Shown here: one piece after another, positions 1-51,017 of the stretch
Layout of the letters: every line of letters begins with the position of its first letter
Position numbering within the stretch: the stretch's first letter is position 1
Assembly: GCA_903883965.1 (NCBI GenBank)
Contig: CAISCU010000028.1
Span: forward strand, 1-51,017
From: an uncultured Bacteroidota bacterium
Lineage (GTDB): Bacteria > Bacteroidota > Bacteroidia > UKL13-3
Direction: 5' to 3'
Length of the DNA stretch: 51,017 nucleotides
Made by a program: the position numbers and the translations under genes
The notes under the pieces: model-generated
Seen by the model: the letters and a program-made list of their open reading frames with translations, nothing else
What the model was told of the DNA's origin: nothing
Databases searched by the model: none

Positions 1-1653
1 TAATTTCCAAACAATATTTGTTGGATATAAGCCAAAGATACAAATTGAAAGCAAATCACAACCAGAGATTAAGAACATTTGCAATTCAAGACGTTGTTGG
101 ATATAAGCCAAAGATACAAATTGAAAGCAAATCACAACCAAGACTTTGACAGCATCGGAACTCCGAAAGTTGTTGGATATAAGCCAAAGATACAAATTGA
201 AAGCAAATCACAACTGCTAACTCGTTTCTGTAACTTAAAACATAGTTGTTGGATATAAGCCAAAGATACAAATTGAAAGCAAATCACAACTCACTTGTTG
301 TAGCTCTATGAAGTCCTTTAGTTGTTGGATATAAGCCAAAGATACAAATTGAAAGCAAATCACAACTAAGTTAGTAAGTGGTTACTTTCATTTATCGTTG
401 TTGGATATAAGCCAAAGATACAAATTGAAAGCAAATCACAACGAAGGTATCAATACCTACGAAAATTGTTGTGTTGTTGGATATAAGCCAAAGATACAAA
501 TTGAAAGCAAATCACAACAGTATCATCTTCCATCATTAACCTTGCATGTTGTTGGATATAAGCCAAAGATACAAATTGAAAGCAAATCACAACAAAGAGT
601 TAATTGAGAAAACGGAATTTGAAGTTGTTGGATATAAGCCAAAGATACAAATTGAAAGCAAATCACAACTGCAGAATAATGGCAATTGGGACATAATTTG
701 TTGTTGGATATAAGCCAAAGATACAAATTGAAAGCAAATCACAACGGGGATTGACTTTAAATGTCCTACAAGCCTGTTGTTGGATATAAGCCAAAGATAC
801 AAATTGAAAGCAAATCACAACCAGCCATACCTCCTTGTATTTGGTCATCACGTTGTTGGATATAAGCCAAAGATACAAATTGAAAGCAAATCACAACAAC
901 CTATTACTGCCTTCGCCTTAATAGAGTGTTGTTGGATATAAGCCAAAGATACAAATTGAAAGCAAATCACAACCCATAATCAAGTTTTCTAAGTTCTGCA
1001 AGGTTGTTGGATATAAGCCAAAGATACAAATTGAAAGCAAATCACAACCTGACAGCTATTATACTACTGACTTATTAGTTGTTGGATATAAGCCAAAGAT
1101 ACAAATTGAAAGCAAATCACAACGAGGCACTCAACTTAACTATGCTGGGTTTGGTTGTTGGATATAAGCCAAAGATACAAATTGAAAGCAAATCACAACT
1201 GAATCTGGTGAAGAACATTTCTTTGATTGTTGTTGGATATAAGCCAAAGATACAAATTGAAAGCAAATCACAACAGCAGCGCTTTTAACGCTATTCCACG
1301 CTTTGTTGTTGGATATAAGCCAAAGATACAAATTGAAAGCAAATCACAACGGAGCAGCAGTTCCATAATTTGAGCTTGGAGTTGTTGGATATAAGCCAAA
1401 GATACAAATTGAAAGCAAATCACAACTAGCGTCTCAGTATATCTATTGAGTTAATGTTGTTGGATATAAGCCAAAGATACAAATTGAAAGCAAATCACAA
1501 CTTAATGTCTGAAAAATACGCCAAAAAATCAGTTGTTGGATATAAGCCAAAGATACAAATTGAAAGCAAATCACAACGCCGCTTTGTCGCATCAACTCCA
1601 ACCAATCGTTGTTGGATATAAGCCAAAGATACAAATTGAAAGCAAATCATTAA
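1..1653 (-). CRISPR. Type II-C-like CRISPR array, end of array
   Basis: There are twenty-two 46-nt repeats starting at 17, 93, 169, 245, 321, 397, 473, 548, 624, 700, 776, 852, 928, 1003, 1078, 1154, 1229, 1305, 1381, 1456, 1532 and 1608. They are separated by 21 different spacers of 29 or 30 nt, and 1-16 is a partial spacer, so the array continues to the left. Read on the minus strand the repeat begins GTTGTGATTTGC and ends CCAACAAC. A 46-nt repeat beginning this way with 30-nt spacers matches Bacteroidota type II-C (Cas9) arrays, where crRNA reads in this orientation. The internal repeats look identical. The copy at 17 differs at its first plus-strand base (T for G). The copy at 1608 is degenerate in its last four plus-strand bases (TTAA for CAAC), marking it as the old terminal repeat. 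No cas9, cas1, cas2 or tracrRNA is in the window. Subtype is inferred from the repeat alone. Confidence 0.93.
1548..1576 (-). promoter_or_regulatory. Repeat-embedded promoter (representative copy)
   Basis: On the minus strand each repeat contains TTG at repeat positions 2-4 and TATCTTTG at positions 23-30, 18 nt apart. This is an exact match to the Bacteroidota -7 box TAnnTTTG with a TTG -33 box. Transcription would start about 6-8 nt later, in the last ten bases of the repeat, and run straight into the spacer. The copy given lies in the repeat at 1532. The same arrangement recurs in every repeat except the degenerate one at 1608, which has lost the -33 TTG but keeps the -7 box. Repeat-internal crRNA promoters are known from Neisseria and Campylobacter type II-C arrays. 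Activity here is inferred. Confidence 0.6.
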
Positions 1654-1655
1654 GC

Positions 1656-1691
1656 ACAAAAAAAGGGAGCAGATTTACACCTACTCCCTTT
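1656..1691 (-). terminator. Intrinsic terminator of tRNA-His
   Basis: On the minus strand an 8-bp stem (AAAGGGAG at 1691-1684 pairing with CTCCCTTT at 1669-1662) is followed by a T run ending at about 1658. The hairpin lies 10 nt after the tRNA-His 3' end and stops only a few bases before the degenerate CRISPR repeat at 1653. The plus-strand reading also has a short T run (1693-1699), so it may stop transcription from either side. Confidence 0.75.
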
Positions 1692-1700
1692 CTGTTTTTG

Positions 1701-1775
1701 GGTGGAATATGGGGCTCGAACCCACGACCTCCTGAACCACAATCAGGCGCTCTAACCAACTGAGCTAAAACCACC
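1701..1775 (-). tRNA. tRNA-His (anticodon GTG)
   Basis: The minus strand folds as a tRNA. The D-arm begins TAGCTCAGTTGG. The anticodon stem CCTGA/TCAGG encloses loop TTGTGGT with anticodon GTG, and the T-loop is TTCGAGC. A leading G facing the discriminator C fits the extra G-1 of tRNA-His. CCA is not encoded. The acceptor stem is odd: GTGG pairs with CCAC, but the next two positions put UU opposite UU (nominally 5-68 and 6-67), so the lower stem has two U-U mismatches. All other arms are intact. A matching promoter upstream and a terminator downstream argue for a working gene. Confidence 0.9.
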
Positions 1776-1812
1776 GTTTGTTCCATTGACAAGAATTCCT
1801 ATCAAAGGACTG

Positions 1813-1843
1813 CAAATGTAGAACAGGAATCAGATATTACAAA
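1813..1843 (-). promoter_or_regulatory. Promoter of tRNA-His
   Basis: On the minus strand TTTG (1843-1840) is followed after 19 nt by TACATTTG (1820-1813). This is an exact match to the Bacteroidota consensus TTTG-N19-TAnnTTTG. The predicted start is near 1807, leaving a 5' leader of about 30 nt before the tRNA. Confidence 0.7.
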
Positions 1844-1885
1844 GCATTCCTAAATATTTTTTCAAGTTCCTTGAAAGCGAAGCAT

Positions 1886-2623
1886 TTACCCAATGTTTTG
1901 GGCTACTTGATCCCAATTTAATACATTCCAAAAGGCCGCCAAATAATCGGCTCTTTTGTTTTGGTATTTGAGGTAATACGCATGCTCCCAAACATCTAAA
2001 GCCAAAACAGGTTTGCCTTTTTGTTCGGCAATATCCATTAATGGATTGTCTTGATTGGCGGTGGTCACAATTTTAAGTGTTCCCATTTGGTTAATTACCC
2101 AAACCCATCCAGAACCAAATAAGCCTGCTCCTGCTTTTTCAACATCTTTTTTAAATTGTTCCATAGAACCAAAACTATTTTGAATGGCCAATTCTACAGC
2201 TGCTGAAGGCTTGGTATTGGGCTTCAACAATGTCCAAAAGAAGGAATGGTTGTAATGCCCTCCGCCATGATTGCGAATGGTATTTTTAACCGAATCTGGC
2301 AATGATTGAATCATTTTCAACAAGGCTTCGAGCGGTATTTGTTTGAGTTGTGGCTCTTTTTCTAATGCTTCGTTGAGTTTATTGATGTATGCCTGATGGT
2401 GTTTGGTATGGTGAATCTCCATGGTTTTGGCATCAATAAAAGGCTCTAAAGCATTGTATGCATAACCCAAAGCTGGTAATTCATATTTTCCATTTACTGC
2501 TTTTAACTCTGTTAACACAGGTTGTGGTGTAAATGCAAAAGTTTGAATAGGGTCAACCAAAGCCATGCCACTGAGCAAAGCTGTGGTTTTGATAAAATCT
2601 CTTCGGTTGTTTACTTTTTTCAT
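1886..2623 (-). CDS. sodA: Mn-type superoxide dismutase, Tat-exported
   Basis: A 245-residue Fe/Mn superoxide dismutase, which converts superoxide to hydrogen peroxide and oxygen. Metal ligands can be placed at His71 (MEIHHTKHH), His126 (GGGHYNHSFFW), Asp210 and His214 (DVWEHAYY). The family signature DVWEHAYYL is intact. Gly-rich GGGHYNH together with Gln191 in TTANQDNPL is the manganese-type arrangement of the outer-sphere glutamine. Residues 1-31 add a twin-arginine signal (NRRDFIKTT and a hydrophobic stretch), so the enzyme should be exported folded to the periplasm. Most SODs of this family are cytoplasmic and lack this extension. The gene starts 3 nt after the stop of the YceI-like gene and is the last of a three-gene minus-strand cluster. 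Confidence 0.93.
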   Translation of the reverse strand: MKKVNNRRDFIKTTALLSGMALVDPIQTFAFTPQPVLTELKAVNGKYELPALGYAYNALEPFIDAKTMEIHHTKHHQAYINKLNEALEKEPQLKQIPLEALLKMIQSLPDSVKNTIRNHGGGHYNHSFFWTLLKPNTKPSAAVELAIQNSFGSMEQFKKDVEKAGAGLFGSGWVWVINQMGTLKIVTTANQDNPLMDIAEQKGKPVLALDVWEHAYYLKYQNKRADYLAAFWNVLNWDQVAQNIG

Positions 2624-2626
2624 GAC

Positions 2627-3178
2627 TTATGCTTGTTGTGCCTCCGGCATGGTTTTAACCAATTGTATTTCGGCATATAATTTCACATCTTCACTGATGA
2701 GCACACCACCTGTTTCAAGTGGCGCATTCCAGGTCAATCCAAAATCTTTGCGATTCATTTTTCCTTCTACAGAAAAACCTGCTTTTAGATTACCCCAAGG
2801 GTCTTTGTGAATGCCTCCAAATTCTGCTTTTAAAGTTATAGGATGTGTAATTTGTTTGATAGTAAGCTCTCCATTTATTTGAAAATTGTGGTCATCTGTT
2901 TTAGAAACAGCAGTAGATTTAAAAATCATTTCAGGATGTGCTTCTGCATCAAAAAAATCGGCCGATAACAAATGTGCATCACGTTGTTCGTTTGAAGTAT
3001 CTATAGATTTCATTTGAATTGAAAAATCTACTTGAGCACTCGAAAAATCTTCTCCTGATGTGTGCATATTCATATTAAACTGGTTAAAGTTACCATGTAC
3101 GTTGGTCATCATTAAGTGTTTTACTTTAAAGCCAATTTCGCTGTGTGTAGGGTCTAATACCCATTGAATTTTTTCCAT
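2627..3178 (-). CDS. YceI-family lipid-binding-like protein
   Basis: A 183-residue YceI-domain protein, of the lipocalin-like barrel family whose characterised members bind polyisoprenoids such as ubiquinone-8. The opening WVLDPTHSEIGFKVKHL and the later pattern of a sulfate-ester-like DFS, GELTIKQITHPITL and KDFGLTWNAPLETGG are typical. Unlike E. coli YceI there is no signal peptide, so this form should be cytoplasmic. It lies between pirin (13 nt upstream) and superoxide dismutase (3 nt downstream), which suggests one transcript and a role in redox or quinone stress. The ligand is unknown. Confidence 0.88.
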   Translation of the reverse strand: MEKIQWVLDPTHSEIGFKVKHLMMTNVHGNFNQFNMNMHTSGEDFSSAQVDFSIQMKSIDTSNEQRDAHLLSADFFDAEAHPEMIFKSTAVSKTDDHNFQINGELTIKQITHPITLKAEFGGIHKDPWGNLKAGFSVEGKMNRKDFGLTWNAPLETGGVLISEDVKLYAEIQLVKTMPEAQQA

Positions 3179-3191
3179 TTTATTGAGTTGT

Positions 3192-3917
3192 TTATTGAAT
3201 TGTAATCATTGGAACTTCCATTAACAAAACGCTTGCTTTGGAATTGGAGTTGACTTGAATGGTTGTGGCATTTGTAATGCCCATTCCATCTCTTTTATTT
3301 AAAATTTGATTATTGATAGTGATGTCTCCTTCAAGAACAAAGATATAAACCCCATTTTCTTTGTTATGAACTGTATAGGAGGTTTGACTGTTTTCTTCAA
3401 AATGACCCAAACTGAACCAAGCATTTTGGTGAATCCAAACACCTTCATCGGTGGGGTTGGGTGAAAGAATTTGCTGAAAGCGGTTGTGAGCAGCACTTTC
3501 ATCTAATTGAATTTGATCGTACCTGGGCTTTACACCCATTTGGTTTGGAATGACCCAAATCTGCAAAAAATGAACCGGCATTGTTTTGCTGGCATTGTAT
3601 TCACTGTGATGAATACCCGTACCAGCACTCATGACTTGAATTTCTCCAGCCTTTATGATTTGCTCATTGCCCATGCTATCTTGATGCGCCAAACTTCCGG
3701 ATAATGGAATGGATACAATTTCCATATTTTGATGCGGATGTGTTCCAAATCCCATACCTGGTGCAACTGTATCGTCATTTAAAACACGCAAAGCACCAAA
3801 ATGAATGCGTTCTGGATGAAAATAAGAGGCAAAACTAAATGTGTGTTTAGAATCTAACCAGCCATGATTGGCATGACCTCTAGTTGCGGCTTTGTGTATG
3901 ATATAACTTGGTTCCAT
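3192..3917 (-). CDS. Pirin family protein
   Basis: A 241-residue bicupin of the pirin/YhhW family. Some members have quercetin 2,3-dioxygenase activity and others act as redox-sensitive regulators. Metal ligands of the N-terminal cupin are visible as His60 and His62 (THPHQNMEI) and His104 and Glu106 (GIHHSEYN). The ATG at 3917 was chosen; an in-frame TTG at 3938 would add seven residues that family members lack. It is the first gene of the pirin-YceI-SOD cluster. The substrate cannot be told from sequence. Confidence 0.9.
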   Translation of the reverse strand: MEPSYIIHKAATRGHANHGWLDSKHTFSFASYFHPERIHFGALRVLNDDTVAPGMGFGTHPHQNMEIVSIPLSGSLAHQDSMGNEQIIKAGEIQVMSAGTGIHHSEYNASKTMPVHFLQIWVIPNQMGVKPRYDQIQLDESAAHNRFQQILSPNPTDEGVWIHQNAWFSLGHFEENSQTSYTVHNKENGVYIFVLEGDITINNQILNKRDGMGITNATTIQVNSNSKASVLLMEVPMITIQ

Positions 3918-4060
3918 TGTTGAATAAAGGTACAACAAGTATAGGACTTTAAAGTTTAATTAAATGTGGTGTTTTTATGATATTCATTAGTCATTATAAG
4001 GGCTGTCTTGCTCATAAATTATATGAGACTTACTCAAAATCAAATACCTAAAATGGCCAA

Positions 4061-4093
4061 TTTGGATATTTAGCCTTTGAAATTCTATCTTTC
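4061..4093 (+). promoter_or_regulatory. Candidate promoter of pepT
   Basis: TTTG at 4061-4064 is followed after 21 nt by TATCTTTC at 4086-4093, one base from TAnnTTTG. The predicted start near 4100 lies just before the ATG at 4107. If used, it excludes the upstream in-frame TTG at 4077. Confidence 0.45.
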
Positions 4094-4106
4094 AAAAAAA
4101 ACTGAT

Positions 4107-5375
4107 ATGCAATTGTTTGAAAATTTATACCAATCAGGAGTAGCGCAAAGACTCATGAAATATGTTCAGGTAGATACTACTGCCGACCCCAATAGTGATA
4201 GCCAACCTTCTTCAATGAAACAAAAAAACCTGAGCAAAATTTTGGTTGAAGAATTGCTTGCTTTAGGGCTTAAAGATGCTGAATTAGATGAGCATGGTTA
4301 TGTGTATGCCACCGTTCCGGCAACCATAAATGCAGCAGTTCCTGTTATTTGTTTTTGTGCGCATGTAGACACATCTCCTGACTGCAGTGGAACAGCTGTA
4401 AAACCTTTGTTACATGCCAAATGGGATGGATCAGACTTGGTTTTACCAGATGATACTTCTGTTGTTATTTCGGCTAAAAACCACCCCTATTTATTAGAAA
4501 GAATTGGAGACGATATCATTACGGCATCAGGTTTGACGTTACTTGGGGCTGATGACAAAGCTGGTGTTGCGGTTATTATGGATTTGGTGGCCTTTTTAAT
4601 GCAAAACCCTCAAATTCCTCATGGTAAAATTCGCATCTTGTTTACTCCCGACGAAGAAATTGGCCGAGGCGTAGACAAGGTAAACATGGATAAACTGGCC
4701 GCCAATTTTGGCTATACCTTAGATGGCGGTGAACGAGGAAGCTTGGAAGGTGAAAGCTTTTCGGCAGATGGAGCAAAAGTTGTATTTTCAGGAATCAGTG
4801 CACATCCTGGTTATGCTTTTAACAAATTGGTTAATGCTCAAAAAGTTGCTGCTTATTTTCTAAACAGCTTACCACAATTAGAATGGAGCCCAGAGCGAAC
4901 CAATGAACGCAAGGGTTTTGTTCACCCAGTTCAAATTCAAGGAACAGCCGAGCAATGTCAGGTTCAATTGATTGTTCGTGATTTTGAAACAGCCAAATTA
5001 GATTGGCATGTGCAACAATTAGACCATTATGCAAAGGTTGCCTGTGCTGCTTTTCCTGGGTCGAGCTATGTATTACACCGCACAGAGCAATACCGCAACA
5101 TGCGTGAAATTTTAGACCAATATCCTCAAGTGATGGGGCATGCTGCCAAAGCATACCAAATGGCAGGTATAGCGCCCAATATAATGGCCATACGTGGGGG
5201 AACAGATGGGTCAAGACTTTCTTTTATGGGCCTACCCTGCCCCAATATTTTTACTGGAGAAATGGGTATACATAGTAAGCAAGAATATGTGAGTGTACAA
5301 GACATGGAAAAGGCCGTTGAAATTTGCGTGAACCTGGTACAAATTTGGGCTCATGATGCCAGCAATGCCGTATAG
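4107..5375 (+). CDS. pepT: Peptidase T (tripeptide aminopeptidase)
   Basis: A 422-residue M20B metallopeptidase that removes the N-terminal residue from tripeptides in the cytoplasm. The di-zinc site is readable: His86 and Asp88 (CAHVDTSPD), Asp149 or Asp150 (LLGADDKAG), the catalytic Glu183 with Glu184 (FTPDEEIGRG), Asp206 (TLDGGERG) and the C-terminal His in MGIHSKQEYV. Length is close to E. coli PepT (408). The ATG at 4107 is preferred to the TTG at 4077, which would add ten residues and overlap a likely promoter. It stands alone, with ridA downstream under its own apparent promoter. Confidence 0.95.
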   Translation: MQLFENLYQSGVAQRLMKYVQVDTTADPNSDSQPSSMKQKNLSKILVEELLALGLKDAELDEHGYVYATVPATINAAVPVICFCAHVDTSPDCSGTAVKPLLHAKWDGSDLVLPDDTSVVISAKNHPYLLERIGDDIITASGLTLLGADDKAGVAVIMDLVAFLMQNPQIPHGKIRILFTPDEEIGRGVDKVNMDKLAANFGYTLDGGERGSLEGESFSADGAKVVFSGISAHPGYAFNKLVNAQKVAAYFLNSLPQLEWSPERTNERKGFVHPVQIQGTAEQCQVQLIVRDFETAKLDWHVQQLDHYAKVACAAFPGSSYVLHRTEQYRNMREILDQYPQVMGHAAKAYQMAGIAPNIMAIRGGTDGSRLSFMGLPCPNIFTGEMGIHSKQEYVSVQDMEKAVEICVNLVQIWAHDASNAV

Positions 5376-5390
5376 CTAAGTTTCAAGAAT

Positions 5391-5422
5391 TTTGCAGCTT
5401 CAATCAAACCTAATTATATTCG
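5391..5422 (+). promoter_or_regulatory. Promoter of the RidA-family gene
   Basis: TTTG at 5391-5394 is followed after 20 nt by TATATTCG at 5415-5422 (TAnnTTTG with one C). Only four bases separate the box from the ATG at 5427, so the mRNA would start at or next to the start codon. Confidence 0.55.
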
Positions 5423-5426
5423 CTTT

Positions 5427-5852
5427 ATGCTAGAAAAAGAAACCAGTGTCAATTCATCTAAAGCTCCTGAACCTGTAGGGTTGTATCCGCATGCTAAAAG
5501 AGTTGGAAACTTGCTTTTTTTATCGGGTGTAGGCCCTAGAGAAAAAGGTTCTAAAAAAATACCCGGAGTAGAATTAGATGCAGCAGGTAACATCATCAGT
5601 TATGACATTGCCACTCAATGTCATGCCGTATTTCAAAACATCAAATACATTTTAGAAGATGCAGGTAGTTCTTGGAACCAAATAGTTGATGTAACTGTAT
5701 TTCTAACCAATATGAAAGACGATTTTAAAATATACAACCAGTTATGGGCAGAATATTTTAAAGAAAATCCACCTTGTAGAACCACTTTAGAAATCAATTG
5801 CTTGCCTACCCCTATTGCCATTGAGCTAAAAGTGATAGCCACTATAGACTAA
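5427..5852 (+). CDS. RidA/YjgF-family deaminase, aminomuconate deaminase-like
   Basis: A 141-residue RidA (YER057c/UK114) family protein. These trimers hydrolyse reactive enamines or imines. The catalytic arginine is Arg118 in PPCRTTLEI, and Glu133 (AIELKV) fits the second conserved position. The N-terminal half (PVGLYPHAKRVGNLLFLSGV, then QCHAVFQNI and VDVTVFLTNMKDDF) resembles the 2-aminomuconate deaminase branch of tryptophan/2-aminophenol breakdown rather than standard RidA. No other kynurenine-pathway gene is in the window, so the branch assignment is from sequence memory only. The next gene starts 5 nt after its stop. Confidence 0.85.
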   Translation: MLEKETSVNSSKAPEPVGLYPHAKRVGNLLFLSGVGPREKGSKKIPGVELDAAGNIISYDIATQCHAVFQNIKYILEDAGSSWNQIVDVTVFLTNMKDDFKIYNQLWAEYFKENPPCRTTLEINCLPTPIAIELKVIATID

Positions 5853-5857
5853 GCACA

Positions 5858-6919
5858 ATGACGCAAAACCTCATATATGCTTGTTTGACTGCCTTTTTAA
5901 TGGTTATATTTTCTATTCCATCTATTTTAACCATTGCCAAAGAAAAACATTTGTATGATGAACCAAGCGAACGCAAAAGACATGTTGTAAAAACACCTCG
6001 TTTGGGGGGATTGGCCATTTTTGTATCTTTTATTTTTGCCATTGCATTGTGGGGTCAATTCGAAAAAGTAAAAGAACTTCAGTTTATTTTAGCTGCCTTA
6101 TTGTTGTTATTTTTCAGCGGATTAAAAGACGATATCATAGTCATTGCCCCCCTCAAAAAATTGGCGGCACAGGTAATTGCATCGGGTATTATCTTATTCA
6201 AAACCAATTTACTCATTAGCAATTTTCACGGCGTATTTGGCATACATGAATTGCCTTTGGTTGTTGCCTTCTCCATTACATTATTTACCTTGATAGTTGT
6301 ATGCAATGCTTACAATTTAATTGATGGGGCTGATGGCTTGGCAGGCACTTTAGGATTGGTGATGTGTGTGTGTTTTGGTTGTTTATTTACCATTAACAAC
6401 GATTTAGAATGGGCCATGATTGCTTTTACATTGGCAGCAGCATTACTGGGTTTTCTGTTTTATAATTTTTATCCAGCTAAAATTTTCATGGGTGATGGTG
6501 GGTCTTTGATAGTTGGTTTTATGTTGGCACTGTTTTCGATTCATTTTTTAGAAATGAACATTCAAAATTTCGGCTACACCGATAGAATGAACGCTTCACC
6601 AGGAATGGTCATTGCTATTTTAATTGTTCCATTGTACGACACCTTGCGTATTTTTATATTGAGGATTAAACAAAAAAAATCACCTTTTCATGCAGACCAC
6701 AACCATTTACACCACCAGTTGATGAAATTGGGCTTGAACCACCGTCAAATTGCATTGTCTTTGAGTTTTGTAAACATTGGTTTTATTGTGTTAGCTTGGT
6801 TGATTCAGAAACATTCTGCACACTCTGTCACATTGGTGATTGGGCTTACAGCTTTGGTAGTTGGCCAAATTCCAGTATTTGTTTTTAGACACCATTTAAA
6901 TGACAAAACTGAACATTAA
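5858..6919 (+). CDS. WecA/TagO-type undecaprenyl-phosphate sugar-1-P transferase
   Basis: A 353-residue polytopic membrane protein of glycosyltransferase family 4 (MraY/WecA/TagO). It should move a sugar-1-phosphate, probably GlcNAc-1-P, from a UDP-sugar to undecaprenyl phosphate and so start the polysaccharide made by the neighbouring locus. Landmarks are the Asp pair in GLKDDIIVIAP (Asp91-92), NAYNLIDGADGLAG (about 150-163), FMGDGGSLIVG, and the His-rich cytosolic motif HADHNHLHHQL that WecA uses in place of MraY's motif. About ten hydrophobic segments are seen. It overlaps the acyltransferase gene by 20 nt and starts 5 nt after ridA. Confidence 0.9.
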   Translation: MTQNLIYACLTAFLMVIFSIPSILTIAKEKHLYDEPSERKRHVVKTPRLGGLAIFVSFIFAIALWGQFEKVKELQFILAALLLLFFSGLKDDIIVIAPLKKLAAQVIASGIILFKTNLLISNFHGVFGIHELPLVVAFSITLFTLIVVCNAYNLIDGADGLAGTLGLVMCVCFGCLFTINNDLEWAMIAFTLAAALLGFLFYNFYPAKIFMGDGGSLIVGFMLALFSIHFLEMNIQNFGYTDRMNASPGMVIAILIVPLYDTLRIFILRIKQKKSPFHADHNHLHHQLMKLGLNHRQIALSLSFVNIGFIVLAWLIQKHSAHSVTLVIGLTALVVGQIPVFVFRHHLNDKTEH

Positions 6920-7970
6920 ATCACCTATTGTTCAAAGTGGCAAAGAACACCATTTACAATCGAGCAACAACTTCGATTTTCTGAGATTCTTTTTTGCTTT
7001 CATTGTCATTCTTGCACACCTCATTGATTTAAGTAGATTAGAGTGGCTTAAACCTTACAAAATATTTGTTGATTCACAATTGGCAGTAGCCGGTTTTTTT
7101 GTGATTAGCGGCCACTTAATTTATGGCAGCTACCTGAGGTCTAAATCTGTCAAAACTTATTTTATTAACCGAGCTAAAAGGTTGCTACCAGCTTATACTT
7201 TATTGGTATTGGCTGCTCCAATTATGCTTTGTTTGATGAGCAGCTATTCTTTGCAATCATTTTGGACCCATTCAAAAACGTTTACTTATTTATTGGCCAA
7301 TTTGAGTTTTCTCAATTTTTTGGAACCATGCCTACCTGGTGTTTTTACTGACAATGCCATTTGCGCTGTAAATGGAGCATTGTGGACCATTAAAATTGAA
7401 ATCGGATTTTACTTGAGTATACCCATTTTGGTGTATCTCATGAAACGCTTTCAGTCAAAACAGTTATTTTATGCATTGCTATATGGCAGCAGTTTAAGCT
7501 ACCATTTTTTAATCACTTTTATGGGGAATCACAACCCTCAACAAGCTGATTTGTTTAGATTGCTAGAACACCAGCTACCGGCTTATTTTACCTATTTTGC
7601 TGCTGGTATGCTCTTGCATGATTTTAAAACCGAATGCATTAAACTACCCTATTTTGTGTATATCATAGCGCTTTGCGACTTGGTGTTTGAATATAGGTTG
7701 GGTATTACAATATTGTTTCCATTATCAACTGCTTTGTTTGTGATTTGGGTTGCTTACCATTTTCCTGTACTGAACCGTTGGGGCAAACACGGCGATATTT
7801 CTTATGGCATTTATTTGATTCATTTTCCTTTGATACAGGTAGCCGTGCAGTTGGGCTTTTTTCAGCGATACCCTTTTGGATTGGTAGCAATTACGCTCAT
7901 TGTAATTGTACTGTGTTTGGCTTTTTTATCTTGGCATTTATTGGAAAAACGCTTTTTAAGAATGCGTTAA
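6900..7970 (+). CDS. Acyltransferase 3 family membrane protein
   Basis: A 356-residue integral membrane acyltransferase of the OafA/WecH family, which moves acetyl or similar groups from the cytosol onto surface or lipid-linked sugars. The N-terminal signature is FDFLRFFFAFIVILAHL with the family Arg and His, followed by GFFVISGHLIYGSYL, and the C-terminus has GISYGIYLIHFPLIQ-like spacing. About ten membrane segments are seen. The start overlaps the WecA-type gene by 20 nt, implying translational coupling and a job in decorating the same polymer. The 3' end overlaps the convergent glycosyltransferase gene by 15 nt. Confidence 0.9.
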   Translation: MTKLNIKSPIVQSGKEHHLQSSNNFDFLRFFFAFIVILAHLIDLSRLEWLKPYKIFVDSQLAVAGFFVISGHLIYGSYLRSKSVKTYFINRAKRLLPAYTLLVLAAPIMLCLMSSYSLQSFWTHSKTFTYLLANLSFLNFLEPCLPGVFTDNAICAVNGALWTIKIEIGFYLSIPILVYLMKRFQSKQLFYALLYGSSLSYHFLITFMGNHNPQQADLFRLLEHQLPAYFTYFAAGMLLHDFKTECIKLPYFVYIIALCDLVFEYRLGITILFPLSTALFVIWVAYHFPVLNRWGKHGDISYGIYLIHFPLIQVAVQLGFFQRYPFGLVAITLIVIVLCLAFLSWHLLEKRFLRMR

Positions 7971-8789
7971 TTGTTTTGTTGCAGCATTTTTTTGTGTTCG
8001 TACTTTGTCTATGAACCAGCCCCATTTGTTAAAATACAAGAAGGCTGATTGAATATGGTAAAAAAGCAATTTATTGAACTTGTATGAACCTTTTTCGTAG
8101 GCATGAACAATTTGTACTTCTGGGTAATATACGGTTCGGTAATGCATGCCTATTCGCCTACACAAATCGGTATCTTCTAAGTACATGAAAAACCTAGGGT
8201 CAAAAACACCAACTTTTTTTAAGGCTTCAGTTCTCATAAACATGAAACAACCCGATAAATTTGGCACATCCATGGTTTGGGAATAATTGAGTTGTCGGCA
8301 CTCATACGCATCCATTTGTTTTTTGAATATTTTTTTAAGGATACCAGGCAAAAATCTTCTTCCCAATAAATCAAATGGGGTGGGCAACAATTTACACAGG
8401 TATTGCAATTGGCCATTTGGGTATAAAACTTGTGGCATTAACAAGCCTATTTCAGGCGCTTGTTCCATCATAGTCAATAATTTCATAATGCCTGAAACCT
8501 CGAATTGAATGTCGGGGTTCAATACCAAATGACAATAGCTATGTTGTGCAATGGCCCATTCTATGGCTATGTTATGACCTTTTCCATAACCATTGTTTGC
8601 TTGCATAAAATGATAGCTGACACAGGGGTCGGAATTTCCCAAAAATTGCAATTGGTTATTTTCCGAATGGTCTATCAAATAGAGGTGTTTTGAACAAGGC
8701 AATTCTGCAAATGCAGTGATTATTGTTTGAATGGCATTGGGCTTGCTGTGGTATAAAACCAAAGATGCCGAGAGTTTAATGGCGGTCAT
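7956..8789 (-). CDS. Glycosyltransferase family 2, rhamnosyltransferase-like
   Basis: A 277-residue GT-A glycosyltransferase of the WbbL/rhamnosyltransferase kind. Features are the nucleotide-sugar motif LVLNPDIQFE in place of a classical DxD, the NNGYGKGHNIAI segment, LSGCFMFMRTEALKKVG and the acceptor/catalytic motif FFMYLEDTDLCRRIG. It is the last gene of the polysaccharide operon. Its start lies inside the end of the upstream GT4 gene (14-nt overlap) and its end overlaps the convergent acyltransferase. Donor and linkage cannot be told from sequence. Confidence 0.9.
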   Translation of the reverse strand: MTAIKLSASLVLYHSKPNAIQTIITAFAELPCSKHLYLIDHSENNQLQFLGNSDPCVSYHFMQANNGYGKGHNIAIEWAIAQHSYCHLVLNPDIQFEVSGIMKLLTMMEQAPEIGLLMPQVLYPNGQLQYLCKLLPTPFDLLGRRFLPGILKKIFKKQMDAYECRQLNYSQTMDVPNLSGCFMFMRTEALKKVGVFDPRFFMYLEDTDLCRRIGMHYRTVYYPEVQIVHAYEKGSYKFNKLLFYHIQSAFLYFNKWGWFIDKVRTQKNAATKQLTHS

Positions 8790-9867
8790 GGCTACTAGTC
8801 ATTTCTTGGTAAACCTCTTGATAAGCTGCGGTCATGAGCGCTGCAGTCTGCACCAAATAAGAGGCTTGATAAGGCTGAAACTGATTGAATAAAGCAATCA
8901 ATTGGTCTATTTCGTTTAATTGAAATAACTGAATGCCTTGTTGGTTATTGGCTTCTGATTGCAATTCAAGGTGTGCTGGTATATTGCTCAAAAAACAGGG
9001 CAATTGAACAGACATGGCTTCTAATACAGACAACGGCAAGCCCTCCGAAACAGAAGCTGAAACAAAAGCATCAGCTGCCATTAGCCATTGAGCAACCTGG
9101 TTTTGTTGACCTGCAAAAATCACATTTGAACTTTGTTGGTATTTCATTTTATAAGCCGAAAGTTCAGGGCCAGTTCCTAATATTACCAAATAGGCTGATT
9201 GAGCCTGTTGAGATTGCAAGAAAGCATCAATGATAAATGCCACATTTTTTCTCTTACTCAGTGCCCCTACTACTATAAAATGATGGGCATTGGGGTTCCA
9301 ATTGAGTGCTTTTTTATATTGGTTTTTTTCTGAAAAATGAATTGTTGCACTTGCAGGAATACCATTTTGAATGGCTTGAAGATTTAAATTTGGAAACAAC
9401 TGACTCAAATGCTTTGCTACGGCAATGGTTTTGTGCATGAATGAAAGCCCTTTTAATTCCTTTTGTGCTATGTATCTTCCTATTATTTTTCCGTAAGTAT
9501 CTACATAATTTTCAAAAACATTGCTCGATAAAACACCTATGGTTTTGTATTGCTTAGAAAAATAACGACCCATTAAATAGCTGGGCCTGTATGTAAAGGT
9601 TTGAATTAAATGGGGGTTAATGGTTGCCAATTCCAGCTTGAGTTTTTTAACAATTCTTGATTCAAGGGTCCATTTATTGCAATGAATTTGATGAATTTGA
9701 ATGCCCATTTTTGCTAGAGTAGGTAAATCTGAATTTGATTTCTCATCCGACAAACACAACACTATAGGTTCAAATTGTGTCCTGTCTAAATGTTGTAAAA
9801 TACTTTTAAGGTGATTGGTGATGCCTCCCTTTTCTAATGTGGATTGCACATATAAGATTCTAATCAT
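8776..9867 (-). CDS. Glycosyltransferase family 4 (GT-B)
   Basis: A 363-residue retaining GT-B glycosyltransferase. The N-terminus opens with LYVQSTLEKGGITNHLKSIL, the usual acceptor-domain start. The C-terminal donor domain has VGALSKRKNVAFIIDAF and the EX7E-type motif in FVSASVSEGLPLSVLEAMS, where the two Glu residues bind the nucleotide sugar. It should add one sugar to the lipid-linked repeat unit on the cytoplasmic face. It overlaps the gene before it by 8 nt and the gene after it by 14 nt. Confidence 0.9.
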   Translation of the reverse strand: MIRILYVQSTLEKGGITNHLKSILQHLDRTQFEPIVLCLSDEKSNSDLPTLAKMGIQIHQIHCNKWTLESRIVKKLKLELATINPHLIQTFTYRPSYLMGRYFSKQYKTIGVLSSNVFENYVDTYGKIIGRYIAQKELKGLSFMHKTIAVAKHLSQLFPNLNLQAIQNGIPASATIHFSEKNQYKKALNWNPNAHHFIVVGALSKRKNVAFIIDAFLQSQQAQSAYLVILGTGPELSAYKMKYQQSSNVIFAGQQNQVAQWLMAADAFVSASVSEGLPLSVLEAMSVQLPCFLSNIPAHLELQSEANNQQGIQLFQLNEIDQLIALFNQFQPYQASYLVQTAALMTAAYQEVYQEMTSSHDRH

Positions 9868-10783
9868 GAGCTGTAGGCTTTAGCTGAAAATACAACAGCA
9901 GCGTTCTTTTATAAATAAACCGGATCCATTTATTGGCATTGAGTTGGTATTGTATATAGGCACTGATATTTGCCCATGACTTTTTTCTATGCACAAGGTA
10001 ATCCAATAGGGCAACATTTTGTGCAATATTGGATTGGTATATCAAAGGCATATTGGCTTTTAATTCTTCCCAAAGTGCAATGCTGCAGGCATACAAACCC
10101 TTCACATTGTTTCCAAAATTACTTGCATGCAAATAAGCCTGATAGGCTTTTACACCAATGTATTTAGCATTTAAATCTGGGTTATTGGCAAACAATTCAA
10201 TCCAAAAAAAACGGTCGTCACAACCTTTGTTGCATATAGCAGTTCGGAATCTGGTATGGCCAATGAAGTGTTTTTTAAGCATAACTTGCCCGGGTGAACG
10301 GATAAAATCATCTAGAATGAGGTGTTTGGTATTGAGTGTAGGTGCTAAGAAATAGATGGCATGTGCGAGGTTGTTTTCGTAAATGAATTCTCCGTTGAAC
10401 AATATAAAATCAACTGATTCTTTTAAAAGGGGTTCCGTATAAATAAAAGGTAAAATACAATCGTCTTGGTCAATAAAATGAATCCATTGACCTGTTGCCA
10501 ATTCCAATCCTATGTTGCGTGATTGGGCTACTCCGCTGTTTTTAGAATTATGAATAGCCTGAAAACCAACTTGTTCCTTGAAAGAATGAAAACGTTTTAC
10601 CAGTAAGGCTTGTATGGTTTCAGGATTTGTTTCAGGTGAATCAATAATGACAATTATTTCAAATTGATGAACCGATTGTTGAATGGCCTTTTCTATGCTA
10701 TTCATTAACCTTTCTAGAAAATGAATTTTTTCATAAAAGGGTACAACAATAGAAATTTTCATAGGTTGCATTATTTGAGCCAT
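9860..10783 (-). CDS. Glycosyltransferase family 2
   Basis: A 307-residue inverting GT-A glycosyltransferase. It opens with ISIVVPFYEKIHFLERLMNS, has the conserved Asp in EIIVIIDSPETNPETI, then NSGVAQSRNIGLELATG and the DxD-type metal site in IHFIDQDDCIL (about residues 117-127). A C-terminal amphipathic or basic tail (YKRTLLLYFQLK) may hold it at the membrane. It sits between the flippase gene (13-nt overlap) and the GT4 gene (8-nt overlap), consistent with assembling the repeat unit. The sugar is not predictable. Confidence 0.9.
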   Translation of the reverse strand: MAQIMQPMKISIVVPFYEKIHFLERLMNSIEKAIQQSVHQFEIIVIIDSPETNPETIQALLVKRFHSFKEQVGFQAIHNSKNSGVAQSRNIGLELATGQWIHFIDQDDCILPFIYTEPLLKESVDFILFNGEFIYENNLAHAIYFLAPTLNTKHLILDDFIRSPGQVMLKKHFIGHTRFRTAICNKGCDDRFFWIELFANNPDLNAKYIGVKAYQAYLHASNFGNNVKGLYACSIALWEELKANMPLIYQSNIAQNVALLDYLVHRKKSWANISAYIQYQLNANKWIRFIYKRTLLLYFQLKPTAHD

Positions 10784-12141
10784 ACTCCTTTGGCTTTATT
10801 TTGAACAATCAAATGGTATTGAATGGCGCTCAATATTGTTCCAGGCAATAGGCATATACAAGCCGATAACATGATACCTTCAATACCCATTAAATAATGC
10901 CTGCATAAATAAATAGAAAGAGGTATATGAAACAATATCATAAACAAGGCGCAATACAACTGAATTCTTAATTTATCTAATGCGTTGTTAAACTGGTTAA
11001 ACAAATTTCCAAAATTGCTGAGCATGACAAAAATAGCAAAGTAGATAGTTAACTTGTAATCATACACAATTGGCGTTTTGATCCATATATTCAGCACCAT
11101 CGGGAATATAAAAACCATTAAGCACAATCCAATCGAAACCATTAGCCAAGTATACATGAGGTTTTTAACCGACTTTTGAATCCATAGTAATTCTTGTTTG
11201 TGAAAGGCCTCACTGAAACTGGTCCAAAATGGCACAATCACAATTGCAAAACCTAACAATGGAATAGAAAAATATTTACTCACTATGGTATAAACAGTAA
11301 CTTCAGCTGGGTCAAACAACCGGGCAATTAACAATTGGTTTACTACCAAAATGAACATGCCTGCCAATTGCAAAATAAAAAATTGAATGCCCTTGTTAAA
11401 TAACTGTCCACTGAGGTTAAAATCTACCATTTTCAATGAAGGCTTAAACGCTTTTAAAGTACTTGCAAACAATATAACGCTCGCAATTAATAACACTAAA
11501 ACCGGAATTGCAGTATTGATAATGCCAACCAACACAATGTCTACAGGTGCAAATTGAATGGCAAAATAAGTAGCGAATAAGATACCTAATGAAGATAGCA
11601 ATTCAATAAAATTACTGATTCTAATTTTATGATAGGCAATTAAGGTTGTTGTAATTACAGACAATACCAATTTTAAAGCCAGCATTAAAACAGTCAATTG
11701 CACCAAAGTATCAATGGTTGTAGCTTTAATATTTGTATTGAATAATTGATTCCAATCAATGACAGTTCTAAAACTATAAAACACAAGTAATACTATAAGT
11801 ACGAGGAGTGAAATAATCGCATAAGTTGTACTCAAATAAATGCGTGCACTCAGGTAATCTTCCTGTGTAACCGATTGCGTAAATTTATTTCTCAGACCAT
11901 TTGCCAATCCAATATCAAAAAAATAAAACCAAGTGGTTAGAGAAGATACTGTTAACCATACTCCATAATTGGTTTGGCTTAATAAGGTTAAGTTGAGTGG
12001 AACCAATGCCAATCCTATAACTGCAATACCCAATTTAATAAAAAATGAATATACAATATTCCGAAACAACTCCAGGTTTCTATTGCCCGTGCTCCGCAAT
12101 AAACTTGTTAGTTTATTTGGTATTGAAAACTTGCTACTCAT
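10771..12141 (-). CDS. Wzx-like polysaccharide flippase
   Basis: A 456-residue polytopic membrane protein of the polysaccharide transporter (MOP/MATE-like) superfamily. About twelve to fourteen hydrophobic helices are seen, including the opening FRNIVYSFFIKLGIAVIGLALV and the characteristic GVWLTVSSLTTWFYFFDIGLANGLRNKF. It should flip undecaprenyl-linked repeat units to the periplasmic face. The ATG at 12141 was chosen because it gives an 8-nt overlap with the polymerase gene, like its neighbours. An in-frame ATG at 12195 would add 18 residues (giving 474). Confidence 0.87.
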   Translation of the reverse strand: MSSKFSIPNKLTSLLRSTGNRNLELFRNIVYSFFIKLGIAVIGLALVPLNLTLLSQTNYGVWLTVSSLTTWFYFFDIGLANGLRNKFTQSVTQEDYLSARIYLSTTYAIISLLVLIVLLVFYSFRTVIDWNQLFNTNIKATTIDTLVQLTVLMLALKLVLSVITTTLIAYHKIRISNFIELLSSLGILFATYFAIQFAPVDIVLVGIINTAIPVLVLLIASVILFASTLKAFKPSLKMVDFNLSGQLFNKGIQFFILQLAGMFILVVNQLLIARLFDPAEVTVYTIVSKYFSIPLLGFAIVIVPFWTSFSEAFHKQELLWIQKSVKNLMYTWLMVSIGLCLMVFIFPMVLNIWIKTPIVYDYKLTIYFAIFVMLSNFGNLFNQFNNALDKLRIQLYCALFMILFHIPLSIYLCRHYLMGIEGIMLSACICLLPGTILSAIQYHLIVQNKAKGVWLK

Positions 12142-13396
12142 GCTTGTGCAAATTGAGTGTGTTGGAGTTTGATTGACTAGCCAACCAACAAGCATCTACA
12201 ACAAACAGGGTGAAATAATGAATGGGGTAATAAACCGGATTGGATAACAAAAAGAGTTGAATTGACAACATGATCATTAATGGCCAAAGCTGCTGTGTAA
12301 TGGCTCTTTTTGTAGCTATCCACAAAAAATAAAAAAACAACAAGGCCCCAATGCCATACTGACAATATAAGAAAACAAAACTGTTGTGAGGAAATGGAAT
12401 TTGTACCTGAACATAGTTTGACCATTCATTTTCAAACAAAAACAGGCCCGTTCCATATAAATAAAAATGGTTCTTGATATATGTTAAACCAGCTGTCATA
12501 GCACTACTTCTTTCTAGGTCGCTATTGATAGATTTTGGATTTTCAGAATCAAACAACACCCTCGCTAAAGAAGAATCAGGATTTTGCAATAAATACTGGT
12601 AAATAACTGGTGAAAAGGCCAGTAATAACAATATGAATACAGACAGTACAAGCAACATGCGCTTGACCCCTAGTATTTTAACCAAATTGGGAAGGAAATA
12701 TGCACACAATACTATAAACAATAAAATACCTTGCCTAGAACCCGATAATTCAACCAAATACAATATGGTTACTACTACAAATAAAACCAAGCCCATTTGC
12801 TTTTTATTGGGCAATTGGGGCATGAATTTCAATACTAAAAACCCCAATATAACAACCGCATTTGAATACGCATTGGCATCGGCAAATGTACCTCCTACCC
12901 TCAACATTGTTTTAGATACATTCTCTGAAAGCAACAAAGCAAACAAAAAAGGGTCTAGCATTTCTACAATGCCTTCAATCAATAAAATTATAAAACATAC
13001 CAAAGACAATTTAAAAATAAAGGCTGTTAAATGTGCTTTGTCTTGGTATAAAAAAGCTGTCCAACTGAAATAAATTGAGTAGATTAGAATGCGAATGCTG
13101 TCGTTGATTTTTAATTCAATTTTATTCTCAGCCAAAGCCAGTTGAATGAGCAACAAAAAAATAGAAAAAACAATATAAAAGAAAGTGTTCCAATTGTTTA
13201 CCAAATTCACAAATATGCTTCTGTCAAATCGGTCAATCATAAAATAAGTGGCTACTCCCAAACACAGTATCAAAACAGGGAAATAAGGCATTTTAAATAT
13301 GCCTGTCAGCAAATACAAGTTTAGTAACAATATGGCTCCAATTGAAAAATGGAGTTTTCTCTCTACAATTTGTTTGTTATCAATTGCTTGTTGCAT
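12134..13396 (-). CDS. Wzy-like O-antigen polymerase/ligase family protein
   Basis: A 420-residue membrane protein with about ten to eleven helices. The Wzy_C region is recognisable by SGSRQGILLFIV followed by a long periplasmic loop and PFPHNSFVFLYCQYGIG, the hallmark of O-antigen polymerases and WaaL ligases. Between Wzx and Wzz in a single operon, polymerase is the more likely role. It overlaps wzz by 17 nt and wzx by 8 nt. Ligase cannot be excluded from sequence alone. Confidence 0.85.
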   Translation of the reverse strand: MQQAIDNKQIVERKLHFSIGAILLLNLYLLTGIFKMPYFPVLILCLGVATYFMIDRFDRSIFVNLVNNWNTFFYIVFSIFLLLIQLALAENKIELKINDSIRILIYSIYFSWTAFLYQDKAHLTAFIFKLSLVCFIILLIEGIVEMLDPFLFALLLSENVSKTMLRVGGTFADANAYSNAVVILGFLVLKFMPQLPNKKQMGLVLFVVVTILYLVELSGSRQGILLFIVLCAYFLPNLVKILGVKRMLLVLSVFILLLLAFSPVIYQYLLQNPDSSLARVLFDSENPKSINSDLERSSAMTAGLTYIKNHFYLYGTGLFLFENEWSNYVQVQIPFPHNSFVFLYCQYGIGALLFFYFLWIATKRAITQQLWPLMIMLSIQLFLLSNPVYYPIHYFTLFVVDACWLASQSNSNTLNLHKHE

Positions 13397-14441
13397 CTGA
13401 TTTGTATTTGAATACCAACCAGGTTGTAAAACCCATCACTGCTATAAATAATGCGATCAAACTACTTATTAATGGAAACAACACCAATGAATACTCATTC
13501 TTCTTGAGTGGCAACTGCGGATAATCAACCAATTCAAACACAGGTTTCTGTTGATTTAAATTGAACCTAGCTACTTCTCTGTTTTTTAACAATTCTGCAT
13601 ACAAAGTATTGAGAATTTCACCTGAACGTCTGAGTTGGGTTTCATTGATTCTACCAGAAACCCTTACCATACCAATAGATTCATCAATGGCCCTGGCTTT
13701 ACTTTTATCTATGTTTGAAACCAATTGCTCTACTGAATCTACTTTATATTCTATTAAATCAACCAATTCCTGTTGTTGGTTGGTCATGGCTTTTAGGTAA
13801 AACTTAGTTAATTCTTGGTACATCGAAACCAAAAAAGCCCTTGCCAATGCTTCTTCTTTGTGTTTAAATGTTAACTCTATAATTCCAGATGAAGTATTAC
13901 CTACAAAAGTTGTCGCTTTCTTTTTAACAGACTCTACTTGTAAATAATTGGGCTTTGTAATGATTTCTAAAATGGCATTGATTGCAAAATTTTCTTGGTA
14001 ATTGAGCTTGTTGAGGTCTGTATGAACAAATCCGCTGAACCCTTGCATTTCTGGTGTTTTTTCGAATAATTTGTTCAATTTGTGGTAGGCTATAAATTCA
14101 TTAGCAATCAATAATTTTCCGGGCATGCTGTCCAAAAGTGCTTGTCCACATATTTTACGAGAATTGCTCAAAAATAAAATGCGGTCATCTGTTACACTCA
14201 TTGCATTCACACCTAAAATGCCCAATTGTGAGGTAATGGCACTTAAATAATTACCTGAATTGTTTTTGGCATCATTGATAATGAAACTCAATTTGGCTTC
14301 ATATTTGGGTTTTAAAAACACAGCAAGTGCAAAGCCAATTAACAATCCAAACAAAAGCCCTGCATACAAGAATTTGCGTTTTTGCACCAATTGCTTCCAC
14401 CAATTGATTATGAATGCATCAGTTTGAGATTTGGTTTGCAT
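13380..14441 (-). CDS. Wzz-like chain-length determinant protein
   Basis: A 353-residue inner-membrane polysaccharide co-polymerase. A short cytosolic start (about 15-30, WWKQLVQKRKFLYAG) leads into one membrane helix. A long periplasmic part follows, with coiled-coil-like helices (QQELVDLIEYKVDSVEQLVSNI), then the closing proline-rich segment DYPQLPLKKNE and a second helix. No tyrosine-kinase domain follows, and no separate BY-kinase is in the locus. It starts on the last base of the wza-like stop codon (TAATG) and overlaps the polymerase gene by 17 nt. Confidence 0.88.
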   Translation of the reverse strand: MQTKSQTDAFIINWWKQLVQKRKFLYAGLLFGLLIGFALAVFLKPKYEAKLSFIINDAKNNSGNYLSAITSQLGILGVNAMSVTDDRILFLSNSRKICGQALLDSMPGKLLIANEFIAYHKLNKLFEKTPEMQGFSGFVHTDLNKLNYQENFAINAILEIITKPNYLQVESVKKKATTFVGNTSSGIIELTFKHKEEALARAFLVSMYQELTKFYLKAMTNQQQELVDLIEYKVDSVEQLVSNIDKSKARAIDESIGMVRVSGRINETQLRRSGEILNTLYAELLKNREVARFNLNQQKPVFELVDYPQLPLKKNEYSLVLFPLISSLIALFIAVMGFTTWLVFKYKSDATSN

Positions 14442-16903
14442 TATTTAATAAAATTTAAAATGAGTACCATTAAAGTTGTCATAGATGTAGTAATTGAAAT
14501 GGCTTCAACTGTAGTTAAAGTCTTTCGTTCAGGTTTAGATGGTACTATTATTTCTGAACCTGGTTGCACTTTAGGATAACACCTAAAGAACAAATAATTT
14601 TTGGTAGACTTTGCTGTACCATTTTGGTAAACAACATAGGCCTTTCTTTTTAATGAATTTGAGGTAAATCCACCGGCTTCACTGATGTATTTTTTAAAAC
14701 TTTTGCATTTGTTGTATTTGAGTTGGTTGGGATATAAAACTTGCCCTTTAACAGATACCAATGGATTAAAAGTAGGCACATACAACACATCGTTTTCTGC
14801 CAATACCAAGTCTGCATTTGAACGATTACTACTTAAAATCTTTTTTAAATTTAAACCAATTACATCTTTTTGATTCATTTTGTTCTGCTCTTGGTACAAG
14901 CTATCATCAGTTCCTTTTTTATTTAATTTAAAGAGCGTCATCATAGATTTTTGATCTTTGATACGATCTACTTCTGTGCCAGGCCTGGTTCTTATGAGAA
15001 CTGCTCCTTCTGGAAATGCATTGGCTGTTAAACCTCCAGTTCTTTTCATGATTTCAGAAATTGATTCATTGTTTTTTAACAATGAATAAGTTCCAGGATA
15101 CAAAACCTCTCCTTGAATTGAAATAGATTTCAATGGTTGAAAATTAGATGAACTAAACACATGTATTTGGTCAAATGGTTCTAATTTGAATTGACGCAAA
15201 TCGGCTAAATTATTATTGATTTCAATGGTATTTACCTCTGCAAGTTTGCCTTCTTTTAATTGTTTATTGGCATCTTTTGCCCTTCTTGAAACTTGAATTC
15301 TTTTGGTATCGGCACCTGTTTTAATACCTCCTGCCAACACCAATACATCTTCCAATACCATTTGGGTGCCAAAATCAAAATAACCTGGCATCAATACTTC
15401 ACCGGTTACATATACTTTTTCAGGTACTTTCATTTGCAATTGAGAGGCTACTATTAATTTGTCCTCACGCTTGAGTTGAAAGTTTGCTGACTTCCCAGCC
15501 AAAATAGCTCCAATATTCAAAGAAATAATTTCTTGAGAATTGTCTGGATTTAGCCTATATAAAATAGCTCTGGTTGTGAGTGCATCTTCTTTTAGGCCAC
15601 CTGCATTGTTTAGCAATTCAATAATATTGGGGTTTGATTCCAATGCAAAATAACCTGGACGAAAAACCGCTCCTTCAATTTGAATTCTGTTTTTAAACCT
15701 ATCCAACACCGCATTTACAAAATACGCATCCCCATTTTGAGGCTTAAACACCTGAATTTCTGACTGCTTTATATTTGCAATTGATTTTTGAAGCCCATCA
15801 TTCCTATTGACTTGAATTTGCTCTTTGTAGGCATCAGGCGTGTATCCTCCAGCAAAATTGATTAAATCTTTGAGTGTTTCAGTGGGTTTTAATTCAAACA
15901 AGCCAGGGTGTTTTACCTGACCAGCCAATTGAATTCTACTGATATACGGTTCAACTTTTACAATGTCTTGGTCTTCTAAACGTATATTCCCTTTGGTAGC
16001 ACCAGTCATTAAAAAATCATAAATATCCATAGTGGCTATTTGTCGGCTATTTCTAATTAACTTGATGGTTCTGAAACTGCCATTTTCATTTGGACCTCCA
16101 GCAGCATACAAAGCATTAAAAACTGTAGCCAATGAAGGCATTGTATAGGTACCCGGATTGATAACCTCACCCAACAATACCACTTTAATACTGCGAATAT
16201 TTCCTAGGGTAATGGTTAATTTAGTTTGTCCATTTTGAATACTTGGGTTGTATTTAGACAAGTGTGACTTGATTTTTTTGGTAGCTTGTTCAATAGTGGA
16301 AGCTGCAACAAATACACTCCCAAACATGGGTATTCTGGCTTGTCCATCAGGAGAAATTTTTACACTATAGGTTGCATCTGAATAACCACTCAAATCAATG
16401 ATAATTTCATCATCAGGACCCAATATATAATTCAAAGGAGTTGCTATTTTAAGGTTGGGTTGAAAATTGTACTGTTTGTTTCTAAATAAACTTGCTCCGT
16501 AAATAGTGGAAACCTGAGCCTTATCAGTAATATTGCCTTCTACAATTGGGTCTTGGTTCCAAGTGCGTCCACTGTTAACAATGGCAGACTTAGAATCAGA
16601 GGTAGCAAAAGATTGTTTTTGCAATCGTTGGGCTAATTTTTCAATTTCAGAATCTGTTATCTTGTTTTTAATTAACTCTGCTTTAACCTGTTCCCAATTT
16701 TTGCCATTGTTTTGCATTTCTTCTCCAATTTGTCTGACTTGAAAATCAGACAATTTATCTGCACTAAAACTGGAAGGATTGGCCATGAACAATCCTGAAT
16801 TTTGAGCAATTAGATGAGAAGAAACAACCAGAAACAAGGCTAAAAAAAGCAATATTTGCTTGTAAATAACCCTTTGGATTTTTCTTGTGTATAGTAAGAC
16901 CAT
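14441..16903 (-). CDS. Wza-like outer-membrane polysaccharide exporter, SLBB repeats
   Basis: An 820-residue secreted protein, about twice the length of E. coli Wza. Residues 15-34 form a signal peptide ending in HLIAQ, with no lipobox cysteine. The polysaccharide biosynthesis/export domain begins near residue 160 (LGPDDEIIIDLSGYSDATYSVKI in register). It is followed by at least five SLBB-type beta-grasp units, recognisable by repeats such as LLGEVINPGTYTMPS, LAGQVKHPGLFELKP, IEGAVFRPGYFALE, VTGEVLMPGYFDFG, IQGEVLYPGTYSL and VKGQVLYPNQLKY. A single hydrophobic helix lies at the C-terminus (TTLMVLILNFI). It heads the seven-gene minus-strand operon. Upstream, TTTG (16959-16956) and TATATTGC (16935-16928) are 20 nt apart, a weak promoter candidate. 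Confidence 0.92.
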   Translation of the reverse strand: MVLLYTRKIQRVIYKQILLFLALFLVVSSHLIAQNSGLFMANPSSFSADKLSDFQVRQIGEEMQNNGKNWEQVKAELIKNKITDSEIEKLAQRLQKQSFATSDSKSAIVNSGRTWNQDPIVEGNITDKAQVSTIYGASLFRNKQYNFQPNLKIATPLNYILGPDDEIIIDLSGYSDATYSVKISPDGQARIPMFGSVFVAASTIEQATKKIKSHLSKYNPSIQNGQTKLTITLGNIRSIKVVLLGEVINPGTYTMPSLATVFNALYAAGGPNENGSFRTIKLIRNSRQIATMDIYDFLMTGATKGNIRLEDQDIVKVEPYISRIQLAGQVKHPGLFELKPTETLKDLINFAGGYTPDAYKEQIQVNRNDGLQKSIANIKQSEIQVFKPQNGDAYFVNAVLDRFKNRIQIEGAVFRPGYFALESNPNIIELLNNAGGLKEDALTTRAILYRLNPDNSQEIISLNIGAILAGKSANFQLKREDKLIVASQLQMKVPEKVYVTGEVLMPGYFDFGTQMVLEDVLVLAGGIKTGADTKRIQVSRRAKDANKQLKEGKLAEVNTIEINNNLADLRQFKLEPFDQIHVFSSSNFQPLKSISIQGEVLYPGTYSLLKNNESISEIMKRTGGLTANAFPEGAVLIRTRPGTEVDRIKDQKSMMTLFKLNKKGTDDSLYQEQNKMNQKDVIGLNLKKILSSNRSNADLVLAENDVLYVPTFNPLVSVKGQVLYPNQLKYNKCKSFKKYISEAGGFTSNSLKRKAYVVYQNGTAKSTKNYLFFRCYPKVQPGSEIIVPSKPERKTLTTVEAISITTSMTTLMVLILNFIK

Positions 16904-17042
16904 GTTTGTATATATACTGTAGATTCTGCAATATAATCAAACGGCTATGTACTTTCAAACATGCAACCTAAAAGGGATTTATTTCCACTTGCTCATGTAA
17001 ACAATTCAATTGGTAAAAAAACCTGTTATATTTGTAATTCTA

Positions 17043-19349
17043 ATGAAAAAAATACTTTTCGCATTTACTTGTTTCTTACTGGCATACAACTCTATAACCG
17101 CACAAAATGCTGAAATTAGAGGCTTTGTTTACGATAAAAAATCTGGCGAACCCATTATTTTTACAAATGTTGTTGTAAAAGAATTAATGATTGGTAAATC
17201 TACAGATATCAATGGCTTCTACACCATCAACAGAATTAAACCTGCAACATATACACTCATGTGTTGGTCTATCGGCTACGATACAACCAAGGTAATTGTA
17301 GAATTAACGGCAGGATCTATCAAAAATCAAAACATCTACTTAAAAGCCAAAAACTTAGAACTGGGTGAGGTTCAAATCAAAGCTGACCGACAAAAAGCAA
17401 AAGAACAAATCAATATTTCTACCAATGTCATTACGCAAAAGGAATTGAAACAACTCCCAACATTTGGTGGGGAACCTGATTTGGTGCAGTATTTACAAGT
17501 TTTACCTGGCGTTAATTTTAGTGGAGACCAAGGTGGGCAATTGTACATTAGAGGGGGGCCTCCAGTAATGAACAAGGTAATGATGGATGGCATGATCATT
17601 TACAATCCTTTTCATTCTATAGGTTTGTTTTCAGTTTTTGATGCCGACTTAATCAGAAACGCAGATGTGAGTGCTGGTGGTTTCAATGCACAATATGGCG
17701 GCAGGGTTTCTGGAGTGATAGATGTCAATACCCGTGAAGGAAACAAAAAAGAATTTTCAGGCAAACTCAGTGTGAACCCAATTACAGCCAAAGTTTTATT
17801 AGAAGGCCCATTGAGTAAGTTTTCTGAGGGAGGTTCAAGTTCTTCGGTTATTTTTTCATACAAAACTTCCTATTTAAACAAATCAGCACCTCTATTTTAC
17901 CCTGGAGCTGACCCTAAATATGGTTTGCCTTATTCTTTCAATGATATTTATGGAAAATTCAGTCAAATAGCTGAAAATGGAAGCCGTTTGAACCTTTTTG
18001 GTTTTAATTTTTCGGATGATGCCAACTTCAGTACTACCAAATACAATTGGAATTCTCTTGGTTTTGGAGGTAGTATAATGGTGATTCCTGAAGCTTCTAG
18101 TACTGTTATCAATGCTACATTTGGCTATTCAAATTACCAGATGAACCAAGTAGAGGCTGCCGATAATTTACCCCGTCAAAGTTCTATCAATGGATTCAAT
18201 GGCAGTATCAATTTTACTAATTTCATAGGTAAAGATGATATTAAATATGGTTTTGATGCTGTTGGATTTGCTACCGATTTTACATACAAAAATGCTGTAG
18301 GCAGAACATTGCAAGCAACTGATTACAATACTGAACTGCATGGTTTTTTAAAATACAAAAAGGTTTGGAACAGGTTGGTTGTTGAACCTGGTTTGAGAGC
18401 CGTTTACTATGCTTCACTATCTGAAAGCAGTTTGGAACCCCGTTTGGGTATTAAATGGAATACCACCAGTTTTTTAAGAGCCAAATTGGCTGCTGGCACT
18501 TATTCACAAAACCTCATGAGTGCAGTAAGTGACCGAGATGTTGTGAATTTATTTTATGGTTTTTTATCGAGCCCAGATAAAGTAAACGGCACTACTTCAA
18601 TAGACTACAAAAGACAAACAGCCGAACATTTGGTTGCTGGTTTTGAGTTGGATTTAGGCCGATACATAGAAATCAATGCGGAGGTGTTTTACAAAAACTT
18701 TAGTCAAATCACCAATATTAACAGAGACAAAGTCTATGATGATGTTCCGGTAAACCAAAACAAACCTTTTTACCAAAGAGCAGATATTATCAAAGAAACT
18801 GGCGATGCTTCTGGATTTGATATCCGTTTTAAAATGGATTATAAAAGATTGTATGTATGGGCTGTTTATTCTTTAACCTATGTAAACAGGGTATTTGACA
18901 AGAATGACAGTGTGAGTGTTAAATATTTTCCAAATTTCGACAGGAGACACAATTTCAATTTGGTTGTGAGTTATGAGTTCGGAAAAAACAAAAGCTGGCA
19001 TGTGAATACCAGATACAATTTAGGATCAGGATTTCCTTTTACTCAAACCCAAGGTTTTTACGAACAACTTGATTTAAATGGAGGTGTTTCAGGCAATATC
19101 AACAATCAAAACGGAAACCTTGGAATAGCCTACAGCGAAACCAATTCTGGACGTTTGCCTTATTTTCACCGAGTTGATTTTTCTGTCAGTAAAAAAATCA
19201 GTTTCAATCCTAAAAATGCATTAACCATAGTTGCCTCTGCAACCAACATACTAAATAGAGAAAATATCTTTTATTTCGACAGACTGAACTATAAACGCAT
19301 CAATCAGCTCCCAATTATGCCCACTTTGGGGATAAATTGGAACTTTTAA
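17043..19349 (+). CDS. TonB-dependent receptor with carboxypeptidase-like N-domain
   Basis: A 768-residue outer-membrane receptor. A signal peptide (MKKILFAFTCFLLAYNSITAQ) is followed by a carboxypeptidase-like regulatory domain (EIRGFVYDKKSGEPIIFTNV to about residue 110). Then come a plug domain (LPTFGGEPDLVQYLQVLPG, LYIRGGPPVMNKVMMDG, GGFNAQYGGRVSGVIDV) and a beta-barrel ending in an aromatic residue (NWNF). The cargo is unknown. The ATG at 17043 gives a normal signal peptide; the in-frame TTG at 17010 would add eleven residues. A -7 box TATATTTG lies at 17027-17034, with no well-spaced -33 box. No SusD partner follows, so it is not a standard glycan-uptake pair. The TPR gene starts 36 nt later. 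Confidence 0.9.
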   Translation: MKKILFAFTCFLLAYNSITAQNAEIRGFVYDKKSGEPIIFTNVVVKELMIGKSTDINGFYTINRIKPATYTLMCWSIGYDTTKVIVELTAGSIKNQNIYLKAKNLELGEVQIKADRQKAKEQINISTNVITQKELKQLPTFGGEPDLVQYLQVLPGVNFSGDQGGQLYIRGGPPVMNKVMMDGMIIYNPFHSIGLFSVFDADLIRNADVSAGGFNAQYGGRVSGVIDVNTREGNKKEFSGKLSVNPITAKVLLEGPLSKFSEGGSSSSVIFSYKTSYLNKSAPLFYPGADPKYGLPYSFNDIYGKFSQIAENGSRLNLFGFNFSDDANFSTTKYNWNSLGFGGSIMVIPEASSTVINATFGYSNYQMNQVEAADNLPRQSSINGFNGSINFTNFIGKDDIKYGFDAVGFATDFTYKNAVGRTLQATDYNTELHGFLKYKKVWNRLVVEPGLRAVYYASLSESSLEPRLGIKWNTTSFLRAKLAAGTYSQNLMSAVSDRDVVNLFYGFLSSPDKVNGTTSIDYKRQTAEHLVAGFELDLGRYIEINAEVFYKNFSQITNINRDKVYDDVPVNQNKPFYQRADIIKETGDASGFDIRFKMDYKRLYVWAVYSLTYVNRVFDKNDSVSVKYFPNFDRRHNFNLVVSYEFGKNKSWHVNTRYNLGSGFPFTQTQGFYEQLDLNGGVSGNINNQNGNLGIAYSETNSGRLPYFHRVDFSVSKKISFNPKNALTIVASATNILNRENIFYFDRLNYKRINQLPIMPTLGINWNF

Positions 19350-19385
19350 CCCAATTCACAGCGCATAGATTCGTTTATCACAACT

Positions 19386-22300
19386 ATGCGCGTATTCGTC
19401 AACCAAATTAACCTGCAAAACTGGGGGCATCCGGTTCTGCACTTCATTGGAAAGCTCATTGCATTCCTGCTATTTATGTTGCTCTGCACATTGCCATCAA
19501 AAGCTCAAAAAACTGCTGTTTATGAAGATGAAATTCGTTATTACAACAGGGGTTTAGAACTATTTGACAAAGAAAAATTTGCAGCAGCTCTCACCCATTT
19601 CAATTGGTATGCTGGCTTAGGTAAATCACCTCAACTGAAAATAAAATCTCAGTATTATGCAGCCACTTGTGCCATGGAATTGTTTAACCAAGATGCCGAA
19701 CAATTGCTTAAAAAAATAATTGCTAACTACCCTGAGAATCCATCAGCTAAACTGGCCGTTTTTCAATTGGGCAAACTACATTACCGTGCAAAAAACAACA
19801 AAGAAGCAGTTAAGTGGCTTCAAAAAGTAGATCCAAACTACTTGTCTGAGTCTGATAAAATTGAATTTTATTTTACTGGAGGATACTGCCATTTTAAAGT
19901 GAATCAATTTGAAGAGTCTAAGAAATCATTCATAGTTATCAAAGACACCAAAAGTAAGTTTTATGATGCCACCAATTATTACTATGCTTATGTGTGTTAC
20001 CAGTCAAAAGAATTTGATGAGGCATTGACTCATTTCAAGCGGGTTCAATCTCATAAAACATTTGGACCTCTTTCTACAGTTTATGTAGCCCAAATATATT
20101 TTTCTAGGAAACAATACGAATCAGTGATTACCTATTGCGATACCATCACCAATAAAGAATTGGCCATAGATGTTGCAGGCATTTTAGGACAATCTTATTT
20201 TAACCTAAATAAATTTGCTAAAGCTGTTCCATATTTAGAAATATTTATGAAAGATGCGCCTGTAATGCCCAAAAATGAAGATTTCTACCAATTGGGAATT
20301 TCGTATTACAAAACAGCACAATATGCCCAAGCCATTGAACAATTGTTAAAAATAGAACAGGCTTCAGATACATTGAAACAAGCAGTTTGGTTTGCTTTAG
20401 CTGATTCATATATCAAGGTTCAGAAAAAGAACAATGCCTTGTCGGCATTTAACAAAAGTTATGAGGCCAATGCCTATTCTGAACTTGGCGAACAATCTTT
20501 GTTTAACAGTGCCCGAATAGCTGAAGAATTGAATTTTCAGGGGCAAGCAATGCAAACATATGCTAGGTTTTTAGACAGTTTTCCAGCCAGTAAATATGCC
20601 AATGAAGCACGTACAAACCTTGGTAACTTATTGTTAAATGCAAGAAATTACAAAGAAGCCATTCGCATTTTAGAACACATCAATAACCCCGGTAAAGCTG
20701 AAAAAATCTTACTCCAAAAGGTCTATTATTATAGAGCAGAAGAATTGTATTTAAACAACCAAATTGAAGAAGCCAAAACTTTATTTGAGAAAAATGTAGG
20801 TATCCGATTAGATGCAAACACATTGGGGCTTTCTACATTTTGGCTTGCTGAAATTGCATACAAACAAAACCAATATAAAGAGGCTATATCGCTGTACTTA
20901 ACTGCACAAGAAATACCCGAATTTAAAAACAGTAAATATTTTGCTGGTTCATATTATGAGAAAGCATATGCCTTATTAAAAACAGAAGATTACGAGGCTG
21001 CGGTTGATGCGTTTAAGCAATATGTTAAAATTAGTCAATTGGATAAAAATCCTGAAATTTATACCGATGCTGTGATTCGTATAGCTGATTGTTATTTTGT
21101 TTCAAAACAATACCAATTTGCTATAGATTACTACGACAAGGTAATTCAAAATAGTTTAAATGGCTCAGATTATGCTTTGTACCAAAAAGCCTTGATACTA
21201 GGGGTATTGAACCGATATGAAGAAAAGAGTGTCGTGCTAAAAACTTTGATCAAATCGCATCCTAAATCACCTTATATTGATGATGCTGTTTTTGAGAGTG
21301 CCAATCTACATTTGCTCAATGAAAAATACGAACTGGCAGTTGCTGAATTCAATGAACTCATTTCTAAATACCCTAGGAGTATATACATTAGAAAAGCCAA
21401 ATTAAACAAAGCACTTTCACTGTTTAATCTAAAAAATGATGAAGAGGCTTTGACTGTTTTAAAGCAACTCATTACTGATTTTCCTAATTCAGAAGAAGCC
21501 ATACAGGGGTTGTTATTGGTTAAAAATATACTGGTAAACAAAGGTGAAGGTGAAGCTTATATTGAATTTGTAAACGTACTGCCTCATTTGGTGTTGGCTC
21601 CAAGCACACAAGATTCTTTGTCGTATGAAGCTGCTTTTAATTTGTATAAAAACAATGAACTTCAAAAAGCTGCAAAATCACTGGGTAATTATATCAACAA
21701 GTTTCCTGGAGGTTTCTTTATTCTTAAAGCAAATTATTTTAAAGCTGAAGCCGATTATACTTTAAAAAATTACGATGCAGCATTGGTACACTATGAATAC
21801 GTGGCCAACGCGCTCAGAAGTGATTTCACTGAAAGAGCAACCAGACAAGCCGCTACGCTCAATTATATGAAAAAGAATTACGATCCAGCCTATACTTTTT
21901 ATGCCGCATTGGAACGAATTGCTTCAAACAAAGACAATACATTGGTAGCGCTATTAGGCCAAATGCGAAGCAGTATCAATCAAGGCAAACAAGACTCTGC
22001 TGCAATTGCTGCTTTTAAATATATTAATTCAGGTATGGGTTTAAAAGACCCATTGGTTGAAGCCCACCTTCAAATTGGCAGGTATTACATGGCTCACAAC
22101 AAATCTGACTCAGCACAATTTTCTTTTCAGTATATCTTAAAAGAAAGTAAGCTCATTTTTGCCGCAGAAGCCAAATACAATATGGCTTTGATTCAATTCC
22201 AGAAAAAAGATTACAAAGCAACGCAGAAACTCATTTTTGATTTGGCAGACCATTTTAGTGCTTTTGAATTATGGGTTGCAAAAGCCTATCAGTTACTGGC

Positions 22301-22496
22301 AGAAACTTATGTAAAACAAAATGATTTCTTTCAAGCAAAAGCTACATTACAAAGTTTAATTGACAATTATGAAGGCGAAGAAATAACCAATGCCTGTAAA
22401 GCGCGCATGTTAGAAATTATAGAACTTGAAAACCAACAAAAAAGTACTCAAAAACAACAAGTAGAACAAAGAATCAATCAACATGAAAACAAATAA
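19386..22496 (+). CDS. Large TPR-repeat periplasmic/surface protein
   Basis: A 1036-residue protein made almost wholly of tetratricopeptide repeats (for example AALTHFNWYAGLG, EAVKWLQKV, QAIEQLLKIEQ, EAAVDAFKQYVK, FAIDYYDKVIQ, LAVAEFNELISKYP, AALVHYEYVA). An N-terminal hydrophobic stretch (about 22-42, ending SKAQK) serves as a signal peptide, without a clear lipobox. TPR solenoids are protein-binding scaffolds. The 14-nt overlap with the next gene, an outer-membrane barrel, suggests the two work together. The C-terminus is a charged, Gln-rich helix. Resemblance to YbgF-like or gliding/secretion TPR proteins is general, and I make no specific assignment. Confidence 0.85.
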   Translation: MRVFVNQINLQNWGHPVLHFIGKLIAFLLFMLLCTLPSKAQKTAVYEDEIRYYNRGLELFDKEKFAAALTHFNWYAGLGKSPQLKIKSQYYAATCAMELFNQDAEQLLKKIIANYPENPSAKLAVFQLGKLHYRAKNNKEAVKWLQKVDPNYLSESDKIEFYFTGGYCHFKVNQFEESKKSFIVIKDTKSKFYDATNYYYAYVCYQSKEFDEALTHFKRVQSHKTFGPLSTVYVAQIYFSRKQYESVITYCDTITNKELAIDVAGILGQSYFNLNKFAKAVPYLEIFMKDAPVMPKNEDFYQLGISYYKTAQYAQAIEQLLKIEQASDTLKQAVWFALADSYIKVQKKNNALSAFNKSYEANAYSELGEQSLFNSARIAEELNFQGQAMQTYARFLDSFPASKYANEARTNLGNLLLNARNYKEAIRILEHINNPGKAEKILLQKVYYYRAEELYLNNQIEEAKTLFEKNVGIRLDANTLGLSTFWLAEIAYKQNQYKEAISLYLTAQEIPEFKNSKYFAGSYYEKAYALLKTEDYEAAVDAFKQYVKISQLDKNPEIYTDAVIRIADCYFVSKQYQFAIDYYDKVIQNSLNGSDYALYQKALILGVLNRYEEKSVVLKTLIKSHPKSPYIDDAVFESANLHLLNEKYELAVAEFNELISKYPRSIYIRKAKLNKALSLFNLKNDEEALTVLKQLITDFPNSEEAIQGLLLVKNILVNKGEGEAYIEFVNVLPHLVLAPSTQDSLSYEAAFNLYKNNELQKAAKSLGNYINKFPGGFFILKANYFKAEADYTLKNYDAALVHYEYVANALRSDFTERATRQAATLNYMKKNYDPAYTFYAALERIASNKDNTLVALLGQMRSSINQGKQDSAAIAAFKYINSGMGLKDPLVEAHLQIGRYYMAHNKSDSAQFSFQYILKESKLIFAAEAKYNMALIQFQKKDYKATQKLIFDLADHFSAFELWVAKAYQLLAETYVKQNDFFQAKATLQSLIDNYEGEEITNACKARMLEIIELENQQKSTQKQQVEQRINQHENK

Positions 22497-24168
22497 ACAT
22501 AGCTTCTATAAAATGCTGTTTGGACTTTGTTTGGTTGGCTTACAAATCCAGTCAGTAGCGCAAGTAAAAGACAGTATCATTGACAACAGTGTAGTTGATG
22601 TAGTAAAAACATTCAAACCCATTTTGTCTGATGCCATAAAAATTCCTATTCAACCAAATCCGGATAAACCTGAAACCAAAAAACCTGTTTATACATATGA
22701 TTTAGATGTTCAAACTGTTCAAATAGCGCCCAATATTTACACCATTAAGCCATTGAGTTTAGGCACCTCTCTCCTACCCAAGTTAAAAAATAATTATTCA
22801 AAAATTGGATTTGGAAATTACAACAGCCCTTTGGTTGAGTTCTATTTAAATACAGTTAGAAACAAACAAATGAGGGCTGGTATTTTTTACAAGCATATTT
22901 CTGCAAATGGCAACGAAAACCAAACCAATTACAGTAACAATACTTTGCATGGAAATTTCAATTATTTTAAATCAAACCAACACTATTCTATTGAAGCTTA
23001 TTACCACAGAAATAGGGTACAATTGTATGGTAGGCCTGATAGTTTTGGGTTCGATGCCGAACAAGGTAAAATTATTTACAATTTAATAGATGTACAGGCC
23101 GGAGCAAGTAATTCAGCCAAGGACAGTGCCAGTTTTACGCACCAAACAAAAGTTCATTATTACAATTATAGCAATCAAGCCAAACAACAAGAAAACAACT
23201 TAGGCATTTATACCACCTTGCGAAAAAGCTTTGAGCAATTACCCGTAGAACTTCAAGCCGGATTCAGAATGAACCAATATGATTCGGCTGGAACAGCCTA
23301 TAACAGAAGATTTTTTTATTTAAACCCCGAAATTAAATTAGAAGAAGCCAACTATTATTTGAAAGCCGGATTCAATACTTTTTTTGTAACAGACAGTGTC
23401 GATTCAAAAGGACATTTTTTTCCAAAGGCTGAAGCTGGTTTTCATATCATTCCCAAAAAGTTTGAAGTTTTTGCAGGTTTAACAGGTAATGTGCAAGTAA
23501 ATACTTACAGGAGTATTACCACTGAGAACCCATTTGTACAAAACCCTAATCAGAACAATACGGTTCATCAATTAGAACTTTATGGAGGCTTCAAAGGTCA
23601 ATTGAGTCCACAATGCGGTTTTCATATTCAAAGTTCATCAAGCCAATTAGAAAACAACTTGTATTTTATTTACAGAGCCCAAGATTCTTTAAAAACAACA
23701 GACCCAAGTGCTGGTTCTCAAATAGCCGTTTATGATGGAACAAAAGGCACCCTGACACAATTGCAAATTCATGTGTATTACCAAAATGGAGAAAAATGGA
23801 GAATCAATATGAGCACATTGATCAACAGTTACAAAATGGATAAACTAACCGATGCATTTGGCAGACCAGAGTTTGAAAGCAAATTGAATATTTGGTACAA
23901 TATTGCTGATAAAATTTACACCAAGTTTGACTTGTTTTATATTGGGGAGAGAGCTTTTGGTTCTAATACTATTGGCAATTTAACACCTGTAAAAAAAGGA
24001 ATGATGAATGCTTATACCGATGTCAACTTGGGTATAGAGTACAGGTACAAAAAACACATATCAACCTTTTTGCAACTCAACAATTTAACGAACAACAATT
24101 ACCAACGCTGGGCAGCTTATACCAATTATAGGTTTAATTTAATGGCCGGATTTACATTTACTTTTTAA
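22483..24168 (+). CDS. Outer-membrane beta-barrel protein, TPR-gene partner
   Basis: A 561-residue protein with a signal peptide (about 1-26, ending QSVAQ). An N-terminal Pro/Lys-rich stretch (about 50-75) precedes a long series of alternating aromatic and polar strands, typical of an outer-membrane barrel, ending FNLMAGFTFTF with a terminal Phe. The barrel resembles TonB-dependent receptors, but the plug motifs are missing. It starts inside the end of the TPR gene (14-nt overlap) and is followed 10 nt later by murA. Function unknown; it is probably the membrane partner of the TPR protein. Confidence 0.75.
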   Translation: MKTNKHSFYKMLFGLCLVGLQIQSVAQVKDSIIDNSVVDVVKTFKPILSDAIKIPIQPNPDKPETKKPVYTYDLDVQTVQIAPNIYTIKPLSLGTSLLPKLKNNYSKIGFGNYNSPLVEFYLNTVRNKQMRAGIFYKHISANGNENQTNYSNNTLHGNFNYFKSNQHYSIEAYYHRNRVQLYGRPDSFGFDAEQGKIIYNLIDVQAGASNSAKDSASFTHQTKVHYYNYSNQAKQQENNLGIYTTLRKSFEQLPVELQAGFRMNQYDSAGTAYNRRFFYLNPEIKLEEANYYLKAGFNTFFVTDSVDSKGHFFPKAEAGFHIIPKKFEVFAGLTGNVQVNTYRSITTENPFVQNPNQNNTVHQLELYGGFKGQLSPQCGFHIQSSSSQLENNLYFIYRAQDSLKTTDPSAGSQIAVYDGTKGTLTQLQIHVYYQNGEKWRINMSTLINSYKMDKLTDAFGRPEFESKLNIWYNIADKIYTKFDLFYIGERAFGSNTIGNLTPVKKGMMNAYTDVNLGIEYRYKKHISTFLQLNNLTNNNYQRWAAYTNYRFNLMAGFTFTF

Positions 24169-24178
24169 TTGAAAAAAC

Positions 24179-25486
24179 ATGGGATCATTTAAAGTTACTG
24201 GTGGCAAACAACTCAAAGGGGAATTGATTCCTCAGGGAGCAAAAAATGAAGCTTTACAAATTATTTCGGCAGTACTATTAACTGAAGAAGAAGTTATCAT
24301 AAGCAATATTCCCAATATCAGGGATGTAATGAAATTGATTGAACTGCTTGGTGAAATGGGTGTTCAAGTATTACAACTTAACGACGATACGTTTTCGTTC
24401 AGAGCAAAAGATATCAATTTAGAATACCTAATCAGTGATACTTTTAAACAAAAAGGAGCCAGTTTACGTGGTTCAATTATGATTATTGGGCCCTTGTTGG
24501 CAAGATTTGGAAAAGCATATATACCAGAACCTGGAGGCGATAAAATAGGCCGCAGACCCGTAGATACCCATTTACGTGGATTTGAAAATTTAGGCGCCAA
24601 GTTTGAACATTTACCTGGTGACCGTTTTTACAAAATAAATGCCAGTCATTTGCAAGGCACCTACATGGTACTTGATGAGGCTTCAGTTACTGGTACTGCT
24701 AACATAGTAATGGCGGCAACACTTGCCAAAGGCAAAACCAGTATATACAATGCTGCAAGTGAACCTTATGTACAACAGCTTTGCACTATGCTCAATTCAA
24801 TGGGAGCTAAAATTACAGGTATTGGTTCCAATTTATTGCATATTGAAGGTGTAACTCAATTGGGAGGATGCAAACACCGCATGTTGCCAGACATGATTGA
24901 AATTGGAAGTTTTATTGGATTGGCTGCAACCACACAATCCGAAATTACCATTAAAAATTGTGCAATTGATCGTTTAGGTGTTATTCCAAAAACATTCCAA
25001 AAAATGGGAATTGAAATGGAATTCAGAGGAGATGATATTTATTTGCCTTCACAAGCATCCTATAAAATTGACACCTTAATTGATGGGTCAATTCTCACCA
25101 TCAAAGACGGAATTTGGCCAGCATTTACCCCTGATTTAATTTCTATAGCATTGGTTACTGCTACTCAAGCGAAGGGTTCTGTTCTCATTCATCAATGGAT
25201 GTTTGAAAGCCGCTTGTTTTTTGTAGACAATTTAATTGATATGGGGGCCAGCATTATATTGTGTGATCCTCATAGGGCAGTTGTAATTGGTTCAAACCGA
25301 GAAACCAAACTAAGAGGAATAACCATGTCTTCACCAGATATTAGAGCTGGAGTTTCTATGCTCATAGCGGCATTGGCTGCTAATGGACAAAGTACCATTC
25401 ACAATATTGAACAAATAGACAGAGGTTATCAATTTATAGAAAAAAGACTTCAGGCAATTGGTGCAGATATACAACGCATAGACTAA
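24179..25486 (+). CDS. murA: UDP-GlcNAc 1-carboxyvinyltransferase, Asp-type
   Basis: A 435-residue MurA, which moves enolpyruvate from PEP to UDP-GlcNAc in the first committed step of peptidoglycan synthesis (cytoplasm). Lys22 in GAKNEAL and the phosphate-binding LRGSIMIIGPLLARFG are present, as is TPDLISIALV with the catalytic Asp. The loop that carries the reactive Cys115 in E. coli reads EPGGDKIGRRPVD here, so residue 121 is Asp. That substitution is known to make MurA insensitive to fosfomycin while staying active, and as far as I recall it is usual in Bacteroidota. The stop overlaps the next ATG by one base (TAATG). Confidence 0.96.
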   Translation: MGSFKVTGGKQLKGELIPQGAKNEALQIISAVLLTEEEVIISNIPNIRDVMKLIELLGEMGVQVLQLNDDTFSFRAKDINLEYLISDTFKQKGASLRGSIMIIGPLLARFGKAYIPEPGGDKIGRRPVDTHLRGFENLGAKFEHLPGDRFYKINASHLQGTYMVLDEASVTGTANIVMAATLAKGKTSIYNAASEPYVQQLCTMLNSMGAKITGIGSNLLHIEGVTQLGGCKHRMLPDMIEIGSFIGLAATTQSEITIKNCAIDRLGVIPKTFQKMGIEMEFRGDDIYLPSQASYKIDTLIDGSILTIKDGIWPAFTPDLISIALVTATQAKGSVLIHQWMFESRLFFVDNLIDMGASIILCDPHRAVVIGSNRETKLRGITMSSPDIRAGVSMLIAALAANGQSTIHNIEQIDRGYQFIEKRLQAIGADIQRID

Positions 25487-25992
25487 TGTTTAGAGCTTTC
25501 TTACTTTTAATTTTCTGTTACCTGTTATTTTCATTTAAAGTTGCAGATTCAACACCTGGTAAACCGACTATTTTTCCAGATTTTAGCTTTACTGGAATGT
25601 TCGACAAAACATACCAGCTCAGCGATTTAAAAGGGAGTTATGTTTTGGTCAACTTTTGGGCTTCTTGGAATGAAGAAAGTAGAAAAATGCAACTCAAACA
25701 AACTCCAATTTATTCTAGGTTCAAAGACCAAATTTTTAAAGGAGCAAATGGTTTTGAAGTTGTATCTGTCAGTATAGATACCGAGCCATTAGACATGCAA
25801 TTGGCGCTCAAAAAAGACCGTCTCAATTGGGCCAATCAAAGCAGTGATTTTAAAGGTTGGGACGGGAAATTGGTTAGGCAAATTAAACTAAAAGGTATAC
25901 CTGCAAATTATCTATTAGATACAAAAGGGGTTGTCATTGCACAAAATATTGAGGCAGATAGTCTTGAAATTTTATTACTAGGTTTTCAATAG
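25486..25992 (+). CDS. Thioredoxin-fold protein lacking the CxxC cysteines
   Basis: A 168-residue TlpA/AhpC-TSA-like protein with an N-terminal hydrophobic anchor or signal (residues 3-20). The fold is clear: PDFSFTGMFDKTYQLSDLKG, YVLVNFWASW, VSIDTEPLDMQLAL, GIPANYLLDTKG with the cis-proline. The redox motif WCxxC, however, is WNEES (residues 61-65), so both cysteines are gone and it cannot act as a thiol-disulfide enzyme. The first base of its ATG is the last base of the murA stop, so it is translationally coupled to murA. It may be a binding or scaffolding protein; function unknown. Confidence 0.85.
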   Translation: MFRAFLLLIFCYLLFSFKVADSTPGKPTIFPDFSFTGMFDKTYQLSDLKGSYVLVNFWASWNEESRKMQLKQTPIYSRFKDQIFKGANGFEVVSVSIDTEPLDMQLALKKDRLNWANQSSDFKGWDGKLVRQIKLKGIPANYLLDTKGVVIAQNIEADSLEILLLGFQ

Positions 25993-26033
25993 GTGTCACA
26001 TTGTCACAAAATAGGCATTGGCAAACTCTTTGA

Positions 26034-26630
26034 ATGTATAAGAAAAAAATGACTGACATGAATTCATCAGAACAAACCAATAACACAAACGAAGTATCTC
26101 CTGAAGCATTAGACATTGCGAGTAATGAAACAATTGGAACCTCAGAATCAGCTGAAAATACTCCTTCAGATGCTCCTATAGATCCCCTTGTTAAATTACA
26201 ATCTGAACTGACAGAAGTACAAGACAAATACATACGGATGTACTCAGAATTTGAGAACTTTAAACGTAGAACCACCAAAGAAAGAGCCGATTTGTTAAAA
26301 AGTGCAAACCAAGAAACATTGGTTTCTTTGTTACCTGTTTTAGATGATTTTGACAGAGCTCAAAAGTCTATTCAAACCACGGAAGGAAATGAAGCCATTA
26401 AAACTGGGGTTGATTTGGTGTATAATAAATTAAAAAATATTCTTCAACAAAAGGGCTTGAAAGAAATGGAATCAGACCAACAAGTTTTTGACAGTGAATT
26501 TCATGAAGCCATTACCAAAATTCCAGCTCCTACTGAAGCTTTAAAAGGAAAAGTAATTGATACCCTTGAAAAAGGCTACTTTTTAAATGAAAAAGTGATC
26601 AGATTTGCAAAGGTAGTTGTAGGAGAATAA
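26034..26630 (+). CDS. grpE: GrpE nucleotide exchange factor
   Basis: A 198-residue GrpE, which releases ADP from DnaK. An acidic, disordered N-terminus (residues 1-50) is followed by the long dimerising helix ([27 protein letters not shown]) and the C-terminal beta domain with [36 protein letters not shown] in pattern. Three in-frame ATGs (26034, 26049 and 26058) could start it; the first is listed. dnaJ follows 20 nt later. dnaK is not in the window. Confidence 0.95.
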
Positions 26631-26650
26631 ATAAACAGAAGCAAACAGCA

Positions 26651-27802
26651 ATGTCAAAAAGAGATTATTACGAAGTATTAGGGGTTTCTAAGAATGCAAG
26701 TCCTGAAGAAATCAAAAAAGCATACCGTCAAATGGCTATCAAGTTTCACCCCGATAAAAATCAGGGAAACAAAGAGGCCGAAGAGAAATTCAAAGAGGCT
26801 GCTGAAGCTTATGAAGTATTGAGTGATGCCAATAAAAAGGCCAAATACGACCGTTTTGGACACCAAGCAATGGGTGGCGGAGGCGGTGGTGGTCAGCATA
26901 TGAACATGGACGATATCTTCAGTCAATTTGGAGATATTTTTGGTGATGGCAGCCCATTTGATTCCTTTTTTGGAGGTGGAGGCAGACGTGGAGGTCAAAG
27001 ACAAAGAGTTGGTGGCAATCTCAGAGTAAAGGTTAAACTTACACTACAAGAAATAGCTACAGGTGTTACCAAACAAATAAAAGTAACCAAACAAGTATCT
27101 TGTAAAAGTTGTGGTGGAAATGGGGCAAAAGACAAATCGTCCTTCAATACTTGTGGTACTTGCGGCGGTGCAGGACAGGTTAGAAAAGTAACCCAAACTT
27201 TTCTAGGTCAAATGCAAACCACGAGTACTTGCCAAACATGTAATGGTGAGGGTAATGTTGTAACCAATAAATGTACTCCATGTAGAGGAACAGGACGCAC
27301 AGAAGGAGAAGAAGTAATTTCTGTTCAAATTCCTGCGGGTGTTTCTGAAGGTATGCAATTGAGTATGAGCGGCAAAGGAAACGCACCTGAAAGAGGTGGT
27401 ATTCCAGGTGATTTAATTATTTTAATAGAAGAAATTGAAGACCCTGTTCTCAAAAGAGATGGCAACAATGTGGTATATGATTTATTTTTAAATTTTGCAG
27501 ATGCTGCATTGGGAACCCAAGTAGAAATACCAACAGTAACAGGAAAAGTAAAACTAAAAATAGATGCAGGCATTCAAGCTGGTAAAATACTTCGATTAAA
27601 AGGTAAAGGTTTACCAGAGGTGAATGGACCTAAAAGTTACGCTGGAGATCAATTGATACATGTGAATGTTTGGACTCCTAAGAAACTGAGTACTGAAGAA
27701 AAAGCAATGCTTGAAAAATTAAGAGGTGCTGAAAACTTTGAACCAAAACCTGAAGCCAACGAAAGAAATTTCTTTGACAGAATGCGCGATTTCTTTAATT
27801 AA
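26651..27802 (+). CDS. dnaJ: Chaperone DnaJ
   Basis: A 383-residue type I J-protein that delivers substrates to DnaK and triggers its ATPase. The J domain (residues 1-70) has the HPD triad at 33-35. A Gly/Phe-rich linker (about 74-118) follows. Four CxxCxGxG zinc-binding repeats ([32 protein letters not shown]) and the C-terminal substrate-binding domains are complete. It is co-directional with grpE. The last bases overlap the convergent minus-strand gene in a shared TTAA. Confidence 0.97.
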
Positions 27803-28560
27803 AAACGCGGACACCTGATTCTTTTACTTGAATTTCCGGTTTGTCCGAAATTCAATTCTAATCCTAATACATTAGACCAAAAAGCATCAGGAGGAAAAGG
27901 TGAATTCCGATACATATTACCTGAAAATTTACTGGTTGTTGTTAAATTGAACCTAGACTCCCAGAATAAATTAAATTTGCTAATTAACTCATAATTCAGT
28001 TTGATTCCTGAACTAACTAAAAAAGTAGTTCTTTCTTGTGATTCATGAATTTTAATACCCTCTACGTTGGTTTCATCTCTGCCATATCCAATACTTGTGC
28101 TAAAAGTGGAAATCTGATTGTCTATTGAATACATTTTAGAATGAAAACGAGCCAAACCTAAACCAAAACCTGCTTCAAGATTTAGACCTTTTCCTTTAAA
28201 AATATCAGGAGTGATGTTTGTATTTGCTATAACTTGAAAATCTTTAGAATGCGCCTCAAAAGCCAAAACATCGCTATTTACAAAAAAACTCCATAAATGG
28301 CCTTCTGCATACCTAAAACCGATATCCCATTTTTGATTGAGCCGTGTTACCAAATATAAATCGGTTAAATTTTTAAGCTCTGTATAATTACCTTTTTGAA
28401 AAGTAATTTTACCATCACCTGCTGTTCCTACGTAAAAGTTTAGGCCTGTACCAATTCCAATTTTAGAATTTGAGATATATTTGCCAATATCAAAGCTTTG
28501 GGCATTCAATAAAGAAGTTTGAAAAAATAAAAATAAAACCAGTAGTTGGCGAAACGGCAT
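27799..28560 (-). CDS. Predicted outer-membrane beta-barrel protein
   Basis: A 253-residue exported protein. A signal peptide ([21 protein letters not shown]) is followed by alternating strands with aromatic girdles ([62 protein letters not shown]), as in small outer-membrane barrels. No conserved catalytic residue is visible and I do not recognise a named family. A -7-like box TATCTTCG lies on the minus strand at 28589-28582 without a clear -33 partner. The 3' end overlaps dnaJ by 4 nt, tail to tail. Confidence 0.7.
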
Positions 28561-28671
28561 TTTATCTGATAAATTGATGAACGAAGATACCCCTTTTAAG
28601 GTTTTGTTAATTAAATAATTATCAAAAAAATATAAACAACTACATGTTTAATCCACAAATTAGCTAAAAAA

Positions 28672-29586
28672 ATGATCATAGAAACAAAGGATATCACAAA
28701 ATATTTTCAAGGGAAATTAGTACTAGACCAAATTAACATTAGCATACCAAAAGCTTCTATTTTTGGTTTACTAGGGCCTAATGGAGCTGGCAAAACCACC
28801 TTTATTCGAATTTTAACTAAAATTATTGAAGCCGATGCAGGTGAAATCTTATTCGAAGGCAAACCACTTTTATTGACAGATGTATACCAAATGGGGTATT
28901 TACCTGAAGAAAGAGGTCTGTATAAAAAAATGGGCGTTGAAGAGCAATTGTTATTTTTTGCATCACTTAAAAACATTCCTAATAACCAAGCAAAAAAAGC
29001 CATTAAAAACTGGGCTGAAAAATTTGACCTGGCAAATTTGTTACACAAACCCGCAGAAGAATTGTCTAAAGGTATGCAGCAAAAAGTACAATTAATGGCA
29101 TCTTTGTTACACGCCCCCAAATTACTCATTTTAGACGAACCTTTTTCAGGATTTGACCCCATTCATGCTCAATTATTACAAGACGAAATAGTTGCCTTAA
29201 AACAACAAGGCACCAGCATTATTTTATCGAGTCACAGAATGGAAACAGTAGAACAACTCTGCGACCACTTGGCATTGATTAACCACGGAAAAGTTATTCT
29301 TAAAGGTTCGCTCAACCAAATTCAAAAAGCCTATTCAAAACAAGAATGGATTTTAGAATATGAAGGAAATAAGCCTCAAAATCATGTTCTTTTTAGTTGC
29401 GAAAACTTGCAGGATCCCTTTTTAAAACAAGTTTCAATTAAGCCTCGTGAAGGTGTTTCTCTGAACGAAATTTTAACCGCACTTTTGAGTCAAGGAATTG
29501 TTATTAAAAGCATCAAAGAACAACAACCCAGTATGAACGCTATTTTTATAGATGCAATAGCCCAAAACAAAAACCAATATGCATAA
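28672..29586 (+). CDS. ABC transporter ATP-binding protein
   Basis: A 304-residue ATPase subunit of an ABC-2 type exporter. Walker A is GPNGAGKTT (35-43), the signature is LSKGMQQKVQL, Walker B is LLILDEPFSGFDP, and the H-loop is SSHRME. The C-terminal 70 residues match the regulatory tail found in Na+-ABC and related ATPases (DUF4162). It overlaps its permease gene by 8 nt. The substrate is not given by sequence; the NatA-like architecture is compatible with sodium or lipid or drug export. Confidence 0.93.
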   Translation: MIIETKDITKYFQGKLVLDQINISIPKASIFGLLGPNGAGKTTFIRILTKIIEADAGEILFEGKPLLLTDVYQMGYLPEERGLYKKMGVEEQLLFFASLKNIPNNQAKKAIKNWAEKFDLANLLHKPAEELSKGMQQKVQLMASLLHAPKLLILDEPFSGFDPIHAQLLQDEIVALKQQGTSIILSSHRMETVEQLCDHLALINHGKVILKGSLNQIQKAYSKQEWILEYEGNKPQNHVLFSCENLQDPFLKQVSIKPREGVSLNEILTALLSQGIVIKSIKEQQPSMNAIFIDAIAQNKNQYA

Positions 29587-30877
29587 AATTATCATCATCG
29601 CCCAAAGAGAGTTTTTAACTAGGGTTAGAAAAAAATCTTTTTTGATAATGACAATACTCACCCCACTTTTATTGTTGGTATTTTATGGGGTTATATTTTA
29701 CTTTAATATCAAAAAGCAAACACCCGAAGAGCCATTTAGAGTAATGGTTGTTGATGAGGCAAATTATCTAAAACAGGAATTACCCCAAGAAAAATCAATC
29801 TTGTTTCAATTTAAAACAGATTATGTGGAAAATATTGAGAATATTCTCAATTCAGGTCAGTGGGATTTGGTTTTAGAAGTTAAAAAAAACAAGCAAGAAC
29901 CTGAATTCAATTTATACAGTTTAAACAACATTGGTTTTATAGAAAAAGAGTCTATTTCCAAGGTATTGACCCAACAAATTCAACAACACAAATTAATTGA
30001 CAATGGAATTTCACCGAAATTGATTCAAGAAATTAACCAAACCAATGTACATCTGAATGCCATTCAAATCAAAGATCACCATGCCAAAGCTAATCATTCA
30101 GAAATGGGCGCATTAATAGGTTTTATTATGGCATTTGTCATTTACCTGTTTATTTTTTTGTATGGGGTTCAAGTGATGAGAGGAGCAATGGAAGAAAAAT
30201 CGAGTAGAATTGTGGAAATACTGGTATCATCGGTAAAACCCACCGATTTAATGTATGGGAAAATACTGGGTATTGCTGGCGTTGGAATGACCCAGTTTGT
30301 AATATGGGTAGTTGTTGGTTTGGGTCTAATGGGCCCCTTATCAGGTGTAATTGGAGAAATGGTACAAACACAATTAGAAAGTGGATTACAAAACAGTGTT
30401 CAAGTTCAAAATTTAACACAAAATATTGGAATAGAATGGCTTGCTGAATTGAATTTACCTATGATGTTTGCTCTATTTATTTGTTATTTTATAGGTGGCT
30501 ATTTGTTTTACGGCGCCTTGTTTGCAGCAATTGGAGCTGCTGTTGACAACGATACAGATACCCAACAATTCATGATGCCCATTACCATGCCATTGGTATT
30601 TAGTTTGATTTATTCCCAAAGTATTATTGGAACAAACCCTGATGGTTTCATGACTACCTTTTTATCCATGTTACCCTTTACATCGCCAGTAGTAATGATG
30701 GTTAGAATACCTTATGGCGTGCCTACAATTGAATTATTTGCATCTTTAATTTGTTTGAGTGCAGGATTTGTACTGAGTGTTTGGTTTGCAGGAAAAATAT
30801 ACCGAGTGGGCTTGTTGAGTTACGGCAATAAAACTACATACAAAACCTTTTGGAAAATGTTCAGACAAAGCAACTAA
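29579..30877 (+). CDS. ABC-2 type permease, NatB-like
   Basis: A 432-residue permease. One N-terminal membrane helix (about 22-45) is followed by a periplasmic domain of about 130 residues, then five or six helices. The conserved MRGAMEEKSSRIVEILVSSVKPTDLMYGKI segment, in register, is characteristic of NatB/CcmB-type ABC-2 permeases. It starts inside the end of the ATPase gene (8-nt overlap), and its stop overlaps the MFS gene start by one base (TAATG). It should form the exporter with the preceding ATPase. Confidence 0.92.
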   Translation: MHKIIIIAQREFLTRVRKKSFLIMTILTPLLLLVFYGVIFYFNIKKQTPEEPFRVMVVDEANYLKQELPQEKSILFQFKTDYVENIENILNSGQWDLVLEVKKNKQEPEFNLYSLNNIGFIEKESISKVLTQQIQQHKLIDNGISPKLIQEINQTNVHLNAIQIKDHHAKANHSEMGALIGFIMAFVIYLFIFLYGVQVMRGAMEEKSSRIVEILVSSVKPTDLMYGKILGIAGVGMTQFVIWVVVGLGLMGPLSGVIGEMVQTQLESGLQNSVQVQNLTQNIGIEWLAELNLPMMFALFICYFIGGYLFYGALFAAIGAAVDNDTDTQQFMMPITMPLVFSLIYSQSIIGTNPDGFMTTFLSMLPFTSPVVMMVRIPYGVPTIELFASLICLSAGFVLSVWFAGKIYRVGLLSYGNKTTYKTFWKMFRQSN

Positions 30878-32103
30878 TGAATCATACAAATTTATTCAAG
30901 AACCGCCAATACACCTATTTTTTAGGTACACGTTTCTTTTTAACTTTTGGCATACAAATGCAGGCCATATTGGTTGCTTGGAAAATATACAGCCTTAGCC
31001 ATGATGCATTGTCTTTGGGTTTAATAGGATTAACAGAGGCTATTCCTGCTTTGGGTGTAGCTTTGTATGCAGGGCATTTGGCAGACAGCCAGAATAAAAA
31101 ATCTATTTTAAAATATTGCATTCTATTATTACTGGTTAGTTCATTAGGCATGCAATTGGTGAGCACCAATGTATTTGAATTAGATCAAAGTAAACAAATT
31201 CAATGTTTGTATTTGTTTGTGTTTATAAGCGGTATTGCAAGGGGTTTCTATGGACCAGCCTCTTTTTCTCTTATACCTTCATTGGTTGCAAAAGAACAAT
31301 TGGTTAAAGCAGGAACCATGCAAAGTACTGCTTGGCAAATTGCCGCAATTGCTGGCCCAGCTATTGGTGGTATATTATATAGTTCAATTGAATTGAACAG
31401 CTGTTACCAATTGGTTTTGTTGATGGAAGGAGTTGCCCTTGTATGTTTACTCTATATCAAAGGTAATTTTGCGCCTATACCTATTGTTGAAAAAGAATCT
31501 ATGTTTAAACGTTTACAAGATGGCTTGCATTTTGTTTTCAAACACAAAGTTATTTTATCGGCAATTTCATTAGACTTATTCTCTGTTTTATTTGGTGGAG
31601 CAACTGCCCTTTTACCCATATTTGCAAATGAGATATTATTGGTTGGAAGTGCTGGATTGGGCATTTTAAAAGCGGCTCCTTCATTGGGGGCTGCCATGAC
31701 CATGATTGCAATGAGTTTTCAGTCAAACATACACAATCCCGGAAAAACATTGCTCTTAGTTGTTGCTGCCTTTGGGCTATGTATGATTGGATTTGGCTGT
31801 TCTGAGAACTTTTATTTATCTGTTTTTATCCTGTTTTTAAGTGGGGCTTTTGACAGTGTAAGTGTTGTTATTAGGTCAGCAATTATTCAGACCCAAACCC
31901 CAGCAGAAATGAGAGGACGTGTAGCTGCTGTAAACACCATGTTTATTGGATCAAGTAATGAAATAGGCGCATTTGAAAGCGGTATTGCGGCCAAACTATT
32001 TGGAACAGTTCCGGCCGTTGTAGGAGGTGGAATGATTACCTTATTGGTGGTTGGAATTACGCATGTAAAAGCCAAAGCAATTAGGACTTTTCAGTTCAAT
32101 TAA
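30877..32103 (+). CDS. MFS transporter (EntS/MFS_3-like)
   Basis: A 408-residue major facilitator with twelve hydrophobic helices. The MFS motif between helices 2 and 3 reads GHLADSQNKKSIL, and SLIPSLVAKEQLVKAGTMQSTAWQIAAIAGPAIGG is typical of the MFS_3 branch, which includes the enterobactin exporter EntS and multidrug pumps. The ATG at 30877 shares one base with the permease stop. An in-frame TTG at 30850 would add nine residues. Export is the likely direction; the substrate is unknown. The stop shares TTAA with the convergent lon gene. Confidence 0.9.
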   Translation: MNHTNLFKNRQYTYFLGTRFFLTFGIQMQAILVAWKIYSLSHDALSLGLIGLTEAIPALGVALYAGHLADSQNKKSILKYCILLLLVSSLGMQLVSTNVFELDQSKQIQCLYLFVFISGIARGFYGPASFSLIPSLVAKEQLVKAGTMQSTAWQIAAIAGPAIGGILYSSIELNSCYQLVLLMEGVALVCLLYIKGNFAPIPIVEKESMFKRLQDGLHFVFKHKVILSAISLDLFSVLFGGATALLPIFANEILLVGSAGLGILKAAPSLGAAMTMIAMSFQSNIHNPGKTLLLVVAAFGLCMIGFGCSENFYLSVFILFLSGAFDSVSVVIRSAIIQTQTPAEMRGRVAAVNTMFIGSSNEIGAFESGIAAKLFGTVPAVVGGGMITLLVVGITHVKAKAIRTFQFN

Positions 32104-34577
32104 GCTTTGGTATTTTCTTTGGGTATTTCTAATGAAATGGCATCTGGTACTTGCTCATCTAACAAGGCAATATCCAATACTTGTAACATATTGGTTACAT
32201 AGAAAAAACTGAGGTCTTTCAAATAAATTGGCTGAATGTCTTCAATGTCTTTTCTGTTGGCTTCACACAAAATAATATTGGTTATACCCGCTCTTTTAGC
32301 CGCCAGTATTTTTTCTTTGACACCACCTATAGGCAATACTTTTCCTCTCAGTGTAATTTCTCCTGTCATTGCCAAATTGGGTTTGATTTTGCGTTGGGTA
32401 AAAACGGAAGCCAAAGATGTCAACATGGTTATTCCGGCAGAGGGCCCATCTTTAGGAACAGCGCCTGCAGGTACATGTATGTGGCAATCAAAATGATCAA
32501 ATACTTTGGCGTCTATACCCAAGTAAGCACATTGCGATTTTAAAAATGTCAAAGCAGTCACTGCCGATTCTTTCATCACATCTCCCAAATGCCCTGTTAA
32601 GGTTAATTTTCCTTTACCGGCTGTTAACCTAGATTCAACAAAAAGGATCTCTCCTCCTACGCTGGTCCATGCTAAACCGGTTACCACACCAGCAACATCA
32701 TTGCCTTGGTATGATTCTTTTTCCATACGGGCAGCACCCAAAATTTGATGCACCTTTTCCAAATTCATCGTCTTGTCATATTTTTTATTCATGACTTTTT
32801 CTTTGGCAAAGAACCTGGCTATAGATGCAATTTGTTTTTCCAATCCACGTACCCCACTTTCTCTGGTATACGACTCAATGATTTTTTCAAGTATTTCGTC
32901 CGTCAATTGGAAATCATTTTTTTCTAGTCCGTGGTTGAGTTTTTGCCTAGGTAGCAAATATTTTTGAGCAATTTGAATTTTCTCCTCAAGTGTATACCCG
33001 TTGATTTCAATAATTTCCATCCTGTCTAATAAGGCAGGCTGGATGCTGTCTAAATTATTGGCTGTAGCAATGAACATCACCTTAGATAAATCATATTCAA
33101 TTTCTACATAATTGTCATAAAAACTGGCATTTTGTTCTGGATCCAATACTTCTAACAAAGCACTTGAAGGATCGCCTCTAAAGGTATTTCCAACTTTATC
33201 AACCTCGTCTAATACAAAAACGGGATTTGAAGTTTTAATTTTTTTGATATTTTGAATGATTCTACCAGGCATGGCTCCAATATAGGTTCTGCGGTGACCT
33301 CTGATTTCACTTTCATCATGCAAACCTCCTAGAGCTATTCTGGCGTATTTACGACCTAAGGCTTTGGCTATTGACTTACCCAATGAAGTTTTACCTACAC
33401 CTGGAGGGCCATACAAACATAGAATAGGACTTTTTAAATCTTTTTTGAGTTTAATGACAGCCAAATATTCTAATATTCGCTGTTTTACTTTTTCTAAACC
33501 AAAATGGTCTTCATCGAGTATTTTCTGTGCCTTTTTGAGATCAAAATTGTCTTTGGTAGTTTCGTTCCAAGGAAGGTCTAAAAGCAATTGCAAATAATTG
33601 AGTTGAATGCTATAGTCTGGAGCCATTGGATTGATGCGTTTTAATTTCTCCAGTTCTTTTAAAAACGATTCATTGACTTGTTCTGACCACATTTTTTGGG
33701 CAGCCAATTTGAGCATGTTTTCAATTTCTCTTTCAGGAGAATCACCGCCCAATTCTTCTTGAATGGCTTTGATTTGTTGTTGTAGAAAAAAATCGCGTTG
33801 TTGTTTGTCTAAATCGCCCCTGACTTTGTTTTCTATTTGTGCTTTTAATGCCGTAAACTGATAATCTTTGTTTAGCGCCTCCATTACTTTTGAAGCCCTC
33901 GATTTAAAATCTAGCAGTTCTAGAATGGCCTGTTTTACCTGTACCTCGGCATTGAGATTTGAAGCAACAAAATTAACCAAATAATTAGGCGTTTTGATGT
34001 TTTTTATGGCTATGGCAGCTTCACTAGGCATGTGTGGAGACATGCTGATAATCTTTTGAGAAACTTCTTTGATAGATTCTACCATGGCCAAAGATTCATC
34101 ATCATTTAAAAAATCTTCTTCGGCCAAAGTGCTCACCCCACAAATTAAATACGGTGAATCTTGAACTTGCTTTTGCAACTGAAACCTTCTTTTGCCTTGA
34201 ATAACGGCCATTGTACTTCCATCGGGCATTTTAATCATCCTAACAATAGAAGCCATTGTACCAATGGTATACAAATCTGCCATGGCTGGATCTTCTGTTT
34301 CAGCACTCAATTGGGTAACCACTCCAACCAATTTATCATTGCTTTTATAAGCTTCTTTGAGCAATTGAATAGATTTGTCTCTGCCAACAGTAATAGGTAT
34401 GACAACTCCTGGAAATAATACGGTGTTTCTAAGCGGTAAAATTGGCAGTGTTTCTGGCAAGTCTTCTTTATTGAGCACTTCTTCTTCTTCCTGACTGAGT
34501 AGCGAAATAAAATCGGCCGACTCTGTTTCGTCATTGAGAATTGTGCTCATCATCATTCTATCTATTGAATTATTCAT
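32100..34577 (-). CDS. lon: ATP-dependent protease Lon
   Basis: An 825-residue LonA protease, which degrades misfolded and short-lived regulatory proteins in the cytoplasm. The N-terminal substrate domain (LPILPLRNTVLFPGVVIPI) occupies about 40-250. The AAA+ module has Walker A GPPGVGKT at 390-397 and Walker B VFVLDEVD at 453-460. The proteolytic dyad is Ser713 (PKDGPSAGIT) and Lys754 (IGGVKEK). The length is usual for the family. It is a single gene, separated by 80 nt from the methyltransferase gene and ending tail to tail with the MFS gene. Confidence 0.97.
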   Translation of the reverse strand: MNNSIDRMMMSTILNDETESADFISLLSQEEEEVLNKEDLPETLPILPLRNTVLFPGVVIPITVGRDKSIQLLKEAYKSNDKLVGVVTQLSAETEDPAMADLYTIGTMASIVRMIKMPDGSTMAVIQGKRRFQLQKQVQDSPYLICGVSTLAEEDFLNDDESLAMVESIKEVSQKIISMSPHMPSEAAIAIKNIKTPNYLVNFVASNLNAEVQVKQAILELLDFKSRASKVMEALNKDYQFTALKAQIENKVRGDLDKQQRDFFLQQQIKAIQEELGGDSPEREIENMLKLAAQKMWSEQVNESFLKELEKLKRINPMAPDYSIQLNYLQLLLDLPWNETTKDNFDLKKAQKILDEDHFGLEKVKQRILEYLAVIKLKKDLKSPILCLYGPPGVGKTSLGKSIAKALGRKYARIALGGLHDESEIRGHRRTYIGAMPGRIIQNIKKIKTSNPVFVLDEVDKVGNTFRGDPSSALLEVLDPEQNASFYDNYVEIEYDLSKVMFIATANNLDSIQPALLDRMEIIEINGYTLEEKIQIAQKYLLPRQKLNHGLEKNDFQLTDEILEKIIESYTRESGVRGLEKQIASIARFFAKEKVMNKKYDKTMNLEKVHQILGAARMEKESYQGNDVAGVVTGLAWTSVGGEILFVESRLTAGKGKLTLTGHLGDVMKESAVTALTFLKSQCAYLGIDAKVFDHFDCHIHVPAGAVPKDGPSAGITMLTSLASVFTQRKIKPNLAMTGEITLRGKVLPIGGVKEKILAAKRAGITNIILCEANRKDIEDIQPIYLKDLSFFYVTNMLQVLDIALLDEQVPDAISLEIPKENTKA

Positions 34578-34657
34578 GTTGTTTTGTTAAGAAACCTTTC
34601 AAAGGCATTGTATGGAATCAATTCGCATGCCAAGGATGAAATGGCAGTTTTTTTTGG

Positions 34658-35392
34658 TTAAAAAAGTAACTGATGGGTAATGATTCCACAAGCAATTGCA
34701 GCATTGAGACTTTCTGCCTCTCCAATTCTTGGAATGCTGATTCGTTCCTGAATGTACTGGTTATAAAGCGGATGAATGCCTGAACCTTCATTGCCTATTA
34801 ATAATATGGATGGTTTTTTCAGCTCAAAAGTTTGAATGGGTGTACCAGCTAAATCGGCTGCCAAAACAGGCAATGCATATTTTTTAAAAATGTTTTCAAG
34901 GTTTCCATAATGAACCTTTACCCTTGCAATAGACCCCATACTGGCCTGTATCACTTTGCTATTGTAACAATCGGCAGTTTGTTCACTGCAAAAAATTTGT
35001 TCAATGCCATACCAATCGGCCAAACGAATGATGGTACCCAAATTACCAGGATCTTGAATGGTATCAAGTGCTAAACTGAGTTTTTGTATCAATTGTTCAG
35101 GCAAGCTATTGGTAGGAATTTTTACCAAGGCTACTACATCTCTGGCACTTTGCAATGCACTCAATTGTTCCATTTCTTTATTGTTGACTATTTGTATGCA
35201 ATTGTCAGGTATGGAAGAAAAAGGTGCAACTTGTACCAATTCTTCTTTGCAAAATAGTTTAGCTATTTCCATTCCGGCTGTTATCAAATCTGAAGAAAGC
35301 TTCTTACCTTCGGCAACGAATAGTTGAAATTCCTCACGGACTTTCTTATCTTTCAAAGACTTTACTAACTTGATTTCAGATTTAGTCAACAT
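34658..35392 (-). CDS. TrmH/SpoU-family RNA 2'-O-methyltransferase
   Basis: A 244-residue SPOUT methyltransferase that uses SAM to methylate a ribose in rRNA or tRNA. An N-terminal substrate-binding domain (VREEFQLFVAEGKKLSSDL) precedes the trefoil-knot domain with the three SpoU motifs: DPGNLGTIIRLADWYG, LLIGNEGSGI and IPRIGEAESLNAAIACGI. The ATG at 35392 is the natural start (MLTKSEIKLVKSLKDKKVREEF in pattern); a longer reading to 35491 runs into the divergent gene. The target nucleotide is unknown. Placement head to head with a TamL-type gene is, as far as I recall, common in Bacteroidota. Confidence 0.92.
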   Translation of the reverse strand: MLTKSEIKLVKSLKDKKVREEFQLFVAEGKKLSSDLITAGMEIAKLFCKEELVQVAPFSSIPDNCIQIVNNKEMEQLSALQSARDVVALVKIPTNSLPEQLIQKLSLALDTIQDPGNLGTIIRLADWYGIEQIFCSEQTADCYNSKVIQASMGSIARVKVHYGNLENIFKKYALPVLAADLAGTPIQTFELKKPSILLIGNEGSGIHPLYNQYIQERISIPRIGEAESLNAAIACGIITHQLLF

Positions 35393-37697
35393 AAAAAATT
35401 GTTTTTGGTTCTGCCTTTTAATGGGTTTGTTGAGTGCATGCAATATAAGCAAACATGCAAGCAATGACGCACGATTTTTATACAAGAACAAAATTCAAAT
35501 TCAAGAAAGAACCATCGCACGCTTTTATGATGCTGATTTGATGAGCCAAATCAAGCAAATGCCCAATAAAAAAATAGTTGGGATATACCGATTGGGTTTG
35601 CGTTTTCATTTACTTGGGGCATCAGGAAAAGACAATCAATTCAAACAATTTTTAAGGTATCAAATTGGCGAGGCACCTGTTATAGTTGACAGTTCATACA
35701 TAGAAGCCTCTTGCAAAGCCATGAGTGCTTACCTTAAAACAAAAGGTTTTTACTATCCAGAAATTCGTTACCAAGTAACTGGACCTGCACACAGAAGTAC
35801 TGTCATATTTAATTTATCTATGGGAAAGCCTTATACCATTTATAAAATTGAAAGGCATATAGCAGACCCTGTCATTGATTCTATAGTTACTGTCAATTCT
35901 GAGGAATCATTTATCAGACTTGGAAACCCCATTCAATTCGAAAACTTATTGAATGAACAAAACCGCATTACCGATTTGCTCAGAAACAACGGCTATTTTG
36001 GATTTTCAAAAGAACTCATCACTTTTGATTTTGACACCCTTCGTTTTGGGGATTTTAGAGCCCTGTTGGGTATCAATATTCAAAATCCTGATCATTTTAA
36101 AACCAACCAAACATTTAAAATTGACAGCATACATGTAAGTATTGATCCGGGTAAAGATTCTACCGATTTCCAAGCCTGTCTGCCAATAACATACAAGGAG
36201 TTTAGTTTCGCTGCCAATGGTTTTCCTTTAAATCCTTCTGTTTTAAAATCAACTCTTTTGATTAGTCCCAATAGCTTATTTAGTCAAAAAAAATCAAATG
36301 GTACTTTCCAAAGGCTCAACGATTTACAATTGTTTAAAACGGTTAACATCAATGTTGTTCCAAATGATGAAAATACTGATTCTGCCAGTGTAAATTATAC
36401 GATCAGGTTGGTTCCTGCTAGCAAGTATAATTTTAGCATCGAACCTCAATTAATAACTACCGACCAAGCCAATTTGGTAAGCGGTTCAACTTACCGTAAT
36501 TATGGTTTAGCAACTGTGTTTACGAGCAATATCAATAATATATTTAAAGGTGCTGAAATCTTGCAATTTAGGTACCGAATTGCCTTAGAAGCACAAAGAG
36601 GACCTTCCATATCAGAAAAACCTTTTTTCAATAGTTTTGAATCGGCTCTCAATGCCAATTTAATCTTTCCCAAATTGCTCGGATTTTTAACGTTGGACAA
36701 AGCATTTGAAAACTCTATCAATAAAACCATTTTATCTTCTTCGGTATTGTTTGAACAAAATGTGAATTGGAAAAGAACTGTATTTTCTTTGGGTTTGAAT
36801 TATCAGTTTTCAAAAAAACAACTTACATTTCAGGTAACACCTAGTGAAATTAGTTTTATTAGAACAGATTTTGCCAATAATGAATTGGCGAATAAAAGTA
36901 AAAACGACCCTTATTTACAAAGCATTTTTGCCAATAATTTAATTACCAATTCAAGGGTGGGCTTGTTGTATAATAACCAATCACCTAAAAAGAACAACAG
37001 CTATTTTTTTATTAGATGGGATGTATTGGAATTGGCTGGTATCATACCCAGTGCCATTTATGAGGTATTTCAACTACCAAAATCGGACAGCGGCTATTAC
37101 CAGTTGTTTGGGGTTCGTTTTTTCAACTATGCCAAAACTTATGCCGATGTGAGGTTCAATCATTACATTGATGTTAACAATAAGGTAGTATACCGCTTGG
37201 CCATTGGTTGTGCCTTGCCTTTTTGGAATTCAGATGAATTTGTTCCATTTGATAAAAGATTTTTCAATGGTGGAGCCAATAGCATTAGGGCTTTTTTACC
37301 GAGGTCATTAGGCCCCGGAGCCTACAATGTAGATGGACAATTGGACCGCAGTGGAGACGTAAAAATTGAAGCCAATGCCGAATACCGTTTCAATATTTTT
37401 AAACGCTATTTTGAAGGGGCATTGTTTGTAGATGCTGGTAATATTTGGCGCATCAAAGAAGATGGCCGAGCAGAAGCCACCTTTCATATAGGTGATTTTT
37501 ACAAACAGATAGCCATGGGAACAGGTTTTGGATTCCGATTAAACCTAGACTTTTTGGTATTCAGAATAGATTGGGCCGTACCGGTTATGGACCCAAGAAA
37601 AACCTTAAGTAAACGCTTTGTATTACCTAATTATGAGGACCCTAGTTTACTTTGGGATGCCTCTATTTTGAACTTTGGTGTTGGTTATCCCTTCTAA
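35370..37697 (+). CDS. TamL/BamA-like Omp85 lipoprotein
   Basis: A protein of up to 775 residues in the Omp85 superfamily, of the TamA-like form that in Bacteroidota is a lipoprotein (TamL) and works with TamB in outer-membrane assembly. Residues 8-24 form a lipoprotein signal ending at lipobox LSAC. POTRA-like repeats follow to about 330, then the barrel, with GGANSIRAFLPRSLGPG as the Omp85 gate motif and FVDAGNIW near the end. The start is uncertain. TTG at 35370 is listed. ATG at 35421 leaves too short a signal. ATA at 35391 would give an ideal one, MKNCFWFCLLMGLLSAC, and would overlap the divergent ATG by two bases. No tamB follows; the next gene is convergent. Confidence 0.85.
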   Translation: MISDLVNIKNCFWFCLLMGLLSACNISKHASNDARFLYKNKIQIQERTIARFYDADLMSQIKQMPNKKIVGIYRLGLRFHLLGASGKDNQFKQFLRYQIGEAPVIVDSSYIEASCKAMSAYLKTKGFYYPEIRYQVTGPAHRSTVIFNLSMGKPYTIYKIERHIADPVIDSIVTVNSEESFIRLGNPIQFENLLNEQNRITDLLRNNGYFGFSKELITFDFDTLRFGDFRALLGINIQNPDHFKTNQTFKIDSIHVSIDPGKDSTDFQACLPITYKEFSFAANGFPLNPSVLKSTLLISPNSLFSQKKSNGTFQRLNDLQLFKTVNINVVPNDENTDSASVNYTIRLVPASKYNFSIEPQLITTDQANLVSGSTYRNYGLATVFTSNINNIFKGAEILQFRYRIALEAQRGPSISEKPFFNSFESALNANLIFPKLLGFLTLDKAFENSINKTILSSSVLFEQNVNWKRTVFSLGLNYQFSKKQLTFQVTPSEISFIRTDFANNELANKSKNDPYLQSIFANNLITNSRVGLLYNNQSPKKNNSYFFIRWDVLELAGIIPSAIYEVFQLPKSDSGYYQLFGVRFFNYAKTYADVRFNHYIDVNNKVVYRLAIGCALPFWNSDEFVPFDKRFFNGGANSIRAFLPRSLGPGAYNVDGQLDRSGDVKIEANAEYRFNIFKRYFEGALFVDAGNIWRIKEDGRAEATFHIGDFYKQIAMGTGFGFRLNLDFLVFRIDWAVPVMDPRKTLSKRFVLPNYEDPSLLWDASILNFGVGYPF

Positions 37698-37699
37698 AA

Positions 37700-40600
37700 T
37701 TATTCTCTTAACAAGGTGATTGACCCTCTGGCATTTCTCACTGCCGGTTGTGTAACCAATCGGTAATTGAAAATGTAATAATAAACGCCCTCAGGACAAG
37801 CTTCTCCAGTTTGGTGGTTGTTTCCGTTCCAATTGACGCCATCGTTTCCAATACCATCTTTGGTTGATTCGTAAACCAATTCTCCCCAACGGTTGTAGAT
37901 GTACAATTCATAAAAGTTACCTCCCATCATGTTAATATCAAACGCGTCGTTTTTGTTGTCGTTGTTGGGTGTAAATACATTTGGTATTACCAACAATACT
38001 TTGGGGGTTGTGTTTTTGCACAAAGAATCGTAACAATCATTTGAGGCAAATGCTTTCAAACAAATTTGAAAACTACTACCAGTATCGGCTTTATAGGTAT
38101 GTATTGGATCTTTTTCAAAACTATAGTTAGAGGAACCAGCAAGGGCTTGTCCAAAATCCCATTCGTAACGAACGGCCTGCATCGATTTATTGAACAATTT
38201 TACTTGAGGGAAATTGCTTTCATCTAAATCAAAATCTGCTTTTACTTGGGTGGCAAATATGTTTTTTTGTGCAGTATCAATACACAAGCCTTCCTGAAGT
38301 TGAGGTGCCAAATAAACCCTATACCAACCTGTATCAGCATACGTATGAGTTAACGTAGTATCTGGCCAAATTTGATTTTGTTTGTTTCCATCTCCAAACA
38401 ACCATGTAAAACCAGGTACAGGTTTTGGGCTAGAGCCAGTTAATTCGAAAGCTTGATTTTTACAAACAGTATCGGGAGCATACAAATTGAGTTTACTAGA
38501 TGGTAATACCCTCACTTTTCTGACAGGGGCATTGGCATTGGTTGAGTCAGGGAAAACCGACCTACAGGTTTTATTCCTCCCTGTTACCGGATCAATCAGG
38601 TTTTCCTCCCCCATTAAGTATATTTTAAATATGCCAGCACTTGGATAGGTAAAACTAACAGCCGTATCTTTTTGAGTTGATAAAATACTGTTGTTGTAAT
38701 CTCTAAAAAACCAAACCCAATTGAGCAATTGTTTTCCTGTAGTATTGGTTAATTTAACCTTAAAAGGCGCACAACCTAGGGTATCGCTAATTGTAAATGA
38801 GGGCTTGGGGCCATCTATAAAAACTGGTGTTGAATCTATAGCAATGCAACCTGCTGCTGACTGAACTTTTAATTTGGCATAAAACAAGCCATTGCTCGTA
38901 TAATCATATACAGGACTCTGTATATAAATGGGGTTCTTGTTTTCACCAAATTCCCAAGTCCAGGCATTGATATTGTCGTATGGTGATGGAGAGCCATACA
39001 ATTTAGATGAATCAATGACATAAGATAAATCGGTAAAACTTAATATTTGTGGTGCACACAAATACCTCGGCAGCATAGGTTTTATTTTTGCCTTTACATC
39101 TACCACTTTTACTTTTTTAGACAATACAGTTGTGTCTCTGCAACCCAAACTATCAATGGCAATCATGCGAATTTGAAAATTACCTGGCTTGCTGTATTGG
39201 TAACTGGGTTCAGAACCTTTTACATTGAACCCATTTCCCTCTCCAAAATCCCATAAAAGCTGTTCCTTACCTGCCGCAGCCCTTGCTGGTTCTTTCCAGT
39301 ATTCTCTGGTAGAATTGAAATACTGAACATATTCCTGTAATTTGAGCGGGGTGTTAAAGCAAGCCACTGGTGGAGGAATGCTGATACTTTTGATAAACCC
39401 TAAAGGAAGTTGGTATTTGACAACCTTTGAACAGCCTCTGGTATTGAGCATATAAACCGATAATTGTTTCAAACCTGGAGTTGTAAATTGAAAATACTGA
39501 CTTGGTATGATTGAGTCGTTTGGACCAAATTCTATATTGGTAACAACCTGGTTATTCCAGTTGATGCGTACTCGAACCAAACTGTCTTGAATTGAATCTT
39601 TGAGCGACAATTTGATTTTCCACGGACTACAAGCACCATTTAAATTTTCAACGGTAAACTCTGGATTGAGGGGCAATAGCCGAATCATGTTGTGGTACCA
39701 AGCAGTGTCGTAACAAGCATTGCCATTTTTATCGGTTCCATTTTTAATGATCAAACCAACAGTAACATTTCCAGATGGGTTACAGGTTTCAGAATAATAA
39801 TGAACCGTTTGGTTTAAATTGGAATCTATTTCAACCCATCCGTTGGCATCACAGGTTGAGTCAAAATTGATCCAAGCTTTTTCTCTGCCACACAATGGCA
39901 ATGTTTTTTGCAACAAAAACTCTATGGGCGAATTCAAACAAATATTGCCAGCATACATCAGTCCTGGTCTAATGGGAATAGATAAACTGTCCCAACCCGC
40001 ATCTGGAGGAGTTAATTTTAAAGCTGCTGCGCTAGTGTCTGTACAGCCCGTTATAAAATCGGTTAAAATCAATTTGGGATAATAACATTTCTCTTTCCCA
40101 GGGGTATATGCATGTATGACAGGAATGGAATCTTTTGAATAGTTGCAATTCCGATTTAAGTTCAAGCCATTTTTGGTATCGGTTGTACATGGTGGTGCAA
40201 AAGCATCGTCAAAATCCCACATACGAAACAACGCATTGTTGTTGTACAAACAAGAATGATCAATGGCTGGCCCCCTGAACCTCACCGTATCATGCACCTC
40301 ACATTGATTTTGATTAATAATCGGATCTTTGAGCGTTTGTATCACAGCTTGAGGACCTAATATTTCAATGGTAGTATCTACTTTGAGTTTGCAATTGCCA
40401 ATTTGAGCATACATGCTTACTTGGTATTTTCCGCATGAACTCAAACGTTTAGGAAAATTCAAAGGGTTGTTATCGAACGAGTCTATTCTATTGGCATCTC
40501 CAAATTTATAAATGCTCCAATTGAGCTGTATTGGATCGAGGTTTTTAGACATAAAATTAAAGGCATTGCCTCTAAAACATGCTTTTTGATTGTTGAGGTA

Positions 40601-41479
40601 AATGATAGAATCTAATTTGTAATTGCTAACCGCATTGTTGAGTACAAAAGTGTCCTTACATCCGTTTAAATCTTCTACAAACAAGCTGATATCAAAACTT
40701 CCAACACCTGTATAGGTATGCGCTATATTGGTCCAAGGACTGCTAATTTGAGGGCTGCCATCGCCAAAATCCCATGTATATTTTTTAAGTTGATTGGGCA
40801 CTACCAAACTGTTATTTACAATTGTAACAGGTGTTTGGTTACAGGTTGGTTGGTAATTGGCTTGAACGCTTAAATCTGGTATTTTAGGATAGAGTAAAAA
40901 AGCATTTTTAAGTTCGAACCGGTCTAAACAGCCATTGGTATCTGTTACTTCTAGTACAAAATTGTACTGCCCACCCAATAAACTTGAGTATTCATGACAA
41001 ATTGTATTTGAAGAGCCGGGTAAACTGTTGTCGAATGAACCGTCACCAAAAAGTAAAACTCTGGTTTTTAAAGGAGTGAGGTCTTTACCAGGTACAGATT
41101 CGTCTTTGATACAAATTTGATTGCCTTTGAAACATTGGGTATCTTCTGATAAAATTGAGAAATTGGCTTTGGGTTTGTCTACTACTAAAATTGGATCGGC
41201 AGCAACAGTACAAGTTGCACCATTGTTAAATGTTACTGTAACTTCGGGTATAAAACTTCCCCTGTTTGGGTACTGATAAACAGGATTACTTTGACTAGAA
41301 GTAGCCCCATCTCCGAATTTCCATTTGTAACCAGTGGGCACAAAGCCAGCATCAAACTGAACTTGAAAAGAGGAGGTATTGCCCAAACAAACAATTGCAT
41401 TGCCCGGAATGAGTTTACAATTTTGAGCTTGTAGTTTGAATAATAACAAGCAAAATAAGAAAAAGGTAATTTTTTTCAT
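37700..41479 (-). CDS. PKD-repeat surface protein with gliding-type C-terminus
   Basis: A 1259-residue exported protein. The signal peptide is MKKITFFLFCLLLFKLQAQ. It carries at least five PKD-type Ig-like domains, recognisable by YKWKFGDGATSSQSNPVYQYP, YTWDFGDGSPQ, LLWDFGEGNGFNVKGS, WTWEFGENKNPIYIQSPVYDY, FTWLFGDGNKQ and YEWDFGQALAGSS. The last 90 residues (VFTPNNDNKNDAFDI, YIYNRWGELVYES, GVYYYIFNYR) are the gliding motility-associated C-terminal (CHU_C, type B) domain, which directs type IX secretion. It is probably a cell-surface adhesin or structural protein. The ATG at 41479 was chosen over an upstream TTG at 41488. Confidence 0.9.
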   Translation of the reverse strand: MKKITFFLFCLLLFKLQAQNCKLIPGNAIVCLGNTSSFQVQFDAGFVPTGYKWKFGDGATSSQSNPVYQYPNRGSFIPEVTVTFNNGATCTVAADPILVVDKPKANFSILSEDTQCFKGNQICIKDESVPGKDLTPLKTRVLLFGDGSFDNSLPGSSNTICHEYSSLLGGQYNFVLEVTDTNGCLDRFELKNAFLLYPKIPDLSVQANYQPTCNQTPVTIVNNSLVVPNQLKKYTWDFGDGSPQISSPWTNIAHTYTGVGSFDISLFVEDLNGCKDTFVLNNAVSNYKLDSIIYLNNQKACFRGNAFNFMSKNLDPIQLNWSIYKFGDANRIDSFDNNPLNFPKRLSSCGKYQVSMYAQIGNCKLKVDTTIEILGPQAVIQTLKDPIINQNQCEVHDTVRFRGPAIDHSCLYNNNALFRMWDFDDAFAPPCTTDTKNGLNLNRNCNYSKDSIPVIHAYTPGKEKCYYPKLILTDFITGCTDTSAAALKLTPPDAGWDSLSIPIRPGLMYAGNICLNSPIEFLLQKTLPLCGREKAWINFDSTCDANGWVEIDSNLNQTVHYYSETCNPSGNVTVGLIIKNGTDKNGNACYDTAWYHNMIRLLPLNPEFTVENLNGACSPWKIKLSLKDSIQDSLVRVRINWNNQVVTNIEFGPNDSIIPSQYFQFTTPGLKQLSVYMLNTRGCSKVVKYQLPLGFIKSISIPPPVACFNTPLKLQEYVQYFNSTREYWKEPARAAAGKEQLLWDFGEGNGFNVKGSEPSYQYSKPGNFQIRMIAIDSLGCRDTTVLSKKVKVVDVKAKIKPMLPRYLCAPQILSFTDLSYVIDSSKLYGSPSPYDNINAWTWEFGENKNPIYIQSPVYDYTSNGLFYAKLKVQSAAGCIAIDSTPVFIDGPKPSFTISDTLGCAPFKVKLTNTTGKQLLNWVWFFRDYNNSILSTQKDTAVSFTYPSAGIFKIYLMGEENLIDPVTGRNKTCRSVFPDSTNANAPVRKVRVLPSSKLNLYAPDTVCKNQAFELTGSSPKPVPGFTWLFGDGNKQNQIWPDTTLTHTYADTGWYRVYLAPQLQEGLCIDTAQKNIFATQVKADFDLDESNFPQVKLFNKSMQAVRYEWDFGQALAGSSNYSFEKDPIHTYKADTGSSFQICLKAFASNDCYDSLCKNTTPKVLLVIPNVFTPNNDNKNDAFDINMMGGNFYELYIYNRWGELVYESTKDGIGNDGVNWNGNNHQTGEACPEGVYYYIFNYRLVTQPAVRNARGSITLLRE

Positions 41480-41492
41480 TTGTGTCAATAGC

Positions 41493-41500
41493 CAAATATA
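41493..41500 (-). promoter_or_regulatory. Candidate -7 box of the PKD gene
   Basis: On the minus strand TATATTTG, an exact TAnnTTTG, lies 13 nt before the ATG at 41479. The expected -33 position has ATG rather than TTG, so the call rests on the -7 box alone. Confidence 0.4.
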
Positions 41501-41633
41501 GTATTAAAATAGCTTTTAGACATATGTGATTTCTTTAAAAATACATAATTCTACACAAGATTTAGTTTCATACACAACCCACTCATTCAATGAATGATTC
41601 ATTTGCTCCTAGTTTTTTGTAAATTGCAAACCC

Positions 41634-42941
41634 ATGTCAAAATCAGTTGCATTTTACACCCTGGGCTGCAAGCTCAACTTTTCAGAAACATCAACCATTG
41701 CAAGGTCTTTGATAGATGATGGGTACCAAAAAGTAGCCTTCCACGAACCAGCAGATGTGTATGTAATTAATACCTGTTCGGTAACTGACCACGCCGACCG
41801 AAAATGTAAAAAAGTAGTTAAAGAAGCCTTGCGCCACAACCCCAATGCATTTGTTGCTATTATAGGCTGTTATGCCCAATTGAAACCGCAAGAAATTGCG
41901 AAAATTCCTGGTGTTGATGTGGTGTTGGGTGCTGCTGAAAAGTTCAATATAGAGTCATACATAGGCGATGGGTTTAAAAAAGAACAAGCCGTAGTACATG
42001 AGAGTAAAATTAAAGAGGTGTTGGATTACCATGCCTCCTACTCTATTGGCGACCGCACGCGTACATTCTTGAAAATTCAGGATGGTTGTGATTATTTCTG
42101 TGCATTCTGTACCATTCCATTGGCAAGAGGCAAAAGCCGCAGCGATACCATAGAAAATGTGGTCAAACAAGCACAAGAAATTGTGGCGCAAGGTATCAAA
42201 GAAATTGTATTGACTGGTGTAAACACTGGCGACTTTGGCGTTCAAACAGGCGAAACTTTTTTTGGCTTATTACAGGCTTTAGAAAAAGTTGACGGCTTAA
42301 AGCGCACCCGAATTAGCAGCATAGAACCCAATTTATTGAGCAATGAGATCATTGATTTTGCAGCCAAATCAAGCAAAATTGTGCCTCATTTTCACATTCC
42401 ACTACAATCGGGGTCGGATGAAATTCTAAAAGCCATGCGCAGAAAATATGACACTGCTTTGTATGCTTCTAGAATTGCACACATCAAAGCAAAAATGCCA
42501 CATGCCTGTATTGGAGTCGATGTAATTGTAGGGTTTCCGGGCGAAACCGATGAGGAGTTTTTGAAAACATACAATTTTTTGAATGAATTAGACATTAGCT
42601 ATTTGCACGTGTTTCCATACAGCGAACGCAGCAATACCACAGCTAACAAAATGCAAGGGAAAGTATTGTTAAGAACCCGAAACGAAAGGGTGCAACAACT
42701 GCAAATTTTAAGCAAAAAAAAGAAAAGGTATTTTTACGAAACACAATTGGGCAGCACTCAAGAAGTATTGTGGGAGGCTGAAAATGATGCAGATACTTTG
42801 GTAGGATTTACTGAAAATTATGTGAAAGTTAAAACAACATACGACCCAATGCTGATCAACGAAATAACCAGTGTGCAGTTGCAATCAATAGACACTGATA
42901 TGCTTGTTCAAACCAAACAATTGCAAACTTTTATTGCTTAG
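41634..42941 (+). CDS. mtaB: tRNA methylthiotransferase MtaB
   Basis: A 435-residue radical-SAM enzyme that adds a methylthio group to t6A37 of tRNAs, giving ms2t6A. The N-terminal methylthiotransferase domain holds the auxiliary 4Fe-4S cysteines Cys12 (LGCKLN), Cys48 (NTCSVT) and Cys79 (IGCYAQ). The radical-SAM cluster is CDYFCAFC with Cys152, Cys156 and Cys159. The C-terminal TRAM-like region is short. The opening YTLGCKLNFSET distinguishes MtaB from MiaB and RimO. It ends tail to tail with the DUF1015 gene, overlapping 4 nt. Confidence 0.94.
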   Translation: MSKSVAFYTLGCKLNFSETSTIARSLIDDGYQKVAFHEPADVYVINTCSVTDHADRKCKKVVKEALRHNPNAFVAIIGCYAQLKPQEIAKIPGVDVVLGAAEKFNIESYIGDGFKKEQAVVHESKIKEVLDYHASYSIGDRTRTFLKIQDGCDYFCAFCTIPLARGKSRSDTIENVVKQAQEIVAQGIKEIVLTGVNTGDFGVQTGETFFGLLQALEKVDGLKRTRISSIEPNLLSNEIIDFAAKSSKIVPHFHIPLQSGSDEILKAMRRKYDTALYASRIAHIKAKMPHACIGVDVIVGFPGETDEEFLKTYNFLNELDISYLHVFPYSERSNTTANKMQGKVLLRTRNERVQQLQILSKKKKRYFYETQLGSTQEVLWEAENDADTLVGFTENYVKVKTTYDPMLINEITSVQLQSIDTDMLVQTKQLQTFIA

Positions 42942-44200
42942 TTGAACTCAATTTCTTGGTGCTCCATAATGAGCAAACCAGTTCTAATTTTAGGCTCAAT
43001 CCAAGTTGACTTTGGTGGCATAATTAAGTTTTGATCTGCAACAGCTTTTACTTCATCTATTGCGGTTGGATACAAACTGATTGCCAAATCATAATCACCA
43101 GAGTCGACAGCTATTTGTAAATGACCAATGCCTTTTACTCCGTCCATAAAAGACAAACGGTTGTCTGTTTTGCTGTCATTAATTTGAAATACTTTTTGTA
43201 AAATAAAGCGTTCTACAATGCTTACATCTAATTGATCAAGTACTCCTTGCAATGTTGCTTTTATTTCAGGCTTGAGTTTTAACAAATAAGCTTTTTGTTG
43301 AAAGTAAATTCCAAATTCTCCTTTGTTTAATGGCTGAACAGGCAAATTGCCAGAAGGTATGATTTCAAAAGATTGCTTTATTTTTTCTAAGAAATCAGGG
43401 GCTTTAGCAATTGTAGCATCTTTTACCAAACGGTGGTATTCAAAAATACTCAGCTTGCTAAAAGGAATTAAGCATACTGGAAAATAGGCTGATGATGTTT
43501 CAACTGCTTGGCCAGCATGTTTAGCTATCATACGAGCCGAATAAGCTGCTGAGCCAGCCGAACGGTGGTGCCCATCTGCAATGTACAAATGAGGAATTGC
43601 GGCAAACTGGCTTTCTAAAAACGCAATATCATTGGCATCAGTCATGACCCAAAGGTTATGCTTCTTTTGGTCGGCACTGATAAAATTGTATTCTGGAACA
43701 TGTTGCACCACATAGCGTTGAATGATTTCATCAATGCCTTGGTCGTCGGGGTAGGTTAACAATACGGGGTTCCCCAAAGAATGAAAAAACTCAATGTGAT
43801 TGGCAATTTCCTCTTGTTTTTCAGTGAGGGTATTTTCATGTTTTAAGATGATGTTATTGTTATAATCTGCTACTGAAGCAGCTGCCATTATTCCTGTATA
43901 AGCATGGCTCCCAACAATCATTCTATAAATATAGTAAGCAGGTTGTTGTTCTTTGATTAAAACGCCTTCTTTTTTAAATTGATTGAGGTATTCCAATCCT
44001 TTTGGAAAATGTTTTTCAGGATTTTTTTTCTCTCCTTTGAAATGCAAATAGGGTTTTACAACATGCAAATAGGAATACGGATTTTGCTCAATTTCTAAGT
44101 TCGCCAAGTCTCGGGAACCAGAATCAAAAGGTTGGCTAGAGACTAAGCCCGCTTTTTCTTTACTTGGGCGCAATGCCGCAAATGGTTTAACAACTGCCAT
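42938..44200 (-). CDS. DUF1015-family protein in serine cluster
   Basis: A 420-residue protein of the DUF1015 family (PF06245), whose biochemical role I do not know. The family's motif is present as LYIADGHHRSAGSAAYSARM, near the middle of the protein, and looks like an active or ligand site. There is no signal peptide or membrane segment, so it is cytoplasmic. It follows serC and serA on the same strand with an 8-nt gap, and this order is frequent in Bacteroidota as far as I recall. The window has no phosphoserine phosphatase, so a role in or around serine metabolism is a reasonable guess from context only. Confidence 0.88.
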   Translation of the reverse strand: MAVVKPFAALRPSKEKAGLVSSQPFDSGSRDLANLEIEQNPYSYLHVVKPYLHFKGEKKNPEKHFPKGLEYLNQFKKEGVLIKEQQPAYYIYRMIVGSHAYTGIMAAASVADYNNNIILKHENTLTEKQEEIANHIEFFHSLGNPVLLTYPDDQGIDEIIQRYVVQHVPEYNFISADQKKHNLWVMTDANDIAFLESQFAAIPHLYIADGHHRSAGSAAYSARMIAKHAGQAVETSSAYFPVCLIPFSKLSIFEYHRLVKDATIAKAPDFLEKIKQSFEIIPSGNLPVQPLNKGEFGIYFQQKAYLLKLKPEIKATLQGVLDQLDVSIVERFILQKVFQINDSKTDNRLSFMDGVKGIGHLQIAVDSGDYDLAISLYPTAIDEVKAVADQNLIMPPKSTWIEPKIRTGLLIMEHQEIEFN

Positions 44201-44208
44201 TTTAAAAC

Positions 44209-45177
44209 TTAAGCGTTTCTAAAATATTCAATGACTTTTTCGGCAAGTTCAATGCTGATTCTGTTTTGGGCTTCTTTGGTTGATCCGCCTACATGTGGAC
44301 TCAGTGATACATGTGGATGTTGTAGAATTTGCATGTTTACTGGAGGTTCTTTTTCAAACACATCCAATCCAGCAAAAGCTACTTGACCAGATTCAAGCGC
44401 AGCCAATAAATCGGTTTCAGAAATAACACCACCTCTAGAACAATTGATTAATGCTACCCCTTTTTTCATTTTGGAAATCATGTTAGCATCTACAGGTGAT
44501 TTGTCTCCTTCATTAAAAGGAATATGAAAGGTTATAAAATCACTTTGCGTAATTACAGATTGTTCACTTACTGTTTGAACTGGCACCTTAATTCTAGATT
44601 GTGTGCCTAACATTGGTAAGTTCAAAGTTAAATCTACTTTTTCTACATAAGGATCAAAGGCTAGTACTTTCATACCCAATCCAATGGCCATTTTTGCAAC
44701 CTCTTGACCAATTCTTCCAAAACCAAAAATACCCATGGTTTTGCCTTGTAATTCTATGCCTTCAGATGCTTTCTTTTTTAACTCAGCAAATTTTGTATTG
44801 CCCTCAGTTGGCATGATGCGGTTGGTGTGTTGAATAAACCTTGCACCTGCAAATAAATGAGTAAAAACCAATTCTGCTACACTTACCGATGATGAAGCAG
44901 GAGTATTGATGACTTTAATGCCTTTTTGTTTGGCAAATTCTACATCTATGTTGTCTAAGCCAACTCCACCTCTACCAATTAATTTTAAATGTGGACATGA
45001 CTCTAACAATTCTTTTCTGATTTTAGTTGCTGATCTCACCAATACTGCATCAAAATCTTGAAGGGCCTCGCTCAACTTATCTTGAGGTACCTTATTGGTA
45101 TCTACTAAAAAACCTGCTGCTTCTAATAATGCTTTTCCGCTGTTGTCAATGCCGTCATTGGCTAAAATTCTGATCAT
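44209..45177 (-). CDS. serA: D-3-phosphoglycerate dehydrogenase, short form
   Basis: A 322-residue NAD-dependent dehydrogenase that oxidises 3-phosphoglycerate to 3-phosphohydroxypyruvate, the first step of serine synthesis. The dinucleotide fold reads MGIFGFGRIGQEVAKMA (148-164). Catalytic Arg and Glu lie in NCSRGGVISE and DVFEKEPP, and the catalytic His is in SPHVGGSTKEA. The protein stops after the catalytic core, so the ACT domain used for serine feedback in longer SerA proteins is missing. It lies 21 nt after serC and 8 nt before the DUF1015 gene. Confidence 0.94.
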   Translation of the reverse strand: MIRILANDGIDNSGKALLEAAGFLVDTNKVPQDKLSEALQDFDAVLVRSATKIRKELLESCPHLKLIGRGGVGLDNIDVEFAKQKGIKVINTPASSSVSVAELVFTHLFAGARFIQHTNRIMPTEGNTKFAELKKKASEGIELQGKTMGIFGFGRIGQEVAKMAIGLGMKVLAFDPYVEKVDLTLNLPMLGTQSRIKVPVQTVSEQSVITQSDFITFHIPFNEGDKSPVDANMISKMKKGVALINCSRGGVISETDLLAALESGQVAFAGLDVFEKEPPVNMQILQHPHVSLSPHVGGSTKEAQNRISIELAEKVIEYFRNA

Positions 45178-45198
45178 GTTGCTGTTGAATTTGTTGGT

Positions 45199-46269
45199 TT
45201 AGCTTTTTAATTTTTCGAAAGCTTGCATGGCATCAACCAATGCTTTTACACTTTCTAATTCAAGCGCATTATACAAAGAAGCCCTTAAGCCCCCAACTGA
45301 ACGGTGACCTTTTAATCCACTTAAGTTGTGTGATTTGCACAATTTAAAGAACTCCTCTTCCAAACTTGGGTCATTCAAAACAAAATTCACATTCATTCTG
45401 CTCCTGTCTTCTAAACTAACAGTGCCCTTAAAAAGAGGGTTGCGGTCTATTTCAGCATACAATAAATCTGCTTTTTCTTTGTTGCGAGCTTCCATGGCTT
45501 CTAAACCAATTGATTTGATCCAACGCAGCGTGTGCATGGTTACAAATATGGCAAACACACTTGGGGTATTGTACATGCTGCCATTTTCTATGTGAATTCT
45601 GTAGTCCAACATGGTTGGAATTTTACGCTTGATTGTTGCCAAAAAATCTTTTCTGATAACTGCTAATGTTGCACCCGCAGGCCCCATGTTCTTTTGAGCT
45701 CCGGCATAGATCATTGCAAATTTTGAAGCGTCGATGGGTCTGCTAAAAATATCACTACTCATGTCACATACAACAGGCACATTGGTTTGAGGATAATCAA
45801 ACATTTCAGTTCCATAAATGGTATTGTTTGAAGTGCAATGAAAATAAGCTGCATCGGCAGGAATTGGGTAGCCTTTTGGAATGTATGAATAGTTTTTATC
45901 TTCAGAACTAGCTACTACATCTACTTGTCCAAAAAAACCTGCTTCTTTTATGGCCCTTTTGGCCCAAACACCTGTATTTAAATACGCTGCTTTTTGACCA
46001 TCATTTAAAAAATTCATAGGAACCATGTCAAATTGCAAGCTGGCTCCACCTTGTAAAAACACCACTTCATAATCATCGCCTACTTTCAGGAGATCCTTAA
46101 CCAATTGTGTTGCCTCTGTAACAACCGCTTCGTATTCTTTGCTTCTATGACTGATTTCTATTAAGGATAATCCTGTGCCTGCAAAATCTTTCAAAGCTTC
46201 GATACTGGCTTCAATAGCAGATGCCGGCAAAATAGCTGGACCGGCAGAAAAATTGTGAATTTTACTCAT
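45199..46269 (-). CDS. serC: Phosphoserine aminotransferase
   Basis: A 356-residue class V PLP aminotransferase that converts 3-phosphohydroxypyruvate and glutamate to phosphoserine. It begins MSKIHNFSAGPAILP, the family start. The PLP lysine is Lys193 in YAGAQKNMGPAG. FLQGGASLQFDMVPMN and HRSVGGLRASLYN are also characteristic. The ATG at 46269 is used; an in-frame upstream reading to 46326 would add 19 residues with no family counterpart. It is the first gene of serC-serA-DUF1015. Confidence 0.96.
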   Translation of the reverse strand: MSKIHNFSAGPAILPASAIEASIEALKDFAGTGLSLIEISHRSKEYEAVVTEATQLVKDLLKVGDDYEVVFLQGGASLQFDMVPMNFLNDGQKAAYLNTGVWAKRAIKEAGFFGQVDVVASSEDKNYSYIPKGYPIPADAAYFHCTSNNTIYGTEMFDYPQTNVPVVCDMSSDIFSRPIDASKFAMIYAGAQKNMGPAGATLAVIRKDFLATIKRKIPTMLDYRIHIENGSMYNTPSVFAIFVTMHTLRWIKSIGLEAMEARNKEKADLLYAEIDRNPLFKGTVSLEDRSRMNVNFVLNDPSLEEEFFKLCKSHNLSGLKGHRSVGGLRASLYNALELESVKALVDAMQAFEKLKS

Positions 46270-46332
46270 GTGTTTTAGAATGGATATGCGAATTAAGGAA
46301 ACCAAATGTGATTTTTTCAATTTCAAATCATT

Positions 46333-46340
46333 TATTTTCG
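46333..46340 (+). promoter_or_regulatory. Candidate -7 box of the 46345 gene
   Basis: TATTTTCG (TAnnTTTG with one C) ends four bases before the ATG at 46345. No TTG sits at the expected -33 position, so the site is tentative. If used, the mRNA would be leaderless. Confidence 0.35.
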
Positions 46341-46344
46341 TTTC

Positions 46345-46935
46345 ATGAATTTAATCATCAGTCAAATTTTATATCTAATACACAATCGAATTCTATTCAC
46401 TTTGGTTCTTTTGGGCTTTACCTTATCTGTAAATGCACAACGCAAATTGGTACCATTAGATGATCAAGCACCCATTGAAACAGCACCAACTAATAGTATT
46501 TTGGACAATAAGGACCGGTGGCGCTTTGGAGGCAACTTTACTGCTGGATTTTCTGATGGTGGCGGCATGTTGTTGCTACAACCAATTGCAGGATATTTAT
46601 TAAAACCTAAAACCATGGTAGGTGGTGGATTTACCTATATTTATTATGCACAATCATACAGGGGTGTTAAATATGAATCAAGCATTTATGGACCGCAGAT
46701 TTTTGCCCGTCAAGGTTTGATTTCGTCTTTGCAGGCTCATGCCGAATACATGCCCATTAACTTACAAAGTTATACTAAAAAAGACCAACGAGACTGGTTG
46801 CATCAATTGTATGTTGGAGGTGGAATGATGCCTGATAAAGGTGTTTATATTTTGCTCCTTTACAATGTTTTGTATGATGCAAATACCAGCCCTTTTGGAA
46901 GCCCTTGGGACATCCGCATTGGCATGATGTTTTAA
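46345..46935 (+). CDS. Small exported outer-membrane-like protein
   Basis: A 196-residue protein with a hydrophobic N-terminal stretch (about 13-31) ending SVNAQ, a typical signal-peptide end in this phylum. The mature part begins with an acidic linker and continues as alternating strands rich in Gly and aromatics (RWRFGGNFTAGFSDGGGMLL, TMVGGGFTYIYY, LHQLYVGGGMM, DIRIGMMF), ending in Phe. This fits a small outer-membrane barrel. I do not recognise a named family. It is divergent from serC and ends tail to tail with the rhomboid gene, sharing TTAA. Confidence 0.7.
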   Translation: MNLIISQILYLIHNRILFTLVLLGFTLSVNAQRKLVPLDDQAPIETAPTNSILDNKDRWRFGGNFTAGFSDGGGMLLLQPIAGYLLKPKTMVGGGFTYIYYAQSYRGVKYESSIYGPQIFARQGLISSLQAHAEYMPINLQSYTKKDQRDWLHQLYVGGGMMPDKGVYILLLYNVLYDANTSPFGSPWDIRIGMMF

Positions 46936-47552
46936 AACCAGTTTTTAACTTGCATCAAACAGTACAATCCAATTTCTGGTTTCAAAAAAATGGGGAAAAT
47001 AAATCCATAAACAGCACCATAGAAATGCGCTTCATGGTTAATTCTGTCACTCATTTGTTTAGCGGCATAACTCGAATAGTACAAGTAGATAGCTCCCATT
47101 GCAAATCCAGGAATGCCAAAATAAAATTTTTGTAAGGGATGAAATAAAATTGATGCAAAAACCACTGCAGACGTTGCTCCTGAAGCACCCAAAGAAAGAT
47201 AATTAGGGTTGTTGTGTTCTTTAAATAGAGAACTCGTATGTGCGGCAACAATAGAACTGGTGTACATGGCTGCAAATAAGACTTTTCCTACAGGGCCAAA
47301 AAACTGAATAAATTCAGATTCTACCATGGGTCCAAAAGCAAACAACACAAACATATTGAGCAATAAATGCGACCAATCAGCATGTAAAAATCCGGCTGTC
47401 ACCAAACGCCAATATTCTTTGTTTTTGCGAACTCTGTATGGGCTCAAAATGGCTTCTGACAAAATACGGGAATCAGAAAAAGCACCTATGCTGACCAATA
47501 CAGTAATTGCAATGAGCCAATAGGTAGCTGGCATGTTATTAAATGCATTCAT
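46932..47552 (-). CDS. Rhomboid-family intramembrane serine protease
   Basis: A 206-residue six-helix membrane protein. The catalytic Ser124 lies in LGASGATSA (the GxSG motif) and the catalytic His176 in NHEAHFYGAVYG. WRLVTAGFLHADWSHLLLNM carries the conserved His/Asn oxyanion-side residues in helix 2. Rhomboids cut membrane-spanning substrates within the bilayer. Substrates are unknown. It converges with the small outer-membrane gene (4-nt overlap) and diverges from the phosphoesterase gene. Confidence 0.93.
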   Translation of the reverse strand: MNAFNNMPATYWLIAITVLVSIGAFSDSRILSEAILSPYRVRKNKEYWRLVTAGFLHADWSHLLLNMFVLFAFGPMVESEFIQFFGPVGKVLFAAMYTSSIVAAHTSSLFKEHNNPNYLSLGASGATSAVVFASILFHPLQKFYFGIPGFAMGAIYLYYSSYAAKQMSDRINHEAHFYGAVYGFIFPIFLKPEIGLYCLMQVKNWF

Positions 47553-47625
47553 TTCACAAAGGTACCTAATTCAACAAAAATACTTTTGGCAATTGGCTAT
47601 TCATTTTTTTGAGTTGATTTGTAGG

Positions 47626-48126
47626 GTGAAGCAAATTGGAATTTTAAGCGATACGCATGGATATATACCAAAATCATTGTTTGATTTTTTTTCGAATTGT
47701 GATGAAATATGGCATGCTGGTGATTGGGGAAGCCTAGAACTGGTGAAAGAACTGTCAAATTTTAAACCTTTAAAAACGGTTTATGGCAATATTGATGGCC
47801 CTGAATTGAGGCAGCAAATGCCCGAAGTTTTAACCTTTACTATTGAAAATTTAGAGGTATGCATGTTACATATTGGCGGATATCCAGGGAAATACACCCC
47901 ACTATTTAAGAAAACAGCAATGCATCATCCATTTGATTTAATGGTATGTGGGCATTCACATATTTTAAAGGCCATGAGAGACCCAAATTCGGGCATGATG
48001 CATCTGAATCCAGGGGCTGCGGGTATTCATGGATTTCATTCGGTATGTACCGCCATGCGTTTAAAAATAGCCGATAAAAGATTATTTGACCTTGAAATTT
48101 GGGAATGTCCAAAGCACTCAGCATGA
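47626..48126 (+). CDS. YfcE/MJ0936-like metallophosphoesterase
   Basis: A 166-residue calcineurin-like phosphodiesterase. The dinuclear metal site is visible: Asp9 and His11 (LSDTHGY), Asp in HAGDWGS, Asn in YGNIDG, the His pair in VCGHSHI, and NPGA near the end. The GTG at 47626 is preferred because it puts the LSDTHG motif at residue 8, as in family members of 160-185 residues. The ATG at 47533 would add 31 residues and overlap the divergent rhomboid gene. The physiological substrate is unknown. Confidence 0.88.
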   Translation: MKQIGILSDTHGYIPKSLFDFFSNCDEIWHAGDWGSLELVKELSNFKPLKTVYGNIDGPELRQQMPEVLTFTIENLEVCMLHIGGYPGKYTPLFKKTAMHHPFDLMVCGHSHILKAMRDPNSGMMHLNPGAAGIHGFHSVCTAMRLKIADKRLFDLEIWECPKHSA

Positions 48127-48146
48127 CAACCTTTTAATTTAATTCG

Positions 48147-48175
48147 TTGACTTAAAAAAATAATTCATTATTTTG
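48147..48175 (+). promoter_or_regulatory. Candidate promoter of the M43 protease gene
   Basis: TTG at 48147-48149 is followed after 19 nt by TATTTTG at 48169-48175, which is TAnnTTTG with one base missing. The predicted start near 48181 leaves a leader of about 20 nt before the ATG at 48200. Confidence 0.4.
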
Positions 48176-48199
48176 CCCTCCAAACGAGTATTAACAACT

Positions 48200-50413
48200 A
48201 TGAAGAAGTTATTATTAATTGCATCTTTAGCCATTTTAGGTACAACATCTAGTCTGCAAGCACAAAACTCTTGTGGAACAGACCATGATTTTGCTGAAAA
48301 AGCAAGGAAACATCCTGAATTGATCGAAGCCAGAAAAAAATTCGACGCTGGTTTTAAAGAGTATATCAAAAGCTACAAACCCAGTTCAGGCCTTAACAAA
48401 AAAGGTTCAAGTCCTAAATACATTATACCGGTTGTAGTGCATGTTTTGCATGACAATGGAGCTGAAAATATCAGCGATGCTCAAATTAAGAGTGAAATTG
48501 ACTTTTTAAATTTGAGTTTCAGAAATTTAGTAAGCGATTCTATCAACCGCAGACAAGATACTTTCAATGGTACATTTTACAGTTACAAGCAATTGGCAAC
48601 AGATGCTGAAGTTGAATTCAGGTTGGCTAAAAATGACCCTCAAGGGAACTGTACCAATGGTATCGTAAGGGTTCAAACACCTCTCACAAATAAAGGAAAC
48701 GACGAGTTAAAACCAATTAGCGTTTGGGATACCAAAAGGTATTATAATATTTGGGTAGTAAGAGGCATCAACAAAGGCAATTCAGTTGGAGTAGCAGGAT
48801 ATGCTCAATTCCCTATGGGTTTTAGTGGAGGAGCTTCTACTGATGGTATTATGGTTATTCACCAAGAATTTGGAAACATTGGTACTTCACAAGCTGGTCA
48901 AACACCAAATGTAACTACTAGTACACATGAAACAGGACACTGGTTAGGTTTGTATCATCCATTCCAAACTCAAGTAGATACCTGCGAGATGAACGGTGAT
49001 GAAATTTTAGATACACCTCCAACCTATTTTACAGCAACTTCTAACGAACCGTTAAGGAACCGTTGCAACAACAAAAATTTCAATTCTTGTACTATGGATG
49101 TACCTGATTTGCCAGACATGCAAGAAAATTACATGGATTATTTTATTGGCAATTGTGCCAGTAACATGTTTACCAAAGAACAAGTAGCCCGTATGCATTA
49201 TGTATTGGAAACATACAGAAGTGGCTTGTGGTCTGCAGAAAATTTAGCCTTAACTGGTGTGTTAAACCAAACTCCAAGCAATTGCAAACCTATTGCTGCT
49301 TTCAATAGCCCAAGCAGAAATACTTGTATTGGAAACAGTTTATCTTTTAACGACTACTCATTTAATGGAACTGTTACCAACTACAATTGGTCTTTCCCTG
49401 GTGGAACACCATCAAGCTCAACAGCTAAAAGACCTACCATTAAGTATGATGTAGCAGGAACTTATGATGTCACTTTAATTGTTACTGGCCCTGGTGGATC
49501 TGATACTATTGTAAAACCTAATTATGTAACCATTCAGGCTAATACAGCCAATCCTAAAGGTTTTTACACTGTTGACTGGTGGTACCAAAACAACTGGCAA
49601 GAACAAGGTTGGTCTTTTGAATATGAAAGTCCAAACAGAAAATTTGAACGTACAACTGCAGCATCATACAACCAAAATGCGAGTATGTTTTTACCTAAAG
49701 ATCCATTCAATCAATTGATGACAGTAGGAACAACAGCTTCTTTAATCTCACCTTCTTTTGATTTCAGTGGCACTCCTACTGGTTATTTTGCTTTTGATTA
49801 TGCATTTGCTCAAGGTCGTCTGCCATCATCAATTGGTGGAGGAGCAACCAATGAAGAAATTAAAGTATATGTTTCTACTGATTGTGGTAAAACTTGGACT
49901 CCCAAAACAACAATAGGCTCTTCTTCAATTTCTACTATAGGAAACAATGCATCGAGCATTCTTGCTAGCTCTGTCAACTTTGTTCCAGCTGATCAAGGAA
50001 AATGGAAAGATGTTGTTATTTCTGGTGCAACCATCCCGAACAATTCAAATGTAAAGTTCAAGATTGATTTCAAATACCAAGGAGGAAATAATTTCTTCTT
50101 AGACAATGTGCGATTAGGTTCAAATACTGGAAACGGTGAATTATTAAGCGAAGAGCTGAAATTAAGCGTTCAACCAAACCCATTTGCATCAAGCACTAAA
50201 TTGAGGTATTTCTTGAGCAACCGCAAACAAGTAGAAATTCGCATCATTGACATCACAGGTAAAGAAATTGCCACTTTATTCAATGGCGAACAAACTGCCG
50301 GAACGCAAGAAATTGAAATAGGTAAAAGTCAATTCCAACTCAGTTCAGGTATCTATTTTGTAAGCTTGAACATTGATGGACAAAAATTCTCTAAAAAAAT
50401 AGTTGTTGAATAA
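48200..50413 (+). CDS. Secreted M43-type metalloprotease with PKD and T9SS domains
   Basis: A 737-residue secreted protease. The signal peptide is at 1-22 (ending LQAQ). The metzincin zinc site is HETGHWLGLYH with ligands His243, His247 and His253 and catalytic Glu244, and the Met-turn is ENYMDYF, as in pappalysin-like (M43) proteases. A PKD domain follows (about 375-450, YNWSFPGGTPSSSTAK and AGTYDVTLIVTGPGG). A jelly-roll-like region comes next (about 460-650). The last 80 residues (LSVQPNPFASSTKLRYFL to FSKKIVVE) form a type A type IX secretion sorting domain. The ATG at 48200 is chosen because it begins a normal signal peptide. A strong terminator follows. Confidence 0.94.
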   Translation: MKKLLLIASLAILGTTSSLQAQNSCGTDHDFAEKARKHPELIEARKKFDAGFKEYIKSYKPSSGLNKKGSSPKYIIPVVVHVLHDNGAENISDAQIKSEIDFLNLSFRNLVSDSINRRQDTFNGTFYSYKQLATDAEVEFRLAKNDPQGNCTNGIVRVQTPLTNKGNDELKPISVWDTKRYYNIWVVRGINKGNSVGVAGYAQFPMGFSGGASTDGIMVIHQEFGNIGTSQAGQTPNVTTSTHETGHWLGLYHPFQTQVDTCEMNGDEILDTPPTYFTATSNEPLRNRCNNKNFNSCTMDVPDLPDMQENYMDYFIGNCASNMFTKEQVARMHYVLETYRSGLWSAENLALTGVLNQTPSNCKPIAAFNSPSRNTCIGNSLSFNDYSFNGTVTNYNWSFPGGTPSSSTAKRPTIKYDVAGTYDVTLIVTGPGGSDTIVKPNYVTIQANTANPKGFYTVDWWYQNNWQEQGWSFEYESPNRKFERTTAASYNQNASMFLPKDPFNQLMTVGTTASLISPSFDFSGTPTGYFAFDYAFAQGRLPSSIGGGATNEEIKVYVSTDCGKTWTPKTTIGSSSISTIGNNASSILASSVNFVPADQGKWKDVVISGATIPNNSNVKFKIDFKYQGGNNFFLDNVRLGSNTGNGELLSEELKLSVQPNPFASSTKLRYFLSNRKQVEIRIIDITGKEIATLFNGEQTAGTQEIEIGKSQFQLSSGIYFVSLNIDGQKFSKKIVVE

Positions 50414-50430
50414 CAGCCACTTCAAATAAG

Positions 50431-50468
50431 AAAAAGCGCTTTGGAAACCCCAAAGCGCTTTTTTTTTT
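50431..50468 (+). terminator. Intrinsic terminator after the M43 gene
   Basis: A 14-bp stem, AAAAAGCGCTTTGG pairing with CCAAAGCGCTTTTT, with a loop of a few bases and a run of about nine T, 18 nt after the stop codon. It is the clearest protein-gene terminator in the window. Confidence 0.9.
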
Positions 50469-50496
50469 GGTAATCAAATTAGGAATATTATTTTCG
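50467..50496 (+). promoter_or_regulatory. Promoter of tRNA-Ser
   Basis: TTG (50467-50469), at the end of the preceding terminator's T run, is followed after 19 nt by TATTTTCG (50489-50496), one base from TAnnTTTG. The tRNA starts four bases after the box, so transcription would begin at or next to the mature 5' end. Confidence 0.55.
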
Positions 50497-50500
50497 CACC

Positions 50501-50588
50501 GGAGAGTTGGCAGAGTGGTCGATTGCGGCAGTCTTGAAAACTGTTGTCTGTAACAGGACCTGGGGTTCGAATCCCTAACTCTCCGCCA
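50501..50588 (+). tRNA. tRNA-Ser (anticodon TGA)
   Basis: An 88-nt type II tRNA. The acceptor stem GGAGAGT/ACTCTCC is perfect, followed by discriminator G and an encoded CCA. The anticodon loop CTTGAAA, on stem GCAGT/ACTGT, gives anticodon TGA. A long variable arm (about 50543-50560) is typical of tRNA-Ser. The T-loop is TTCGAAT. Confidence 0.97.
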
Positions 50589-50595
50589 GAAGATG

Positions 50596-50630
50596 AAAGC
50601 CTTAACGCAGTTAAGGCTTTTTCTTTTTTA
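50596..50630 (+). terminator. Intrinsic terminator of tRNA-Ser
   Basis: An 11-bp stem, AAAGCCTTAAC pairing with GTTAAGGCTTT around loop GCA, followed by TTCTTTTTT. It lies 8 nt after the encoded CCA. Confidence 0.85.
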
Positions 50631-50668
50631 AAGACTTCCCAAGTGCCCCAAGCACTTGAGGAAGGATA

Positions 50669-50703
50669 TAAAAAAGAAAAAGAAGCCCACCGAAGGTGGG
50701 CTT
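50669..50703 (-). terminator. Minus-strand intrinsic terminator
   Basis: Read on the minus strand, AAGCCCACC pairs with GGTGGGCTT around TTC, followed by CTTTTTCTTTTTT. It would stop a transcript arriving from the right, which suggests a minus-strand gene beyond the window edge. Confidence 0.7.
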
Positions 50704-50726
50704 TCATCTTCTGAAGCCTCCCCCTT

Positions 50727-50755
50727 GGGATCAGCGCTCGCAGAGCGCTAATCCC
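50727..50755. repeat. Inverted repeat (hairpin)
   Basis: GGGAT-C-AGCGCTC pairs with GAGCGCT-A-ATCCC around GCA, 12 pairs with one C/A mismatch. No T run follows on either strand, so it is not a simple terminator. It lies between the near-palindrome and the tandem palindromes. Confidence 0.6.
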
Positions 50756-50781
50756 ACTCAATATTTATTGTTCGAAACAAT

Positions 50782-51017
50782 AGCTTCCGAAGGAAGCGTA
50801 TCTAGAATACAAAAGCTTCCGAAGGAAGCGCATCTAAAACACATTAGCTTCCGAAGGAAGCCTCTCTAAAATTCATCAGCTTCCGAAGGAAGCGTCCTTT
50901 CCAAACAGCACTTGTTAGAACACAAAAGCTTCCGAAGGAAGCGTCATCCCAAACAGCATTTGTTAGAAGATGAAAGCTTCCGAAGGATGCACAATCTTCA
51001 GAATACCAGCTTCCGAA
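50782..51017. repeat. Tandem array of 17-nt palindromic units
   Basis: Seven copies of AGCTTCCGAAGGAAGCG start at 50782, 50814, 50846, 50878, 50927, 50975 and 51008, the last cut by the window end. Each can form a 6-bp hairpin, GCTTCC/GGAAGC. The first four are exactly 32 nt apart with AT-rich 15-nt gaps. The next gaps are 32 and 31 nt and resemble each other (both contain CAAACAGCA followed by TTGTTAGAA). Copies at 50846 and 50975 each carry changes near the end. No gene is seen in 50714-51017. The array continues to the right. Confidence 0.85.

Follow-up and report, generated by a model that had tools for sequence, protein, structure and literature searches.

The stretch of DNA analysed here (the window, 51,017 nucleotides from an uncultured Bacteroidota bacterium) forms the first part of contig C28 in its source genome and opens inside a type II-C CRISPR array, whose spacers are 29–30 nt long and which runs on past the contig end at the left side of the window. 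The other part of the CRISPR locus lies on a second contig, C22 (locus L002), in this genome, where cas9, cas1 and cas2, with a Cas1 of type II, make up the gene set of a type II-C system (profile scores: TIGR01865, 516 bits; cas1_NMENI, 301 bits; cas2, 69 bits), accompanied by a tracrRNA and by 8 further, equally oriented repeats that run to the contig end (Table 1). The genome contained a single Cas9 match, and no more cas-like ORFs, csn2 and cas4 included, were found between the tracrRNA and the array on this 7.45-kb contig, which ends within the array. As the repeat is identical on C28 and C22, we infer that both sets belong to one array, although the two parts have no spacer in common and the join is absent from the assembly. 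The spacer TTATCATGGCTTAAATGTTTTGTTGTAATA occurs twice in L002 (G000:C22; 7021–7060 and 7401–7434, the second copy at the contig end), either because the spacer was duplicated or through an artefact of the assembly graph, one that also split the array over two contigs. Beside the tracrRNA and cas9, a Fic/Doc-like ORF (L002 369–928, minus strand; PF02661, 49 bits), only 95 aa long from its TTG start, is preceded by a small ORF, and the two are a possible toxin-antitoxin pair; ParDE has been reported within the Flavobacterium columnare II-C locus.

Table 1. Features of the array, its upstream flank and the associated cas locus (window positions unless L002 is named).
Feature	Position	Strand	Remarks
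Type II-C CRISPR array	17..1653	- (crRNA strand)	22 repeats x 46 nt
TTG-N18-TATCTTTG	33..61	-	repeat 17-62
TTG-N18-TATCTTTG	109..137	-	repeat 93-138
TTG-N18-TATCTTTG	185..213	-	repeat 169-214
TTG-N18-TATCTTTG	261..289	-	repeat 245-290
TTG-N18-TATCTTTG	337..365	-	repeat 321-366
TTG-N18-TATCTTTG	413..441	-	repeat 397-442
TTG-N18-TATCTTTG	489..517	-	repeat 473-518
TTG-N18-TATCTTTG	564..592	-	repeat 548-593
TTG-N18-TATCTTTG	640..668	-	repeat 624-669
TTG-N18-TATCTTTG	716..744	-	repeat 700-745
TTG-N18-TATCTTTG	792..820	-	repeat 776-821
TTG-N18-TATCTTTG	868..896	-	repeat 852-897
TTG-N18-TATCTTTG	944..972	-	repeat 928-973
TTG-N18-TATCTTTG	1019..1047	-	repeat 1003-1048
TTG-N18-TATCTTTG	1094..1122	-	repeat 1078-1123
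TTG-N18-TATCTTTG	1170..1198	-	repeat 1154-1199
TTG-N18-TATCTTTG	1245..1273	-	repeat 1229-1274
TTG-N18-TATCTTTG	1321..1349	-	repeat 1305-1350
TTG-N18-TATCTTTG	1397..1425	-	repeat 1381-1426
TTG-N18-TATCTTTG	1472..1500	-	repeat 1456-1501
TTG-N18-TATCTTTG	1548..1576	-	repeat 1532-1577
Leader-distal terminal repeat (array 5' end, crRNA strand)	1608..1653	-	keeps TATCTTTG at 1624-1631; 5' GTTG lost, reads TTAATG...
Intrinsic terminator directly upstream of array (crRNA strand)	1660..1693	-	fold -21.8 kcal/mol, z -6.5
tRNA-His gene	1700..1774	-	
TTG-N19-TACATTTG upstream of tRNA-His	1813..1842	-	
cas9	L002 1851-5519		
cas1	L002 5516-6451		
cas2	L002, ends 6797		
tracrRNA	L002, upstream of cas9	-	

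An earlier note on this DNA, made from the letters alone, had taken minus to be the crRNA strand, and the tracrRNA anti-repeat upstream of cas9 on C22 bears this out: ACAAATTGAAGCAAATCACAA (minus strand) is complementary to nt 2–23 of the window repeat in its minus-strand reading (consensus GTTGTGATTTGCTTTCAATTTGTATCTTTGGCTTATATCCAACAAC), and is followed by an AATAAGG continuation and then by a terminator hairpin. The tracrRNA thus pairs with the 5' part of the minus-strand repeat, and the crRNAs therefore derive from the minus strand, with transcription running towards cas2. The one degenerate repeat is the one farthest from cas2, so that the oldest end of the array lies 5' with respect to crRNA transcription, a layout shared with other II-C arrays.

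On the crRNA strand, the segment TATCTTTG, an exact match to the -7 box TAnnTTTG of Bacteroidota promoters, occupies nt 23–30 in 22/22 window repeats, and in 21/22 a TTG at nt 2–4 precedes it by 18 nt, giving exact TTG-N18-TAnnTTTG in those 21. The layout that the earlier note described was thus confirmed as seen, but its wording, that every repeat carries a complete promoter, was slightly too strong, as the -7 box is present throughout while the terminal repeat is without the TTG. The pair matched 23 times in the whole window (2.7 expected), of which 21 are copies of one repeat and count as one observation only, so that chance was properly assessed through a survey of related loci. The TTG had also been counted as promoter evidence, and this part was not supported: its spacing is right for a -33 element, yet it lies within the invariant GTTGT end with which type II repeats of other phyla begin as well, and is therefore not diagnostic. 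A -33 box as a separate element is not supported.

The survey looked for Cas9 in 64 genomes of the window's order, 395 of its class (Bacteroidia, a placement based on promoter code, tracrRNA and repeat type), 395 of its phylum and 398 of Pseudomonadota; 160 regions were taken, arrays were called and repeats oriented, and about 100 Cas9 loci were surveyed, yielding 66 distinct repeats from Bacteroidia, 27 from other classes of the phylum and 11 from Pseudomonadota. Repeats were oriented by their conserved tracr-pairing end, checked by the anti-repeat and the tracr continuation at 54 Bacteroidia loci. An alternative rule, based on the repeat half that matches the anti-repeat, was rejected: it conflicted with the conserved end in 40/113 loci, since an anti-repeat may pair along the full length of the repeat and hits also fell on stray copies from arrays.

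Exact TAnnTTTG was found in 22/53 distinct Bacteroidia repeats of 44–48 nt, against 0.98 in shuffled sequences (maximum 4 in 1000 shuffles), and in none of these 53 on the opposite strand; dinucleotide shuffles gave a similar result (22/54 vs 1.6). The position was nearly fixed (nt 23 in 17 repeats, nt 24 in 4 and nt 17 in 1), and with up to one mismatch the box was present in 47/53 (18 expected). The excess was smaller after clustering, although still significant (7/31 clusters vs 0.87, maximum 5), and at that level TAnnTTTG was not the single commonest gapped pattern, as overlapping patterns of the same segment ranked alongside it. The scan proposed in the earlier note therefore returned a strand-specific box, fixed in position in many related repeats, but an exact box in 22/53 rather than in most.

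Several loci departed from the usual arrangement. The box at L037, L039 and L044 appears as GATCTTTG, shifted to nt 30–38, with TTTG at nt 8–11 some 19 nt before it, so that the promoter spacing is preserved in a second register. Five loci (L069, L103, L105, L108 and L166) have 36-nt repeats within the long-repeat Cas9 clade and retain the box-like segment at nt 23–31, so its position is independent of repeat length. The repeats at L115 are 57 nt long, far above the usual 46–47 (21 and 4 copies), and the II-C array at L145 is very large (at least 160 repeats).

An unseeded EM motif was trained on 52 nonredundant tracrRNA upstream regions, with the repeats kept out of training. It converged on TA[TC][AT]TTTG (T.94 A.85 n n T.90 T.98 T.89 G.79), coinciding with the published Bacteroidota -7 box (consensus quoted in PMC7366714). 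Scored with this matrix, the long Bacteroidia repeats reached 6.91 bits on the crRNA strand, compared with -0.45 on the opposite strand and 1.86 when shuffled (z 17.7), and Pseudomonadota repeats -3.6; 35/54 long Bacteroidia repeats reached at least 5 bits, about one third scoring lower. The gap between TTG and box was 18–20 nt in 18/30 tracrRNA promoters and 18–19 nt in 20/22 repeats. On this evidence from sequence, each repeat quite probably contains a promoter for the host primary sigma factor that would fire into the next spacer.

The surroundings of the arrays bear on the same point. In the window, about 7 nt separate the first repeat from the closed stem of the upstream terminator, which probably stops the tRNA-His transcript, and an external promoter therefore does not fit between them. 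On the leader side (L002 6795–6850), the sequence folds into a hairpin on either strand, the one on the crRNA strand having a T run. Both ends of the array thus look insulated, and its 5' end has no space for an external promoter. Across the survey, TTG-N17-20-TAnnTTTG occurred in 0/40 upstream flanks on the crRNA strand and in 0/45 leader flanks reading inward (150 nt each; this spelling only), and TAnnTTTG alone in 1/40 and 1/45, which is below chance. In this spelling, then, an external promoter is absent, both beside the window array with its terminator and from the surveyed flanks. Scanning for terminators in general upstream of arrays gave hits at 24/50 Bacteroidia loci (16 expected), too weak an excess to extend the window terminator generally. 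The TTG-N19-TACATTTG before tRNA-His is likely an example of the ordinary host promoter spelling; upstream of the window's own genes TAnnTTTG was not enriched (2 on the same strand vs 3 on the opposite), in 1.8 kb of naive upstream regions, which is too little sequence for a verdict.

These flanks count against a conventional array, in which one outside promoter would serve all spacers, RNase III and the tracrRNA would do all the processing and the box would be inherited but silent. Such a scheme agrees with the R. anatipestifer report, whose authors predicted leader promoters and 0 in repeats using a fruit-fly promoter tool (PMC5006608), but a strong terminator abuts the window array and the surveyed flanks hold no promoter pair of this spelling; we consider it distinctly unlikely.

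The repeat itself divides at the box. Pairing with the anti-repeat spans nt 2–22, the matched fraction falling from 0.71 at nt 23 to 0.12 at nt 28 (41 loci), and the box begins where tracrRNA pairing stops. In the distal terminal repeats of 49 loci, nt 1–7 were altered in 37–57% and nt 23–30 in at most 4%, and at L085 and L061 everything before the box (TATCTTTG or GATCTTTG) has gone; the repeat on the leader side, unlike the distal one, is intact. With no spacer upstream of it, the pairing half of a terminal repeat is useless. Conservation of the box for crRNA-tracrRNA pairing or for guide recognition by Cas9 would suit a segment directly adjoining the paired one; given that pairing collapses across the box and that the terminal repeat drops its unused pairing half and keeps the box, this explanation is highly improbable.

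The retained part of terminal repeats, however, reaches beyond the box to the repeat end, and Pseudomonadota terminal repeats behave alike, so retention of the inward half may be general to CRISPR arrays and have other reasons. One such reason could be spacer integration, with nt 23–30 conserved as an internal anchor for Cas1-Cas2 and the likeness to a -7 box incidental. Consistent with an anchor, the segment is more uniform in repeats, where nn is almost always TC, than in tracrRNA promoters, where nn varies, a uniformity that speaks for common ancestry or an additional constraint; moreover, some repeats keep TCTTTG without TA, and in the variants GTTCTTTG and GATCTTTG CTTTG is kept while T or TA is lost. 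Part of the conservation may accordingly reflect ancestry or a second role such as integration. As the whole explanation an anchor is unlikely, as it does not account for the same motif upstream of tracrRNAs, which are not integrated, for the TTG spacing of 18–20 nt common to repeats and tracrRNA promoters, or for flanks free of this promoter pair. The proposal of a repeat-embedded promoter is partly supported, by the strand-specific, fixed -7 box, the match to the tracrRNA motif and the lack of such a promoter in the flanks, with the TTG uninformative.

Under the promoter interpretation the repeat would be a two-part element. Nucleotides 1–22 would be the handle by which the crRNA of the preceding spacer pairs with tracrRNA, and nt 23–46 would contain the -7 box (TATCTTTG, nt 23–30) and a start region, forming a promoter recognised by the host primary sigma factor (of the sigma-ABfr type). 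Since the box ends at nt 30, the usual distance for a -7 box would put the transcription start at about nt 34–37, reading into the next spacer. Transcription of the array would thus begin at many internal points and, with no leader promoter, run towards cas2 and the leader, the side on which new spacers are expected to be added. Each stored spacer would probably be switched on by its adjoining repeat and not by one master promoter, here and in many relatives.

Comparison across phyla gave a different spelling of what looks like one design for different sigma factors. All 11 distinct Pseudomonadota II-C repeats end in a sigma70-like TAnnnT (0.5 expected), and among the 36-nt repeats of Bacteroidota 15/29 have [TG]AnnTT as their ending in this place, each with a TTG 19 nt upstream (0.7 expected); one set of 36-nt Bacteroidia repeats, for example, has GATATT at nt 31–36 with TTG 19 nt upstream. 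Over nt 31–36 the Pseudomonadota form is TAnn[AC]T, and [TG]AnnTT was seen in 15/16 Bacteroidota repeats with the box there. On a first Cas9 tree, Bacteroidota whose repeats end in TAGATT (L140, L141) lie near Pseudomonadota with TACAAT ends (L189, L191), in a weakly resolved branch. Four rows on very long branches (L142, L144, L157 and L182, where the longest ORF is probably not Cas9) and a duplicate were then left out; on the resulting tree the mid-repeat box required at least 20 changes and is therefore labile. The earlier note had offered convergent evolution or an ancestral trait re-spelled; re-spelling gains support from the nt 31–36 endings, but the tree holds just 2–4 independent host contrasts, of which nearly all agree with the prediction and none contradicts it, so the idea cannot reach statistical significance.

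We therefore advance only tentatively, and with the balance of our judgement somewhat against it, the view that the per-spacer promoter of II-C repeats is older than the split of the phyla, its box having been rewritten in place for each host sigma factor (TAnn[AC]T to TAnnTT, nt 31–36) and moved to nt 23–30 in the lengthened Bacteroidia repeats; repeats would then be a record of the host promoter code, and loci would jump between phyla only by re-spelling. An assembly of the window's class contains, on a 6.4-kb contig (L049, G148:C28), a II-C locus of Pseudomonadota type whose repeats end in sigma70-style TACAAT, together with that assembly's own TATCTTTG array (L097). L049 is either contamination or a very recent transfer, and in the latter case would test the re-spelling idea.

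Per-repeat promoters are already known in type II-C systems, having been shown by dRNA-seq in Campylobacter jejuni (PMC3656092) and reported in Neisseria meningitidis (Zhang et al. 2013, as cited in PMC7038990). Like the window, these have a minimal cas9-cas1-cas2 set, a box in the repeat that reads on the crRNA strand into the next spacer, and no leader promoter found; they differ in that the -10 element lies in the 3' part of the repeat and the start, mapped by dRNA-seq, falls inside the spacer, whereas in the window TAnnTTTG is at nt 23–30 and the predicted start in the last 10–13 nt of the 46-nt repeat. The II-C array of Clostridium cellulolyticum H10 (PMC7038990) is likewise transcribed opposite to the cas genes and has an extended -10 at the repeat end, but the host is clostridial, the spelling is of sigma70 type, it was studied in E. 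coli, and its mature crRNAs have 23–26 nt of spacer. Within the same phylum, repeat promoters have been proposed for F. columnare (eight array reads) and F. psychrophilum from TTG alone, 33–35 bp before the spacer (PMC8092290, PMC10309648); these proposals share with ours repeat-encoded promoters and transcription towards the leader, but name no -7 box in the repeat. Sigma-ABfr promoters of Bacteroidota carry TAnnTTTG at -7 and TTTG at -33 (PMC7366714). The window repeats have the exact -7 consensus, common also to the tracrRNA promoters of the surveyed loci, but unlike an ordinary promoter box theirs sits in a CRISPR repeat and is copied with each new spacer. A literature search on TAnnTTTG, CRISPR and repeat, covering few subscription journals, returned no paper placing a -7 box in a CRISPR repeat. 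What appears new is therefore the -7 box in Bacteroidota repeats, for which the sequence case is stronger than the published TTG proposals.

If the promoter reading is true, per-spacer promoters would be a general property of type II-C systems, beyond Neisseria and Campylobacter, and would explain how spacers are expressed where the array reads towards the leader and not from it. They would also give a reason for the unusual 46–47-nt repeats of Bacteroidia and a rule for orienting Bacteroidota arrays by sequence, and a II-C locus moved across phyla would be predicted to stay silent until its repeats change.
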